A model generated the notes under the pieces. That model was not told the DNA's origin and ran no database searches. It saw nothing but the letters and a program-made list of their open reading frames with translations. Both the position numbers and the translations under genes were made by a program. 64,000 nucleotides of DNA from assembly GCF_042453785.1 (NCBI RefSeq), contig NC_091673.1:10015501-10079500 (forward strand), written 5' to 3'. Of this stretch, positions 1 to 64,000 are shown piece after piece (the first letter of the stretch is position 1; every line of letters starts with the position of its first letter). The stretch comes from Malus domestica (taxonomy: Eukaryota > Streptophyta > Magnoliopsida > Rosales > Rosaceae).

Positions 1-32
1 ACCATGATTGGCCTCTGAGACAGTTTGATGTT

Positions 33-323
33 TGTTGATGCATCAATCGAGAAGGTCTTGGAACAACGTAAACCCCAATGTTTGGGTTACATCCACACTG
101 ATGTTGATTATATTTCTCTGTAACTGTATGTATGAATTATAAGTGTAAGGGGGAGTCCTCTAGAGAAAGAGAGTGTTGTTGTGTTTGTAAGGGTATTGCC
201 CTCTGTTGGGTTCACCTAGTCCGATTTGTGAGGGGGGAGGAGTCCCTTTTTATAGAATAAGGGGCTCCTCCTTTTACATAATTATGGGCTGGGTAATGAG
301 GCCCAATATGTGTGGTACCAACA
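33..323 (-). repeat. 3' LTR of element I
   Basis: It is about 291 bp with the same terminal bases as the 3543-3914 copy, but clearly shorter and diverged from it. The minus-strand polypurine tract lies at 324-337. Confidence 0.85.
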
Positions 324-539
324 GTAGTCCCCCAAGTCTTCAGTCAAGAAAGTCTTTTGGCTGGAGACTTGAAATTCAATCCATGTGTGGGCCGAAATAA
401 CTAGATGTCGTCTAGAACTGATACTCGATATGAGGCGGTGCTCAATGTGAAATGATGCTCAACTAGAAGTAGCACATGTTGCAAGGCTGCTCGGCTTGTG
501 GTTTATGTTGCCTTGGTTGGCTCGACTTGTGGCGTTGAA

Positions 540-1260
540 GGTGAGGGGTTCCCTTTTATAGAATAAGGGCTCGCTCATCAATACATAAATGATGGGCTAA
601 AGTTCATGCTCGCGGCGATGCTCTCTAATGATGGTGAGGGAGTCCCTTTTATAGAATAAGGGCTCGCTCTTCAGTATATGAATAATGGGTGCTCTCTAAT
701 GATGGCGAGGGAGTCCCTTTTATAAAATAAGGGCTCGCTTCTCAATACATAAGTGATGGGCTAGAGTTGATGCTCGCGGCGAGGTGATTGCTCAGCAGGC
801 GGCGATGCTCTCTAATAATGGTGAGGGAGTCCATGTTATAAAATAAGGGATCGCTCTTCAATACATAAGTGATGGGCTAAGAGTTTCTCTCTAATGAAGA
901 TGAGAGAGTCCCTTTTATAGAATAAGGGCTCGCTCTTCAATACATAAGTGATGGGCTAAGAGTCTCTCTCTAATGAAGGTGAGGGAGTCACTTTTATAGA
1001 AGAAAGGCTCGCTCCTCAATACATAAATGATAGGCTAGAGTTGATGCTCGCGATGAGGTGGTTGCTCAGTAGGCGGCGATGCTCTATAATGATGGTGAGG
1101 GAGTCCCTTATATAGAATAAGGGCTCGCTCCTCAATACATAAGTGATGGGTTAGAGTGATGCTCGCGGCGAGACGGTTGCTCAACAGGCGACGATGCTCT
1201 CTAATGATGGTGAGGGAGTCCCTTTTATAGAATAAAGGCTTGTTCCTCAATACATAAATA
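540..1260 (-). repeat. Array of TATA-containing units inside element I
   Basis: Eight degenerate units start near 549, 649, 711, 829, 907, 987, 1100 and 1217, at spacings of about 60-120 bp. On the minus strand the core reads roughly TATTCTATAAAAGGGACTC, which includes a good TATA box. A ninth copy of the same core lies in the flanking LTR near 240. The same unit recurs four times in element II at 21505-21840. Confidence 0.8.
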
Positions 1261-1449
1261 ATGGGTGCTCTATATATGGTACACTATAAATAATGGGCTA
1301 AATCCCCCAAGTATTTTTCATGAGGCCCAGTTGCGGAAGCCTAATATATGGTATATAGTGTAGTTCCCTATGTCTTCAGTCAATAGAGTCTATTGGCTGG
1401 AGACTTCAAATTTAATCCATGTATGGGTTGAAGTGGCGGTTGTTTGGAG

Positions 1450-1890
1450 GCGGTCTTTGTATACCATGCACTGAAGCTTTGTAGGTGAAGCTTTGAAGCT
1501 TGAGCTTTTGTAAATGAAGCTTTTGAAGTCGGAGCTTTGTAAATGAAGCTTTTGAAGCTGATTAACATGAGTGATACTCATGAATGTTTATGTTGATTTG
1601 ACATGAGTGATGCTCATGGATGTTGACGTGAGTGATGCGCATGAGTGTTGACATGAATAATGCTTATGAATGTTTATGTATGATTGACATGAGTGATGCT
1701 CATGAATGTTTATGTATAATTGACATGAGTAATGCTCATGTATAATTTTTGGAGTACTGGACGTACTTTTGATCACCTGGTGGGTGATAATAACGGCAGG
1801 CTTCCGAATAATTTTGGAGTACTGGACGTACTTTTGATCACCTGGTTGGTGATAATAGCGGTAGGCTGCCGAATAATTTTGGACTACTGG
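1450..1890 (-). repeat. Minisatellite blocks inside element I
   Basis: There are three simple arrays. One is an AAGCTT/CATTTACAAA-type unit at about 1470-1560, one is a CATGAGTGATGCTCATG-type unit at about 1560-1745, and one is a unit of about 76 bp with GTGATAATAGCGG at 1745-1890. The same three unit types occur in reverse order and orientation in element II (20000-21300), which supports a shared ancestor. Confidence 0.75.
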
Positions 1891-2223
1891 ACATACCTTT
1901 TTTTTTTTTTTTTGCCTTTTTTACACATCAGTATAACTATTCAATAATTGCTCCAATTTGCAGAAGACAACTTAATAAAATATTCATCAATGACAATGAG
2001 TATGGGCTGTAAAGATAAGAGTCTTATCTTTGTGATTGTTTTCCATAAGTGCGAATGGATGATTGAGTGTGGCAGATGAGAGACATGGGCATGGTGGGAA
2101 TGATGCTCAATGTCTTATCTTTGAAAATTTGCATGTTTGCTTTACAGCAAACACATCCATAGCTTTTCCATACCGTCCACCTTCAAATCATGCAGCAAAT
2201 TAGTCTCTTTAAATACACTCACT

Positions 2224-2430
2224 TGCTCATTTTCCTATAGCTTTTTCAGAAAAGTGGGAACATGCATGATGAAAGTTGGTAAGCATCTTCTGCGCTATCA
2301 TCGTGCCAAGTTGACTCCCTTAATCAACAAAGAGCTTGGGCTGCTGTGCATTAATTGCTCATTTTCCTGTCACTTTTTCAGAAAAGTGGGAACATGCATG
2401 ATGAAAGTTGGTGGGCATCTTCTAGTACGA
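2224..2430. repeat. Direct repeat, about 130-bp period
   Basis: Two copies of a stretch containing AAAGTGGGAACATGCATGAT lie near 2224-2300 and 2354-2430, inside element I. No function is evident. Confidence 0.7.
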
Positions 2431-2570
2431 TGTTTTTCATTTTCTAATACTGAGGACCTCCCTCTTCACCACTTCACCGACCAAACCCACCACCAGCACG
2501 GATTCATTTAGATTCACAACCCAAACATTTCTTCCTTCACCACCTCATCCACAACCTTATTGTCCTCTTT

Positions 2571-2729
2571 AACCGCCCTTTCTTTAAGGTGCTCTGAATT
2601 TCTTAAAGACTTAATTTCCGCCACAGCATCTCCCAATTCCCTGTCTTTATCTCGGATGTCATTTTCGAGGTGGTTGAGCTCAACACGGACTGGATCGGAG
2701 CCGTGCATGAGAGTGACGATGTCATCGTC
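2571..2729 (-). pseudogene. MAP70-like gene fragment carried in element I
   Basis: A minus-strand reading frame (2514-2810) contains the stretches VTLMHGSDPVRVELNHLEND and RDKDRELGDAVAEIKSL. These match the start of the conserved coiled-coil region of plant MICROTUBULE-ASSOCIATED PROTEIN 70 (family pattern HGSDPVRVELNRLEN...RDKDREL...EIKSLKFSERLKEKAV). Only about 53 residues of a family of roughly 600 are present, so this is a captured fragment and not a working gene. It lies inside a non-autonomous LTR element at the position where gag would be expected. The identification is from memory of the family motif. Confidence 0.7.
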
Positions 2730-2953
2730 ATTGGAGGCGGCACAGGAGATTCCGACGGAAGAAATTGGTCTTCTTGCAAGCCCTGAAGGAAACAGAGGAG
2801 GCGAATGCAAGCGGCTTCGTCGGCGGTTCGTGTTCGCAGTTGCTAATGTGAGTAGTAGTGCTGGCCATTGAAAATGGGGAAGAAAGATCTGGTGGTGCTG
2901 GGCTCACACGACGCCCTAAATTAAAGGAACAGAAAACTTGTAGTGTCAGTAAG

Positions 2954-3175
2954 TCAGGGTAGAGAAAGAGAGAGGGAATCATTTGCGTCAGAGAGTTCTT
3001 TGGACTTCTTTGATTCTTCTTGGGACTGATAGAGTTGGGCTTTGAGCTCCATGATTGAGGAGGCTTCGACGCCGCTGGTGACACGGTGCTTCTTCGGCAT
3101 AATTAAGGACTCCGTCAGCCATCCGAAGGATTCCACCACCACCCTTCTCTTCTTCGGCTCCTCATCATTCGCCAT
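2954..3175 (-). pseudogene. Possible captured coding fragment, coiled-coil type
   Basis: The minus-strand reading frame of 73 codons includes the stretches MPKKHRVTSGVEASSIMELK and AQLYQSQEESKKSKEL, which are protein-like, lysine/glutamate rich and predicted to be helical. They resemble the start of a CCDC174-type nuclear coiled-coil protein, but only weakly and from memory. The base composition is more even than in the flanking repeats, as expected for captured exon sequence. It could also be an element-specific reading frame with no host origin. Confidence 0.35.
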
Positions 3176-3542
3176 TTTTCTGCAATTTTAGAATCATCAA
3201 AGATCAACGAGCTGGTGGAAGTTATATTCGGGTTTGCTGTTGATTTCTTGCGTGACTGAGATGATGACGATGTCTCCTCCAACGATGATAACGATGCATC
3301 CTCAGCCTTGGTTTTGTTAGTGCCTTCTCGTTTAGGTGGACCGTTGAGGAGGATAAACTGGTTGGTGGCTTTGTGGCGTCTGTAGATTCTGGTTTCTCTG
3401 AAATCCATGGTTGCAGATCAAGTAGGATCTCGGGTTGTGCAGATTCACGGTGGAGTGTGGTGAGGTCTCACGGTGGTGAGATAAAACAAATGAAAGAAAA
3501 CCGACATAGCTTTTTGTGTCGATTCCCACAGATGGCACCAAA

Positions 3543-3914
3543 TGTTGATGCACAAAACTGGAAGGTCTTGGAACAACGTAAATCCGACCGTGAATCTGCA
3601 AGAAAGTAAAGAACACAAGATGTATCGTGGTTCACCCCAATGTTTGGGCTACATCCACACTGATGTTGATTGTATTTCTCTGTAATTGTATGTATGGATT
3701 ACAAGTGTGAGGGGGAGTCCCCCAGAGAAATAGTGTTGTTATGTTTGTGAGGGTTTTGCCCTCTGTTGGGTTCACAGAGTTCGATTTGTAAGGGGAGCCC
3801 ATTGCTATAGAATAAGGGGCTCATCCTTTTACATAATTATGGGCTGGGTAATGAGGCCCAAATGTTGAGGCCCAATGTATCAAGGTCTGAGGCCCAATAT
3901 GTGTGGTACCAACA
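3543..3914 (-). repeat. 5' LTR of element I
   Basis: It is about 372 bp, ends in TGTTG/CAACA, and the primer binding site follows directly on the minus strand at 3523-3542. It carries a stretch matching the inner LTR block of element II (the sequence around the phrase ATTGGGGTGAACCACGATAC). It is longer than its partner at 33-323. Confidence 0.85.
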
Positions 3915-5307
3915 ATGTTAAAAATGCTTTTCCACATGGTGATTTAGAGGAAGAGGTGTACATGGAGATTCCACCAGGTTATGGCTCTGCGAACTCCAAT
4001 GGGAAAATGTGTAGACTTCGGAAGGCACTGTATGATCTTAAACAGTCACCCAGAATGTGGTTTGGGCGATTCACCCAGGCAATGAAGAAGTATGGGTATC
4101 GACAGGGAAACGCAGACCATACGTTGTTCATCAAACGTAAGGATGGCAAGGTAACTCTGTTTATCATATATGTAAATGATATGATTGTCACATGTGATGA
4201 TACGATGGAAATTGAACGTCAGCAAGGGCATTTGTCTTCTGAGTTTGAGATGAAAGATCTTGGAGGACTTAAATATTTTTTGGGAATTGAAGTGGCTAGG
4301 TCTCAGGAAAGAATATACTTATCTCAAAGAAAGTATGTATTGGATCTTTTGTTTGAAACTGGTATGTTAGGGTGTAAACCAGTGGATACACCTATTGTGC
4401 AGAATCATCATCTAGCAATTTATCAGGATCAAGTCCTAGTGAATAAAGAAAGGTATCAAAGATTGGTAAGGCGGTTGATTTACTTGTCGCGTACAAGGCC
4501 AGAGATTGCTTATGTAGTAAGTGTGGTGAGTCAATTTATGCATGCTCTTAGTGAAGATCATATGGCAGCAGTAATGCAGATTTTGAGTTACTTAAAAGGA
4601 GTTCCAGGAAAAAGGTTAATGTATAGAAAGCATGGGCATATGAAGGTGAAAGGGTATGCCGATGCAGATTGGGCTGGAAATATTATTGATCAGCGATCTA
4701 CATCAGGATCATTCACATTTATAGCTGGTAATCTTGTGACTTAGAGAAGTAAGAAGCAAAATGTGGTGGCAAGGTCTTCAGCCGAGGCTGAGTACAGAGG
4801 AATGATACAGTATTTGTGAGCTTCTATGGCTTCGGATTCTAGTCACTAAGATAGGGTTTAAACCAAAAGGTTCTATGTTCTTGTACTGTGATAATCAAGC
4901 AGCACGGGAGATAGCTAACAATCTGATGCAGCATGATAGGACCAAGCATGTTGAGGTGGATAGACATTTTATCAAAGAAAAGTTTGATGTTAAGTTGGTT
5001 GACATTTCGTTTGTGAAGACAGAAGAACAATTGGCAGATATCCTAACTCATGCAGTTTCTGCAAGAAGATTTCAAGACTCACTCGACGAGTTGGGTTTAG
5101 GTGATATCTATGTACCAACTTGAGGGGAAGTGTTGGCGTGAGTCCAAATTAGATTAGGAATATAATTTTGTTTCCTAGTTTGGTTATAATTCTTTTAATA
5201 TTACTTGTATTACAAGTTGTATCTTATATTTAGCCTCCTCGAAGAAGAAGAATAACATAACACAATTCAAACCCTAAACACTTTTATTTACCTGTTGAGT
5301 TGTTCAT

Positions 5308-6702
5308 CAACGTGCTGGCTGAGGTGGTGCAGGATTTGAAGTACTCGTAAAATCAGCTTGCTCCTGAGTGGAGAGATGATACAGATAGATTCTTGCAGCT
5401 AACGATTCTGGATGGCTGTTTCATGTTGGAAGTCGTGTAGGTTGCTTTTCATTTAATGGATGATTATGCTCCTAATGATCACATCTTCAGCAATCAGGGG
5501 AAGCTCCATATCATGTCATACATCAAGTGTGACATGTAAATGCTTAAGAATCAGTTGCCCTGCCCATGCTGGTTCTTGACAAGCTGGTTGCAGTTGTTGA
5601 GCAATTACACTAAGGCATAAGAGTCATTAATGTTGAGAGTTTCAATCTCACGTCAGGAAATTAAGTGTTGCATAATAATTTAAGATAATCTTGAACCTCG
5701 CAATTGATTTTGCATTAGATGTTAACGTTCTAACACATGAGTCTGTATCATATGTCAAATGTTCGAGTTCTAATAGGTATTACTCTGCATTCTATGTTGA
5801 TGTTTTTCGTTGCGCAATAATCTCTATTTGTTTTCGACAAGATGAAGGGTTTGTGATCAAACTCCTAATCGAGTTCTACTCCCCCAGTGCAACAGCCTCA
5901 AGCATGGGACAATGCATGCATTCATTGGATGTGTATAGGAATAGCTAGCTTCAGGGAGAGCCTTATTGCAAAACAGGTCACTGCAGATTACAAATTGAAC
6001 CGTCACGATGAAATCATCTGGTCAGCAACAGAGCTCAATGAAGCCGAGATCAGATTCAAGAAAAACAAAACCACTAGCCTCAAAGACATCTCATTCGCCA
6101 GGGAGTCCTCATGCTCTCAACCGTCGTTATGGATGACACCATTGAGTCCATGTTCTTGAATCTGATAGCGCTTGAGCGCTTCCATGTTGGGGCAGGCAAC
6201 AAGGTCACATCATATATGTTTTTCTTGGACATCATCATAGACAATGCCGGAGATGTTGCCCTGCTACATGCAAAATGTATCATCCAAAACACCCTGGGAA
6301 GTGACAATGCAATTGCGAATCTTTTCAACTCACTTTCTAAGGACATAACGCTTGATCCAGACAGCAGCTTTAACGCGGTGCATAAGAAAGTGTATCACGA
6401 TTCACTACTGCAATAAGCCTTGGAACGTGTGGTGCGCCATTCTCGTTCACACTTATTTCAGGAATCCATGGGCTATTATTTCCCTCATTGTTGGTGTCTT
6501 CCTCTTCGTGCTCACTATAGCTGAGACTGAATACTCCATAAATCCCTACTACTTTCCAAATGATGATCATCCCACCTGCATATGTTATCTTAACAATTCT
6601 ACCACCCCTACGACTCCACCAAACGCTGCATACTCCACCTCACCATCAAGATTTATAATTTATTTCGTTCTTATGTTCATTGTATGGATGCTTATGGATT
6701 GA
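5308..6702 (+). pseudogene. DUF247 (UPF0481) family pseudogene
   Basis: Family-typical stretches appear in order but in different frames. LAEVVQDLK and FLQLTILDGCFMLEV lie near 5312-5435, PNDHIFSNQGKLHIMSYIK near 5475-5530, and IIWSATELNEAEIRFKK near 6015-6065. ESMFLNLIALERFHVGAG lies near 6145-6200, LFNSLSKDITLDP near 6325-6362, and CNKPWNVWCAILVHTYFRNP near 6410-6470. A hydrophobic C-terminal helix and YYFPND follow, where DUF247 proteins usually end. Several stops and frameshifts (at least three frames are used) make this a dead host gene. The N-terminal part is missing and is probably beyond the left edge, cut off by the Copia insertion. The DUF247 function is unknown; members occur as large plant clusters and some act in self-incompatibility in grasses. 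Confidence 0.8.
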
Positions 6703-7433
6703 TGATTGTTTTAATCATTTATAACAATCATTTGTAGGTTTTGGAAGTTTCTTCTCCTTATTTGTTTGAATGATTTCCTCTTATTTGCTTGATGTCAAAG
6801 AAACACCAGCATTCGAAGATTGAAGAACCATAATTGTTTATTTTCTATCCATAAATAAGTTATAAGTGAGGGAAAATGCATGTTCTATGACGATGATTTT
6901 TCGAGATAGTTATGTAGAACAAATGACCAAGTGGATAGAAGAAAAAATGTATTGAAGGAAGACAAAAGGATGCAGGGAGAAATTACATATTTGCCAGACG
7001 AGCTCCATTTTGAGTCCACGATACCTTTCTGAAAAGAGCATAACGTCCAGGTTTAAACACACTGCTTTGCTGTAACATAAGATAGATTTTAGCCATTCGA
7101 GGACTAAATCTCAAAATCGCATTTACGTCCAATTTAGTTCCTTCTCGGACTCCCCAACATTTCCAAAGGTTAAGTCAAGTCTTTATATTTCCTACAACTA
7201 ACCTACCTTCCCAATGGTTTAAGTCTTTGCATTCCCTAAGACTTCCCAACATTCTCATGGGTTAAGTTTAAGTCTATTTAAGCTTATGCTTCTATTGTAA
7301 TGCATTATTCAACAATTAGTTAAAATATCTTCTCTCTCTAAACTAGTGGACTCAAGAGCTTTGTTCTTCAAAAAACTATGCTTGTAATCTTTGTTAGCTT
7401 CGTGATTGGTCAAATAGTATTATATATCAAGAT
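6703..7433. other. Intergenic stretch without recognised gene
   Basis: AT-rich. The part from about 7080 to 7420 has LTR-like character (several phrases of the type CCCAACATTYYCAWGGGTTAAG, then a pyrimidine-rich block), but no paired copy or boundary is visible in the window. Confidence 0.4.
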
Positions 7434-9645
7434 TATCATAAATAGTCCCTGAAATTGACTAATCCCATCAAGATGATTCCTGAAATTGAAAATCGATTAA
7501 AAAACAAAATAATTTTTATTTCTATATAATTATAAACTTAAAAAAAAAAAAAGATTACTGTTTATCTTCTTCCCCACCCCATTCGAGCAACACCCAGCCC
7601 CCACCCCACCCCGTCCCGTCGACAACACCAGAGAGGTTTCAATTCGGATTATTGGCATCGGCAAGCACGAGGACCGCGGGAACAGGGTGCGATAGTGGTG
7701 TTTCAAGGGGAGGAGAGCCCCTACCCACTATGTTGCCTGGACCTCCGAGTTAAGCAAAACTGAAAGGATTTCAATTCGGATTATCGACGTCGACGAGTGT
7801 AGTTTCAATTCGGATTATCAAGCTCTCCCTCCATAGTGTTTTCTTTTGGGAAATATTTGAGAGAGTAGTTGTTTCAGAATTTTCTTTCCTTATGTAGGCG
7901 ACAGGGTGGGGTGGGAGCTGGTGTTTGGGTTAAAACTTGAACTTTGGGCTCAAAAGGGAGATAGCCCAAAAGAAGATCTAGAAGGAAGGAAGCCGAAGCC
8001 CAGAAGAAGGGAGAAGCCATTTTCCCGACTAAGTGCAGATCACTTAAGCCACTTGCTCACCTACCTAGAGATCAAGTGGTGTAAACTAGCCAGCTAATCA
8101 GCCCAAAAGTACTTTACAATGGCAGTACAAGTAAAAAGTTGATGAGTCACTACCCTTCAGCAGCATGCGGGCAAGATTAATCTTGCAGGCAGTCAAGCCA
8201 AATCATCTATAAAAGGGGAAAGAGAAATCAAAGATAGGGACACTCAAACAAACAAACAAATACACAAACTCTGCTCAAGCCAGATTTGCATACGAAGCTG
8301 TAGTCAACATCAAGCCTTCATCCTTTTCGGGATCAACCTTCACCAAAAAACCTTTGTAAAAACTCTGCTACCCTGTCTAAATCTTGTTGTAGTATCGATT
8401 CCCTCCTGTAAACTCATTCCCCAATCTCCCCTTCTAGCACTCAAATCCTTTGTAAATCACAAAGAGAGGAAGTTGTAAGACGATCAGCCTTGCCCGACAA
8501 GGTGAAAACCTTGCCCGACCCTCTTTGTTTTGTCTTTTCAGTCATAAATCTAGTAATATGATGTATATTTCCATTTGCATCTAAAGTTATTTCTAGCAAG
8601 TTTATGATTAAAAGGCTTCTAAGTTCTAACCTCTCGGGCATACAAGATTGATCAATTAAAAGTCCTTGGTCTCAAGGCATAAACAAGAACTTTATGTGGA
8701 CTTAACTCATCCACGACAGTCCTTGATAACAAGAAGTCCAAAGTTACTTAGGGTGCAAGTAATCAGCCTATTTCTCAGTTTTACTGCTGTTATACTATGA
8801 TTGCCATAGAACGCTTAGTATAGAATTAACTTTGATGGGAAGCCTCAAGGCCTATAACTAAGGCCCTATAAAGGCACCTATCTGGGTTCGTTCTGCTCCT
8901 CGGGCACGGGCAATTAAAGGATAACAGTTGTGATACTTCTACAACAATGAAACAACCAATATATATTTGAGTACTTACTTAGTTTTGATTAGAAGCCTCA
9001 AGGCCTACACCTAAGGCCCTACAAAAGCACATTTCAGAGCTAATTCAGTATCTCGGGCATACATAACATATGTTTTACATTTGTCATACTAAAGATAGCA
9101 GTGGCACGCCTAAACACTTAAAGGTTAATTTTGATTGTGAGCTTCAAGGCCTACACCTAAAACTCCATAAAGGCACATTTCAGAAGTAACTATGTCCTTC
9201 TCTTACAGCCCGACAATAAGCAAAAGCCCGACAGACAATATCAACCTGCGCCAACCCTGCGCCAACCTCTTGGAGAGCTGTGCGCTCGTTTGCCAGGAAA
9301 CGTCCCCATCGAAAATTCCTCCAGATGAACAGCTGGGTGTTGCTCGGATGGGGTGGGGAAGAAGATAATCAGTAATCTTCTTTTATTTTTTTCAAGTTTA
9401 TAATTATATAGAAATAAAAATTATTTTTTATTATTTAAATATTTTTAATTTATATAATAATATTTAATTAGACCTAATTACTTGACATTCAACATAATTT
9501 TTAACAGAAATATAACAGATGAACCACATTGATTTGCAGCATTCAATTTCAGGAACTACATTAATTAATTTTCAATTTCAAAAACTATCTTTGATGAGAT
9601 GTGTCAATTTCAAGATCATTTGTGATAAAAATGATTGATTTCTTA
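7434..9645. mobile_element. TIR DNA element, possibly Pack-MULE-like, containing LTR-like DNA
   Basis: Long imperfect inverted repeats lie at about 7434-7610 and 9340-9640. Both carry the phrases GAAATTGA and CATCAARGAT, then a GATTACTG/CAGTAATC block and a GGGTGTTGCTCG block. Just inside each arm the DNA is GC-rich (7560-7800 and 9240-9350) with three copies of TTTCAATTCGGATTAT on the left. That suggests captured exon DNA as in Pack-MULEs. I could not define a target duplication. Confidence 0.55.
7905..9240 (+). repeat. LTR-like block, probable solo LTR
   Basis: It has a TATA-like CTATAAAAGGGG at 8210-8221, CAAACAAACAAA downstream, and three degenerate repeats centred near 8850, 9005 and 9150 with the phrase CTCAAGGCCTA. 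No coding region and no partner LTR are present. Exact ends are not resolved. Confidence 0.45.
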
Positions 9646-9659
9646 AAAGTACCGACAGA

Positions 9660-9971
9660 TGGATAATACCCCGATTTTATATCTTTCCATACAATTTTCA
9701 GGCCTCACAAAGAAAACTTGGGGCTGCATCATCATCTTCTGTACAGAAAGCTCTCCCACTATATACATGGAAGGAGGGGAGGAGAGTGGGGAAGACAGGC
9801 TGCATGCCCGCCGGGGTCTCTACGAAAGTCCAAACTCCGCACTCTCTCATATCTCGAAATGAAACGAACCAAAATCAGTCGACCAATTTTGGGTTCTACA
9901 GTCCAAGAAAAAAGTGACTGTACTTGCACTCGCACTTCAGTCATATAACTCGAGAGCTGTCCTTTATCCCT
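9660..9971 (-). other. Probable 3' UTR and downstream region of the HGSNAT-like gene
   Basis: The 312 bases after the TGA at 9972-9974 hold no further coding signal. The short overlapping frames here lack any family resemblance. Confidence 0.4.
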
Positions 9972-12900
9972 TCATTTTCCGATTCCAACCAAACTAAGCT
10001 GCAAGAGATGACAGATTATCAGACTACAATACCAGTAGATAACTGAATGATCCAACACGAGAAAAGGGGAAAGAGGAATTACAATGTTGTTTTCAGGCTT
10101 CCCCCAATAGAATCCAAAGAGGATAACTGGCAAGATATTGCAGGCTATGAGCACGAAAATCATCAGTGCATGCATTCCCATCCATTCCATTACAATAGTC
10201 GGGCGCCTGTAGCCACACACATCAACCTGAGGGAAGAAGAAGAAACCGTGCGGTGAGAAGACTAAGCAAACCGAACACTAAAGTATTTATATGCTAAGAC
10301 TGTCAAGTTGACGAGAAAAGTGAAAGAAAATGCGAAAAGGTTTCTCTCGAATTAGTTGGCTAGAAACCGTACCATCAAGTAAATGGAAGCAAATAGAATG
10401 CCAGCAGCACCAGCTGTGACGCACATGTAACTGAATGTGTAAAGTGCCTTGTTTATATGCAGGCCTGAAAATAAGAAGCATAAAGGAGACAGTTTAGCGA
10501 TAGAAAATGCAGCAAGTTCGATTATATATATAACAAAATTGTACTGGAAGTGCATACCAAATAAGTCGAGGACGAGGCCTAAGACTACAAGAGAGGAGGA
10601 TGAGATAGACCAGTGTAGGATTCTTTCCCGGTGATCCTGCATTTGGAGGGAGTAATGGTTACAGATAGGAATCCTCCGACAAAGAAAAGAAGCATCTGAT
10701 ATCAAGTTTTCTCACCTTGAAATGGACAATGATGTGCCCGTAGTGCAAACCAACCAAGCAGGTAACAATAGCCATCATTGAGCTGCAACGACGAAGGGCA
10801 AGCGAATAAATTAAAATTTTAATACACGAAAAGATTAGAAACAAATAACTAAAATACATGTCTATCTAAATACTGATGTAATGGGATTCTGTAAAGAAGT
10901 AAAAAAAACACACCTCAGAAGTCCTTCAGGATCAAAAGGGGCTTGGCACCAAGAAGGAGCATCGGCAGGCAACGGGCCATAATCGGGGGAGCTAATACTG
11001 CATTCCTGTAAAATAGCAAATAAAGGTTAATCATTAGGAATGACAGTGAGGCACATTAAAATGAAATGAAATAAAGTAAAAGAATGGATTCTTACCTCCG
11101 TTCGTGCGTAGATTGGTCTTTTATATAAATGCTCAATCCCTAATATCTTGCGATCAATCATCCCAACGGCATTGCAAGCCGGTCCTCTGTCACCCCGTAC
11201 TCCACATTTTACCTACAAAAAGAGATGAGTTAGAAAAGCAGGATAAAGCAAAAACATACGCCTAATTCTCAAAAGACTTTATGAAATATTAAGGAAAGAA
11301 CTAAGAAACATGATAGAAACTTACTGAAAATGTTTTTGGTGCAGAGGAGGAATCGACAGGAATCTGGTACCCCCAATCAGGAACATGTAATCCGTATAAC
11401 AATGATAGATATAGCGTGGTGATTATCAAAGCCACCGTCCTGAGAAAGAGGGCATACATTATTCGAAATTGAGCAATATTCACACTACTATTTTGAGTGA
11501 TGCAGAAAAAGAAAAAAGTAGGGACTCCTAATGCAGATAAATATTACATACAATTGAGACCGATATTTCCTGAGCAGCGATCTTCCCGAGTTGACATTAC
11601 CATCACGCTTTAGCCAAATCTCGCACAATGCTGCTACAAAATATCCAATTGCAATTCTCTGGGAATAAAAAGGAAATAGAAAACCATAGAGAATTAGTTA
11701 ACTTTTGCCTCAAGTTTCCAACTTAAGAAATAACCCTAGTGATATGTAGCATATACCTGTAGAATGCCCATCCATCTCATCTTTGTGATATCAACCCCGA
11801 AAGTAAGATCCTTGACACGATGGAAAAATCCGCCTGGACAAAAGATATGCCGGACATTGCTCAGTATACAGAACCTTATAGTTTGCATATCAAACTTAGC
11901 GGGTAAAATTCGTTTGTACAAGACATAAAATTACTAGTTCACTATTGCCATATGAACATATCAATCAAATGCTAATAGCTTGACATGCTATATTAGTGTA
12001 CCTTGAAGAAAAAGGCCTAATGCTAGAAGCTTCAGCGTCCGTAAAACTGCTTTTCTCGTGGAAGCAACTCCGCACGATGGTTTCTGTGTGCACAAACATT
12101 TTCTGTTAGCTAGCTTCTCCCGAAAACAGCGACAGATTACTTGATCATGAAGAAAAGAACGAAATGAAGGAGCAAGGGATATAAATTTGTACCTTGTAGG
12201 TAAGTGCAAGGGAAACACCAACCATAAACAGAAAAAATGGCATGACTAAATCTGCAAGGGTTAAACCATTCCAGGGCGAGTGGTTAAGTGCAGGCAGGAT
12301 TCCACCCATGTCGTCCACTATTATCATCAGCTGCATCAAACAATGGCAAAAGATTATGAAATGAAAATAATTGAAATAACAATTAGGGGTACGAACATTC
12401 GTGTGAACTTACGAGGTAACCAACACGTACAATTATATAAAAATAATAATAACACTTTCACTCATATTATTCATCAGAACAAGACATGCAATTGTTTTAT
12501 TTGTATGATATTAGTTTAGGGGAGTTACGTTTTAATCGTGTTATACATATACATCATTTGTTTTACATATACAGTAGTACGAGTTTCAAGTTCTGTTGCG
12601 TCTGAAATTAACGAATATTATAGTGAAATATTTAAAGGAGAAAACGCGTAGTAGCACTGGTTTCGAAGTGTGGAGTTAAATGACAATCAGAACAGTCGGA
12701 CAAAATTCACAGTAAGTAATTTTAAACTATTTTAATATTTTATATATATATATATATTTTTATCTTATTATCTCTATAAAAAATAATATAAAATATCAAC
12801 ATAATTTACTCGTGATCTCATAAAACAGAAAATAAACAAAGAATCCGCCTCCGAAATATTTAAAAGAGAAAACGCGTTAGTAGCACTGGTTTCGAAGTGA

Positions 12901-14941
12901 GGAGTTAAATGACAATCAGAACAGTTGGACAAAATTCACAGCAAGTAAAGCCTGCAAGTAAAGTCTGCAACAAGAAAGATAATTGATGGTCATAAATGGA
13001 GGTAGATTGTCTGCGCTGTTTTGAGTGCTTTTCTTATCTTTTACTATTTACACAGTTACAGTTAAATCACGTTAATATTTTATATTATTTTTATTTTATT
13101 ATTTTTATAAAAATAAATATAAAATATTGACGTTACTTAATCGCATAAAATAAAGAAAGATAAAAAGAGAATCTGCCTCCGCCATAAATTGATGTGATTC
13201 AACTTGAAGTTTTGGCTTATTCTCCTAATGGTTGGACCAACCAGCTGGAGTTGAAGTGTATGCCGGCTTAGCCGACGTACTTGGGAAGTATTGCCAATTT
13301 AAAGGACCCATCAGTACATGTCAGACGAGATAGATTTGGTCCATCAGCCCATCATATCAGATTTAAAAAAAAAAGTCAAATAAACAAGAATATCTTACGT
13401 ACAACCGTGCTTAAAAAAAAAATATTCAGTAAGACTGCCGCACCATCACAAGCAGTAGACAAAAAATTTGAGACCTTGTGAGGGGCGAGAAATAATAGAG
13501 TATGGTTATTCGTATGTGAGGACGGATGGAACACATACGTACTACGTCCACCAAACGTCTGTATTTAAGTTTTCTTATCTTTAACGATAAGAAAAATATA
13601 TCAACGAATGTATACAAGAATACGTAACAGTGCAGGTAAGATTCAGGCGCATGGTGGTGGAGCTCCTAGTCACAGAATACAAAAAGCAAATGCTGACAAA
13701 TGGGGCATTGAGATTGAGGAGGTCGGTGTGGTACATCATGGTTTCTTTTGATTAAAGCGTTTGCAAAAGGAGAGAGAAAGGAGGGTGTCGTGTCCAGTTG
13801 CATTTGGTTTTTAGATCTGAATCGCCTCGGATGACACAGATCCAACATTCTACTCCCTAAGAAAATTGTAGTGGCCAAGGGGAATCAGTTGGTTGTTCAT
13901 TTTTTTTTTAAGGGCCTCAGTTTTTCTTGGTTACTATTGTATTATTCGTAAGCGTTAAAAATTAAATTTATATGCAAACATACAACGTATGATATAAAAT
14001 ATAGATATGAAATTTATTCTCAGCCCCTGTGCTATCCTGTTATATTTCTTAAAGAATGAGGGTTATATTTCTTAAGGAAAGGATTCTCTACTACGTTCAT
14101 AATCTCTCTACACTTCCATACCCTTCTATTTCAAGGATCACGGTTAAACACGTCAACATTTTATATTGATTTTTTATAGAATTAATAAGACAAAAAACAA
14201 TATGAGAAGAGAGGATGGAAATAGAAGGATAAAGAATCCTCCTCCTTTCTTTAAGGGGTAGTTTGGGGTTTAGCTATTTTGAGGTGATATGAGCTCTACT
14301 TAACAACACTTGATTAGTTATCAATGATATTTTTTTGTTGACGGTTACACACAAACAAACAAACAAAGCAACCTTAAACCCATGCTTAGAAAAAGGGCAC
14401 AAACCTAAAACGAAAATGAAAGACAAAACGGTGCCGTATCACCAGACGAATCATATTCGTTTCGTTTCCGTGTACGGCGTCGAAAAGCGTGGCATCCGAT
14501 TAAGTTTGTTGCGCCTTTCAGCAAAGGGCAAAACTAAATCCGCCAAATGTCTTCAACATTAACCATTAAAATTTATTTTCATCTTTTTCCATCACCAAAA
14601 ATAGAAGTAAAAAATACGAAAGAGATGAAGGAATATTAAAAACCAGGGAAAGTAGACGTTACCACAACAGTGAGTCCGCGAAAGACGTCGAGGGAACCAA
14701 GGCGTTGCTGCTGTTGCCGCGACTTCGAAGGCAATGACACCACCGCCGCTTCTTCGTTACTACTATTCATATAAGCGGCCCCACCGCCGGTGGAAGACTG
14801 ATACGGCTGGATTGCCATCTCAACGTCGTCGTTCATACGACCATCACCGCCACCGATATTAATGTTCTCCTTCATGATAGGATCTGCCATACGACGTTCA
14901 TCGTCGTCGGAGTACCCTCTAATAGGCTCGTACATCGCCAT
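9972..14941 (-). CDS. Heparan-alpha-glucosaminide N-acetyltransferase-like membrane protein
   Basis: There are thirteen exons on the minus strand: 14663-14941, 12193-12330, 12002-12083, 11757-11833, 11552-11658, 11325-11439, 11096-11212, 10914-11005, 10716-10782, 10558-10636, 10373-10464, 10083-10226 and 9972-9998. Joined they give 471 residues, all borders GT-AG and in frame. The start is the first ATG of a serine/glycine-rich N-terminus, which precedes the family phrase RLGSLDVFRGLTVV. It is followed by NHSPWNGLTLADLVMPFFLF (candidate active-site His near residue 110) and VGVSLALTYK. About ten hydrophobic segments follow. CGYRRPTIVMEWMGMHALMI is near the end and the last residues are LVGIGK. 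Animal HGSNAT moves acetyl from acetyl-CoA across the lysosomal membrane; the plant substrate is not known to me. The last intron is 84 nt and stop-free, so an isoform retaining it would be 28 residues longer. Intron 1 (2.3 kb) holds repeats. Confidence 0.9.
12617..12945. repeat. Direct duplication within intron 1 of the HGSNAT-like gene
   Basis: About 90 bp, beginning GAAATATTTAAA and including GTAGCACTGGTTTCGAAGTG, occurs at about 12617-12712 and again at 12855-12945 with few changes. Between and after the copies lie AT-rich palindromes (12720-12840 and 13060-13170) of the form TTAATATTTTATA...TATAAAATATTGA, which look like two copies of one small foldback MITE. Confidence 0.7.
14080..14255. 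mobile_element. Short TIR element (MITE) in intron 1
   Basis: The ends read AAAGGATTCTCTACTACG and a matching inverted AAGAATCCTCCTCCTTT. The interior has CCTTCTATTTC, a GTCAACATTTTATATTG core and GATGGAAATAGAAGG. The element at about 23690-23850 has the same architecture and end sequence (AGGATTCTCTCCCCTCC type). Confidence 0.55.
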
Positions 14942-15380
14942 ATCTCCCTACCCTATAACAAAAAAAAAAAAAAATCATAAAAATCGTGAATCTTCCATCT
15001 TATATATCAGCATGTAAATGTGCCTTATATGCAGAATCAAACAGAAAATAAGAGAATCGTAGAGCAGTAATATCGCTCGGAATAAGAAGAAAAAGAAAAC
15101 AAATATATGGAAACATGAATCACGACCAATGGCAACAGAAACCTGATATCGGAGGGGAGGGCAGCAGAGCCTTATCTTCTTATCCCTCCTCTGGAAAACA
15201 AAACAAAATAAAACTCTGAATATTTTGTTTTGGGTTTAGGGAGGGGGAGGAGAGCCGCAAGGGGAAGAGGCACACCACCTTGCAGTCCTGCGTTTTGAAA
15301 TGCTCCCCAAGTTTTCTGGTTTCTCTATATCCTCTTATGCTTTAATTTTCTCTCTCCCCTGACCCTGGTTATATAGAAAC

Positions 15381-15412
<32 letters not shown>

Positions 15413-16482
15413 ATAAATATAAAACTTAAAACGAAAAGGTGTTTTTATATTTATAGTAAATGCAACTTGCAAGAGATATGGTTTCGTTGGTTCAAGTAGA
15501 CTATAGTGCATAGGCAACGAAAAAACAGATATATATTATTTTAAGGTTCAATGATTTAAGGAGGAAACAGATATTTGTTTCGGTCCGTGTATTTACGCTG
15601 TAAATTCCCCAAAGTGTCCTCCCGGGCCCACCTAACCGCCTAAGAATTGGTAAATAAGAATCTGCTTTGTATTAGGACTCGAGAGTAAATCTACATCCCA
15701 TCCAGTTACTAAAGTACAATGTTTTAGTATACCACTTCGACTAGTCTACCTAATCTCCAATTCTAATTACCAATTGATGTGTGACTCTGACTCTAACCCT
15801 CTGAGATTATTTGTCGTTAAGCTCTAATAAATTAATACTGGATCAAGCTAATGTTCTTACAATGTAGCGATATTTATCTTAAATTCAAATCTCAAAATAG
15901 CATATTTACAATTAAGTTATTTCCTCATTCTTAATATGACTATATATCATCGTTTAAATATACATATACACACACATTAGATCAAGAATTTATCAACCAG
16001 GAACTTCAAAGAATAAGATATGCGAGAGTACGGTAGAAAATCACCTCTAGCAATGGCAAGTATTATATATATATATATATATTTAGACGAAAAATCTTGA
16101 TCATTATGTATTTGATCAAGAATTTAGTGGCCATAAACTCCTTCCTATTACAATTGGCGCTCAACGTTCTAAATTTTGTCGATATCACAATAGCATATGG
16201 TATTATTAAACTAATAATTTATTTATATTATAACATGTATGTATATATTAACAAAAGTATCGTTTATTAAGTTATAACAAATAAACTAATTAAGATATTT
16301 CTAACATCAGAAACAAAACATCTGAAAATGTCTTGACTGCCAACTTTAGATCTTGTCAATCTAATTCTTGGCATCGGTTTCCCGAATCCTGACACTCTTT
16401 TTCTCTGATGAGCTGCAAACACAAAATTCCAGGCTTCCCAAAAACGTGACGTGAACAGCTGAAGCTGTTGATTGCTGGGATT
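14942..16482. other. Upstream region of the HGSNAT-like gene, AT-rich intergenic
   Basis: This is probable 5' UTR and promoter up to about 15330, then AT-rich DNA with (AT)n runs at 15386-15412 and 16062-16081. No gene was seen. Confidence 0.5.
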
Positions 16483-16993
16483 AAGGTCTAAAATATCAAT
16501 GATTTTGGAAATATCGGTAATCTAAAAATACAGAAATTTGATGAAAATATTGGAATATTATCGATATCGATAAAAATTAAATAAAAATCATGCAAATTGT
16601 AAGAAAAACTTGGAAATTTTTATTGAAACTTTGCAGCATGTTTATTTAGATAATTATTTATTAGTTTATCACAAAAAAATTGGAAGGAAATGCATTGCAT
16701 GATGGATTTAACTGATTTAAGTTGATTATATAGCGAGTTGGCAAACATTGTGAATGTAGAAAATATGTAGTAATTAATGAAAGAAGTTTAAACACACCAT
16801 AATCATTTATATATAATGAATTAGTACAATATTTTACACTTTATACATTGCATGGTAAGATACATAAGTGATTTAGTACCACATAGAGTTCCTATCAATG
16901 TCTAAAATATTGATGATATCGGAAATATTGGTAATCCAAAAACACGAAAATTTCACTAAAAATATCAAGATAATATCGATATTTTAGACCTTG
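16483..16993. mobile_element. Mutator-type MITE with 9-bp target duplication
   Basis: There is a perfect 15-bp inverted repeat AAGGTCTAAAATATC at 16483-16497 and 16978-16992. It is flanked by GCTGGGATT (16474-16482) and GCTGAGATT (16994-17002), a 9-bp duplication with one mismatch, which is typical of Mutator-like elements. The interior repeats the phrase GGAAATATYGGTAATC near both ends and has no coding capacity. Confidence 0.75.
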
Positions 16994-17002
16994 GCTGAGA
17001 TT

Positions 17003-17494
17003 TTAAATAATGGAAGCAAAAGCATGGGTTGTCTTACTAAAAAAATGTAAATTCATGCTTGAGACTCATTTTCCAAATTTTATTGTTCATTTATTCTGTG
17101 TACGTATACGTTACGCTCATATGTAGATATTTGGTACAGCAATAGACTATATATACAGTAAAAAGGTGGAAAGCTACTATTTTTTTTTTTGGAAATCTGG
17201 AAAGCTACTATTTGACTTTCAAAAATCCTTCCAAAAGTAATTGGTTTTCCCACTAAGTAGAAAATTGACATGTGGTTCACGCTAGTAAAAAGATTGATCG
17301 ATGAATGCAAGGGATATGGTTCGCTAACTACGAATATTTGACTTAATAAAAAAGGAATCTATCAAAATAAATAAATATAATGCGTAAGGAAAGAAAAATA
17401 ATGTGCGAAGATCATTTCTTATGATATTAACTCTGAATACTACAAACGAATAATAATAATAATAATAATAAGATGACGAATAAATAGGGATAGG
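17003..17494. other. Intergenic, no gene seen
   Basis: AT-rich, with an (ATA)n microsatellite at about 17451-17471. No coding or RNA signal was recognised. Confidence 0.5.
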
Positions 17495-17691
17495 CTTAGT
17501 ACTGATTTGGTATTGATGTGTTTTTATAAAAAGTAGATATCAAAAAAAGCCGAGCTCAAAAAATTGTTTGGTAAACATTTAAAAACAACTTATTTTCACA
17601 GTTTTAGGTGAAAAAAAGTTGAAAACGTGAAGCAGCAAAAATGAACTTATTCTCACAGCATAGCATAAGTAATTTTTTTTTCAAAGCACAT

Positions 17692-18120
17692 TGTTTATAC
17701 CATACTTAGGGCCTTTGTATTTAGATCTCGTATAAATACTCGGGAGACTTAAATGTAATTATGTAATAAAGGAATGAACAAATATGTAATAAGTGATGAG
17801 CCCTTATTCTATAAAATGGACTCCTCACCCTCACAATTGGGACATGCTCTTATATTCAGAGTAAGCCCTCTCACCCTCACAAAGCTCATCTCTCTAAAGC
17901 TCGCATGCTCACAAAAAGATAGCCCTCTCAAACTCTTTCTTTCTCTGGGTGACTCCCTCTCACCCTTGTAATCCATACATACAATCAGAGAAATACAATC
18001 AGTGTGGACGTAGCCCAAACATTGGGGTGAACCACGATACATCTTATGTTATTTACTTTCTTGTAGATACACGGTCGGATTTACGTTGTTCCAAGACCCC
18101 TCCGGTTTTGTGCATCAACA
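17692..18120 (+). repeat. 5' LTR of element II
   Basis: About 429 bp, beginning TGTTTATACC and ending GTGCATCAACA. It includes a TATA-like CTATAAAATGG near 17810 with the same context as the internal unit array. The primer site follows at once. Confidence 0.85.
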
Positions 18121-18385
18121 TTTGGCGCCGTCTGTGGGAATCAATACGAATAGTTGTGTCGGTTCTCTTTCATTTTTTTCACCTCCGCCTTGAATCTGCA
18201 AAAACCCAAAAACCCAAAGCTTTCCCAGATAACCCACGGAGCCACCTCCTCTCTCACTCAGTCTCTCTCTGCAACTACAATACAAAATCCCACAACCTCT
18301 TTTTCCCTTCCTCTCTCTCTTTCTCTCTCTAAGCTGTTATTTACATAAGGAACAATATGGTATATTATAAAAGACACAAGCAAAA

Positions 18386-19165
18386 ATGGCGAGTCAACTC
18401 GTTTTCGTGTTCGCACTCAGCGCTCTCCTCTTATTCTCCCACTCGGTTTTCTGCAAGGAATCGCACTCCATCGACGACGACGATGAGGATCTCAGCTTCC
18501 TCAAGGAGCCCACCGACCACGACGATGATGCACCGCACTATCCAGATCCGGATCACTACAACGAGGGCAATTACGACGATCTTGAGAACTACTTCGATTT
18601 TGACGAGGGCGGCGATCATGAGTACTCGTACAAGGAGCCGGAGGTGGACGAGAAGGACGTCGTCGTTTTGAAGGCGACGAATTTCAGCGATGTGGTGAAG
18701 AAGAACAGGTTCGTCATGGTCGAGTTCTACGCGCCGTGGTGCAGACACTGCCAGGTCGTGAAACCGGAGTACGCAACGGCAACTACCGAGCTCAAGGGGG
18801 AAAATGTAATTTTGGCCAAGAGTGACACCACGGAGGAGAACGAGCTGTCGCAGAAGTACGGCATCGAGGGTTTCCCGACTATCTTATTCTTCATTGATGG
18901 CGTTCACAAGCCTTACGCAGGCCAAATGACCAATGAGGGGATTGTAACCTGGATTAAGAAGAAGATTGGACCTGGTATCCAAAACGTGACCACATTTGAG
19001 GATGTGGAACAAATATTGACTGCTGAAAGCAAAGTCATTTTGGGCTACCTCAACTCTTTGGTGGGTCCTGAAAGTGACGAGCTTGTTGTTGCTTCAAGAC
19101 TTGAAGATGAGGTATCCTTTTACCAAACTGTAGATCCTAAGGTGGCAAAAACTTTTCCATCTTGA
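18386..19165 (+). pseudogene. Partial, intron-free protein disulfide isomerase (PDIL1-type) copy inside LTR element II
   Basis: The 259-codon frame starts with a good signal peptide (residues 1-22), then an acidic D/E/H-rich segment typical of plant PDIL1-3/1-4. A thioredoxin a-domain follows with the stretch VMVEFYAPWCRHCQVVKPEY, then GIEGFPTILFF with its cis-proline, then the start of a b-domain. Family members have about 580 residues with a', b' domains and a KDEL-type tail; none of these is present, although homology runs on a little to about 19240. The active site reads CRHC where the family has CGHC. Plant PDI genes have many introns, but this copy reads straight through, so it derives from spliced mRNA. 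Sequence ahead of the ATG (18180-18385) looks like a real 5' UTR. It lies between primer site and repeats of an LTR element: a transduced host gene, unlikely to make a full enzyme. Confidence 0.85.
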
Positions 19166-19267
19166 CGCTGAAGTTAAGCGCCCTGCTTTGGTCCTGCTAA
19201 AGAATGAGGCTGAGAAACTAAGCTATTTCGATATGAGAATAATGGACAGGAAGTAGAAAGCAAGCAT

Positions 19268-19422
19268 GCCTACCCACCCACTCCATTGTCTAAAAAGAGG
19301 GCGTGTTGTCGACCACCCACATACAAAAGCAAGGAATAAGGGGAAACTTTGCTCTGCGAGAGCACATGAGAAAGCAATAACAAAGCAGAAAAAACAAAAG
19401 CAAAGCAAAAAATCGAAAGCAA

Positions 19423-19459
<37 letters not shown>

Positions 19460-19780
19460 GAGAAAAAGCATAAAGCAAAAGGGAGGCTTTCTTCTGCTCT
19501 ACCCACCCACTCCATTGTCTAAAAAGAGGGCGCGTTGTCGACCACCCACATGCAAAAGCAAGGAATAAGGGGAAACTTTGCTCTGCGAGAGCACATGGGA
19601 AAGCAATAGCAAAGCAGAAAAAACAAAAGCAAAGTAGAAAAAACAAAAGCAAAGCAAAAAAGCGAAAGCAAAGCAACAACAAAAAAAAAAAAAACGAGAA
19701 AAAACAGAAAGCAAAAGGGAGGCTTTCTTCTACGAGAGCACATAGGGACACTGCAAAAGCAAGGAATAAACACCCTACCA
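19268..19780. repeat. A-rich tandem unit, two copies of about 232 bp
   Basis: Two copies start near 19268 and 19500. Each begins with CCACCCACTCCATTGTCTAA and runs through GTTGTCGACCACCCACAT into an AAGCAAAG-rich tract with long A runs. A third partial copy ends near 19760. Long reading frames here on either strand are by-products of the A-rich repeat. Confidence 0.75.
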
Positions 19781-20009
19781 GAATGATGTGATTTACTTTC
19801 CTTACTTTAACTCAACAAAGTCTATGTCTGAACTGTAGATGTAATTTATTTTTCTTATCTTTCGGAGACATCTGTATAAACCCCATCAGATGGTAATAAA
19901 AAAAAATTTTAAAAAATTAAAAAAAAAAGGCAAGCCCAAAATAATAGGCTGAAATGTTATGTGGATGGCGAATGCCCATATGCCCAAAAGAGCCAGGCCC
20001 TCTATTATC

Positions 20010-20250
20010 ACAAACCAGGTGATCAAAAGTACGTCTAGTGCTACAAAAAAATTATTCGGCAGCATGCCGCTATTACCACCAACCAGGTGATCAAAAGTAC
20101 TCCCAGTACTCCAAAATTATTTGGCAACATGCCGCTATTATCACCAACCAGGTGATCAAAAGTACGCCCAGTACTCCAAAATTATTCGGCAGCCTGCCAT
20201 TATTATCACCAACCAGGTGATCAAAAGTACGTCTAGTACTTCAAAATTAT
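20010..20250 (+). repeat. Tandem repeat of about 76 bp, three to four copies
   Basis: The unit contains ACCAGGTGATCAAAAGTACG and CCAAAATTATTCGGCAGC. The same unit, in reverse orientation, lies at 1745-1890 in element I. Confidence 0.75.
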
Positions 20251-21305
20251 ACATGAGCATCACTCATGTCAAGCATACATAAACATTCATGAGCATCACT
20301 CATGTCAATCATACGTAAACATTCATGACCATTATTCATGTCAATATTCATGAGCATCACTCATGTTAACATTCATGAACATCACTCATGTTAACATTCA
20401 TGAGCATCACTTATGTCAACATCCATGAGCATCACTCATGTCAATCAACATAAATATTCATGAGCATCACTCATGTCAATCTAACTTCAAAAGCTTCATT
20501 TGCAGAGCTCTAGCTTCAAAAGCTTCATTTATAAAAGCTCTAGCTTCAAAAGCTTCATTTACAAAGCTCTAGCTTCAAAAGCTTCATTTACAAAAGCTCT
20601 AGCTTCAAAAGCCTCATTTACAGAGCTTTAGCTTCAAAAGCTTCACTTACAAAAGCTTTAGCTTCAAAAGCTTCATTTACAAAAGCTCTAGCTTCAAAAG
20701 CTTCATTTACAAAGCTCTAGCTTCAAAAACTTCATTTACAAAAGCTCTAGCTTCAAAAACCTCATTTACAGAGCTCTAGCTTCAAAAACTTCATTTACAA
20801 AAGCTCCAACTTTGAAAGCTTCATTTACAGAGCTTTAGCTTCAAAGCTTCACTTACAAAGCTTCAGTGCAGGGTATACAAATACCGCATTCGAACAACCG
20901 CCACTTCGGCCCATACATGGATTCAAATTATACATAAGCATTACTCATGTCAATCATACATAAACATTCATGAGCATTACTCATATCAATCATACATAAA
21001 CATTCATGAGCATCACTCATGTCAACATTCATGAGCATCATTCATGTCAACATCCATAAGCATCATTCATGTCAATCAACATAAACATTCATAAGCCTCA
21101 CTCATGTCAATCAGCTTCGAAAGCTTCATTTACAAGAGCTCTAGCTTCCAAAAGCTTCATTTACAAAAGCTCTAGTTTCAAAAGCTTCATTTACAAGAGC
21201 TTCAGCTTCAAAAGCTTCATTTACAAAAGCTCTAGCTTCAAAAGCTGCATTTACAGAGCTCCAGCTTCAAAACTTTACTTGGAAAGCTTCATTTACAAGA
21301 CTTCA
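20250..21305 (+). repeat. Minisatellites: CATGAGCATCACTCATGTCA type and AGCTTCATTTACAAAAGCTC type
   Basis: The first unit fills about 20250-20490 and 20935-21110; the second fills about 20490-20870 and 21110-21300. Each short unit is partly palindromic. The order A-B-A-B suggests a larger duplication of the pair within element II. Confidence 0.75.
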
Positions 21306-21479
21306 GTGCATGGTATACAAATACCGCCTCCGAACAACCGCCACTTCGGCCCATACATGGATTCAATTTGAAGTCTCCAGCCAACATACTCTATTGACCG
21401 AAGACTTGGGGGATTACACTATACACCATATATTGGGCCTCAACTGAGCCTCATGATAAATACTTGGGGGACTTAGCCT

Positions 21480-21845
21480 GTTATTTATGTACTGATGAGC
21501 GATCGCTTATTCTATAAAAGGGATTTCCTCACTTTCATTAGAGAGCACCCATTGTTCATGTATTGAGGAGCGAGCCCTTATTCTATAAAAGGGACTCCAT
21601 CACCATCATTAGATAGCATCGCTGCCAGCTGAGCAACCGTCTCGCCGCGAGCATCACTCCTAACTCATCACTTATGTATTGAGGAGCGAGCCCTTATTTT
21701 ATAAAAGGGACTCCCTCACCTTCATTAGAGAGCATCACCGCCTACGGAGCAACCGCATCGCCGCGAGCATCAACTATAGCCCATAATTTATGTATTGATG
21801 AGCGAGCCCTTATTCTATAAAAGAGACTCCCTCACCTTCAACGCC
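21480..21845 (+). repeat. Array of four TATA-containing units inside element II
   Basis: Units near 21510, 21570, 21680 and 21800 share the core TATTCTATAAAAGGGACTCC. They match the LTR copies near 17805 and 22205 and the eight-unit array in element I. Between them lie phrases with GAGCATC and CGCCGCGAGCATC. Confidence 0.8.
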
Positions 21846-22093
21846 ACAAGTCGAGCCAACCAAGGCAACATAAGCCACAAGCCAAGCAGCCTAGCAACAT
21901 GTGCTACTTATAAAGCCACAAGCCAAGCAGCCTAGTAACATGTGCTACTTATAGTTAAGCATCATTTCAGATTGAGTACTGCCTCATATAGAGTATCAGT
22001 CCTAAAGGACATCTAGTTACTTCGGCCCATACATGGACTAAATTTCAAGTTTCCAGCCAAAAGACTCTCTTGATTGAAGACTTGGGGGACTAC

Positions 22094-22518
22094 TATTTAT
22101 ACCATACTTAGGGCCTCCGTATTTAGATCTCGTAAAAATACTCGGGGGACTTAAATGTAATTATGTAATACAGGAAGGGGCAAATATGTAATAAATGAGG
22201 AGCCCTTATTCTATAAAAGGGACTCCTCACCCTCACAATTGGGAGAGGCTCTTATATAGCAAGCCCTCTCACCCTCACAAAGCTCATATTTCTCAAGCTC
22301 TCATGCTCACAAACAGAGAGCCCTCTCAAACTCTCTCTTTCTCTGGATGACTCCTTCTCACCCTTGTAATCCATACATACAGTCAGAGAAATAGAATCAA
22401 TGTGAACGTAGCCCAAACATTGGGGTGAACCACGATACATCTTGTGTTATTTACTTTCTTGCAGATACACGGTCGGATTTACGTTATTCTAAGACCCCTC
22501 CGATTTTGTGCATCAATA
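22094..22518 (+). repeat. 3' LTR of element II
   Basis: About 425 bp, co-linear with the 5' copy throughout and preceded directly by the polypurine tract. It is flanked on its right by the CACAT duplication. Confidence 0.85.
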
Positions 22519-22543
22519 CACATCAATACCAAACCAACCCTTA

Positions 22544-23250
22544 GACCATCTCCAATCCTGACCTAAAACCTAAAAATATTTAGCCCAGAAAATTTAGGTT
22601 TTAGCCCAGAAACAGCTTTTCTACTCCAACCCTTTTGGCCTAAAATTTTAGCCCCAGATTATCAAAAAATGAATTAAGGCTAATTTTTTTTTTAAAAATA
22701 AAATTATGTAGACTATCCTAAATTAATTTTATGAACATTTTAACCTAAAAGTATTTAAATTCTGAAAAATTTTGAAAAATCACTAAATCAATACATGAAA
22801 ATCATGATAAACCACATAAACTTAAAAAAAAAAAAATTATTCTAGCCGTTGGAAAAAATATTTAAATTCCGATAAATTTTAAGATTATTCTAGCCATTGG
22901 ATTTAAATTTGGACCGTTAGATCTTTTTTTTTACCGTTATATTTGATTATATTCGATTTAAGCCGTTGGATTCAATAAATATATAAATATAAAACAAAAA
23001 AAAATTGAATGTGGACCGTTGGATTAACCAACAGTCCAATTACCACCACCACCCGATGAAGAAAAATAGCCGTTGGCTACAGGACAAGGCCTACTTTTCA
23101 CTCTCATCCCTGGATCCCAGCAGGCCTATATTTACCTTCATTTTAAGTTTTAGGTTTTAGGTTTGGTTTATGTTTTGGGTTGGAGTGAATTTGGGAGGGA
23201 AAAAAAGGAGAAAATTTAGGTTATAAGCCATTATTGGAGATGATTTTAGA
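22544..23250. mobile_element. Probable hAT-type MITE or TIR element
   Basis: The left end carries GACCATCTCCAAT and the right end, near 23235, carries ATTGGAGATG. The interior repeats GGTTTTAG/CTAAAACC phrases and is AT-rich with no coding capacity. A related stretch, in reverse orientation, lies at 41575-41770. Confidence 0.5.
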
Positions 23251-23689
23251 TTTAAGATTTGAAACTCTCGAAAGGAAAAAAAATAAAAAATAAAAAAATA
23301 AAAAAATAAACTAAAGCAAAAATAATAAAGAAGTAGAGGAATGACTGCACCTGCATTTTTGCAGTTGATTTGTTTTATGGGTTTTATGGTAAATTCAGCG
23401 TGCACATTTCAGTGATAAGCTTCCATTGCTTGCACATGTGATGCGGTTGCGAGATAAACAGAAGGAAAGAGGAAAAAAGAGAGATTGAAATTCGAATATT
23501 CGTAAATTCCCTTTAGATGGGACGGACACGGTTAAAGATAATCGCAGAAATATCAGCAAAATCACAAGTGAATCACACGACATGGTAGGCACCGTATACC
23601 TATTTTTGTTTGATTTTGTAGACACCCTTTTTCGTAGTGACAAAAAGAAATTATGCCCATATATTATGGAGTAGGATTTTCTTTCTTCT

Positions 23690-23852
23690 TTTATTTCTTT
23701 CCCTTTCTTCCTCTTTTTTTTGAACGGTCATGGTGAATTCACGTCAAGATCTTATATTATTTTTTTTTTATAGAAAGAGAAAGACAAAGTAGAGAAGGTG
23801 AGATGAGGGGATAGAAGGGATGGAAATAGGAGGGGAGAGAATCCTAATCCAT
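23690..23852. mobile_element. Short MITE with AGGATT ends
   Basis: The left end is TAGGATTTTCTTTCTTCT, and the right end is GAGAGAATCCTAAT preceded by GATGGAAATAGGAGG. The core holds GGTGAATTCACGTCAAGATC. It is the same family as the element at about 14080-14255. Confidence 0.55.
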
Positions 23853-24039
23853 ATATTATAGTACATTTCGATCCAAACAGATTTCAAGCCCACATTCTAC
23901 ACGAGTTCGATTTCTAACGCTAGTGAATCACACGATGGTGGCTAAAGAGATGCATTGCTTATGTGAGTCTTTTCCCTAGAATGATGGATTGTCGTGACGA
24001 ACAATCAACTTGTCACCTTTTAAAAAATGAGTAAGAAGG

Positions 24040-24250
24040 AATTTAGGATCCGTTTGTAAGTGTTTTTAAACGATTGAAAGTGCTTTTAAATAAAATATTT
24101 TTAGAACCAAACCTTATTAAAAATGCAAATTAATTATGAAATAACACTTGAAGTGCTTTAGTAAGAAGCATCTTAAGTACTTTTGAAACCTAAAAATATT
24201 TTCTCAAAAAGCATTTTCAATAATTTAAAATCATTTGCCAAACGAGCCGT
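24040..24250. mobile_element. Foldback MITE
   Basis: The left half has GTGTTTTTAAACGATTGAAAGTGC and the right half has GCATTTTCAATAATTTAAAATC and CAAACGAGCC. A second member lies at 53720-53935 with the same phrases. Confidence 0.5.
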
Positions 24251-24259
24251 TGGGCAAAT

Positions 24260-25618
24260 TAGAGTAGTTTGCAATTGACTACTTGAAATTATTCATTTGA
24301 AAGTGACGGTGTAATGCTCATTTGGTACATTTCATTTCCGTCATCTAATGTTTGTACTATTTTTTTTTTTTTTTTAAATTTAACCTCAATTTTTTAATAG
24401 CCAGAAGTACCTCGTCCAAACACATCGTTAAGCAAAGTAACAGAAATTAGGTAAAACACGATTACATGCCAGTGCCAGGGACGATGCCGTCCATGACGTC
24501 GTAGACCTAAAAACACAATCACCTAATAACTTTAGCACGGGCATTACGCACCGAGTGACAAACACAAAATAAAGGTTTACCTTCGGTGCCTAAAAAAGTT
24601 GGAACCATTCCAAACATGAGTGGTGGAGTTGTACAAGGCGGTCATAAAAAATACATGCCGAGAATATGGTGGTTGGTTGGGCATGCAACTACAAGCATAT
24701 GGTGGTCCGAAAAAACTAGTGGGGTGATTCACAAGGTCACCACCACCACCATCATATCATGTGATTAGGAAAGCGTCAACGTATTAGATTCGATAAGAAG
24801 GTAGAGAAGCAGTTAAGGGGGAGCTATTCAGTTACCAAAACCAAACAATATACGACCCTGTTGCAATCAATTGGGTGTCATTACCTTCACATAATTGCTA
24901 GTGCTTTGCCCACCCTCCCTTCTGCTAACTTCTACTAACTTCTACTGAGAGTAGGCTCTATTGAAAGAACTAAGACAATGGTTGGTATTTCTTTTGGGAA
25001 GATTGCTTCAAGCATAGCTCTCGGGGGAGGGAAAGAGAGGGCATTTGCACGCCTGTGCAGGAGTGCAGACGCTGACTTGAAACAGAAAATTATGTTGGAT
25101 CGCCCTACGTGCAATATTTTCTATGCAGAAACATGAAGGGTACACATTACTACACTTTTGGATGATAGACCAGGCATCGTTTCGAACCAAAGAAGGAAAG
25201 GAGCCCCCATTTAAAGGGTAACGCATGCCACATGGTAATACAATCCAAACAGCTAGCATATGCTTATATAGCCTTACACACTTAATAAACATGAAAACTA
25301 CTGATCCTTTTGAGAAAACCCTACGCTGCTTCGACGAAAAGTCAGCTGCCTAATCCCTCCTTCGTCATCAAACGTAACATGAAATTAAGCTCTCCTAACC
25401 CAACTAAGTATCGAAGTAAAGAATTCCCATTAAGCACCTGATGGCTCTAACTTACATAGGAAAAGAAAAAATGCTTCTGCATATTAAAGGACCATGGCAC
25501 ACGCCCCAGCAATCCACCCACAGAAATTATTAGGTCATGATACTTCTAAAAACAAGAACCAGAAAATGCCAGCTTACCCATTGGAAAGAGGCATAACCAG
25601 TGTATGCTTTTGCTTTCT
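24260..25618. other. Intergenic, no gene seen
   Basis: Mixed composition, with a poly-T run at 24360-24376. The short frames show no family resemblance. No RNA gene was recognised. Confidence 0.4.
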
Positions 25619-25634
25619 TTAATTGAGAAGACAT

Positions 25635-25802
25635 AAAAGGTCGTACCCAGTGCACAAGGCTCCCGCTTTACGCAGGGTCTGGGAGAGGTGAATGTCGGCT
25701 AGCCTTACCCCCATTTATGGAGAGGCTGCTCCCAAGTCTCGAACCCGAGACCTACCGCTCATGGGCGAAGGCACTTGCCATCGCACCAAGTGCGACCTCT
25801 TC
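25635..25802 (-). mobile_element. tRNA-derived SINE (Au-like) with 16-bp target duplication
   Basis: Read on the minus strand, the element starts GAAGAGGTCGCACTTGGTGC. It has an A-box-like GGTGCGATGGCAAGTG and a B-box GGTTCGAGACT, and it ends GCACTGGGTACGACCTTTT. It is flanked on both sides by TTAATTGAGAAGACAT (25619-25634 and 25803-25818). The perfect duplication indicates a fairly recent insertion. I recall this sequence type as the angiosperm Au SINE. Confidence 0.85.
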
Positions 25803-25818
25803 TTAATTGAGAAGACAT

Positions 25819-26727
25819 GACGTACCAAATTTCATCTCTTTAAGCCTGTGATCAGAACATTCAATGAGTATTTTCTACGTATACCTAACTATACGGATAA
25901 TGTACTTTAATTATCTACAGAATCGTGGCTTGGAACCAGAATCTTGCCATTTATCCCTATCTGATCCATTAGTTTTGTATTAGCTTAATACAAAAAATTT
26001 AGATAACCCTTGACTGATATGCATGTTCATATTCATTTCCCCATTAAAAGTATAGGCTTTTGCTACTCATTTCAAGTATGTACTCTTCACCCAAACTTAT
26101 TCCAGTATATATTTGTAGGTACTTACGTACATGAATCAAGATACAGGACGTTTACGCCTTCTATTTGTCCACTACAATTGCTTTATTTATCATTAGGAAG
26201 CTTTACCAAGCGGCAATTAGATGTGTTGCATTGTTTTCATTTTTTATGGTCTTATTTTTGTCTTTCCCTTCACAATCCTGAAAGTAAAGCAACAACGAAC
26301 TACGTACAGTTTGCTAAGTATTCTGACTGATGACACATTATGTAGACTAATTAGGTAATACAGATTCGACTTGCCTAGCAAGGATGTAACAGAAGGACGT
26401 CGAATTGAAATATGCTTTCTTGAAAACGCATCTATTTCATCTCGATAAGTGTCATCACCTTACTTTGATTATAAGAGTCCTAATCACAACCTATTAAACT
26501 ATTTCGTTAATAAAGAAGTTCACAAGCAATCATCACATAACAATTCAACTGGTGAGAGGCTCAATCAAAACGTGCAAATGCATATTTAGGGTCGAGATTC
26601 AAACTACAAATGATTCAGTTTCTAGCTGTAGTCAACATTAACTCATTAAGTAACTAAAATAAGAAGTGAATTCAACGTAGAAAGAAGACAGTGGAACTCA
26701 CACAAGGCCAGCAAGCAAGGGAAGCAG
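25819..26727. other. Intergenic; 3' flank of the SET/MYND gene
   Basis: AT-rich, no recognised gene. The part next to 26728 is probably the 3' UTR of the minus-strand gene. Confidence 0.4.
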
Positions 26728-27936
26728 TTAGCTATGCTCGTCTTTCTTAAGGCTGCCACAGACATTGCACTCCATGACATTCGAAGGACTTCCGTCATCT
26801 TTCGGGGGCAATGGAGCCAGGGTGCCCCAGCAATTGGTTCTGTTGCACATGAACCTGACAAAGAAATAGGCGTGTGGGAAATCGGCTTCCCCTTGGGCTT
26901 CGGCTTCGGCTTCTTCAATGTCAATCCCGGATTCGGGTTCTGATTCCGAGGATGCCTCCATTTCCTGGTCTTGGTCCTCATCCATACCCACTGCTTCTTC
27001 CTCACCCTCCTCATTGTCGGACCAACTAGCTTCCACCTTGCAGCGATCACATTGACAAGCAAAACCATAGTCCTCCGCCAGAGTCCTCTGCCGGTTCGAA
27101 TGACTCTGATTCACCGGGAAATAGCTCAGGCAGATCTCCCTCCCTGCCGGAACATCATGTATCATCCTGATCACCATGTCCGTGTTGTGTTCGCTGTCTG
27201 TGTCGATATAATCAAACCGGCAGGCATTGGGGAGGCAGTCGTGGTTGAAGAACGAAGCTTTGGGATAAATGGCGTAGGCCCTGCTCGACCTCTGCGACAA
27301 TTCCGTGAAGGGTTCCATCAATCCAAAGGCGTTGAGCTTGTCCTTGGCCAGTAGAGCCGCCGAGAGCTCTACCGAAAACATCTGCTTCTCTAGGAGAAAT
27401 GGAGGAGGAGCACAGAGTGTCGAGATGAGAGAGTGAAGAAACTGGGCAGCTGCGGTGGTGTCGGCAACGGCGGAGTCGTGCGGCTGGCCCTGGAGAGACA
27501 ATAGAATCTGGAAATTGGAAGGGGAAACGACCGCGAGATTGTAGGCGGCGACCAAGAAACTGGCCTGGACCTGGCGATCGAGCGGCTGGGCGGAGAGAGG
27601 CGAAGAAGGGTCTCGGAGACGGCCCAGGGCTTGGCAGGCCCAAGGAGAGTGGGAGGAGGAGAGAGCGGCAGAGAGGCAATTGGGGCCGCAGAAGACGTGG
27701 TGGGAACACCATGGACATAGTTGAGGCTGAGCTTGGGGTTGGGGTTTTTGTAGGGTTTTGAAGCAGCGGTGGCAGTAAGGGTGGGGAGAAGGAGTGATGA
27801 GAGGAAGAGCAGAGTAGAGGAGGATGGGAGAGTCTCTGAGAACGATTTCGCCACCCCTGAGTGGCTCAGCGGCCACTAACGCCCGTCCTCTCCCTTCGAT
27901 CTCCGTTACCGTCAATAATTCCTTCGTCATTTCCAT
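26728..27936 (-). CDS. SET and MYND domain protein (SMYD-like), putative lysine methyltransferase
   Basis: A single exon of 402 residues. The SET domain is split by a MYND zinc finger. The SET N-part IEGRGRALVAAEPLRGGEIV is near 13-32. The MYND ligands are C55, C58, C74, C77, C83, C87, H96 and C101. The SET core follows, with FFNHDCLPNACRF (family NHSCxPN) at 229-241, ICLSYF at 268-273 and post-SET CQCDRC at 294-299. SMYD-type enzymes use S-adenosylmethionine to methylate lysines of histones or other proteins. Here NHSC is NHDC, so activity should not be assumed. An acidic D/E-rich insert follows the post-SET cysteines, and the C-terminus carries four more cysteines (CNRTNCW, CNVCG). The closest relative I recall is the Arabidopsis SET gene At1g43245, which I believe is longer, so a further 3' exon is possible. 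The start is the first ATG of the frame. A LINE lies about 115 bp upstream. Confidence 0.85.
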   Translation of the reverse strand: MEMTKELLTVTEIEGRGRALVAAEPLRGGEIVLRDSPILLYSALPLITPSPHPYCHRCFKTLQKPQPQAQPQLCPWCSHHVFCGPNCLSAALSSSHSPWACQALGRLRDPSSPLSAQPLDRQVQASFLVAAYNLAVVSPSNFQILLSLQGQPHDSAVADTTAAAQFLHSLISTLCAPPPFLLEKQMFSVELSAALLAKDKLNAFGLMEPFTELSQRSSRAYAIYPKASFFNHDCLPNACRFDYIDTDSEHNTDMVIRMIHDVPAGREICLSYFPVNQSHSNRQRTLAEDYGFACQCDRCKVEASWSDNEEGEEEAVGMDEDQDQEMEASSESEPESGIDIEEAEAEAQGEADFPHAYFFVRFMCNRTNCWGTLAPLPPKDDGSPSNVMECNVCGSLKKDEHS

Positions 27937-28050
27937 TTGCTTCCTGCGGTTTTAGGTCAGTTGTGTCTCGGACCATCACATGTTCTTTTTTTTTTTTTTG
28001 GAATACTATCACATGTTCTTTACCTCGAATTTACCACACCTATTTTTTTT

Positions 28051-31000
28051 GTTTTTTTTTTTTTTGTTTTTTGAAAGCAGGGGAACAACAAGGCAAAGAA
28101 GCCAAAGAACAAGAAAGCCTACAGAGAGGCAAACACAAAGCAGGAAACCAAGTAGTGAACGGGGATACAACAGAGACACCGCCACCTAGTGGAGACGTCA
28201 CCCCAAACACCACCAAAAAGAAATCAATGAGGACACGGGAGCCCATCATTGTTCAAAACAAAGACCAACGAAGATGGGGGCCGCTCGACCCTAACAGAAT
28301 CACTCATCTCCGTAAAACCAACTGACGCTAGCTCATGCGCTGCACCATTAGCTGATCTAGGTACCCAAGACCAGCGACAGAACTGGAAGGCCTCCCCAAG
28401 CTGTTTGACCCGAGCCAACACAGGGAAAGACTCCCAACTGCCCATCTCTAAAAAACCAGAGAGACAATTAACAGCATCAAGAGAATCAGATTCAATAATC
28501 AGAGCATTGATACCCAAAGCTACACCCAATTCACAACCACGAAGCAAAGCTAAAGCCTCAACTGCAGCAGCCGAGGGAGCAGAAAAAGGGTACCTTGCAG
28601 CAGCAACAAACCTCCCTTCCGTAGCCTGCATAACCACCCCAGCGAAACCCAACTTTGAAACCTTTGACCAACTAGCATCAATATTTATCTTGATGAAAGG
28701 AAAGGTAGGAGCACACCAACGCGAAACATGCCCCACCCTACCAGATCCCTCCAACCTGGACGCTCCCAAAATATCTTTCGAAGCCAAGAAAGAGCCCACA
28801 ACCGTAGATAAAGCAAACAACACTTTAGAAGGATTAATGGGCACCTTATTATACACAAAGTCACAGCGCGTCTTCCAAATAAACCAACAGGTATAAGCAA
28901 TATAAGACCGCATCCACTTAGCATGGGTAGAGGACGCAAAGGAAGAAGACCACACATCCTTTAACCAATCCACCCAAGAGTGAATAGCATCACGATCAAT
29001 TTTGTAGTTCAGGGCACCTCCAAACCAAATAGGCTCAACCCACGAACAATTAAGAAAAAGATGCCCAATAGTCTCATCATGGCAAAGACAAATATGACAG
29101 ATAAAGGAAATAGAGGACCTTCTGCGAAAAAGGGCCGCACAAGTAGAAAGGCAATTATGCAAAGTGAGCCATAGAAAATGGCGCAATTTCGGGGGCACCT
29201 CAAGCTTCTAGATAAGGAACCCCACGAGCAGTAGAAAGCCGATTATCCCTCAGAGCAAGCGATCTACTTTGAATCCACCGGTAACCCGACTTGACTGTGT
29301 AAATACCATTCTTACTACATCCCAAAATAATCCGGTCCTTGTGACTCAAATCACCAATTGGAGTGTCCTTAATAGCCTTTTTATCCGTATCCGAGAGGAA
29401 AGGTAGCAGGAAATTAAGATCCCACCTCCTAGAAACCGGACAAATAAGCGAGCTCACACGCAAACTAGAGGTAACCGGAACCGACCCAAAAGGCAGAGAA
29501 TGACCTAAAGACAGAGACGGTAACCACTTATCCACCCACACCCGCACATCCTGACCTCCCAAAATTTGCCAATGAGAACCAAGTTTAAGCAAATCCCTTC
29601 CCGTGAGAATACTAGACCAGGCCCAAGAAGCACGACCACCTTTCGTTGCTTCCCAAATATTGCAATGAGGGAAATAACGAGCCTTAATTACACGAGCCTA
29701 TAACGAATTAGGGTCTGAAACCAAGCGCCAACATTGTTTAGCTAACAAAGCAGCATTAAACTCTTGGAAATTCCGAAAGCCCAATCCACCTAAGTCTTTT
29801 GGAAGACCCAAAACATCCTTGGAAACCCAATGCATTTTGCGAGCTCCATCCTTGTTACCCCACCAAAAATCAGCCACCAAAGAATCAAGCTCCTGACAAA
29901 CAATGGCAGGGAATGTAAAAATACTTATAAGGTAAGCAGGAATAACCTGAACAACAACCTTAATCAACACCTCTTTTCGGACTCGGGACAAAGAACTTTG
30001 TTTCCACCCTTGCATTTTCTCTAGAATTCGCCCCTTCACATAAGAATGGCCTCGCTTCTTGGACCTTCCCCAAATAGCAGGAACCCCCAGATAGGTCCTA
30101 GGATTACAAACCACAGCCATACCAAGAATACTCCCCAGGTGGGCGGAAAGCGAAGCCGGAACATTTGCCCCAAAGAAAACGCTAGATTTCAATAAGTTGA
30201 CATTTTACCCCGAGGCTTCACAATATGTAGCAAGAAGATCGCTCAGATGCCGACAGTTATTCTCATCTGCTCGCAAGAAAATTAAAGTATCATCAGCAAA
30301 GAAAAGATGGGATATAACCGGTCTCGAGAAACCCATCCGCACACCAACCAGCCGCCCTTGATCCACCTCACCCTGAATCATTCAGGAGAGAACCTCCCCA
30401 ACCAATATGAATAAATAGGGAGAAAGAGGATCCCCCTAACGGAGACCCCTGGAGGGAGCAAATATAGTCCCATGTTGCCCATTTAGAATAACATTAAACT
30501 GAACCGAATTAACACAGCCCATGATAAGCTTTCTCCACATCAGACAGAACCCCATCTTTTCCATAACCGCCTCCAGAAAATCCCATTCAACCCTATCATA
30601 AGCCTTCTGCATATCAAGTTTAATGCCCAACTCAAATTTATTCTTTGCTTTCCTCTCTTTCAAAAAATGAAAGATTTCATGAGTTATACCAATACTATCC
30701 TGAATTTGTCTACCCGCCACAAAAGCATTCTAAGAAGGAGAAATAATGGTCTGCAGTAACACTCTCAGTCTATTGGCGAGAACTTTTGACAGAATTTTGT
30801 AAGAATAGTTGCATAAACTGAAAGGCCTAAATTGCGAAACAGATTCAGGATTTGCAACCTTTTGGGATAAGAACAATATGAGTATCATTCAGAGTACCTG
30901 AGATGGTAGAGTCCTGAATCAAAGCTTTAACCAAAGCTAAAACATCCGTTCTGACAGTCTCCCAAAAAGACTGGTAAAACACCCCTTGGAATCCGTCCAG

Positions 31001-34000
31001 GCCAGGAGTCTTCAAGCACCCCATTTCCAGGGCTGCCTCCTTAATTTTGTCATCTGAAACCAACGCAACCAAAACCATATTCATAGCATCAGAAACCACA
31101 TGAGAGATACAGTCCAATGAGGAGCCCCAGTTCCGAGACCCAGCCGAGCTGAAAATGTCAACAAAATAGTTCTCCACCAAGTGACGAACCTGATCAGGAC
31201 GCTCCACCCAACACTCACCCTTATCCTTAAGCTTCACAATGGTGTTCCTACGACGCCGATGCAAAGTTGAATGATGAAAAAACTTAGTATTAGCATCCCC
31301 ATCTCGCAACCATTTGACCCTAGAGCGTTGACACCAAAAACTTTCTTCCTGCGCCCTTAGATCATCAATGAATTGAGATTTCTCCCTTATCACATCTTGG
31401 TTTGAACCCCAATCCCTCTGGAGATCATCTAATTGAGCAAGGAGATCTTGAATTTGAAGGCCCCGCCTCTTAAACTTGGTACTGCTCCAGCGACACAAAC
31501 TAGACCGGCAAGCAGTTAATTTTCTCCCCTAATTCAACAAAACATCACCGTGTTGCTTGTGTTCCTAACAGGTACAAACCAAATTCTGACACTCTTCCTC
31601 CTTAGCCCAAAAAGCCTCAAACCTAAAAAGCTTCATTCCTTTCAAACCATCCAAATCAGACTTAATTATGAGAGGGCAATGATCAGAAGCCAAAACCGTG
31701 CCATGCGTAAAAGTGGAGTTAGGCCAAAGGTCCTGCCATAAATCATTAACAAGGACCCTATCAAGCCGTTCCTCCACCCAATCCCCATATCTCAATCCTC
31801 GCCAAGTAAAAGCCAGCTCATTGAAGCCCAAATCAAACAAATTCAAAAAATTCATGAAATCCTCCAAATACCTGGGCCTATTATACAATACCTCAACCCC
31901 TCCAGCCTTTTCATAAGCCCAAATGTACTCATTAAAATCCCCACCACATATCTAAGGAATCTCCAAATGAATAAAGTGATTTATCATCCAACCCCAAAAC
32001 ATTTGTTTTTCATTTCTATAAGGAGTCTCATACACCCTAGTGACACGAACCCATCTATTATCCCCTTTAATGCGCTGAACATCATCAATAATATTATGTG
32101 AAGAAAAAACAATTTGAACCACCAATGTGTCATCCCACCACAAGCTTAGGCCTCCAGCCCTACCAACAGGCGAGACGTTAAAATCGTTCAGAAAACCCAA
32201 TCGCCTCTTCACCCCATCAATTCTATGATCTTTCATCTTAGTTTCAAATAAAAATATCATAGAGGGTCTCTTATTACGAATAAGCCCATGTAGAGCCCTA
32301 ACTGCCATGTCCGACCCTAGACCACGGCAGTTCCAAAAAATATAACTCATAGCTGACTTGCGGCTGTTGAGGGTCATCCGCCGCCACCCCGAGCCATCTT
32401 GCCCGCCTTGTTTACCAAACTCTGATCTTGGTCAGTTTCTGAGACATCTTCCAATAATTCCCTCCTGTCACGAGCTTCACATGGGACTTCCCAACTCTCT
32501 TCCTCCGCAAGAAAAGCCCGTTCCACCACTAAACAAGTTTCCTTAAAACTCATGCTCCTCCATAAGTCAGCCACTCTACCTTTACCAATCTCCTCTATAC
32601 CAAACCCCTGAACTTTTTTAGCGGAGAAGTAGATAGCTCCAAGCTTTGCATTTCCATTCCTCTTTAAGTACCCCATTCAGCTACTCCACCCAAAGTGAAG
32701 AAATCCTCAGTAATTGCTATAAGAGAACCCGACTGCCAACCACCCGCATGTTGACTTCCTGAAAAACTAGAATGTGAGCAGCCTTCCTCAACCGCCGTTA
32801 TAGACGGACGGTCCCCATCAGCCTCATTCCCTGGAACCTGGTCAGTTGAAACCAAAGATCGTGGCTTTCGGCGCCACTTCTTTTTACTGCTGCCCTGGTG
32901 AGCAGAACCCACCCTAGGTGCAATAGCCCGAGTTACATCCCCCCTTGGTGAAGTCAAGACTCTTCCTCCCCGTTGGTTCTGAGACTGAGGAAGGCCAGAG
33001 CCCCTTACCTCACCAGCCTGCCGTCGCTCACCCATCCCCACATTTAACATTCTCAAAGGCTCCATAACATCCCTAACTGGATGAGCCTTTGTCCACTCCC
33101 CATACGTAGCTACCCCTTTCACCAGGAGCCTGAAAATTGCATTCTGTATTACCATGCCCAATGAGTCCACATCGGTAACAGAAATCTAGGAGCTGTTCAT
33201 ACCAAAAATCCACCCAAGTATCACGGTTCTGGTCCATCCGAATCCAACAACCATTACATAACGGCTTACCCGTATCAATTAGGAGTCTAACTCGCAAGAA
33301 CCCACGAGCTTTACCTGGATCCTCTAAAACTATAAATTGTTCAGCCTCTTGAGTAAGACGTTGAATATTAGCTGAAGAAATCAAGCCCAGTGGAACGCCA
33401 CGAATCTGAACCTAGAAGGGAATAGTCTTCATCTCAACTTCCTCCAAGGCTAGCTCCGGGGGCCATTTCTTGACAGATAACACCTTCTTCATCACTGCCC
33501 ATGGTACCTGTTCAAGAATTTTGGAGGCCATACTTTCATCTTGGACCGAAATAAGAAACGTATTATCCCTTACCTATTTGATGTCAACCTCTCCCAAATC
33601 TTTCCAAGCTGATCTGAGAATATTCCTTAACTCCCCATTTGTTCAACAGTTTACTCGTAAGAACTTTCCCAATCAATTTGACTCATTGCTCCATAGACGA
33701 TAAGTCCAGCGCCTGATCCAAATTGACCACAAGCTCCTCCACTCCACTGTTCTCCATTAGAGAATAACACAGATTGACAAGTTGCCAAACCAGAACTACA
33801 GAGTACACCAGACTCGCTGCATTAACCCTCAGTATAATTCCCCAGAATAATCTGATAAACGTTTGAAGCCATGACCCACTACACCCTAATAGATAAGGCA
33901 AAATGAACAATCCCATAAATGCATTCACTATCATATACTTGAACGGGGTAGGTGAAATACGCATTGGAGATACACCTGTCGCCGAGATCCCAAATGGCCA

Positions 34001-34409
34001 ATAAATGACATATTTAAAACCAAGACGCCCCCTTGAATAGATCCTCATAAATACATAAATGAACAGTAGCTCCAAACAGTACATCTGAAAATCCCCTACC
34101 CACCAGAAACTGGTGAGGAAGAGTTAAAGCCTGATACCGCCGCACAGGACCAAACCACCAAACGCTCAGCAAAACCCCCCAATTAATTAGCCAATCAAAC
34201 CAGGAATTAAAGACCCCACCTACACCCACCCAAAACCCCAACCGTAAAAGGATAAAGCGCCATAGACCCACATAACCAGCAAAGAATCGAAGGAACCAAC
34301 AAAGAGAGACAAGATAGGGAAACAATAGGAACACAGCAGAACAAAGAGAGCAAACAACACGGACAAAGACGGATCTCACAAATGAGAAAACACTCTCACA
34401 TCGGAGAGG
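28051..34409 (-). mobile_element. Full-length L1-type LINE with target duplication, decayed
   Basis: It is 6.36 kb and flanked by CCACACCTATTTTTTTT at 28034-28050 and 34410-34426. The poly-A tail, seen as T runs on the plus strand, adjoins the left copy, so transcription runs right to left. ORF1 (about 33700-32660) has a DUF4283-like region and a CCHC knuckle, CYRCGLIGHGNTEC, at 33139-33180. ORF2 starts near 32350 with an endonuclease (FWNCRGLGS). Reverse transcriptase follows at about 31500-29700, with KLDMQKAYDRVEWDFLE near 30560-30620 and FFADDTLIF near 30282-30308. Then come a zf-RVT-like region and a C-terminal plant-type RNase H (INIDASWSK to about 28330). ORF2 falls into several frames with stops between them, so the copy is inactive. 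It has separated the SET gene promoter region from the sequence now near eRF1. Confidence 0.92.
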
Positions 34410-34429
34410 CCACACCTATTTTTTTTAGG

Positions 34430-35172
34430 CCTTCATAAACACTAGTAGACTGTAATGTTTGAGTACTCGTGACTTTAGTTACAAATAATTTTTTGTTTAC
34501 TAAATAAAAAGATGTTGTAAAAGCAGTGTGAATGTCCTCTATAAAAGCAGTACCTACTTGAAGATTTTGGACATCAAGTCGTGATTGGTAGTTCATCACC
34601 TAACTTTTGTATTTAATATTATTGACTAATGAAAAGGTGAGGTAGAATGAAAATGGACTTGAGTCCAGTCCGTTGTTTGTTGTGTCAAAATATGAAATGG
34701 ACAATACTGGATAGAGTTATGAATCCCTAATAAAGTTACATGTATTACAAGTCTTATCTTACAAGTCTCTGCTAATCCAGTGATATTCCTAAGAGCCAAT
34801 CCAATCATATCCCCCTGAGCTAATCCAATCCTGAGTTATGAAAATTGTTAGTAATCTTCCCCTTAGCTTGAGGTTTTGAAAGGGGTAATAATCCTTTAAG
34901 AACACCAAGAACGGTAAATAATAGAGTAAACCAATTGGGCTCATGGGCTGTAATTCCTCCCAAGCCCAAATAAAACCCAAATCACCGTGTTAGCCCATTG
35001 GGTTTATAGGCCCAACTCAAGAGAAATTGAGGTTGAAAAATATACGACTAAATTCTAATCGCTTGTCTAGTCTTTCGACTTTTGGGAGGCAGCAAAGTCG
35101 GTTCCAAAAAATTCTAAAATTGCAAAAGGATGGTGGGACGAAGAGTTGATCTGACCTAACCACGGTTAAAAG
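34430..35172. other. Intergenic upstream of eRF1
   Basis: No gene seen. Short frames only. It is the original neighbour of the 28033 side before the LINE inserted. Confidence 0.4.
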
Positions 35173-35202
35173 GTGGGTTAGGGTTAGGGTTAGGGTTAGG
35201 CC
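35173..35202 (+). promoter_or_regulatory. Telo-box cluster (four TTAGGG units) in the eRF1 promoter
   Basis: Four consecutive GGGTTA units stand about 20 bp ahead of a TATA-like TTATATAGAA at 35218-35227. Telo-boxes are known in promoters of plant translation-machinery genes, so a regulatory role fits better than a telomere remnant. Confidence 0.65.
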
Positions 35203-35239
35203 TAGCGGCACCTGCTATTATATAGAAACATCCTCCGCC

Positions 35240-36647
35240 CATTTCGTCTCTCGACTCTCCAGGAGCTCTCGGCTGCGCGCTTTCTAACAGGTCCTCCCCT
35301 CTTCCCCTTTTGTTATTATTATTCTTATTTTCTTTTCCGATTTTTCTAGGGTTCTTATGCGATTTTTCTCGGTTTCTTGTGCGATTTTTCTAGGGTTCCT
35401 ATGCCAGTTTTCTAGGATTCCTATGCGATTTTGTTCGCTCAATTGCTTGGATCTGCTTTTTTTTTTTTTTTTTTTTTTTTTTTTCTTCTGTTGAATTAGC
35501 GAATTGGTTTATTTTATATTTCATGTGAGTATATGGATGCTGTGATTGGTATTTTTTTTTCCTGAAGGTGTGCAATCAATTCGCATATAATTGTGTTTTT
35601 TGACGTTTGCGTTATTTATTGATTTATATTTGTGTCGGAATCATCAGGTTTTCTGCTTAATTTGTAGTTGTATTGGTATGTCCTGTGATTATTAGCTTCC
35701 ATCGTGAATAATTGTTGTTTTATTTTATGCTTGATATCATATATTTATCATTTTTAGCTTGATTTCATCAATTAATTGCCGGATGCGTGTGTTTCTTCTC
35801 GTCCCTTGTTCCGTGCTATGGCCTTAATTAAATAGATTGCATGAAATATGTAGTGTGGAGGCGTTCCGGTATGATATAAAGCAACGGGAACATGTGTATG
35901 TTTGTATGCTGCTTATTTCATTTTAATGTGGATTCAACGCATTTCTCTTGTGTTCTCCGGATTCAGTATTTGTAGGTAGATGCATTCATGCTATTACCTT
36001 GTATTGCTGCTTGTTCTGCGTTTTGGGTTGTAGGCTGCTCAACTATTTCAATGTGAAATGCGTGACTCCTTTTCGTGTGCTACTGAGTTCAGTATTAAAA
36101 GTTAGATTCTCTTACCTTTTATGCTTCTTCATAAGCATTTTTGGGTTGTTGTCTGCTTAATTCTTTCAACCTGAAATGCATGACTTCATATCGTGTTCTA
36201 CGGATTCAGTTTTTATAGTTAGAACCTCTTACCTTTTATGCTTCTATATTTTCATTTTGGTTTGCCGTCTGCTTAGTTCTTCCAACAAGATTGTGACTTC
36301 TTGTCGTGTTCTTCAAATTTAGTGTTTGTAGGTATAACTCTTGTATTTTAGCTCTTACCTTATATATTTCTTCATTTTCATTTTGGTTGATAACTGGTTA
36401 ATCCTTCCAAAATGAGATGTGTGGATATTTGTCTTGTTCTTCGATTTCAGTATTTATTGCTAAAAATTTCTGCATCCCGGTACTTTACACTTTATTAAAT
36501 TGTTTCATATATTGCCTTTATTTGTTGAGTTTTTCACTGTCTTGTAACTGGTGGCTTTATTTTATCTGGTTTTGTTCATTTGAAACTCATGTATGTTATT
36601 TTGCAGGCCATCAATTGTTGTTTCAGCTGTTGCTGTAATTCTTCAGA
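35240..36647 (+). promoter_or_regulatory. eRF1 5' UTR with long leader intron
   Basis: The leader probably starts near 35240. A donor may be the CAG|GTCCTC at about 35290, and the acceptor TTTTGCAG ends at 36606, leaving 36607-36647 as the second leader exon. The intron is T-rich with a poly-T run at 35457-35484. Leader introns of this kind often raise expression in plants. The donor is uncertain. Confidence 0.6.
35945..36470 (+). repeat. Five degenerate tandem units of about 120 bp in the eRF1 leader intron
   Basis: Copies of the phrase TGTTCTNCGGATTCAGTATT recur near 35950, 36075, 36190, 36313 and 36432. Each is followed by a TAGGTAG/TAGTTAGA-type phrase, CTTACCTTTTATGCTTCTTC, TTTTGGGTTG and TCTGCTTAATTCTTTCAAC. 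They lie wholly within the intron. Confidence 0.75.
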
Positions 36648-37958
36648 ATGGCAGATGGTCATGAGACTGATAAGAACATTGAAATTTGGAAGATTAAGAA
36701 ACTGATCAAGGCACTTGAAGCTGCAAGGGGTAATGGAACCAGCATGATTTCTCTCATCATGCCTCCCCGGGATCAGATTTCTCGTGTTACTAAGATGCTT
36801 GGTGATGAATTTGGAACTGCATCAAACATTAAGAGCAGGGTGAATCGACAGTCTGTTCTTGGGGCTATTACATCCGCTCAGCAGAGGCTCAAGCTTTACA
36901 ACAAAGTTCCTCCGAATGGGCTTGTGCTGTACACAGGGACCATTGTTACTGACGATGGGAAGGAAAAAAAGGTCACCATTGATTTTGAGCCTTTCAGGCC
37001 AATCAACGCATCTCTTTACCTCTGTGACAACAAGTTTCATATTGAAGCTCTGAATGAACTCTTAGAATCTGATGACAAGTTTGGTTTCATTGTCATGGAC
37101 GGAAATGGGACACTTTTTGGGACACTAAGCGGAAACACTAGGGAGGTGCTTCATAAATTTAGTGTCGACCTTCCAAAGAAGCACGGAAGAGGAGGGCAGT
37201 CAGCTCTACGTTTTGCTCGTCTGCGAATGGAGAAGCGCCACAACTATGTTAGAAAGACAGCAGAGCTTGCCACACAGTTTTTTATTAATCCTGCCACCAG
37301 TCAGCCCAATGTTTCAGGATTAATACTGGCTGGATCAGCTGACTTCAAAACCGAGCTTAGTCAGTCAGATATGTTTGATCCTCGTCTGCAGGCCAAAATA
37401 CTGAACGTGGTGGATGTTTCTTATGGAGGAGAGAACGGTTTCAACCAGGCTATTGAGCTGTCAGCAGAGATCCTGTCCAATGTGAAATTCATTCAGGAGA
37501 AGAAGTTGATTGGAAAATACTTTGAGGAGATTAGCCAGGATACAGGAAAGTATGTTTTTGGTGTTGAGGACACACTAAAAGCCCTAGAGATGGGTGCTGT
37601 CGAGATTCTTATTGTGTGGGAAAGTCTGGACATCAATCGGTATGTGCTGAAAAATACGACTACTGGTGAGATTATAGTGAAGCATTTCAACAAGGAGCAG
37701 GAGAACAATCAGAGCAACTTCCGGGATGCTAACAATGCGGAGCTAGAGGTTCAGGACAAGACGTCACTGCTGGAGTGGTTTGCTAATGAGTACAGGCGGT
37801 TTGGTTGTAGTCTTGAGTTTGTCACCAACAAGTCGCAGGAGGGGTCACAGTTCTGCCGTGGTTTTGGTGGCATTGGAGGAATTCTTCGCTACCAGCTTGA
37901 TATGAGGTCGTTTGATGAGTTTTCTGACGATGGAGAAGTTTATGATGATTCTGAATAG
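36648..37958 (+). CDS. ERF1: Eukaryotic peptide chain release factor subunit 1 (eRF1)
   Basis: 436 residues, the full family length, in one exon as in other plant eRF1 genes. Domain 1 has the stop-codon-reading motifs TASNIKS (NIKS at 60-63) and YLCDNKF (124-130). Domain 2 has GGQ at 182-184 within [20 protein letters not shown], which triggers peptidyl-tRNA hydrolysis. Domain 3, from about 275, binds eRF3, and the acidic tail ends [10 protein letters not shown]. It acts in the cytosol with eRF3 to end translation at all three stops. The start is the first ATG after the leader intron and matches the plant N-terminus [14 protein letters not shown]. It ends in TAG followed by CAATCA, a known leaky context, and the 3' UTR holds an intron. 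It is therefore probably autoregulated by readthrough and NMD. Confidence 0.97.
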
Positions 37959-37964
37959 CAATCA
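37956..37964 (+). promoter_or_regulatory. Leaky stop context TAG CAA TCA at the eRF1 stop
   Basis: The nine bases match the plant and tobamovirus readthrough consensus UAG-CAR-YYA. The next in-frame codons stay open through the 3' UTR. Confidence 0.85.
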
Positions 37965-38392
37965 ATCAACTCTTCCCCAAAACTGGTGCCGCAAGGTGGG
38001 GTGCAAAATGCCTGCACCAGTGCGCTCGGAGTTGTGGTTTCTGCTACTGCTGCTCCTGAGGTATTCTCAGAAACATTCTCAGGCTTGATTGAGGTATCCA
38101 ATTCTTCTCGCTTTAATATTTATAATATCATTCTCTTTAACAACGATCGGTCCCTTTATCATGTTTTTATTTCTTGAAGGACATTACATTGTTATCTGAT
38201 CTCAAAAACCTTGATCTGGTGATTTCATCTGGATCGCAGAAGAGGCAAGGAAAACCGATCATCTGGAACGAGGACACAATGCCGAGAGCTGCTGCTCCCT
38301 GTGGATCAAGACCTTCCGAACATATGCACCCGTGCATCAAGAACCCCTTTATGATGCTGGAATGTGGTCCTTGGGGTAGTGCTTTCGGTTAA
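37959..38392 (+). other. eRF1 3' UTR with an intron and an open in-frame extension
   Basis: A GT-AG intron is seen at 38094-38179 (GAG|GTATCC ... TTGAAG|GACATT, 86 nt). The junction is 135 nt after the stop, beyond the usual 50-55 nt limit for NMD. From the stop the frame runs 45 codons to the junction, and after splicing it continues a further 70 codons to TAA at 38390-38392. Readthrough would add about 116 residues in all. Unspliced, the frame stays open into the intron only. Confidence 0.75.
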
Positions 38393-38449
38393 GTTGTTGT
38401 ATTTGGTGGTGTACTGGTGACTTAAGCCGTTACTGTCTTGGGGACAATT

Positions 38450-40050
38450 TCCTAGCGTCGTCGCGGCGGCTCGTCTTTGAGATGAAGCCGGGCTGAATAA
38501 TCTATGTTTGAACTAGTAGTTATCTTTCTCTTATGTGCGTGTGATGACTCCGAAGAAGTAAATCTATGCTTCTTCTGGCTTAATATCCTCCTTATTTGGT
38601 GCTTTTGAATCCATTTGGTGCTCGACGTGCGATATGTGGATTTGTCGTTAAATTCGTAGATCTGGCAAAGAACGGCACAATGTTGCAAGATCAATGAACG
38701 TGATTCGTTGCTCTGTTTACCGGTCTACTATCAAGTTCTAGTTTTCTTATATGAAAATGGTTTTCTTCTATCCTCCCTTTTAAGCTGCTTTTTTGACCTC
38801 CTAATTAAAAATGCCAACTAAAATTGAAACAAAGTTCTTTTATGAAACATTATATGAAGAATCTGGGATTTTTAGCAAAAAATGGTTCTTGATATATAAT
38901 AGCATTTCACTTAGGTTCGCGACAATGAAAATTTGATAGAAATGGTCTTTTGTTTATTATAAATTATTTTGATCATTCATAGAACTAAATATGTCCATAC
39001 TCTCGATAAGTTGAGGTATTGATTTGACAAGAATCTTTTAAAACGGTGCTCAGGTAGTCATTCCCTTTTCGCAACAACTTAGCAAGAATATTTATAATTT
39101 TTATAAGGAAAGATCAAGATGATTTACTCAGGGACTACGTCTATCAATTTTAACATCAAAGATCAAAATAATTGACTATTTTAACTAAATAGTCAAGAAT
39201 TTTAAAACAATGGCACAACTCTTCGAAAATTGATGTAAACAAGTTCATGCCTAACTAGTACTCATTTTGAAAACATGTGATATGATTAGAATATAGGGAA
39301 AAGATCTTTGCACTCATTTTTGGTTCTCATGCACGTTTATTTGTTTCTAAGGCACATGAGAATTAATTGAAAAATAAATATGACGTGTGATTTCTTTTTT
39401 CTTTTTGAAATTCACAATGGGATATGCCTTTTGCACTCGTAAAAAATCACTTTACACTAATGAGTGTAAAAACTTGAGAAGAAAAAAATGCATGATAACA
39501 TTTTTGGATTCAAAATGATACAGGCCATTTCTCTCATCTTATAAGCTTTTTTGTATTATTTGACATCAAATTAAATAAGTTAAAAAAAAGCAAAGCATAT
39601 GATTAAATATAGAAGTGCGGGACCAAATAAAAGACGTGATTATCATTTTTTTATTTTTAAAAGATGGATAATTTGTGGTAAATTACGATTATCGACCATT
39701 TTGCTAAGAAGTACTCACAGAGTCATTTCAGCCTTCCATTGACCACAAGTTTAACTTCCACACTAGCATCGGATTTCGAACCTGAGACTTCCAGTTTTTA
39801 GTTTTAAAGAAGCCTTATAAGCCACCATTTACCACTGGACCACCAGTTCGTGATTGATGATCATTCTTTTTAAAAGATGAGTAATAATTATCTTTCAAAA
39901 AATACATTAAACTAGAACAAAAGAGAAAGGCCGAATACGGCCCAACAACAAAAAATAACCCAAAACATCCAACAGAGCGAAGCACGGCCCACAAAAGCTG
40001 GCCCTCCCGTGCCGAGGTTGCAGGTGACAATTAGGTCTAGCAATCGAGTC
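38450..40050. other. Intergenic between eRF1 and the START gene, part 1
   Basis: AT-rich DNA with no gene recognised, apart from the SINE-like stretch at 39667-39865. Confidence 0.4.
39667..39865 (-). mobile_element. Possible tRNA-derived SINE
   Basis: On the minus strand there is an A-box-like GGTGGTCCAGTGGT and a B-box GGTTCGAAATCC about 60 bp downstream. The phrase TTTTTAAAAGATG lies on both sides (about 39654-39666 and 39868-39880) and may be the target duplication. Confidence 0.45.
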
Positions 40051-40061
40051 GCGGTGTGTCT

Positions 40062-40215
40062 ATAAAAAGGCGGCCTTCGTATTCATTCGGTGGAAATTGG
40101 AATGCGCATCCCGCGGCCGCCGTCAAAGCCAAGGCCACAAAATTCTGCAGAATCGTTTCTCTGTTTGTTGATTGATATCCTGCTTTGCTTTTCAGCCATT
40201 CTTTCTCTCTGCTAA
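40062..40215 (+). other. TATA box followed by a 37-codon open frame, possible small gene
   Basis: CTATAAAAAGG at 40060-40070 stands about 40 bp ahead of an ATG at 40102. The frame runs to TAA at 40213-40215 and encodes a basic, proline-rich start (MRIPRPPSKPRPQ) and a hydrophobic tail (LCLLIDILLCFSAILSLC). It is the only GC-rich patch in this intergenic region. I do not recognise the product. It may be the first exon or leader of a lost gene. Confidence 0.3.
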
Positions 40216-40296
40216 TTACTTATTCTTATTCGCATTTGCGTGGTGTGTTCGAACTTGAAAATATCGCGATTCCTTGTGTGTGTGTGTTTGTTTTTA

Positions 40297-40453
40297 AGAG
40301 TGTTTTAACGAAAAGCCCACGGTACTGTTCACTTTAACGAAAAATCATATTTTTATACTAAAAAGTCAAACCTGGTACTATTCACTTTACTCTTTATTTT
40401 GTCATTTTCATTAAAACTCAAAGTTTTCAAATCATTTTCATTAGTTTTTCTTT
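40297..40453. mobile_element. High-copy short MITE-like repeat
   Basis: It begins GTGTTTTAACGAAAAGCCC, contains GGTACTGTTCACTTTAACG and GGTACTATTCACTTTAC, and ends CATTTTCATTAGTTTTTC. From memory this is a very common repeat in apple and pear DNA. Confidence 0.65.
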
Positions 40454-40856
40454 TTTTTAATTGCTTTCTCAAACGTTGATTAAGTCATTAATCAAAGAAT
40501 GTATATGTTAATAAATTTGAGTTAAAAAAACGTGATGCTTTTGATTTGATGTGATGTGAAGCAGCAGCAGCAGGTCCCGATGATTGAACTCCATTTATAT
40601 ATAAAAGTTTCAGCCTTGTCTGAATCGATTCTGTGTTGATAAGTTTTTACGTTCTGAGGGAGCTGCCCCCTTCACTTTTACCTTCTTTTTTTTTTGTTTG
40701 ACTTTCTGTGTAAGATCTGGAAAACCAACATTTTACTAGGGGTGTATTACGCCCTTTTTTACTTTTTACATTCTTTTAATTTTTGACCGTCAGGTCAGAA
40801 GAATTGCAGAAGATCAACAGATATAAATTAACAAGAATGTATAAGACATAAAAAAT

Positions 40857-41005
40857 GGGATGTGCTATCCATACACCCCTTTTTACTTTTCCCACACCCA
40901 TTGTTAATTTCTGTCATTTGATCTTCTTTAATTCATCCGATCCAACGGCCGAAAATTAAAAGGGTGTGAGAGAAGTAAAAAATGGTGTGTGGATATCACA
41001 TCCCT
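40857..41005. mobile_element. Short MITE with GGGATGTG ends
   Basis: Inverted ends of about 30 bp: GGGATGTGCTATCCATACAC on the left and GTGTGTGGATATCACATCCC on the right. The interior has TCCGATCCAACGGCC. A related partial copy lies just upstream (40735-40850). Confidence 0.7.
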
Positions 41006-41019
41006 AAAAAAATATGTGT

Positions 41020-41938
41020 AGATAGCACATCCGTTTTCTTAAGTGGATGAGACAACCATTTTTGACAAACTTTGCTTAATCAATCAGATAGTTGGGTTGC
41101 CCTCTTCTACCCAAGCAATAATTTCGACGTCAGCAATTATTGTTCGAACGTGTTCGAGCTAGCATAGATGGGTTATAAGTTTTTGATCAATTGCCTGTAT
41201 AAGTTTTTTTATCAATTACCTGAAATCAAATATCAACGACCTTAATATAGCGTGAAATTTTTTCAACAATTGAAATTTTTTATGTCAATTTGGTTTTATT
41301 TTCACGTGTTAACCTTGTTTGCTTTTCAAAATGCTTCGATAATAAAAGGTCTCATAATTTTTTTTTAAATCGAAAAACACAAAGACAAAAGGTCTCGTTC
41401 AGATTTCTCTCGCAATTGCCGTCACCCAAAGAGCTTCCTGAACGAAATCAGACGCTGAGGAACCATTACTAGCGGGGCAATTGCGATGGAAGGTGGCGGT
41501 ACGAGGACCGAAACCGGGTTCTTCGCACCTTCCCATGCATAAGCACTTCCCTTTCGGGAAGTTCGCTTTTGATTAAAATGTTCATAAAATTAATTAGGGT
41601 AGTCTACATAATTTTTTATTTTAAAAAATTTACTTTAAGAAAATAAATTAGTTTAAATTCATTCTTTAATAATCTTGGGCTAAAATTTTAGGCGAAAAAT
41701 TGTTTCTGGGTTAAAATATAAATTTTATAGTCTAAAAATTTTGGGTTTTAGGTTGAAGATAGTCTAAAGAAAATATCCTTAATAATAAAGAAAGTGTCCT
41801 TAATAGAAAATGCACCTTTAATGATAAAGAAAGTTGTTTAAGAGTTTTTTAATGAAAAAATGTTTTGCGAGGTGCCTTTACTTACATAAATTTTCCACTA
41901 GAGGTATGATTTTTTCCAATCAAACAATTAGGACTCTC
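41020..41938. other. Intergenic, 3' side of the START gene
   Basis: It contains a small GC-richer patch (41385-41570) with an ATG at about 41484 opening only 18 codons, perhaps a relic exon. A stretch at 41575-41770 matches the TIR element at 22544-23250 in reverse. Confidence 0.4.
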
Positions 41939-44900
41939 TTACCATTTATCCTTGGATAAATGGTCAGATGAGTGGGTTTCCGTTTCCCTCTGGCATATCT
42001 CATCTGCAGTAACTTGTGAACTGGGAAGTTCTACTGTGGATGGTGAAACCTTTGTGGTTACATTTACCATGACTGCACAACTGGAAGTAGACCCGTTTGC
42101 CCTTGCGACGCTGTACATCTGCACTCCTGCATGCAATCTCTTGACCATGGCCCACATTCTTGCCCTAACACCTATCTTCACAATCTCCCTTGGAAGCCCT
42201 ATATCTTCATGGTGAAACAAAAGCACTTCTGATGCCATTTGCTGCTCTTCTGCATTCCTACCGTTCACTGCTAGGTAGTTGTTTGGTATCTGTCAAAAGC
42301 ACTTCTTCCACCAGCGGAGAAACTATGAACAAAACTGTACCAAAACTTATACACGTACCTGAGCTTATACGCCAACTGGAATAGTAATTATCTACCCTTA
42401 TTGCTGTTTTAGACGTTGGTAAGGATGGATATGGTGTCCCCTGATATATCAGAAAATAAACAGAAAGATGGCAGTCTATTGGAATTCATGCATCTCACAG
42501 AAGGAAACATCTTGGATTTCACCGGGCGTACGTGTATACGTGAATAACACATGATGAGTGAGACATCACTGATGATAACGCAGAATATATTTTGACAAAG
42601 AACTAATAGATGGAAATTTTTAGGAGTTACGATGTACTAGCTTCGTGTCTGGTATCAGTAAACATATACGAGTGTTATAACATGATGCGGGGTAAGGACG
42701 GTACCTTTGTTGTACAATAATATCCAGACGGAGATTCCCAAATACGACGGACTATAACGTATTCTCTATCACTGCAGAGGAGGGGCAACTGTGGATGTTA
42801 CAGAAAAGAATGTTCAATTGAGATTATGTTAAGTTTTCTTAGAAATCTGATATATATGTGAATTGGATTTTAGAGGAAGCTGAAAAGACAGAGAGAGTGA
42901 GAGACAAAGTTTTCACAACTGCAACTCTACAACACAACAGAGAGCAACATTTCATTCATATTCATTCCTTCCTTTTACATCAGCCATCATAACCGTTCAA
43001 TTACATGAGCCAATGTGATTTTGACACATGGCAGAACAGAGCATATGAGCCATTGAAAAGATACCTGATCTAAGATCATAAACTTGGCATATGAGCACAA
43101 GTTATCACAACATAAAACAGCTACTCAATAGAACAAAGATAAAATAGATAAGTAAATCATTTACTAACTTGAAATTAGTAAGCAATTTACTTTTCAACAC
43201 TCCCTTCTAAATTGTTAACTGATTTCACACCCAGTAAACTTCTCAAGTTGTTGAATCTGTCTTTGGGAAGAGCCTTGGTAAAGATGTCTGCAATTTGCTC
43301 TTCACTCTTGCAGTAAATCAGATCAATGGTACCTTCTTGAATTGCATCTCGAATAAAGTGAAACTTCCTGCCAATGTGCTTGGTTCTTTGATGAAACACA
43401 GGATTCTTGGACATAGCTATAGCTGAAGTGTTATCACAGAATAGTGATGTTGCTGCAGCTTGCTCTTCTCCAAAGTCCTTGAGCACAAACCTAAGCCAAA
43501 TGGCCTGAGATGTTGCTTCAGCTGCACTAACATACTCTGCTTCTGCAGTTGAAAGAGCTACACTGTGCTGCTTGACTGAAGCCCATGAGAATGCCCCACT
43601 TCCAAATGAAAAAGCATACCCTGAGGTGCTTTTCATATCCTCCTCAGATCCACTCCAGTCACTATCGCAATATCCAATCAGCAAGACAGATTTTCCATTC
43701 AAATATTCAATTCCAAAGTCAATTGTTCCTTGAATGTACCTTAGGACTCGTTTAGCAGCTCCATAATGTTTCTTGGTAGGCTTGTGCATAAATCGTGCAA
43801 GTACACTAGCAGAGAACATAATATCTGGTCTAGTTGCTGTTAAATACAGAAGACTTCCAACTATTTTCCTATATTCACACTCATCTGCATGTTCACTTCC
43901 ATCTTCTCTTCTCAATTTATCAGTTGCAACCAATGGAGTGCTCACTGGTTTGCAATCTTTGAGCCCAAATTTATCCAAAAGTGTTAGAGCATATTTTTTC
44001 TGATGTATAAATATACTCCCTTCAGTTTGAGTTACCCCCATTCCAAGGAAGTGATGAAGTAAACCCAAATCTGACATCTCATATTTGCACATCATTTCAG
44101 CTTTGAATTCTTCCACCATTTCTGCATTGCTCCCTATGTACACAATGTCATCAACATAGATTGACACGATCAAGATGCCAACACCTTCCTTGCTTCTCAC
44201 ATATAAAGTTGCTTCACTTGAGCTTTTGTGAAATCCACAGTGAATTAAATATGTATCAATTTCACTGTACCAGGCCCTTGGTGCCTGTTTTAGACCATAG
44301 AGAGCCTTTCTCAGTCTATAAACCTTGTCTTCTGCCCCTTTAATCACAAAACCATCAGGTTGATCAACATATACCTCCTCCTCAAGAACACCATTCAGGA
44401 AGGCTAATTTAACATCTAATTGCCACAGTTTCCAACCTTTCTGTGCAGCTAGTGCAATGAGTGTTCTAATAGTATCTAACCTTGCCACTGGAGCAAAGGT
44501 TTCATTAAAATCAATCCCTGGTTTCTGTGTGTAACCTTTGGCTACAAGTCTTGCCTTGTGTTTTTGAATGGAGCCATCAAGATTCAACTTTGTTTTGTAT
44601 ATCCACTTCACACCCACAACAGGTTTACTACTAGGTCTATCAACTAATTCCCATGTGGAATTCTTTTCAATCATCAATATTTCTTCTGTCATAGCCTTTT
44701 TCCAAGCATCATCTTTGACTGCCTCACTGAAATCTTCAGGTTCAATGATGCTCATGTTGCATTGAGCATATACTTCACTCAAACTCTTCCATTTCTGTGG
44801 AGTATGATCATAACTTTCAGAGATTGGAACTGGAGAATCAAGTGAACCAGGTTCTTGAGATGCTTGCAGGTCTCCAGTTGATTGTGATCTCAGAGGAGAC

Positions 44901-47900
44901 TGCATTGACTGAGGTGAATCACTTGAATCTGGATCACACTCAGATATCCTTGGACTTATTTCATCATTCCAAGGACTAGGAACTTGAACTGATTCATTTG
45001 TTTCCCAGTTCCATATTACTTTCTCATCGAAGATTACACTTCTTGATAGTTCAATCTTTTGAGTTCTCAAGTTGAAGATTCTATATCCTTTTTCACAGTT
45101 TCCATATCCAACAAATACTCCCTTCTCACCAGTTTGCTCCAGTTTGTGTCTTTTCTGTGAAGGAATGTGTATATAACACATGGAACCAAATATCTTCAAA
45201 TGTTTGACACCCGGCTTCCTCCCACTAAATGCCTCAAATGGAGTTATGTTGTTCAGAGCACTTGTTGGACATCGGTTTTGCAGATACACAGCTGTGTTGA
45301 CAGCTTCAGCCCAAAACTTAAAGGGAATCTTCTTTTCAATCATCATAGTTCTTGCCATTTCAATTATTGTCCTATTCTTTCTCTCTGCAACACCATTTTG
45401 TTGCGGAGAGTAGGCAACAGTCAATTGCCTTTCTAATCCCATATCTTCACAGAACTTTGAAAACTCTAGAGAGGTATATTCTCCACCCCTATCACTTCTG
45501 AGTTTCTTGATTTGATAACCACTCTGCAGCTCAACCATGGATTTAAACCTTTTGAAAATGTTGAAGACTTGAGACTTGTGTTGCAAGAAAAATATCCAAC
45601 ACATCCTAGTGTGGTCATCAATAAATGTGAGAAAGAATTTGTTGCCTCCTAGAGTAGTTATCTGCATTGGGCCGCATATATCAGAATGAATAAGTTCTAG
45701 AGGTTGTGATGCCCTCCAAACTTTTCCCTTGTCAAATGATTCCCTGTGACCCTTCCTTGTAGCACATCCAGAGCAAACATGCTCAGAGACTTGTAGTCTA
45801 GGTAGGCCCTGCACCATTTCCTTCTCTTGTAGAAGCATCAAACTAGAGTAGTTTAGATGTCCATATCTTCTATGCCACAACTGAGCTGATTCTTCAACAG
45901 TTGCTCTATTAGCCATATGAGGATTAACATATTCCAAACTTAATGGAAAGCATCTGTTTCTTTTCATGGGAACACTTGCAATTAGATCTTCCATCTGCCT
46001 ATCTCCATAAATATCAACCATGTAATCACCAAACACAAGCCAATATCCATGTTCTACCATCTGCCCTACACTCAATAAGTTTTCATCCAAACCAGGTACA
46101 ATCATAACTTCTTTAATATACCTAGTCACACCTTTCATCTCAATCACCAATGTGTCTTTGCCTATTGACTGCACTAAATCTCCAGTGCCCACTTTAACTC
46201 TACACCTCACATTCTTATCAACATCAATGAGCAAGGATTCATGAGAGGTCATATGATTGCTACATGCACTATCTACATACCATATATTCATACTTCTTCC
46301 AATAGTAGCAGAATGGCAGGCATAAAACATGGTTGCAGATTCTGTTACCTGATTCGCATAGTTTACAAGTTTTCCAGACTTGTTTGGTTGATCACAATCC
46401 TTGATGAAATGACCGAAACGATTGCATCCATGACATTTCGGCTTCCCTTTAAACCAGCACTCACCATAGTGCAGTTTATCACAATGCTTGCATTTTCCCT
46501 TAGACTGATCAGATTTTCCTCCTTGATCATATTTGCCACCTCGATTAGCAAGATTCTGAGGTTTAGGATCCCATTTCTTTCCCTTTGATTTCCAATCCTT
46601 CTTTGGTTTAGAATTACCAAACGAGAGATTTGGTTAGGTTCCTTTCGAATTCAGATTCAGAGTACTGAAAGCTCTTTCAATGGTACTTTCAGCATGCCTA
46701 TCAAGGCGTTGTGCAAACCCTCTCAAAGCTGCAATCACCTCTTGTACCTCTATAGTTTCAATATCCTTAGTTTGTTCAATTACATAACAAACAGGATCAA
46801 ATTCCTTAGTTAAGCTTATGAGTAATTTCTGAACTAATCGTTCTCTGGGTAAATCTTCCCCATAACCCTTCATCTGATTTACCAACTCGAGAAGACGAGT
46901 GAGATACACAGACAGAGTTTCATCATCCCTCATCCTTGTGTACTCGAAATCACGGCGTAGACCCTGCAACTTGATGGATCTCACTTGCTTATCACCATGA
47001 AATTCCTGATGTAGTATGTCCCAAGCACCCTTTGAGGTTTCTTCGTTTGAGATTCTGGGAAAGATGTCATCCGAGACAGCTCCTTGGATTATACCCAGTG
47101 CCTTAGCATCCTTCATTAGCTTGTCGCTCAGAGAAACTCTCTCCGACTCCGATGAGCCTTCATCTCCAATCTTCTTATCCTTCGATTCTGAAATTTCAAA
47201 CCCCTTTTCAACTAAATCCCAGATTCCATGTGATTTGAAAATAATTCTCATTCGGATCTTCCAAAATTCATAGTTGTCACCATTGAATATTGGAGCCCGA
47301 AGATCACTACCACCAGATCCAGCCATTTGAGACTTGAATCGACAAACTGAGTCGGAAATTTCACGTTGGATTTCCGAGCACAGCACTCACAGATCTTACG
47401 CCCCGATTCCAGATAGAACCTGAGCTCTAGATACCATGTTAAGTTTTCTTAGAAATCTGATATATATGTGAATTGGATTTTAGAGGAAGCTGAAAAGACA
47501 GAGAGAGTGAGAGACAAAGTTTTCACAACTGCAACTCTACAACACAACAGAGAGCAACATTTCATTCATATTCATTCCTTCCTTTTACATCAGCCATCAT
47601 AACCGTTCAATTACATGAGCCAATGTGATTTTGACACATGGCAGAACAGAGCATATGAGCCATTGAAAAGATACCTGATCTAAGATCATAAACTTGGCAT
47701 ATGAGCACAAGTTATCACAACATAAAACAGCTACTCAATAGAACAAAGATAAAATAGATAAGTAAATCATTTACTAACTTGAAATTAGTAAGCAATTTAC
47801 TTTTCAACAGATTATAGTTAGGAAGGAAAAGACACAAACAAATAATTGTAGCAGCTGTAAGAAACCATATATGTTACCTTTCTTATCCAGTGAACAGTCA

Positions 47901-48633
47901 TGGTACCAGTTTGGGAGCAAACACTCAAAATCTGGAAGAATTTCAACATGTTATCCCAGCTGGATCTGAACTCATCATCCCAGAAGAAGTCTTTCAGCAA
48001 CTCAGGCGATGCGTTTTCAAACACTGTTCTCGTACGGTACTGCGTAGGACCTAACTGAAATTTGATAACAATGTCACTACACCGTAAGAGGACGCTTCTG
48101 TAAGGAGTAGTTCTGCTCATAAGTGCTGCTTGTTGAAAACGTAATACAATTGAAATAACCAAGTATAATCCAAAAGCCTTTTGGTCATTTTAAAAGTACT
48201 AATAAACAAGCTTGGTTGTGTAAATTACCCGCGGGTCCCTGTACCAAGCTTGGTATGTCAGAGAAGGGGTAGAATGCTCCATCATGAGCTTCCACGGTGG
48301 ACATCCGTTGGTCTCGTTTATGTGGGAAACCAATACTTTCAGATCATCCTCATCCAATTTGCAGCATTCTTGTTCATGATCAAGAGGCTGACTACAAGAC
48401 TGGCCACCGGAGGTGGCTGTGAGCCTAGGACGGTGGCTTGCATACTCGGAGGATGTAGCTCCATATTCGTGGCCGCGTAAGCAATACACAATTCTTGGTT
48501 GCCACGAAATCCGCCAGGACCATGACCAATGCCAAGACCAAGACCATCCCTTGATAACAATTAAGGCCATAAAAAGTGGCACCAGTGCTCCAAAAACAAC
48601 AGAGACTGCTGCCAGCGCCAATTGGGATATCAT
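41939..48633 (-). CDS. START-domain lipid-binding protein with N-terminal membrane anchor
   Basis: Exons on the minus strand: 48229-48633, 47878-48054, 42705-42788, 42359-42440 and 41939-42289. The first carries an N-terminal hydrophobic anchor ([20 protein letters not shown] onward) and the start of the START fold ([12 protein letters not shown]). Exon 2 has [35 protein letters not shown] and [11 protein letters not shown]. Exon 3 has [20 protein letters not shown], exon 4 has GTPYPSLP...YYSSWRIS, and exon 5 has [20 protein letters not shown]. These follow the plant START proteins of the At3g13062 type in order. A young 5-kb Copia element lies in intron 2. The exon 4/5 junction I chose (phase 1) runs into a stop after about ten residues, while the clear homology is in the next frame. 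Either the true splice sites differ or this copy has a one-base shift. Its working state is therefore open. Confidence 0.8.
42827..47809 (-). mobile_element. Very young Ty1/Copia LTR element in an intron
   Basis: 4983 bp. The LTRs of 373 bp each (42827-43199 and 47437-47809) show no difference on visual comparison. They are flanked by a perfect 5-bp duplication GATTA (42822-42826 and 47810-47814). The primer site TGGTATCTAGAGC, next to the 5' LTR (minus strand, from 47436), resembles the initiator-methionine tRNA type. The polypurine tract AGAAGGGAG adjoins the other LTR. Parts on the minus strand: gag about 46630-47390, zinc knuckle and protease about 46300-46620, then integrase, reverse transcriptase (YVDDIVYIG) and RNase H (ADIFTKALP) down to 43187. 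It looks nearly whole, with perhaps one or two breaks. It has the same orientation as the host gene. Confidence 0.95.
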
Positions 48634-48879
48634 AGTAGTTGTTGAATGACGCTACATACAAATGTCTTCTGTTTGGCAGCTTTGGTTTGCGTATCTTGTC
48701 TTCCCAAAGGCAAGAAGAAGATGGACAGACAGGATTTCCCCTGTATTGGAGCAAAGAATTTTCCACTTTCACTCTTTTTCCTTCCAAAGCAGCTTGTCCA
48801 AGAAACAACTCATTACTATTACAGATGTAAAGTCAGTCAAGGACTATTTCAATTTTGAAAGCCCGGGCCCTCTTTATTG

Positions 48880-49050
48880 GGCAATTAGCTAAAATGATCA
48901 GTTTTTGACATTTGGTTGTTGAAATGATATCAATCAAATATCGACGACATATCAATCAAATATTAACGACTCAACGATCGACATGCTAAAAACGAATCAT
49001 TTCAGCAAGCAAATGCTAAAAGTTGATCATTTCAGCCAAAAGCCCTAAGA
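48880..49050. mobile_element. Probable MITE with GGGC ends
   Basis: The left end GGGCAATTAGCTAAAATGAT matches the complement of the right end ATCATTTCAGCCAAAAGCCC with few differences. The interior repeats ATCAATCAAATATYRACGAC. Confidence 0.55.
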
Positions 49051-49703
49051 AATAGTAGCAAGGCCAATAAGTCAAAACGTACATCCATCAAGGAGGTAAC
49101 TGGAGTGGAAGAGTCAGTTGAAAAGAGGATTCCACTTTTATCTCTCATTCAAACCTGTGCATGAGACTTACATCTCACACGGCTCAATCTCAAGAATGTC
49201 ATCGTTTAATTTAGACCTTATAGTGCAAGAAAACGGCATGAAAATAGGTCTAGATAGTTTTGCAGTATTTTGCAAAACCGATTAAAAGTTAAACATCAGT
49301 AGTTAACTGTAACATCGGTCCAAGTAAAGTTGGAAGCCTAAACGTAACACCAGCAAGAAAAAATTGTGCAGTGGTTATGGCTCTCGTTCTTTTATAACTC
49401 GAAGAACACGAATATATGAAATTAGACAGAATTTTGTATCAACTTAATACAGATATGAATCGAACACCCAGACGCTATTCCAGCTCTCCCAAAAGAAATG
49501 TTAGAAGGGGAAAGATTAGCATTAATTAATTAGGCAAAAAAAGTTGTTTTCAGGTCTAATATAACACAGGCAGAAACCCCTCATATATTGAACATAATTC
49601 AAGGAACAGCAGAATATTTCCGAATCAATAACTTTTCCAGGCGCCGGCCAAAGGGGGTTCGAATGGGACAAGCTTTACGATGCCAGGATACATACGGAGT
49701 CTC
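49051..49703. other. Intergenic between U2A' and the START gene
   Basis: No gene seen. The part from about 49600 is probably the U2A' 3' UTR. Confidence 0.45.
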
Positions 49704-52700
49704 CTACTCCTGCAAGGGGAAGAAGTACGTTAATACTCTAGAACCAGAGAATATCAACTAAGTTAACCTACCTACAAACAGACCACAGAATCATAACACA
49801 TGCTAATCCCGGACTAATTTATAACAAATATCCTTCTCAAAATGGCTCAGCAATTACACAATCTAACATATCAACCTTGCTAAAACATTGATTCTTCCCA
49901 AGTGGATCTAGAGCTGATAGGGTCAACAAGGTAAGGGAATTTGACTCTGGACAATCCAAAAAAGAAAAGTACAGTGACTCAAAAGCTTTCCAATTCAAAT
50001 CTCAATGCAACCGTTGGACTTGTTCCCAGTTACCTACTCATCCTGCAATATCCTAAATTTCTAGGTGATGGGATCACAGTATCTTATAAATAGTACTGAA
50101 CGTTAACATATCCTCCATATAAACACTATTGACGACATAGCAGCTGATCTTCAATTAACTTGTCCAGTGGCTAGGCCACATAACTAACATTCATAAGACA
50201 ATATAGAAACTAAAATCTAGGGCTGCATATGTTTTATGACATTATGAATGCCTTCTATAGGGTCACGGGATCTTCCAGTTCCTATAGAAACTAAATAATG
50301 CCTAGACAGGAATATGAGAAGCAAAGGGAAAAAGGAAGAGCAGCTTAAAAATAGGCTCAGCCCTGAGGAAAAAGGAACTAATAATAGCCTCAAATTAGAC
50401 ACACAATACATGAAATCCACCAACTAATTTTTCAGCTTTAACCTAGGATTCTCCCCCGGTACAACTAAACAATAATAACTGTCCAGAATCTTGAACAGCA
50501 TGTATTAAGCATGATGAGGACTAAGATAACTGAAGCAATAGATCCTAATTCTGTATGAATCTGTGCAAAGCCATTAATGTGAAGAAACCAAAACCCATCA
50601 CAACCTAAGCCTGCCGAGCTGATGGGAGCTACAATAGTTTGTTTAAGGTGAAATGAATTTGATTGATGAAGAAATAAACACACAGAGGCTGAACCGAACT
50701 CATCCTATTTCCTTATGTGAATTCCCTATGCTTTTACATTATGACAAGATTATAAGCCAACACGGTCCCTCCTGTTTGTAAATAGTCCTGTTTGTACATT
50801 GCAATATTGAAAACAATAACACCACTATCTTGATTTATAAGATAAGTCTTGAGGTCATCAAAGTTGTATGCATCTTCTTACCCAGAGAAAACAAGACCTC
50901 TCTACAACAGTTCAAAGAGACGAAGAACAAAAATAAGAGGAAATACTTTAAAACTACAGGAAGAGCAGTGATACCTGTTCCATAGGTTCAGCTTCATCGT
51001 TCTTCTGCTCCTCCACATCTTTTGGTTCAGTACTAGCCTCATTTTCATTATTAGTGTCCATTTTATCATCCTTTTCTTGAACACTATTGGGCTCAGCATC
51101 ATCATCAAAAATTTCAAAATCTGCAGGAAGCTGACCCGACTTCAGTGCCTGCTCATGCAAAACAAGTAGAATGTTAATGTAAAAATTTAGAGATTAGACA
51201 TCGACAAAATCGCAAAGTAGTTTCTGAGATTGAGCAAATAACCTTTTCAAGTCTAGCAACCTCTTCAAGAGTCTGGGAATTCACTATGGCAGCCTGCACG
51301 TGGACAAACAAGGTATAAATAATTAAAAACATAAGATGACTCCACAAATAGCTGCAAAGTAGGAGAAAAAACACCCGAAACAAAGCAATAATCTATCCAA
51401 AAGGACCAAATTCTCTATCAATCGCCACAACTGGATATCTTGAAATATCAGAATAACTTTCAGTTGGGACAACTACTGCTGTAATGTTTTATGACAGTAT
51501 AAGATACCGCTCAAATACTAACAATAATTACTATGATTTGAACCTAAACAGTAAGGAGAAGATAATTCAACATGAAGAACAGATAATGTATCAGAATTGC
51601 TCAATCAGTTAATAATTGTGAACAAATGGGATGCTGAGGCGAGAGGTTTTGAACCCTACTGCGAGAGGGACGCCTCGCGAGCCATCATCCAATCATCGAG
51701 GTTGGACAACCGTTAATTCTTCAATAGAGGAAAAAAGAAGTAACCCTAATAAACTGTCACTTCCTTACAGTTGGAACACGGACTTAAAAAGACTATGAAA
51801 ATTGTTGTTTCTTGAGTAAAACTGCGTTGATTATAAACGTAATTGAATGGTGAACTTTGTCTCTCCAGGGTACATTTCAATAATATTTACATTCGTTTTA
51901 ACAGCTCAAAGGTGAGAAAGATGTGGTTTTTCCATGCACATGGTCACAGAATATAATGATTGATGCAACTATGTAAAAACTTGATAGCTATGATTACCTT
52001 GATTTTCATAATTTGTTCAGGAGTGGGGGCAACAACTTTTGGAGCCTGTTGTTCCTGGGAAACTTCTGGAACTTCTGCAGGCACAAATTTTTGGGGGGAT
52101 ACCTTTCTAGTCTCTTCTTCAACCTCTTTAGATGAAAACAAAGTTTGTGCTTCCAGTCTCTCCTATGATTGATCGAAGAAGACCAAAGAATAATTAATCC
52201 AGGTGAGGTGATAGGTAAAAAGGAACAAGCTAATCTTTTATGAAAAATAGCATTCTATTTCATATTTCCACTTTTTGGGTGAAACTAGAAAGAAATAAGC
52301 AGAAGCCTTTGATACAAGTAAAAATGAAGAATTTGGACAAAACAAAGCTTTTTAAAGCTATAAAACCAAAATAATATTGTGTAACTAATTTTCAGTAGCC
52401 TATGTGTTAAAATCCAAAATCCCCCGGAGAAAAAAGTGTCGCAATTATAATACAACATATATGTCACATTAGACCCTAGCTAAGTAGAGTACAACCAAGC
52501 CAGTTTTGCTCACAAGATTTGTGCTTCTGTCATGTTAGTATGTTGCTCTGCTATGCAACTCATGACATTCTAATACAAAGTAGTAGTGTTCCATTAGTTT
52601 GTTATTCCTAGGCACTCTAAGACCAACTCATAACTGGTACCATATAAAAGTAGCACCCACACCACAACGACAAAAATGAGTTGTCAACTTAAAATTGACT

Positions 52701-53476
52701 CACCTTGTTTTTCACCTTCTTAAAATCCAGAACCCGAAGTGATTTTAACTTATGAATCAAGTACAGCCTATAGTTGGGTTTCTTCGTGATGTTGTTATCC
52801 AAAAGGCTAAGATACTGCAACTTTGGGAGGGATGCAAGAGGATCGATCTCTACCAGGTTGACTAGCCTGTTGTTGGTAAGTACCAACGTGTGCAACTTCG
52901 GCAAAAACTCTGCAATTACATTCAACTCAGTACTCGGTAGATACAAGATAACAGACTAGTAAGTGATTAAAGAGACCGAAGGATTAAAGTTAGTTACCTC
53001 CAATGTTGGGATTGATACGGGTGATTCGGTTGTTATTGATAATCAAAGTACCTAAACGATTAAGATAGGGCATGTTTTCGAGCTTGACGATTTCATTGTC
53101 AGACAAATCAATGGTGTCAAATTGGTCCTGTCCAAATTAACCCGAAAAAACATATTTCATTCAACTAAATTCAGTGATTTGCAGCAGATTAAAGCCAAAA
53201 ACGAAGGCTTGTCAAGATAATAGTCTGAGTTAAGTAAACTACTGACCTCTGTAGCTCCCAAGTTTTCGATTACAGCAATCTTATTTCCTGATAACGAAAA
53301 GGGGGCAAACAATTTCAATTATCAAAACCCTAACGGCGTCAATGTAGGGTTTCGAATCGGAATTTGGGAATTGAGAATTGGGAAAGGAAATTACCTCGGA
53401 GATCCAACTCTCGCTCCTTGAGCGCATTGAAGAAGTGAGGGCTCTTCCACACCAAGTCGGCAGTCAGCCTCACCAT
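49704..53476 (-). CDS. U2 small nuclear ribonucleoprotein A' (U2A')
   Basis: Exons on the minus strand: 53395-53476, 53247-53287, 52998-53127, 52704-52909, 51998-52162, 51243-51293, 50975-51148 and 49704-49709. All borders are GT-AG and in frame, giving 284 residues. The start MVRLTADLVWKSPHFFNALK is the family N-terminus; an upstream in-frame ATG at 53539 would add 21 residues unlike the family. Leucine-rich repeats follow (LDLRGNKI, IDLSDNEIVKLENMP, LIINNNRITRI, LVLTNNRLVNL, LSLLDNNITKKPNYRLYLI) with the cap FKKVKNKERLEA. A long charged C-terminus ends EPMEQE. U2A' pairs with U2B'' on stem-loop IV of U2 snRNA in the nuclear spliceosome. The last coding exon would supply only one Glu codon and the stop after a 1.27-kb intron, the least certain border. 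The protein is slightly longer than the usual 250-280. Confidence 0.92.
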
Positions 53477-53719
53477 CTCTCGCTCTCTCTCCTTGTTTCT
53501 CTGTTCTGCTACTTCGCAATTTGCCTGACCAAAACCCAAAACCTCTACTCTGCAAGTATCTGGAGTCGGAGCTCGGAGTTCACCAGCTACGGTGTCGTTT
53601 CAGTATTTTGTGCACGCTCTTTTTATTTAGCCTAAAAAATAGGTTAACCTGCACTAGCGGTGACGGTAATTCTCGCAAATTTTCACTTCCGTCAACTGTA
53701 AATTATAATTTCGGGACTT

Positions 53720-53935
53720 AGACTAATACAGAAGTACTTTTAAATAGCTGAAAGCACTTTTAGTTAAAATATTTTTAAATTTCAAAAGTATTAGAAGTGA
53801 CTCCTACAAAAAATACCAGTAACTTCAAGTGTTTTTTTTAATTATTTTGCATTTTTACCAAAAATTGGTTTCAAAATATTTTCTTAAAAATTGCTTTTAG
53901 TCACTTAAAAACACTTCCTAAATGAAACTTAAAGT
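53720..53935. mobile_element. Foldback MITE, second copy
   Basis: The outer phrases AGTACTTTTAAATAGCTGAAAG and CTTTTAGTCACTTAAAAACACTTCC fold back on each other, as in the element at 24040-24250. Confidence 0.5.
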
Positions 53936-54534
53936 TTTTAGATAATTCTGCATTTTTGTCTTTGTGAATTAATATTTTTCTTATCTTTTCCTTTGTGTTT
54001 ATAGTTTGTTTCCATTAGCATTGTTAGTTTAATCCGCTAAAGTTTGATTTTGACTCATAAAACTATACTTTATCCCGTAAATAAGTGTAATTTAAGCTCA
54101 AAGTTCTTTAAATCAATTCAAAGTTCAAGATCAAAGTAATTTGATCTTAAACTTTTTTTTTTGTTTAATGCATCGATATTTTTACACAAAAAGATGAGAA
54201 ATAAAAAATATAATAATTATCAATCTTTCAACATTAAATTATTAAGAATTTTCAGGCTAAACATACTCTTGTATGAGCATAAAATCAAATTTGAAATAAA
54301 TTTATTATTTTCTAAAAAATGTTTTTTTATAAATTCGAATTCACATAATGTTCATACAAATCAAAATTCCAAATTTCAATTGTGAACTGGTACACAAAAT
54401 GGATGAAAACTCTTTATATGACAGACTAAATTAACGAGGAAATGGAACAATGGACGAAAATGTAATAAAAAAGCTAACATGAACGGAAACGAATTTAAGA
54501 ACAAATACACGACCATTAGTGCAGTTTAAGTTAA
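53936..54534. other. AT-rich intergenic, no gene seen
   Basis: Very AT-rich with short frames only. It may be an old non-coding repeat. Confidence 0.4.
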
Positions 54535-55424
54535 GGGTGCAACTCGGGCGGGTTAGAAGGTCAACCCAATCCTAATCCAACTTTTACAATTCGAGTTCGG
54601 GTTCGGGATGGGTTTCATTCGGGTTCATTTGGGCTTGAGTTTAATTGGGTTAGGATTTACTTGAGTTGGGTTTGTGTTGCCTAACTTTTTCAAGTTTAAT
54701 CTTGTAACAACTTAGTTTCCAAGAATTCCTAAAAAAAATAAGCCAAGTAACATCAAAGCTAGCTAATTCTAATGTCATTAATCAAGCTACCATAAAGCTT
54801 TAGGATTTGGAGACTACGAATATGGGCTGACTAAGCAAAGCTTCTTATTTCCTAAAAACTTAAGTCATTATAAAGGGTAATTTATTAAAACATTATTAGA
54901 AAGGGCATTGGTTTTTGGACTTGGCACATTTGGGTGTAGTATGAACATTAATTAATATGGGTTACAATCTGGTTAGATTGCGTTTGGTTAGTCGGGTTAG
55001 GTTGGGTTGGGGATGGACGGACAAATGATCAACCCAACTTAACCCAATCAATGAACGGGTTGACATTGTGTTGGGTTCGGACGGGTTATTACTAAAAAAT
55101 ATACTTGTTCAGGTTTAAAATCGAATTGGATACTAAAAAAAATCCACTTGTTCGGGTTTAAAATCGGATTGGATATGGACTAGGCCTAGCAAACGGGTCG
55201 TGTCTGTCGTATTCGTATCGTTTTCGTGTAACACCTGTTATCTTAACGGGTCGTGTCGTGTCACACATGTTATCTTAACAGGTCGGATCACTTTACCCAA
55301 CGGGTAAAGTGACCCGACCCGTTATGACCCGTTAAGAAAAATATATTTTTTTCTTAAATTTGCACATACCACACTTTGCCACATAAATATTACTTCAAAA
55401 CATTAAAACACATAATTTAATATA

Positions 55425-56854
55425 GGGCAAAAGACTGTTTACTACCCTCATGTTTCATGGTTTTCAACATTTAATACATCAATTTTTTTTCGTCCCAGAG
55501 TCATACCTAAAGTATTAATTTTGGGACAGTCTCATACATCCGTTAGTCAAACTGTTAAGTTTGCCGTTAACTGATGACGTGGTGCCCATGTGGACAATGA
55601 CTGGGCGCCACGTGTCATAAAAAAAATTAAAATTATTAAACTATTAATATAATTAATTATTATAAAATATAAAAAAAAACCAGATTTGTCTTCCCCACCC
55701 CGACCCCTGCTTCTCCCTCCCTTCTTCCGTGTTTGCTTGCTTTCTTCCCAGGCCCTGCTTCCATTCCTAACCCCACAAACATGGAGAAAGGAAGACCCAT
55801 CCACACCATCGTCCGAGCACTTTTCTCCCTTCGCAGGAGACCTCGTATCCTCCATCCTTGATCTGGAAATATACGGCTTATCTATCTCTCCCTCCATCCT
55901 TGATCTGGAAATATTGCTGTGATTTTGCAATGATTTTGGGGATGGGTCTTCCTTTCTCCATGTTTGTGGGAGAGATCAACGGTTCATTCGCGACTGTAGC
56001 CTTCTCCACCATCGCCACCCCCAAATTTGCAAGACTGAGCCTCATTGACGGCGGCGAAAGTTATAGCTTTGATTAGCTTTTATAGATCTTTAGTGCTGTG
56101 AAAGTTATAGTTTTGATTAGCTTTTGTGATTGAATTTTGGTTGAATTCGAAAACCCATATGGAAAATGTGTTGATTTTTTGTTTTTGTTGCGTATTTTCT
56201 CTTCTGGGTTATCCCAGATCTGACTCAAACATTGAAGCATGGACGTTTCTCGTCGATTTACGATCTTGGTTTTTACCATTTTGTTGATTTTTGAATCCGG
56301 GTTGCACTTGTGTGTGAAGCATCACAGGCTGGAGATGTTGAAGGTTTTGGTGGAATGTACAGGGAGAGGGAATTGAAGGTGGTGTGCGGAGTGGGTGTGC
56401 AGAGGAGAGAAAGGGAGGGAGAGGATCGGGGGTTGGGGTAGGAGAGGTGCGAGAGAAAGAGTGTTGGGGGATGGGAGAAGGGAGAAGGGGTGGGTGATGG
56501 AAGGGTGGGAGGCTGGGCACAGATGGGATTTGGAGAAGACGAAGGGGTGGGTGGGAGGTTGGGCACGGGTTGGATTTGGGGAAGAAGGGTTTTTTTTTTT
56601 TTTTAATAAATAAATTATTTTATTTTATTTTATAAATAAATTATTTTAATTTCCACGTGGATGACACGTGGCTCCCAATCATTGTCTACATGGGCGCCAC
56701 GTCATCAATTAACGGCAGACTTAACAGTTTGACTAACAGATGTATGAGATTGTCCCAAAATTAACACTTTAGGTATGACTCTGAGATAAAAAAAATTTGA
56801 TGTACTAAATGTTGAAAATCATGAAACTTAAGAATAGTAAACAGTCTTTTGCCC
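55425..56854. mobile_element. Mutator-like element with long TIRs, Pack-MULE candidate
   Basis: It is 1430 bp, flanked by a perfect 9-bp duplication TTTAATATA (55416-55424 and 56855-56863). The inverted repeats are about 195 bp (55425-55622 and 56658-56854), starting GGGCAAAAGACTGTTTACT. The interior (about 55680-56600) is much richer in G and C than its surroundings and has open frames on both strands, including a proline-rich one at 56209-56566. I do not recognise a parent gene. Nearly identical target duplications and easily aligned arms suggest moderate age. Confidence 0.8.
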
Positions 56855-56863
<9 letters not shown>

Positions 56864-56899
<36 letters not shown>

Positions 56900-56906
56900 T
56901 TTTAGT
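56864..56906. repeat. AT microsatellite
   Basis: About twenty AT units directly right of the Mutator-like element's target duplication. Confidence 0.8.
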
Positions 56907-56944
56907 TTTTAGGGGTATAAAATTGTTAAATTAATATATATAAT

Positions 56945-58640
56945 TATTATAGTTTATTCATACTCTCATTAAGTATAACATAAGATTTTGTGGTATCCAC
57001 TAGTGTAATTTTTTAAATTGAAGATCAAATTCGTTCATTGTATTCATATAGGGTCAAGGAGTGTAGCTGTAAAAAAGCATCAAAATCGGAGTTAAAATAA
57101 CCGTTACATTTTACATCATGATTTTTCTTTTTATAACCGTCAAAAGGTTTTGTCCCGTTACTTAATCTCTATATTTTTGTTTTTTGCAATGTTTGGCGTA
57201 TGCGATCTCGAAGTATATACAATCATGTTTGACGGTTGGATCATTGAAACTAGTTTCGTAGAATGCGTATCCCATCAAAACAATAGATTCACTAAAATTT
57301 AAGAGTTTATTCATAATTTCATTAAGTATAACATAAGATTTTGTGGTATCCACTAGTGTAAATATTTTAAATTGAAGATCGAATTCATTCATTGTATTCA
57401 TATAGGGTCAAGGAGTGTAGCTGTAAAGAATCATCAAAATTGGAGTTAAATAACCGTTACATCATGATTTTTCTTTTTATAACCGTCGAAAAGTTTTGTC
57501 TCATTACTTGATCTCTGAATGTTTGTTTTTTGCAAGTTCTGGCATATGAGATCTCAAATAATATAAAAACATGTTTGACGGTTTGATCGTTGAAACTAGT
57601 TTTATAGAATGTGTATCCCATCAAAACAATAGATTCACTAACACTTAAGAGTTTATTTATACTTTCATTAAGTATAACATAAGATTTTGTGGTATCCACT
57701 AGTGTAAATATTTTAAATTGAAGATCGAATTCATTCATTGTATTCATATAGGGTTAAGGAGTGTAGCTGTAAAAAATCATCAAAATCAGAGTTAAAATAA
57801 CCGTTAAATCATGATTTTTGTTTTTATAACCGTCGAAAGGTTTTGTCCCGTTACTTGATCTCTATATGTTTTTTTTTTTTTTGCAATTTTTGGCGTATGC
57901 GATCTCGAAGTATATACAAACATGTTTGACGGTTAGATCGTTGAAACTAGTTTCATATAATGCTTATCCCATCAAAACAATAGATTCACTAACACTTAAG
58001 AGTTTATTCATACTTTCATTAAGTATAACATAAGATTTTAAATTGAAGATCAAATTCTTTCATTGTATTCATATAGGGTCAAGGAGTGCAGCTGTAAAAA
58101 ATCATCAAAATCGGAGTTAAAATAACTGTTCAATCGTGATTTTTCGTTTTATAACCGTCGAAATTTTTTGTTCGGTTACTTAATCTTTGAATATTTATTT
58201 TTTTACAATATTTGGTTTATGCGATCTCGAAGTATATACAAACATGTTTGACGGTTGGATCGTTGAAACTAGTTTCGTAGAATGCGTATTCCATCAAAAC
58301 AATATATTCACTAACACTTAAGAGTTTATTCATACTTTCATTAAGTATAATATAAAATCCACTAGTGTAAATATTTTAAATTGAAGATCGAATTCATTCA
58401 TTGTATTTATATAGGGTCAAGGAGTGTAGCTGTAAAAAATCATAAAAATTGGAGTTAAAATAACCGTTAAATTGTGATTTTTCTTTTTATAACCGTCGAA
58501 AAGTTTTGTTCGGTTATTTGATATCTGAATGTTTGTTTTTTGTGATTTTTTAATGATGCGATCTTGAAGCATATACAAACAAGTTTGACGGTTGGATCGT
58601 TGAAATTAGTTTCGTATAATTCGTATCCCATTAAGTTTAA
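56945..58640. repeat. Satellite-like tandem array, about 345-bp unit, five copies
   Basis: Copies begin near 56945, 57300, 57650, 58003 and 58320 with TTTATTCATACTTTCATTAA. Each runs through ATATAGGGTCAAGGAGTG, ATAACCGTCGAAA, GGCGTATGCGATCTCGAAG, TTTGACGGTTGGATCGTTGA and CCCATCAAAACAATA. Copies 4 and 5 are a little shorter. Minus-strand frames of 79-96 codons that start MNTMNEFDLQFKIF in two copies follow the repeat and are not evidence of a gene. Confidence 0.85.
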
Positions 58641-59260
58641 TAGTGTATATATATATATATATATATTTATTAAGTAGATTTAAATCTATTTATTTTGTAC
58701 ATATAATTATTATAGTTTTTAGGGGTATAAAATTTAATTTAAAATTATATATATAATTATTATAGTAAATATTTTGGGGGTATAATTATTATAGTATATA
58801 TAAGTATTATAATTATTATAGTTAATTTAATATATATATATATATATATAATTATAGTATTTTTTAGGGTTATAAAATTATTAAATTAATACTTTGCTTA
58901 TCGTGTATCGTGTTACTTATGTGTATACCCGAATCAACATGATCGGATTACCCGATTTGTCATTATGTCGACCCGAACATCTATTAATTTCGTATCGTAT
59001 CGTATCGTGTTTGGTTATCAAGTCGTGTCAGGAATTGCCAGGCCTAACATAGACGGATTCGGTTTAGCCTAACCCAAATTGCACCCATAGTTTAAGTCAA
59101 CTCGAATAAGGCCCAAAATAATTGCCACGCAATCAAGCATCTACAAACCGTCCGATCCAAGATCAACGTCGTACGTTGCACAATATGACGTGTCTAATTA
59201 CTAGCATAAAACGGGGAGACGAAAGCAAGGTATGTTCGCAGTTCACTGACGAGGAAGAAG

Positions 59261-61020
59261 ATGGCGCGCGCGAGTTCATACATCTTGGTACTGATGGTGG
59301 TTGCGATGGCCGTGAGGGCGGAGCGAAATAGTAACAATACGGGAAGGGTATATTGGTCCAGTGCAGAAGACGAGGCGCAGGCTCAGACTCGGACTCAGCC
59401 TCGGGACGACGATACCGAGGTCGCTGACCTTGACGCCGACGGTGGCTTCTCTTCTCTGGAGGGAATGTTACAGTGGGCCATAGGCCACTCCGATCCAGTC
59501 CAATTGAAAGAGAAGGCGCGAGATGTCGAGCGATTGTCTCCCGCCGACCTAAACGACCGCCGGCTAGAAATAAAGCAGCTCATGGACGAGCTGAAGACGC
59601 CGTCGGACGCGCAGCTGATGCAGATTGCGATTGACGACTTGAGTAACTCGTCGCTGTCGTTGGAAGATCGGCACCGTGCTCTGGAGGAACTGCTGGTGCT
59701 GGTGGAGCCGATTGATAACGCAAATGGTAAGTCTGATTTGGGTGATTAGGTATTGCTTAATGAGTAAATTGAAGTATTTGACTGTCTGGCTCTCAGATTT
59801 GGACAAGCTTGGGGGGATTGCTGCGGTTATAGGAGAGCTTAATCACGGTGACGCAGATACAAGAAAATTGGCTGCTTGGGTACTTGGGACGGCCAGTCAG
59901 AACAACCCAGTTGTTCAGAAGCAGGTACGATGACGATATGCAATATTATTCGTTGAACTTGTGTAATTAAGTGTTAGGTATACTCGATTCGATTGACTAA
60001 ATTGTGAGCACCTCAGGTTCTGGAGCACGGGGCATTGCCCAAGCTAGTAAAGATGGTGAAATCTAGCTTTGTAGAAGAAGCTACTAAGGCATTGTTTGCT
60101 GTTTCGGCGTTGATCCGAAACAATGTAGCTGGGCAAGAGTTGTTCTACGTGGAAGATGGGCATTTAGTCCTTCAGGTGAGGTGACTGCTTTAGAATGAGT
60201 AAATTAAAGCATGTTAATGAGTAATTTATGTGGCACAGATTATTGCAACTGAAGTAAAAATTTCTGCTTTTAGGACATTATGAGTGAAGCAAGCATTGAT
60301 ATCAGACTGCGAAGGAAAGCGGTGTTTCTTCTTGGTGACCTTGCTGAGTGTCAATTGGAAAACACGGATAAGGATGAGCTGCCCTTTTTCAGTAATCGGG
60401 TTTTCTTGAAGTCTGTGGTTGATCTAACATCATCTGCTGACCTTGATTTGCAGGAGAAGGTGCTTTTTTAAGAATTAGTGTAATTGAATTTTGTTATCTT
60501 TACTGAATTTTAAGTTGTCTTCTTTAGGACTCGCCTTAATCGGTCTAGGATTATGGGTTGTATTCTTATGTGCTTACTGCACTTACACACGATTTGCTGA
60601 TTGGTAGATTATGAAGTTGGTGACTTTATGATGGCATTTATGATAACCAGTTTTTCTTCATTTGCAACGGTAAGCAGGCCCTCGTCGCACTTAAGAATCT
60701 TCTACAACTCAGGACAACCGAAGCTCTGGTTTTTAAGAACTTTTGTGGGTTGGATGGTGCCTTGGAGAGATTGAGACAGCGACTGCAGGGTTTAATGGTA
60801 GAGGAAGACCACAGAGATTATGCGGTGGATGTCGAAAGCATCCGCAGTGAAGTGCAGCAGATTTTCAATAGAAAGTTGGAAAAGGTAGCGACTAGACTTG
60901 TTGTCTTTGGAGTAATCTGTTGAGTTTCTTGAGTAATTTACTTTTGGTCTTAACTCGCATCCTATCATTTTCTTTAACTTAGCATCCTATGAACGACAGG
61001 TAACGCGAGTTCCTACATGA
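59261..61020 (+). CDS. Fes1/SIL1-type Hsp70 nucleotide exchange factor with signal peptide
   Basis: Exons: 59261-59726, 59797-59924, 60017-60175, 60274-60459, 60678-60884 and 61000-61020. All are GT-AG and in frame, giving 388 residues. The chosen ATG opens a clear signal peptide (MARASSYILVLMVVAMAVRA). Family stretches follow: SLEGMLQWAIGHSDPVQLKE, IKQLMDELKTPSDAQLMQIA, DDLSNSSLSLEDRHRALEEL and LVLVEPIDNANDLDKLGG. Armadillo-type repeats come next, including RKLAAWVLGTASQNNPVVQK, and ALFAVSALIRNN is near residue 230. Fes1/SIL1 proteins bind the ATPase domain of Hsp70 and speed ADP release. The signal peptide points to the ER and BiP as partner, unlike the cytosolic Fes1A. The last exon adds only VTRVPT; no KDEL-like tail is seen. 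Retention of the preceding intron would give a different short end. Confidence 0.92.
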
Positions 61021-62560
61021 TGCGAATGCAATCCTTAAACAACATTACATACTTGGAGACGTCTGGTGCACTTGTAACTTACGTAATGCTCTTGATCTTG
61101 GATCCGTACATAGCAAACATTTCAAAGTATGGTATCTTTCCCTAGAAGAAAGACTAGGGTAAGGCTTTGGTTGTAACTTGTAGTCGTAGATTGGATTGCT
61201 TGATAGATGAAAACTTCAGGGGCAGAAATGTTATGTGTTAAGGTTATGATCTTTACGAAAAATGCATACATGCATATATATGCTGCCATATTCATGTTCC
61301 TTTTCACACATGTGCTTTGACAGCGTGATGGAAGTTAAAGTTTCACTTGGCAACCAATTGGCCATCTCTCATGGGGAGTACTCTTACACTTTGATGTAAT
61401 AGTCGGACTCTTCTAGGAATGAAGTAGGTGGCTAGTCCATAGCTAAACTGTTAAATAGCAATTTTTCTCATAGGCACCTAAAAGCATTTGACCTAAAAAG
61501 GCCGGCATTTAGGGTGTTCTATGGTACCTGGTACTTTGAGTGTTTTAATCGTTAAATCTTAATTTTTTTTTTTTAGACAAAGATGCAACTGTTTTTAGAC
61601 CGAAGCACCCAAGAAAGTCCCGGCATTTAGGGAGTTCCATAGTATCTGGTAATTTGAGTATTTTAATCGTTAAATCTTAATATTTTTTTTTTTTAGACAA
61701 AGATGTAACTGTTTTTAGACCGAAGCACCCAAGAAAGTCCCGGTGATTTGGACCAGCGTGCTGTGCTTTTCTATATCATTTTCCAACTATTTTCTCACAA
61801 GGTAATTATGAAGATAAAAGTCCTCTCTGCTGTGGATTTGCTCACAAGCACTTTTGACTTCATCGACTTGTTATCAAGGATGCTGACGTGTGACATCGAG
61901 CTCGCGCCAACGTCTATTTGTCGTGCAAGAAAAATGAGAAATTTTGAAAATGTTACAATAAATTAAGAGAGGGGCAGTATCGAATTTATTTCCTATCATA
62001 TGACTTGTATCAAAATACGAGAAAAAAAAAAATTTTTATACGTAAAGAAGTTTTATGAGTTGTTAATATCTGATCATTATATTATCGATTTTTAATTGCT
62101 ATTTTTTAATTATTAATCTGTCGTTGATATTCAAAAAACGAAATTTAATTAATGTAACTAATTTTTCTAAATATTTTGACAAAAAAAAGTAGGAATTTGA
62201 TGGTTGAAGTAGTAGGTGAACGTCCTCCTTCAATCAATAACTTTTGACAAAAAAATTAACGTTAATTTAATGTCCAACCAATGACTAGTTTATTTAGTTG
62301 AAGCCTCAAGGGTTGGTGTACGACCTTTCTATTTTACAACTCACCAAACCCAGGTTACAACTTGCAAGTAGGTGGGTCCCCCGGGTCTGTCGTCGTAGGT
62401 AGGCCTGTCACTCTCGGGGGTTCTGGATAACTAGACCCTGTTAACTACCAAGCAAAATACACGTCTCGCCATTTTCTTTCAACTTGGACGAGCAATCAAT
62501 CGTCTTCCCATCAACCAGTCCCCGCCCCCACGACTTCTGGATTCTAGAGCGAGAGAGTTT
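61021..62560. other. Intergenic between Fes1 and the RAD52-like gene
   Basis: The first part is probably Fes1 3' UTR. A direct duplication lies at 61502-61742. The part from about 62400 is the promoter and leader of the next gene, with a GA-rich (GAGA)n stretch at 62553-62581. Confidence 0.5.
61502..61742. repeat. Direct tandem duplication of about 120 bp
   Basis: Two copies (61502-61622 and 61623-61742) each run from GGCATTTAGGG through TTTTAATCGTTAAATCTTAA, a T run, and GACCGAAGCACCCAAGAAAG to TCCCGG. Confidence 0.8.
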
Positions 62561-62614
62561 TAGAGGAGAGAGAGAGAGAGACTTGGGGTGTGGAGGATCG
62601 TGGACTGAAAAACA

Positions 62615-63787
62615 ATGGCTTTGCAGACCAGTACCAGCAGCAGTGCCCTGCTCTCGACATCTCCGCCGGTTCCTTCTGGGGCCGCTTCCGTTCGACTCCG
62701 AGCCCGAATGGTCGGAGCTGGAATCTGGGGTCGGAGGAAAACGGGAGGGGGGGGAAGGGTTTGTATGATCGCATGCAGGAGCAGCATCGGCGGCCATGGC
62801 GGCGGAAAGAAGGGAGTGCCCAGTTCGAATTATGTGGTGCCCCTAGACAAATCGTTTTCGTACACCAACTCTTCCTGCATCACTCGCCCTCTCGCTGAAA
62901 TCCTCAGAGACCTCAATAAGAGAATCCCTGACAACATCATCCAGACGCCACCTGAAAATCCCTCCTCCACCTTCATCCCCTGGTAATTTTCTCTTCTCTC
63001 TTTTCACTTTCCATTTGATTTTCTGGTTGACCAAACAAATCTCATGGAAATTTTTTGTATTTTTGTGTATTGGGTAGGTACCATGCGAACCGGATGCTGA
63101 GCTTCTACGCTCCTGGTGTGTCCTTTCTTATCCTCATCTTCTCAATTTGCAGATTCATAAGCTTCAATCATGCTCTTTATCTCAATTTTTAATTGCTCTC
63201 AAAACCCCACCTTTTTGTTTTTCAGAAATGTTTTGCAATCTGTTTCTCCCTTTTGTAATCATTGCTTGGCAATTGGTGTATTTTTAACTGTTAATCTGAT
63301 TTCAGTAAACAATTAACTATCTGCATTTTTCCTTTCAACCATTCTTCAATACTTGTGCAAGTACACAACTTGAGATATACGAATACCAAGTCTACGTTTT
63401 CCTCTCAAAATTTCAATTCGTTGGAGCGACTCAGTGACGAGTGACGAGTGAGTAATTATAGATTGGTGTTCATCATTGTCCTTAATTCCGAATTGGTCCA
63501 AGTTAGTTTACGAAACCTTGATGCATGCGGTACGAATTTTAGGCAGAGTATTAAGATCAGCAGCCCAATTCAAATTTATGAGCTTCTGGTAGTTTGCCGA
63601 CTGCTACTCTCTTGCTTTGTCTAGTGACACTAGACTTTATCTAGTTTCTAGTGAATCTCCGTATGTTTTCAGTTGTTTAACACTCGTTTTGACAGGATGG
63701 TGTGGAGAAATCCGTGATGTTATATTTTCTGACAATGGAAGTGTGACTGTGGTATACCGTGTCACTGTACGTGGATCTGATGGAGAG
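62615..63787 (+). CDS. RAD52-like protein 2, plastid-targeted (5' part; gene runs off the window)
   Basis: Three exons are visible: 62615-62982, 63078-63115 and 63696-63787, all in frame. The protein starts with a serine-rich, arginine-containing transit peptide (MALQTSTSSSALLSTSPPVP). Family stretches follow: NYVVPLDKSF, RPLAEILRDLNKRIPDNIIQ, FIPWYHANRMLSFYAPGWCG and EIRDVIFSDNGSVTVVYRVT. These match plant organellar RAD52-like proteins (ODB/RAD52-2 group), single-strand DNA-binding proteins that anneal strands in plastid or mitochondrial DNA repair; some also bind intron RNA. The next exon should start with the equivalent of ...HRESTG. The start is the first ATG after a leader with GAGA repeats. 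About 166 residues are visible. Confidence 0.9.
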
Positions 63788-63960
63788 GTCTGGTTCTTCT
63801 ACTTTGTACTGTGGTTCATTTATACGTTATTAATATTTCATGTTTGATAACTAGTTACCATATAACAATTATATTCATACCTCTGGACTAGGATCATTCT
63901 TTGCTATGGCTTATTGTATTATACATGCCATTAGAAATCACTACAGTTGCATATTCAACT

Positions 63961-64000
63961 TTACAACAACAACAACAAAGCCGTATCCCACTAAGTGGGG
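63961..64000. mobile_element. Edge of a retroposon (Au SINE/RTE-type tail), cut by the window
   Basis: An (ACA)n run is followed by AAGCCGTATCCCACTAAGTG, a phrase I recall at the 3' end of widespread plant SINEs and RTE LINEs. It lies in an intron of the RAD52-like gene. Confidence 0.55.

Follow-up and report, generated by a model that had tools for sequence, protein, structure and literature searches.

The eRF1 gene and the sequence beyond its stop codon

The window (the whole 64,000-nucleotide stretch of Malus domestica DNA that was analysed, C13:10015501-10079500) contains an eRF1 gene on the forward strand, with an intronless coding sequence of 436 codons ending in TAG (36648..37958). Its assignment was based on the open reading frame, on Pfam analysis, in which eRF1_1, eRF1_2 and eRF1_3 all scored above the curated cut-off, and on matches to solved eRF1 chains, the best of which was a chain of 8ip8 named eukaryotic release factor 1 (E 1.2e-266). 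The stop codon is followed by CAA TCA (37956..37964, + strand), which an earlier sequence-only reading of this DNA had recognised as UAG-CAR-YYA and which fits the readthrough context stop-CARYYA in the available text of PMC11062462 and PMC6755094. No readthrough-stimulating RNA fold stood out after the window stop (z -1.38).

Beyond the TAG, the eRF1 frame continues through 45 codons of an extension (exon A, 37959..38093, + strand), with homologous sequence in the eRF1 genes on two other contigs, C16 and C7, up to a predicted GT-AG intron in the 3'-UTR (38094..38179, + strand; GT at 38094-38095, AG at 38178-38179). This predicted intron is 86 nt in size with a G+C content of 29%, compared with 45% in the eRF1 coding sequence, and is consistent with the joined exons of related proteins discussed below. 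Exon A places 135 nt between the TAG and the intron, more than the approximately 50 nt of the plant eRF1 circuit, as judged by sequence. Exon B (38180..38392, + strand) was delimited by translation and protein relatives and adds 70 codons and a TAA at 38390-38392, giving a spliced extension of 115 sense codons. Intron and spliced frame had both been put forward in the sequence-only reading, with 116 residues because the residue read at the TAG was added; sequence and translation agree with it on both counts, the splice site itself being a prediction. A retained intron would close the frame at a TGA (38175-38177).

A predicted alternative acceptor AG is located at 38238..38239 (+ strand), based on the joins in two related proteins (P0004 and P0006) and on coordinates and frame. 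Its use would remove a further 60 nt (20 codons) with the frame kept, leaving 95 codons to the same TAA. An AATAAT found by motif scan (38496..38501, + strand), approximately 104 nt beyond the second stop, may represent a poly(A) signal. When the window extension was dinucleotide-shuffled 20,000 times, the spliced frame remained open in 113 cases, and 140 of 9,094 window stretches of the same length were open. Neither extension exon matched a Pfam family at E values up to 1.

Full-length eRF1 genes with open extensions

Searching the 651-Mb assembly (19 contigs) with the eRF1 protein yielded at least 16 matches, of which 13 were partial or broken and three were full length without internal stops: the gene in the window (C13) and genes on C16 (98% identical) and C7 (80% identical). 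The predicted spliced extension was open in all three, for 115 (C13), 116 (C16) and 117 (C7) codons. The C16 gene has the same stop context as the window gene, TAG CAA TCA, and a predicted intron of 82 nt; both retain CAATCA, and the 31 nt after the stop are identical between the two. The longest identical run, 50 nt, was not significant (P 0.146). Just past the extension, the 3'-UTR of the C16 gene contains a CGTGT-type short tandem repeat that is missing from the window copy.

The C7 paralogue (C7:2814315-2815634, - strand, identified by the genome search within C7:2809500-2816500) is organised differently. Its stop context, TAG GAA TTA, does not conform to CARYYA, and the putative sensor is therefore not uniform across the three genes. 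Two 3'-UTR introns of 82 and 86 nt are predicted, which place the junctions at 132 and 276 nt beyond the stop. The order A-B-A'-B of the extension corresponds to a tandem in-frame duplication of the exon A-intron-exon B cassette. A Cys/Pro-rich end like that of the window extension is missing from the C7 extension, as it is from the Prunus proteins P0009 and P0010.

In the databases, parts of this downstream frame have been annotated as proteins in their own right (P0008, P0009, P0010 and P0012, from Rubus, Prunus and Malus), as would be expected if the frame were a separate small gene with its own ATG. Yet P0012, a Malus entry, is the C7 extension itself, continuing the C7 eRF1 frame immediately after its stop, and the window codon that matches the start of P0003 is not ATG (VPQGG compared with MQQGG). 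Frame continuity with eRF1 would then be a coincidence, and we regard a separate gene as extremely improbable.

Probable splicing of the extension in related proteins

A search of exon B against 5.8 billion proteins identified four relatives. A profile search with the extension, in which the best 7,992 candidates were scored, gave 11 including those four; both searches depend on shared five-residue words. All named matches among these candidates were from Rubus, Prunus or Malus. The relatives are a biased sample because they were found through their open frame. A search of viral contigs found none with the relatives' DNA, and the corresponding search of prokaryote contigs returned only one archaeal factor, which was set aside.

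Four of the relatives bear on the predicted splice sites. In the predicted proteins P0003 (775 bp contig) and P0005 (1742 bp), LIE is joined to DIT precisely at the predicted junction; in P0004 (599 bp) and P0006 (1202 bp), LIE is joined in frame to KRQGK, which corresponds to the window AG at 38238-38239. The two acceptors are separated by 20 codons in the window, by 22 in P0003 and by 19 in P0005. Because of their length and the missing intron, we take these four contigs to be transcripts. The doubled cassette order of C7 was also present in P0009 (Prunus) and in P0011, and Prunus P0010 was without the A' part. In P0007 and P0011 the extension open reading frame runs straight across the intron or introns, the unspliced frame being open there.

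P0014, from Malus domestica, matches the window eRF1 without a difference across its first 419 residues, and where the extension aligns the identity is 99%. Together with P0016 and P0017 it represents gene models that excise 37907-38020 (114 nt, in frame) and thereby the stop codon, giving a fusion of 514 residues, so that alternative splicing rather than readthrough could produce an extended eRF1. Four fused Malus models were present among 337 candidates; C13 has the GT and AG of the 114-nt splice in frame, and C16 contains this stretch as well. The composition of this stretch (44-46% G+C, compared with 29-31% for the 3'-UTR intron) and its start within the eRF1 coding sequence argue against an intron, and the remaining fused model, P0015, takes an intron of 54 nt instead. 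Moreover, P0003-P0006 keep VQNACT or QKACT just before the supposed acceptor, and these contigs therefore do not use the 114-nt splice. Gene predictors bridge stop codons where the downstream sequence looks coding. The fused models are most likely an annotation device, and removal of the stop by splicing is a very unlikely explanation.

Selection on the extension peptide

Readthrough might serve to make a longer eRF1, the extension being a functional C-terminal domain that confers a job or location of its own. The frame open in three genes and the annotated relatives in Rubus, Prunus and Malus speak for this, as do the motif ACTSA, common to all eight aligned extension sequences, and a dN/dS of 0.49 between paralogues. 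That value was obtained for C13 or C16 compared with C7 over 84 codons, some of which lie beyond the TGA of C7 itself, and purifying selection on the peptide looked significant by bootstrap (0.31-0.84 and 0.28-0.83). The controls, however, led us to reject it as proof: the values in frame +2 were 0.50 and 0.47, and a figure as low as 0.49 was reached by 86 and 77 of 1000 column shuffles (8-9%), compared with 0 of 1000 for the coding sequence. Because off-frame and shuffled sequences match it, the figure of 0.49 was discounted as evidence of peptide constraint.

Between C13 and C16, dN/dS was 0.05 for the coding sequence and 0.72 for the extension (107 codons, bootstrap 0.36-1.74). The first 330 nt of the extension contained 23 nonsynonymous changes where 21.6 were expected under neutrality, and 8 synonymous changes where 8.1 were expected. 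Divergence at the DNA level was 0.080 and 0.120 in the extension, below the values for the intron (0.210), for the upstream 1.2 kb (0.209) and for synonymous sites of the coding sequence (0.236), and the 3'-UTR beyond the second stop was also slow (0.142). Between C13 and C7, identity was 71-73% in exon A and 74% in the first intron; the exon is therefore no more conserved than the intron in this comparison. On these sequence comparisons, the rate of amino acid change in the extension cannot be told from that of controls without constraint, so peptide selection is neither shown nor excluded.

Other observations also count against a functional domain. The Cys/Pro end is not shared by C7 and the two Prunus proteins named above, neither exon has a Pfam family, and the structure predicted for the P0003 extension from an alignment of eight sequences was of low confidence throughout (mean pLDDT 44.5). 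In Arabidopsis, the interval past the eRF1-1 stop is described as being without ribosome footprints in the available part of a ribosome-profiling study (PMC9293766). Taken with the controls, these points leave the suggestion of the sequence-only reading that a C-terminally extended eRF1 could accumulate unsupported, and a tail with a function of its own is, in our estimate, improbable.

Retention of the open frame

In each gene, both alternative forward frames of the spliced extension are interrupted by stops (three and five in C13, five and five in C16, two and seven in C7). In simulations of the divergence between C13 and C16, the frame survived with a frequency of 0.0003 at neutral rates and 0.016 with both rates halved; a C7-like cassette survived in 0 of 20,000 simulations, and at a frequency of 0.00055 with the indel rate halved. 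When substitutions only were simulated, the C13-C16 frame stayed open in 27%, or 14-32%, of trials and the C7-like frame in approximately 5%. The low joint survival figures thus rest mainly on the indel term, for which the rate was taken from a single upstream stretch of 1.2 kb, in models that are simple and were chosen after the data had been seen. Retention of the open frame would thus be unlikely under simple neutral models, mostly through indels.

Counted by eye in nucleotide alignments and setting aside the A/A' difference within C7, three of four indels in the extension were multiples of three, compared with three of 23 in the upstream 1.2 kb (hypergeometric P 0.025). The only frame-shifting indel in the extension, of 5 nt, lies close to the end of the C16 extension.

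These results bear on a further possibility, that the 3'-UTR intron and NMD matter and that the open frame is the leftover of an older, longer eRF1, with readthrough having no role here. In its favour, the C7 frame is open without a CARYYA context, codon-level changes in the extension look nearly neutral and substitutions alone would spare the C13-C16 frame fairly often. It is countered by the retention of CAATCA and of the 31 identical nt in C13 and C16, tempered by the non-significant 50-nt run, and by the low modelled probability of neutral survival once indels are included. We consider a leftover frame unlikely. Since proof of peptide conservation is lacking and neutral retention of the frame appears unlikely, selection for an open path is favoured over a functional tail; the tail probably acts as a road for ribosomes and not as a working part of the protein.

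A putative readthrough/NMD circuit and its relation to known systems

Nyiko and colleagues reportedly described in 2017 (Nucleic Acids Res 45:4174) that plant eRF1-1 is autoregulated through readthrough and NMD. In the available text of PMC6755094, the plant circuit comprises a CARYYA element, an intron lying more than 50 nt past the stop and, close to the poly(A) signal, a second stop (TC2); according to the same source Arabidopsis eRF1-1 mRNA increases in upf1-1 and with cycloheximide. The balance shifts towards NMD when eRF1 is abundant and towards readthrough when it is low, rescue of the mRNA by readthrough being only partial (available parts of PMC11062462 and PMC6755094). According to a review (PMC11062462, as far as available), readthrough was measured in Arabidopsis and was reduced by excess eRF1; the Arabidopsis-wide readthrough set in that portion of the review was enriched for UGA and A/U neighbours, not for CARYYA, a point against the circuit proposed below. 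In Aethionema, the eRF1 intron is located 124 bp past the stop (PMC8641386, available part). The sequence-only reading was right in citing a plant report of eRF1 control by readthrough versus NMD, going by the accessible text of these sources.

The window gene has the same kind of parts: an eRF1 gene, a CARYYA-type stop, a distant downstream intron and a second in-frame stop near a possible poly(A) signal. On the basis of this likeness to the published portions of the Arabidopsis eRF1-1 circuit, we propose that the window eRF1 is likely autoregulated by an equivalent mechanism, with selection acting mainly to keep the road open and little on the peptide (probability roughly 0.7). With eRF1 plentiful, ribosomes would stop at the TAG, the downstream exon junction complex would stay in place and NMD would destroy the mRNA. 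With eRF1 scarce, some ribosomes would insert an amino acid at the TAG, move on over the junction and strip the complex, ending at the TAA at 38390, and the mRNA would be spared. Selection would then mainly keep the path past the stop open and do little for the peptide it encodes. The self-measuring circuit suggested by the sequence-only reading is therefore likely right as regards gene, stop context, junction and second stop, by analogy with Arabidopsis; the possible accumulation of an extended eRF1 is the part that found no support.

A readthrough/NMD circuit of eRF1 is already known in plants; the present analysis contributes the predicted extensions of three full-length genes, the duplicated cassette of C7 and the second in-frame acceptor seen, like the predicted junction, in relatives. 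The circuit parts are thereby seen outside Arabidopsis, in an apple-type genome in which the extension is open in three eRF1 genes and the leaky hexamer is present in two of these. Differences from the plant eRF1-1 circuit, as far as its accessible description goes, are the near-identical C16 copy accompanied by the C7 paralogue, the in-frame alternative acceptor, and, in C7, the duplicated cassette with its pair of predicted introns, along with a stop context that does not fit CARYYA. A literature search that was only partly specific to Malus returned no title on this apple eRF1 gene.

The in-frame duplicated cassette of C7 would add a second junction. More tentatively, the extension in Rosaceae may be purely an open road, with the C7 sensor rebuilt through the duplicated cassette and the alternative acceptor (60 nt in the window, 57-66 in relatives) tuning the same step, a broader scheme that we consider possible and rather doubtful. 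If the extension does serve only as a road, comparative screens for conserved post-stop peptides would miss such cases, and the C7 cassette would amount to a natural experiment in dose, two junctions compared with one. The locus also separates two ideas that are commonly merged, namely that a readthrough frame is kept for survival of the mRNA or for the peptide.

Bacterial release factor 2 (prfB) is autoregulated by frameshifting at an internal stop, which yields the working protein. As in the window gene, the release factor's own gene would measure the factor through an inefficient stop; in contrast, the window stop is at the normal end of the gene and the stability of the mRNA would be what is read out. 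Readthrough into an open frame is also known for peroxisomal LDH (PMC4359377) and the vitamin D receptor (PMC5868278), where, in the portions of these papers available, the extended protein is reported to differ in its properties, whereas the window tail is without demonstrated peptide conservation.

Degenerate copies and flanking sequences

Among the broken eRF1 copies, the fragments on C5 and C6 had no match to the extension at E 0.01 or better. The degenerate copy on C10 (positions 1700-2000 of the examined locus) has TAG GAA TTA, like C7, and keeps the start of the extension; its frame closes in a TGA after 32 codons, where the likeness to the extension ends, which counts in favour of the explanation proposed above. 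Two fragments near C16:3.08 Mb have approximately 50% identity to eRF1 and no stops. In the window, the eRF1 gene is flanked on both sides by long open reading frames at 43187-46330 (- strand), 28224-31498 (- strand) and 3875-4744 (+ strand) that resemble retroelement polyproteins or reverse transcriptases, as judged by eye only.
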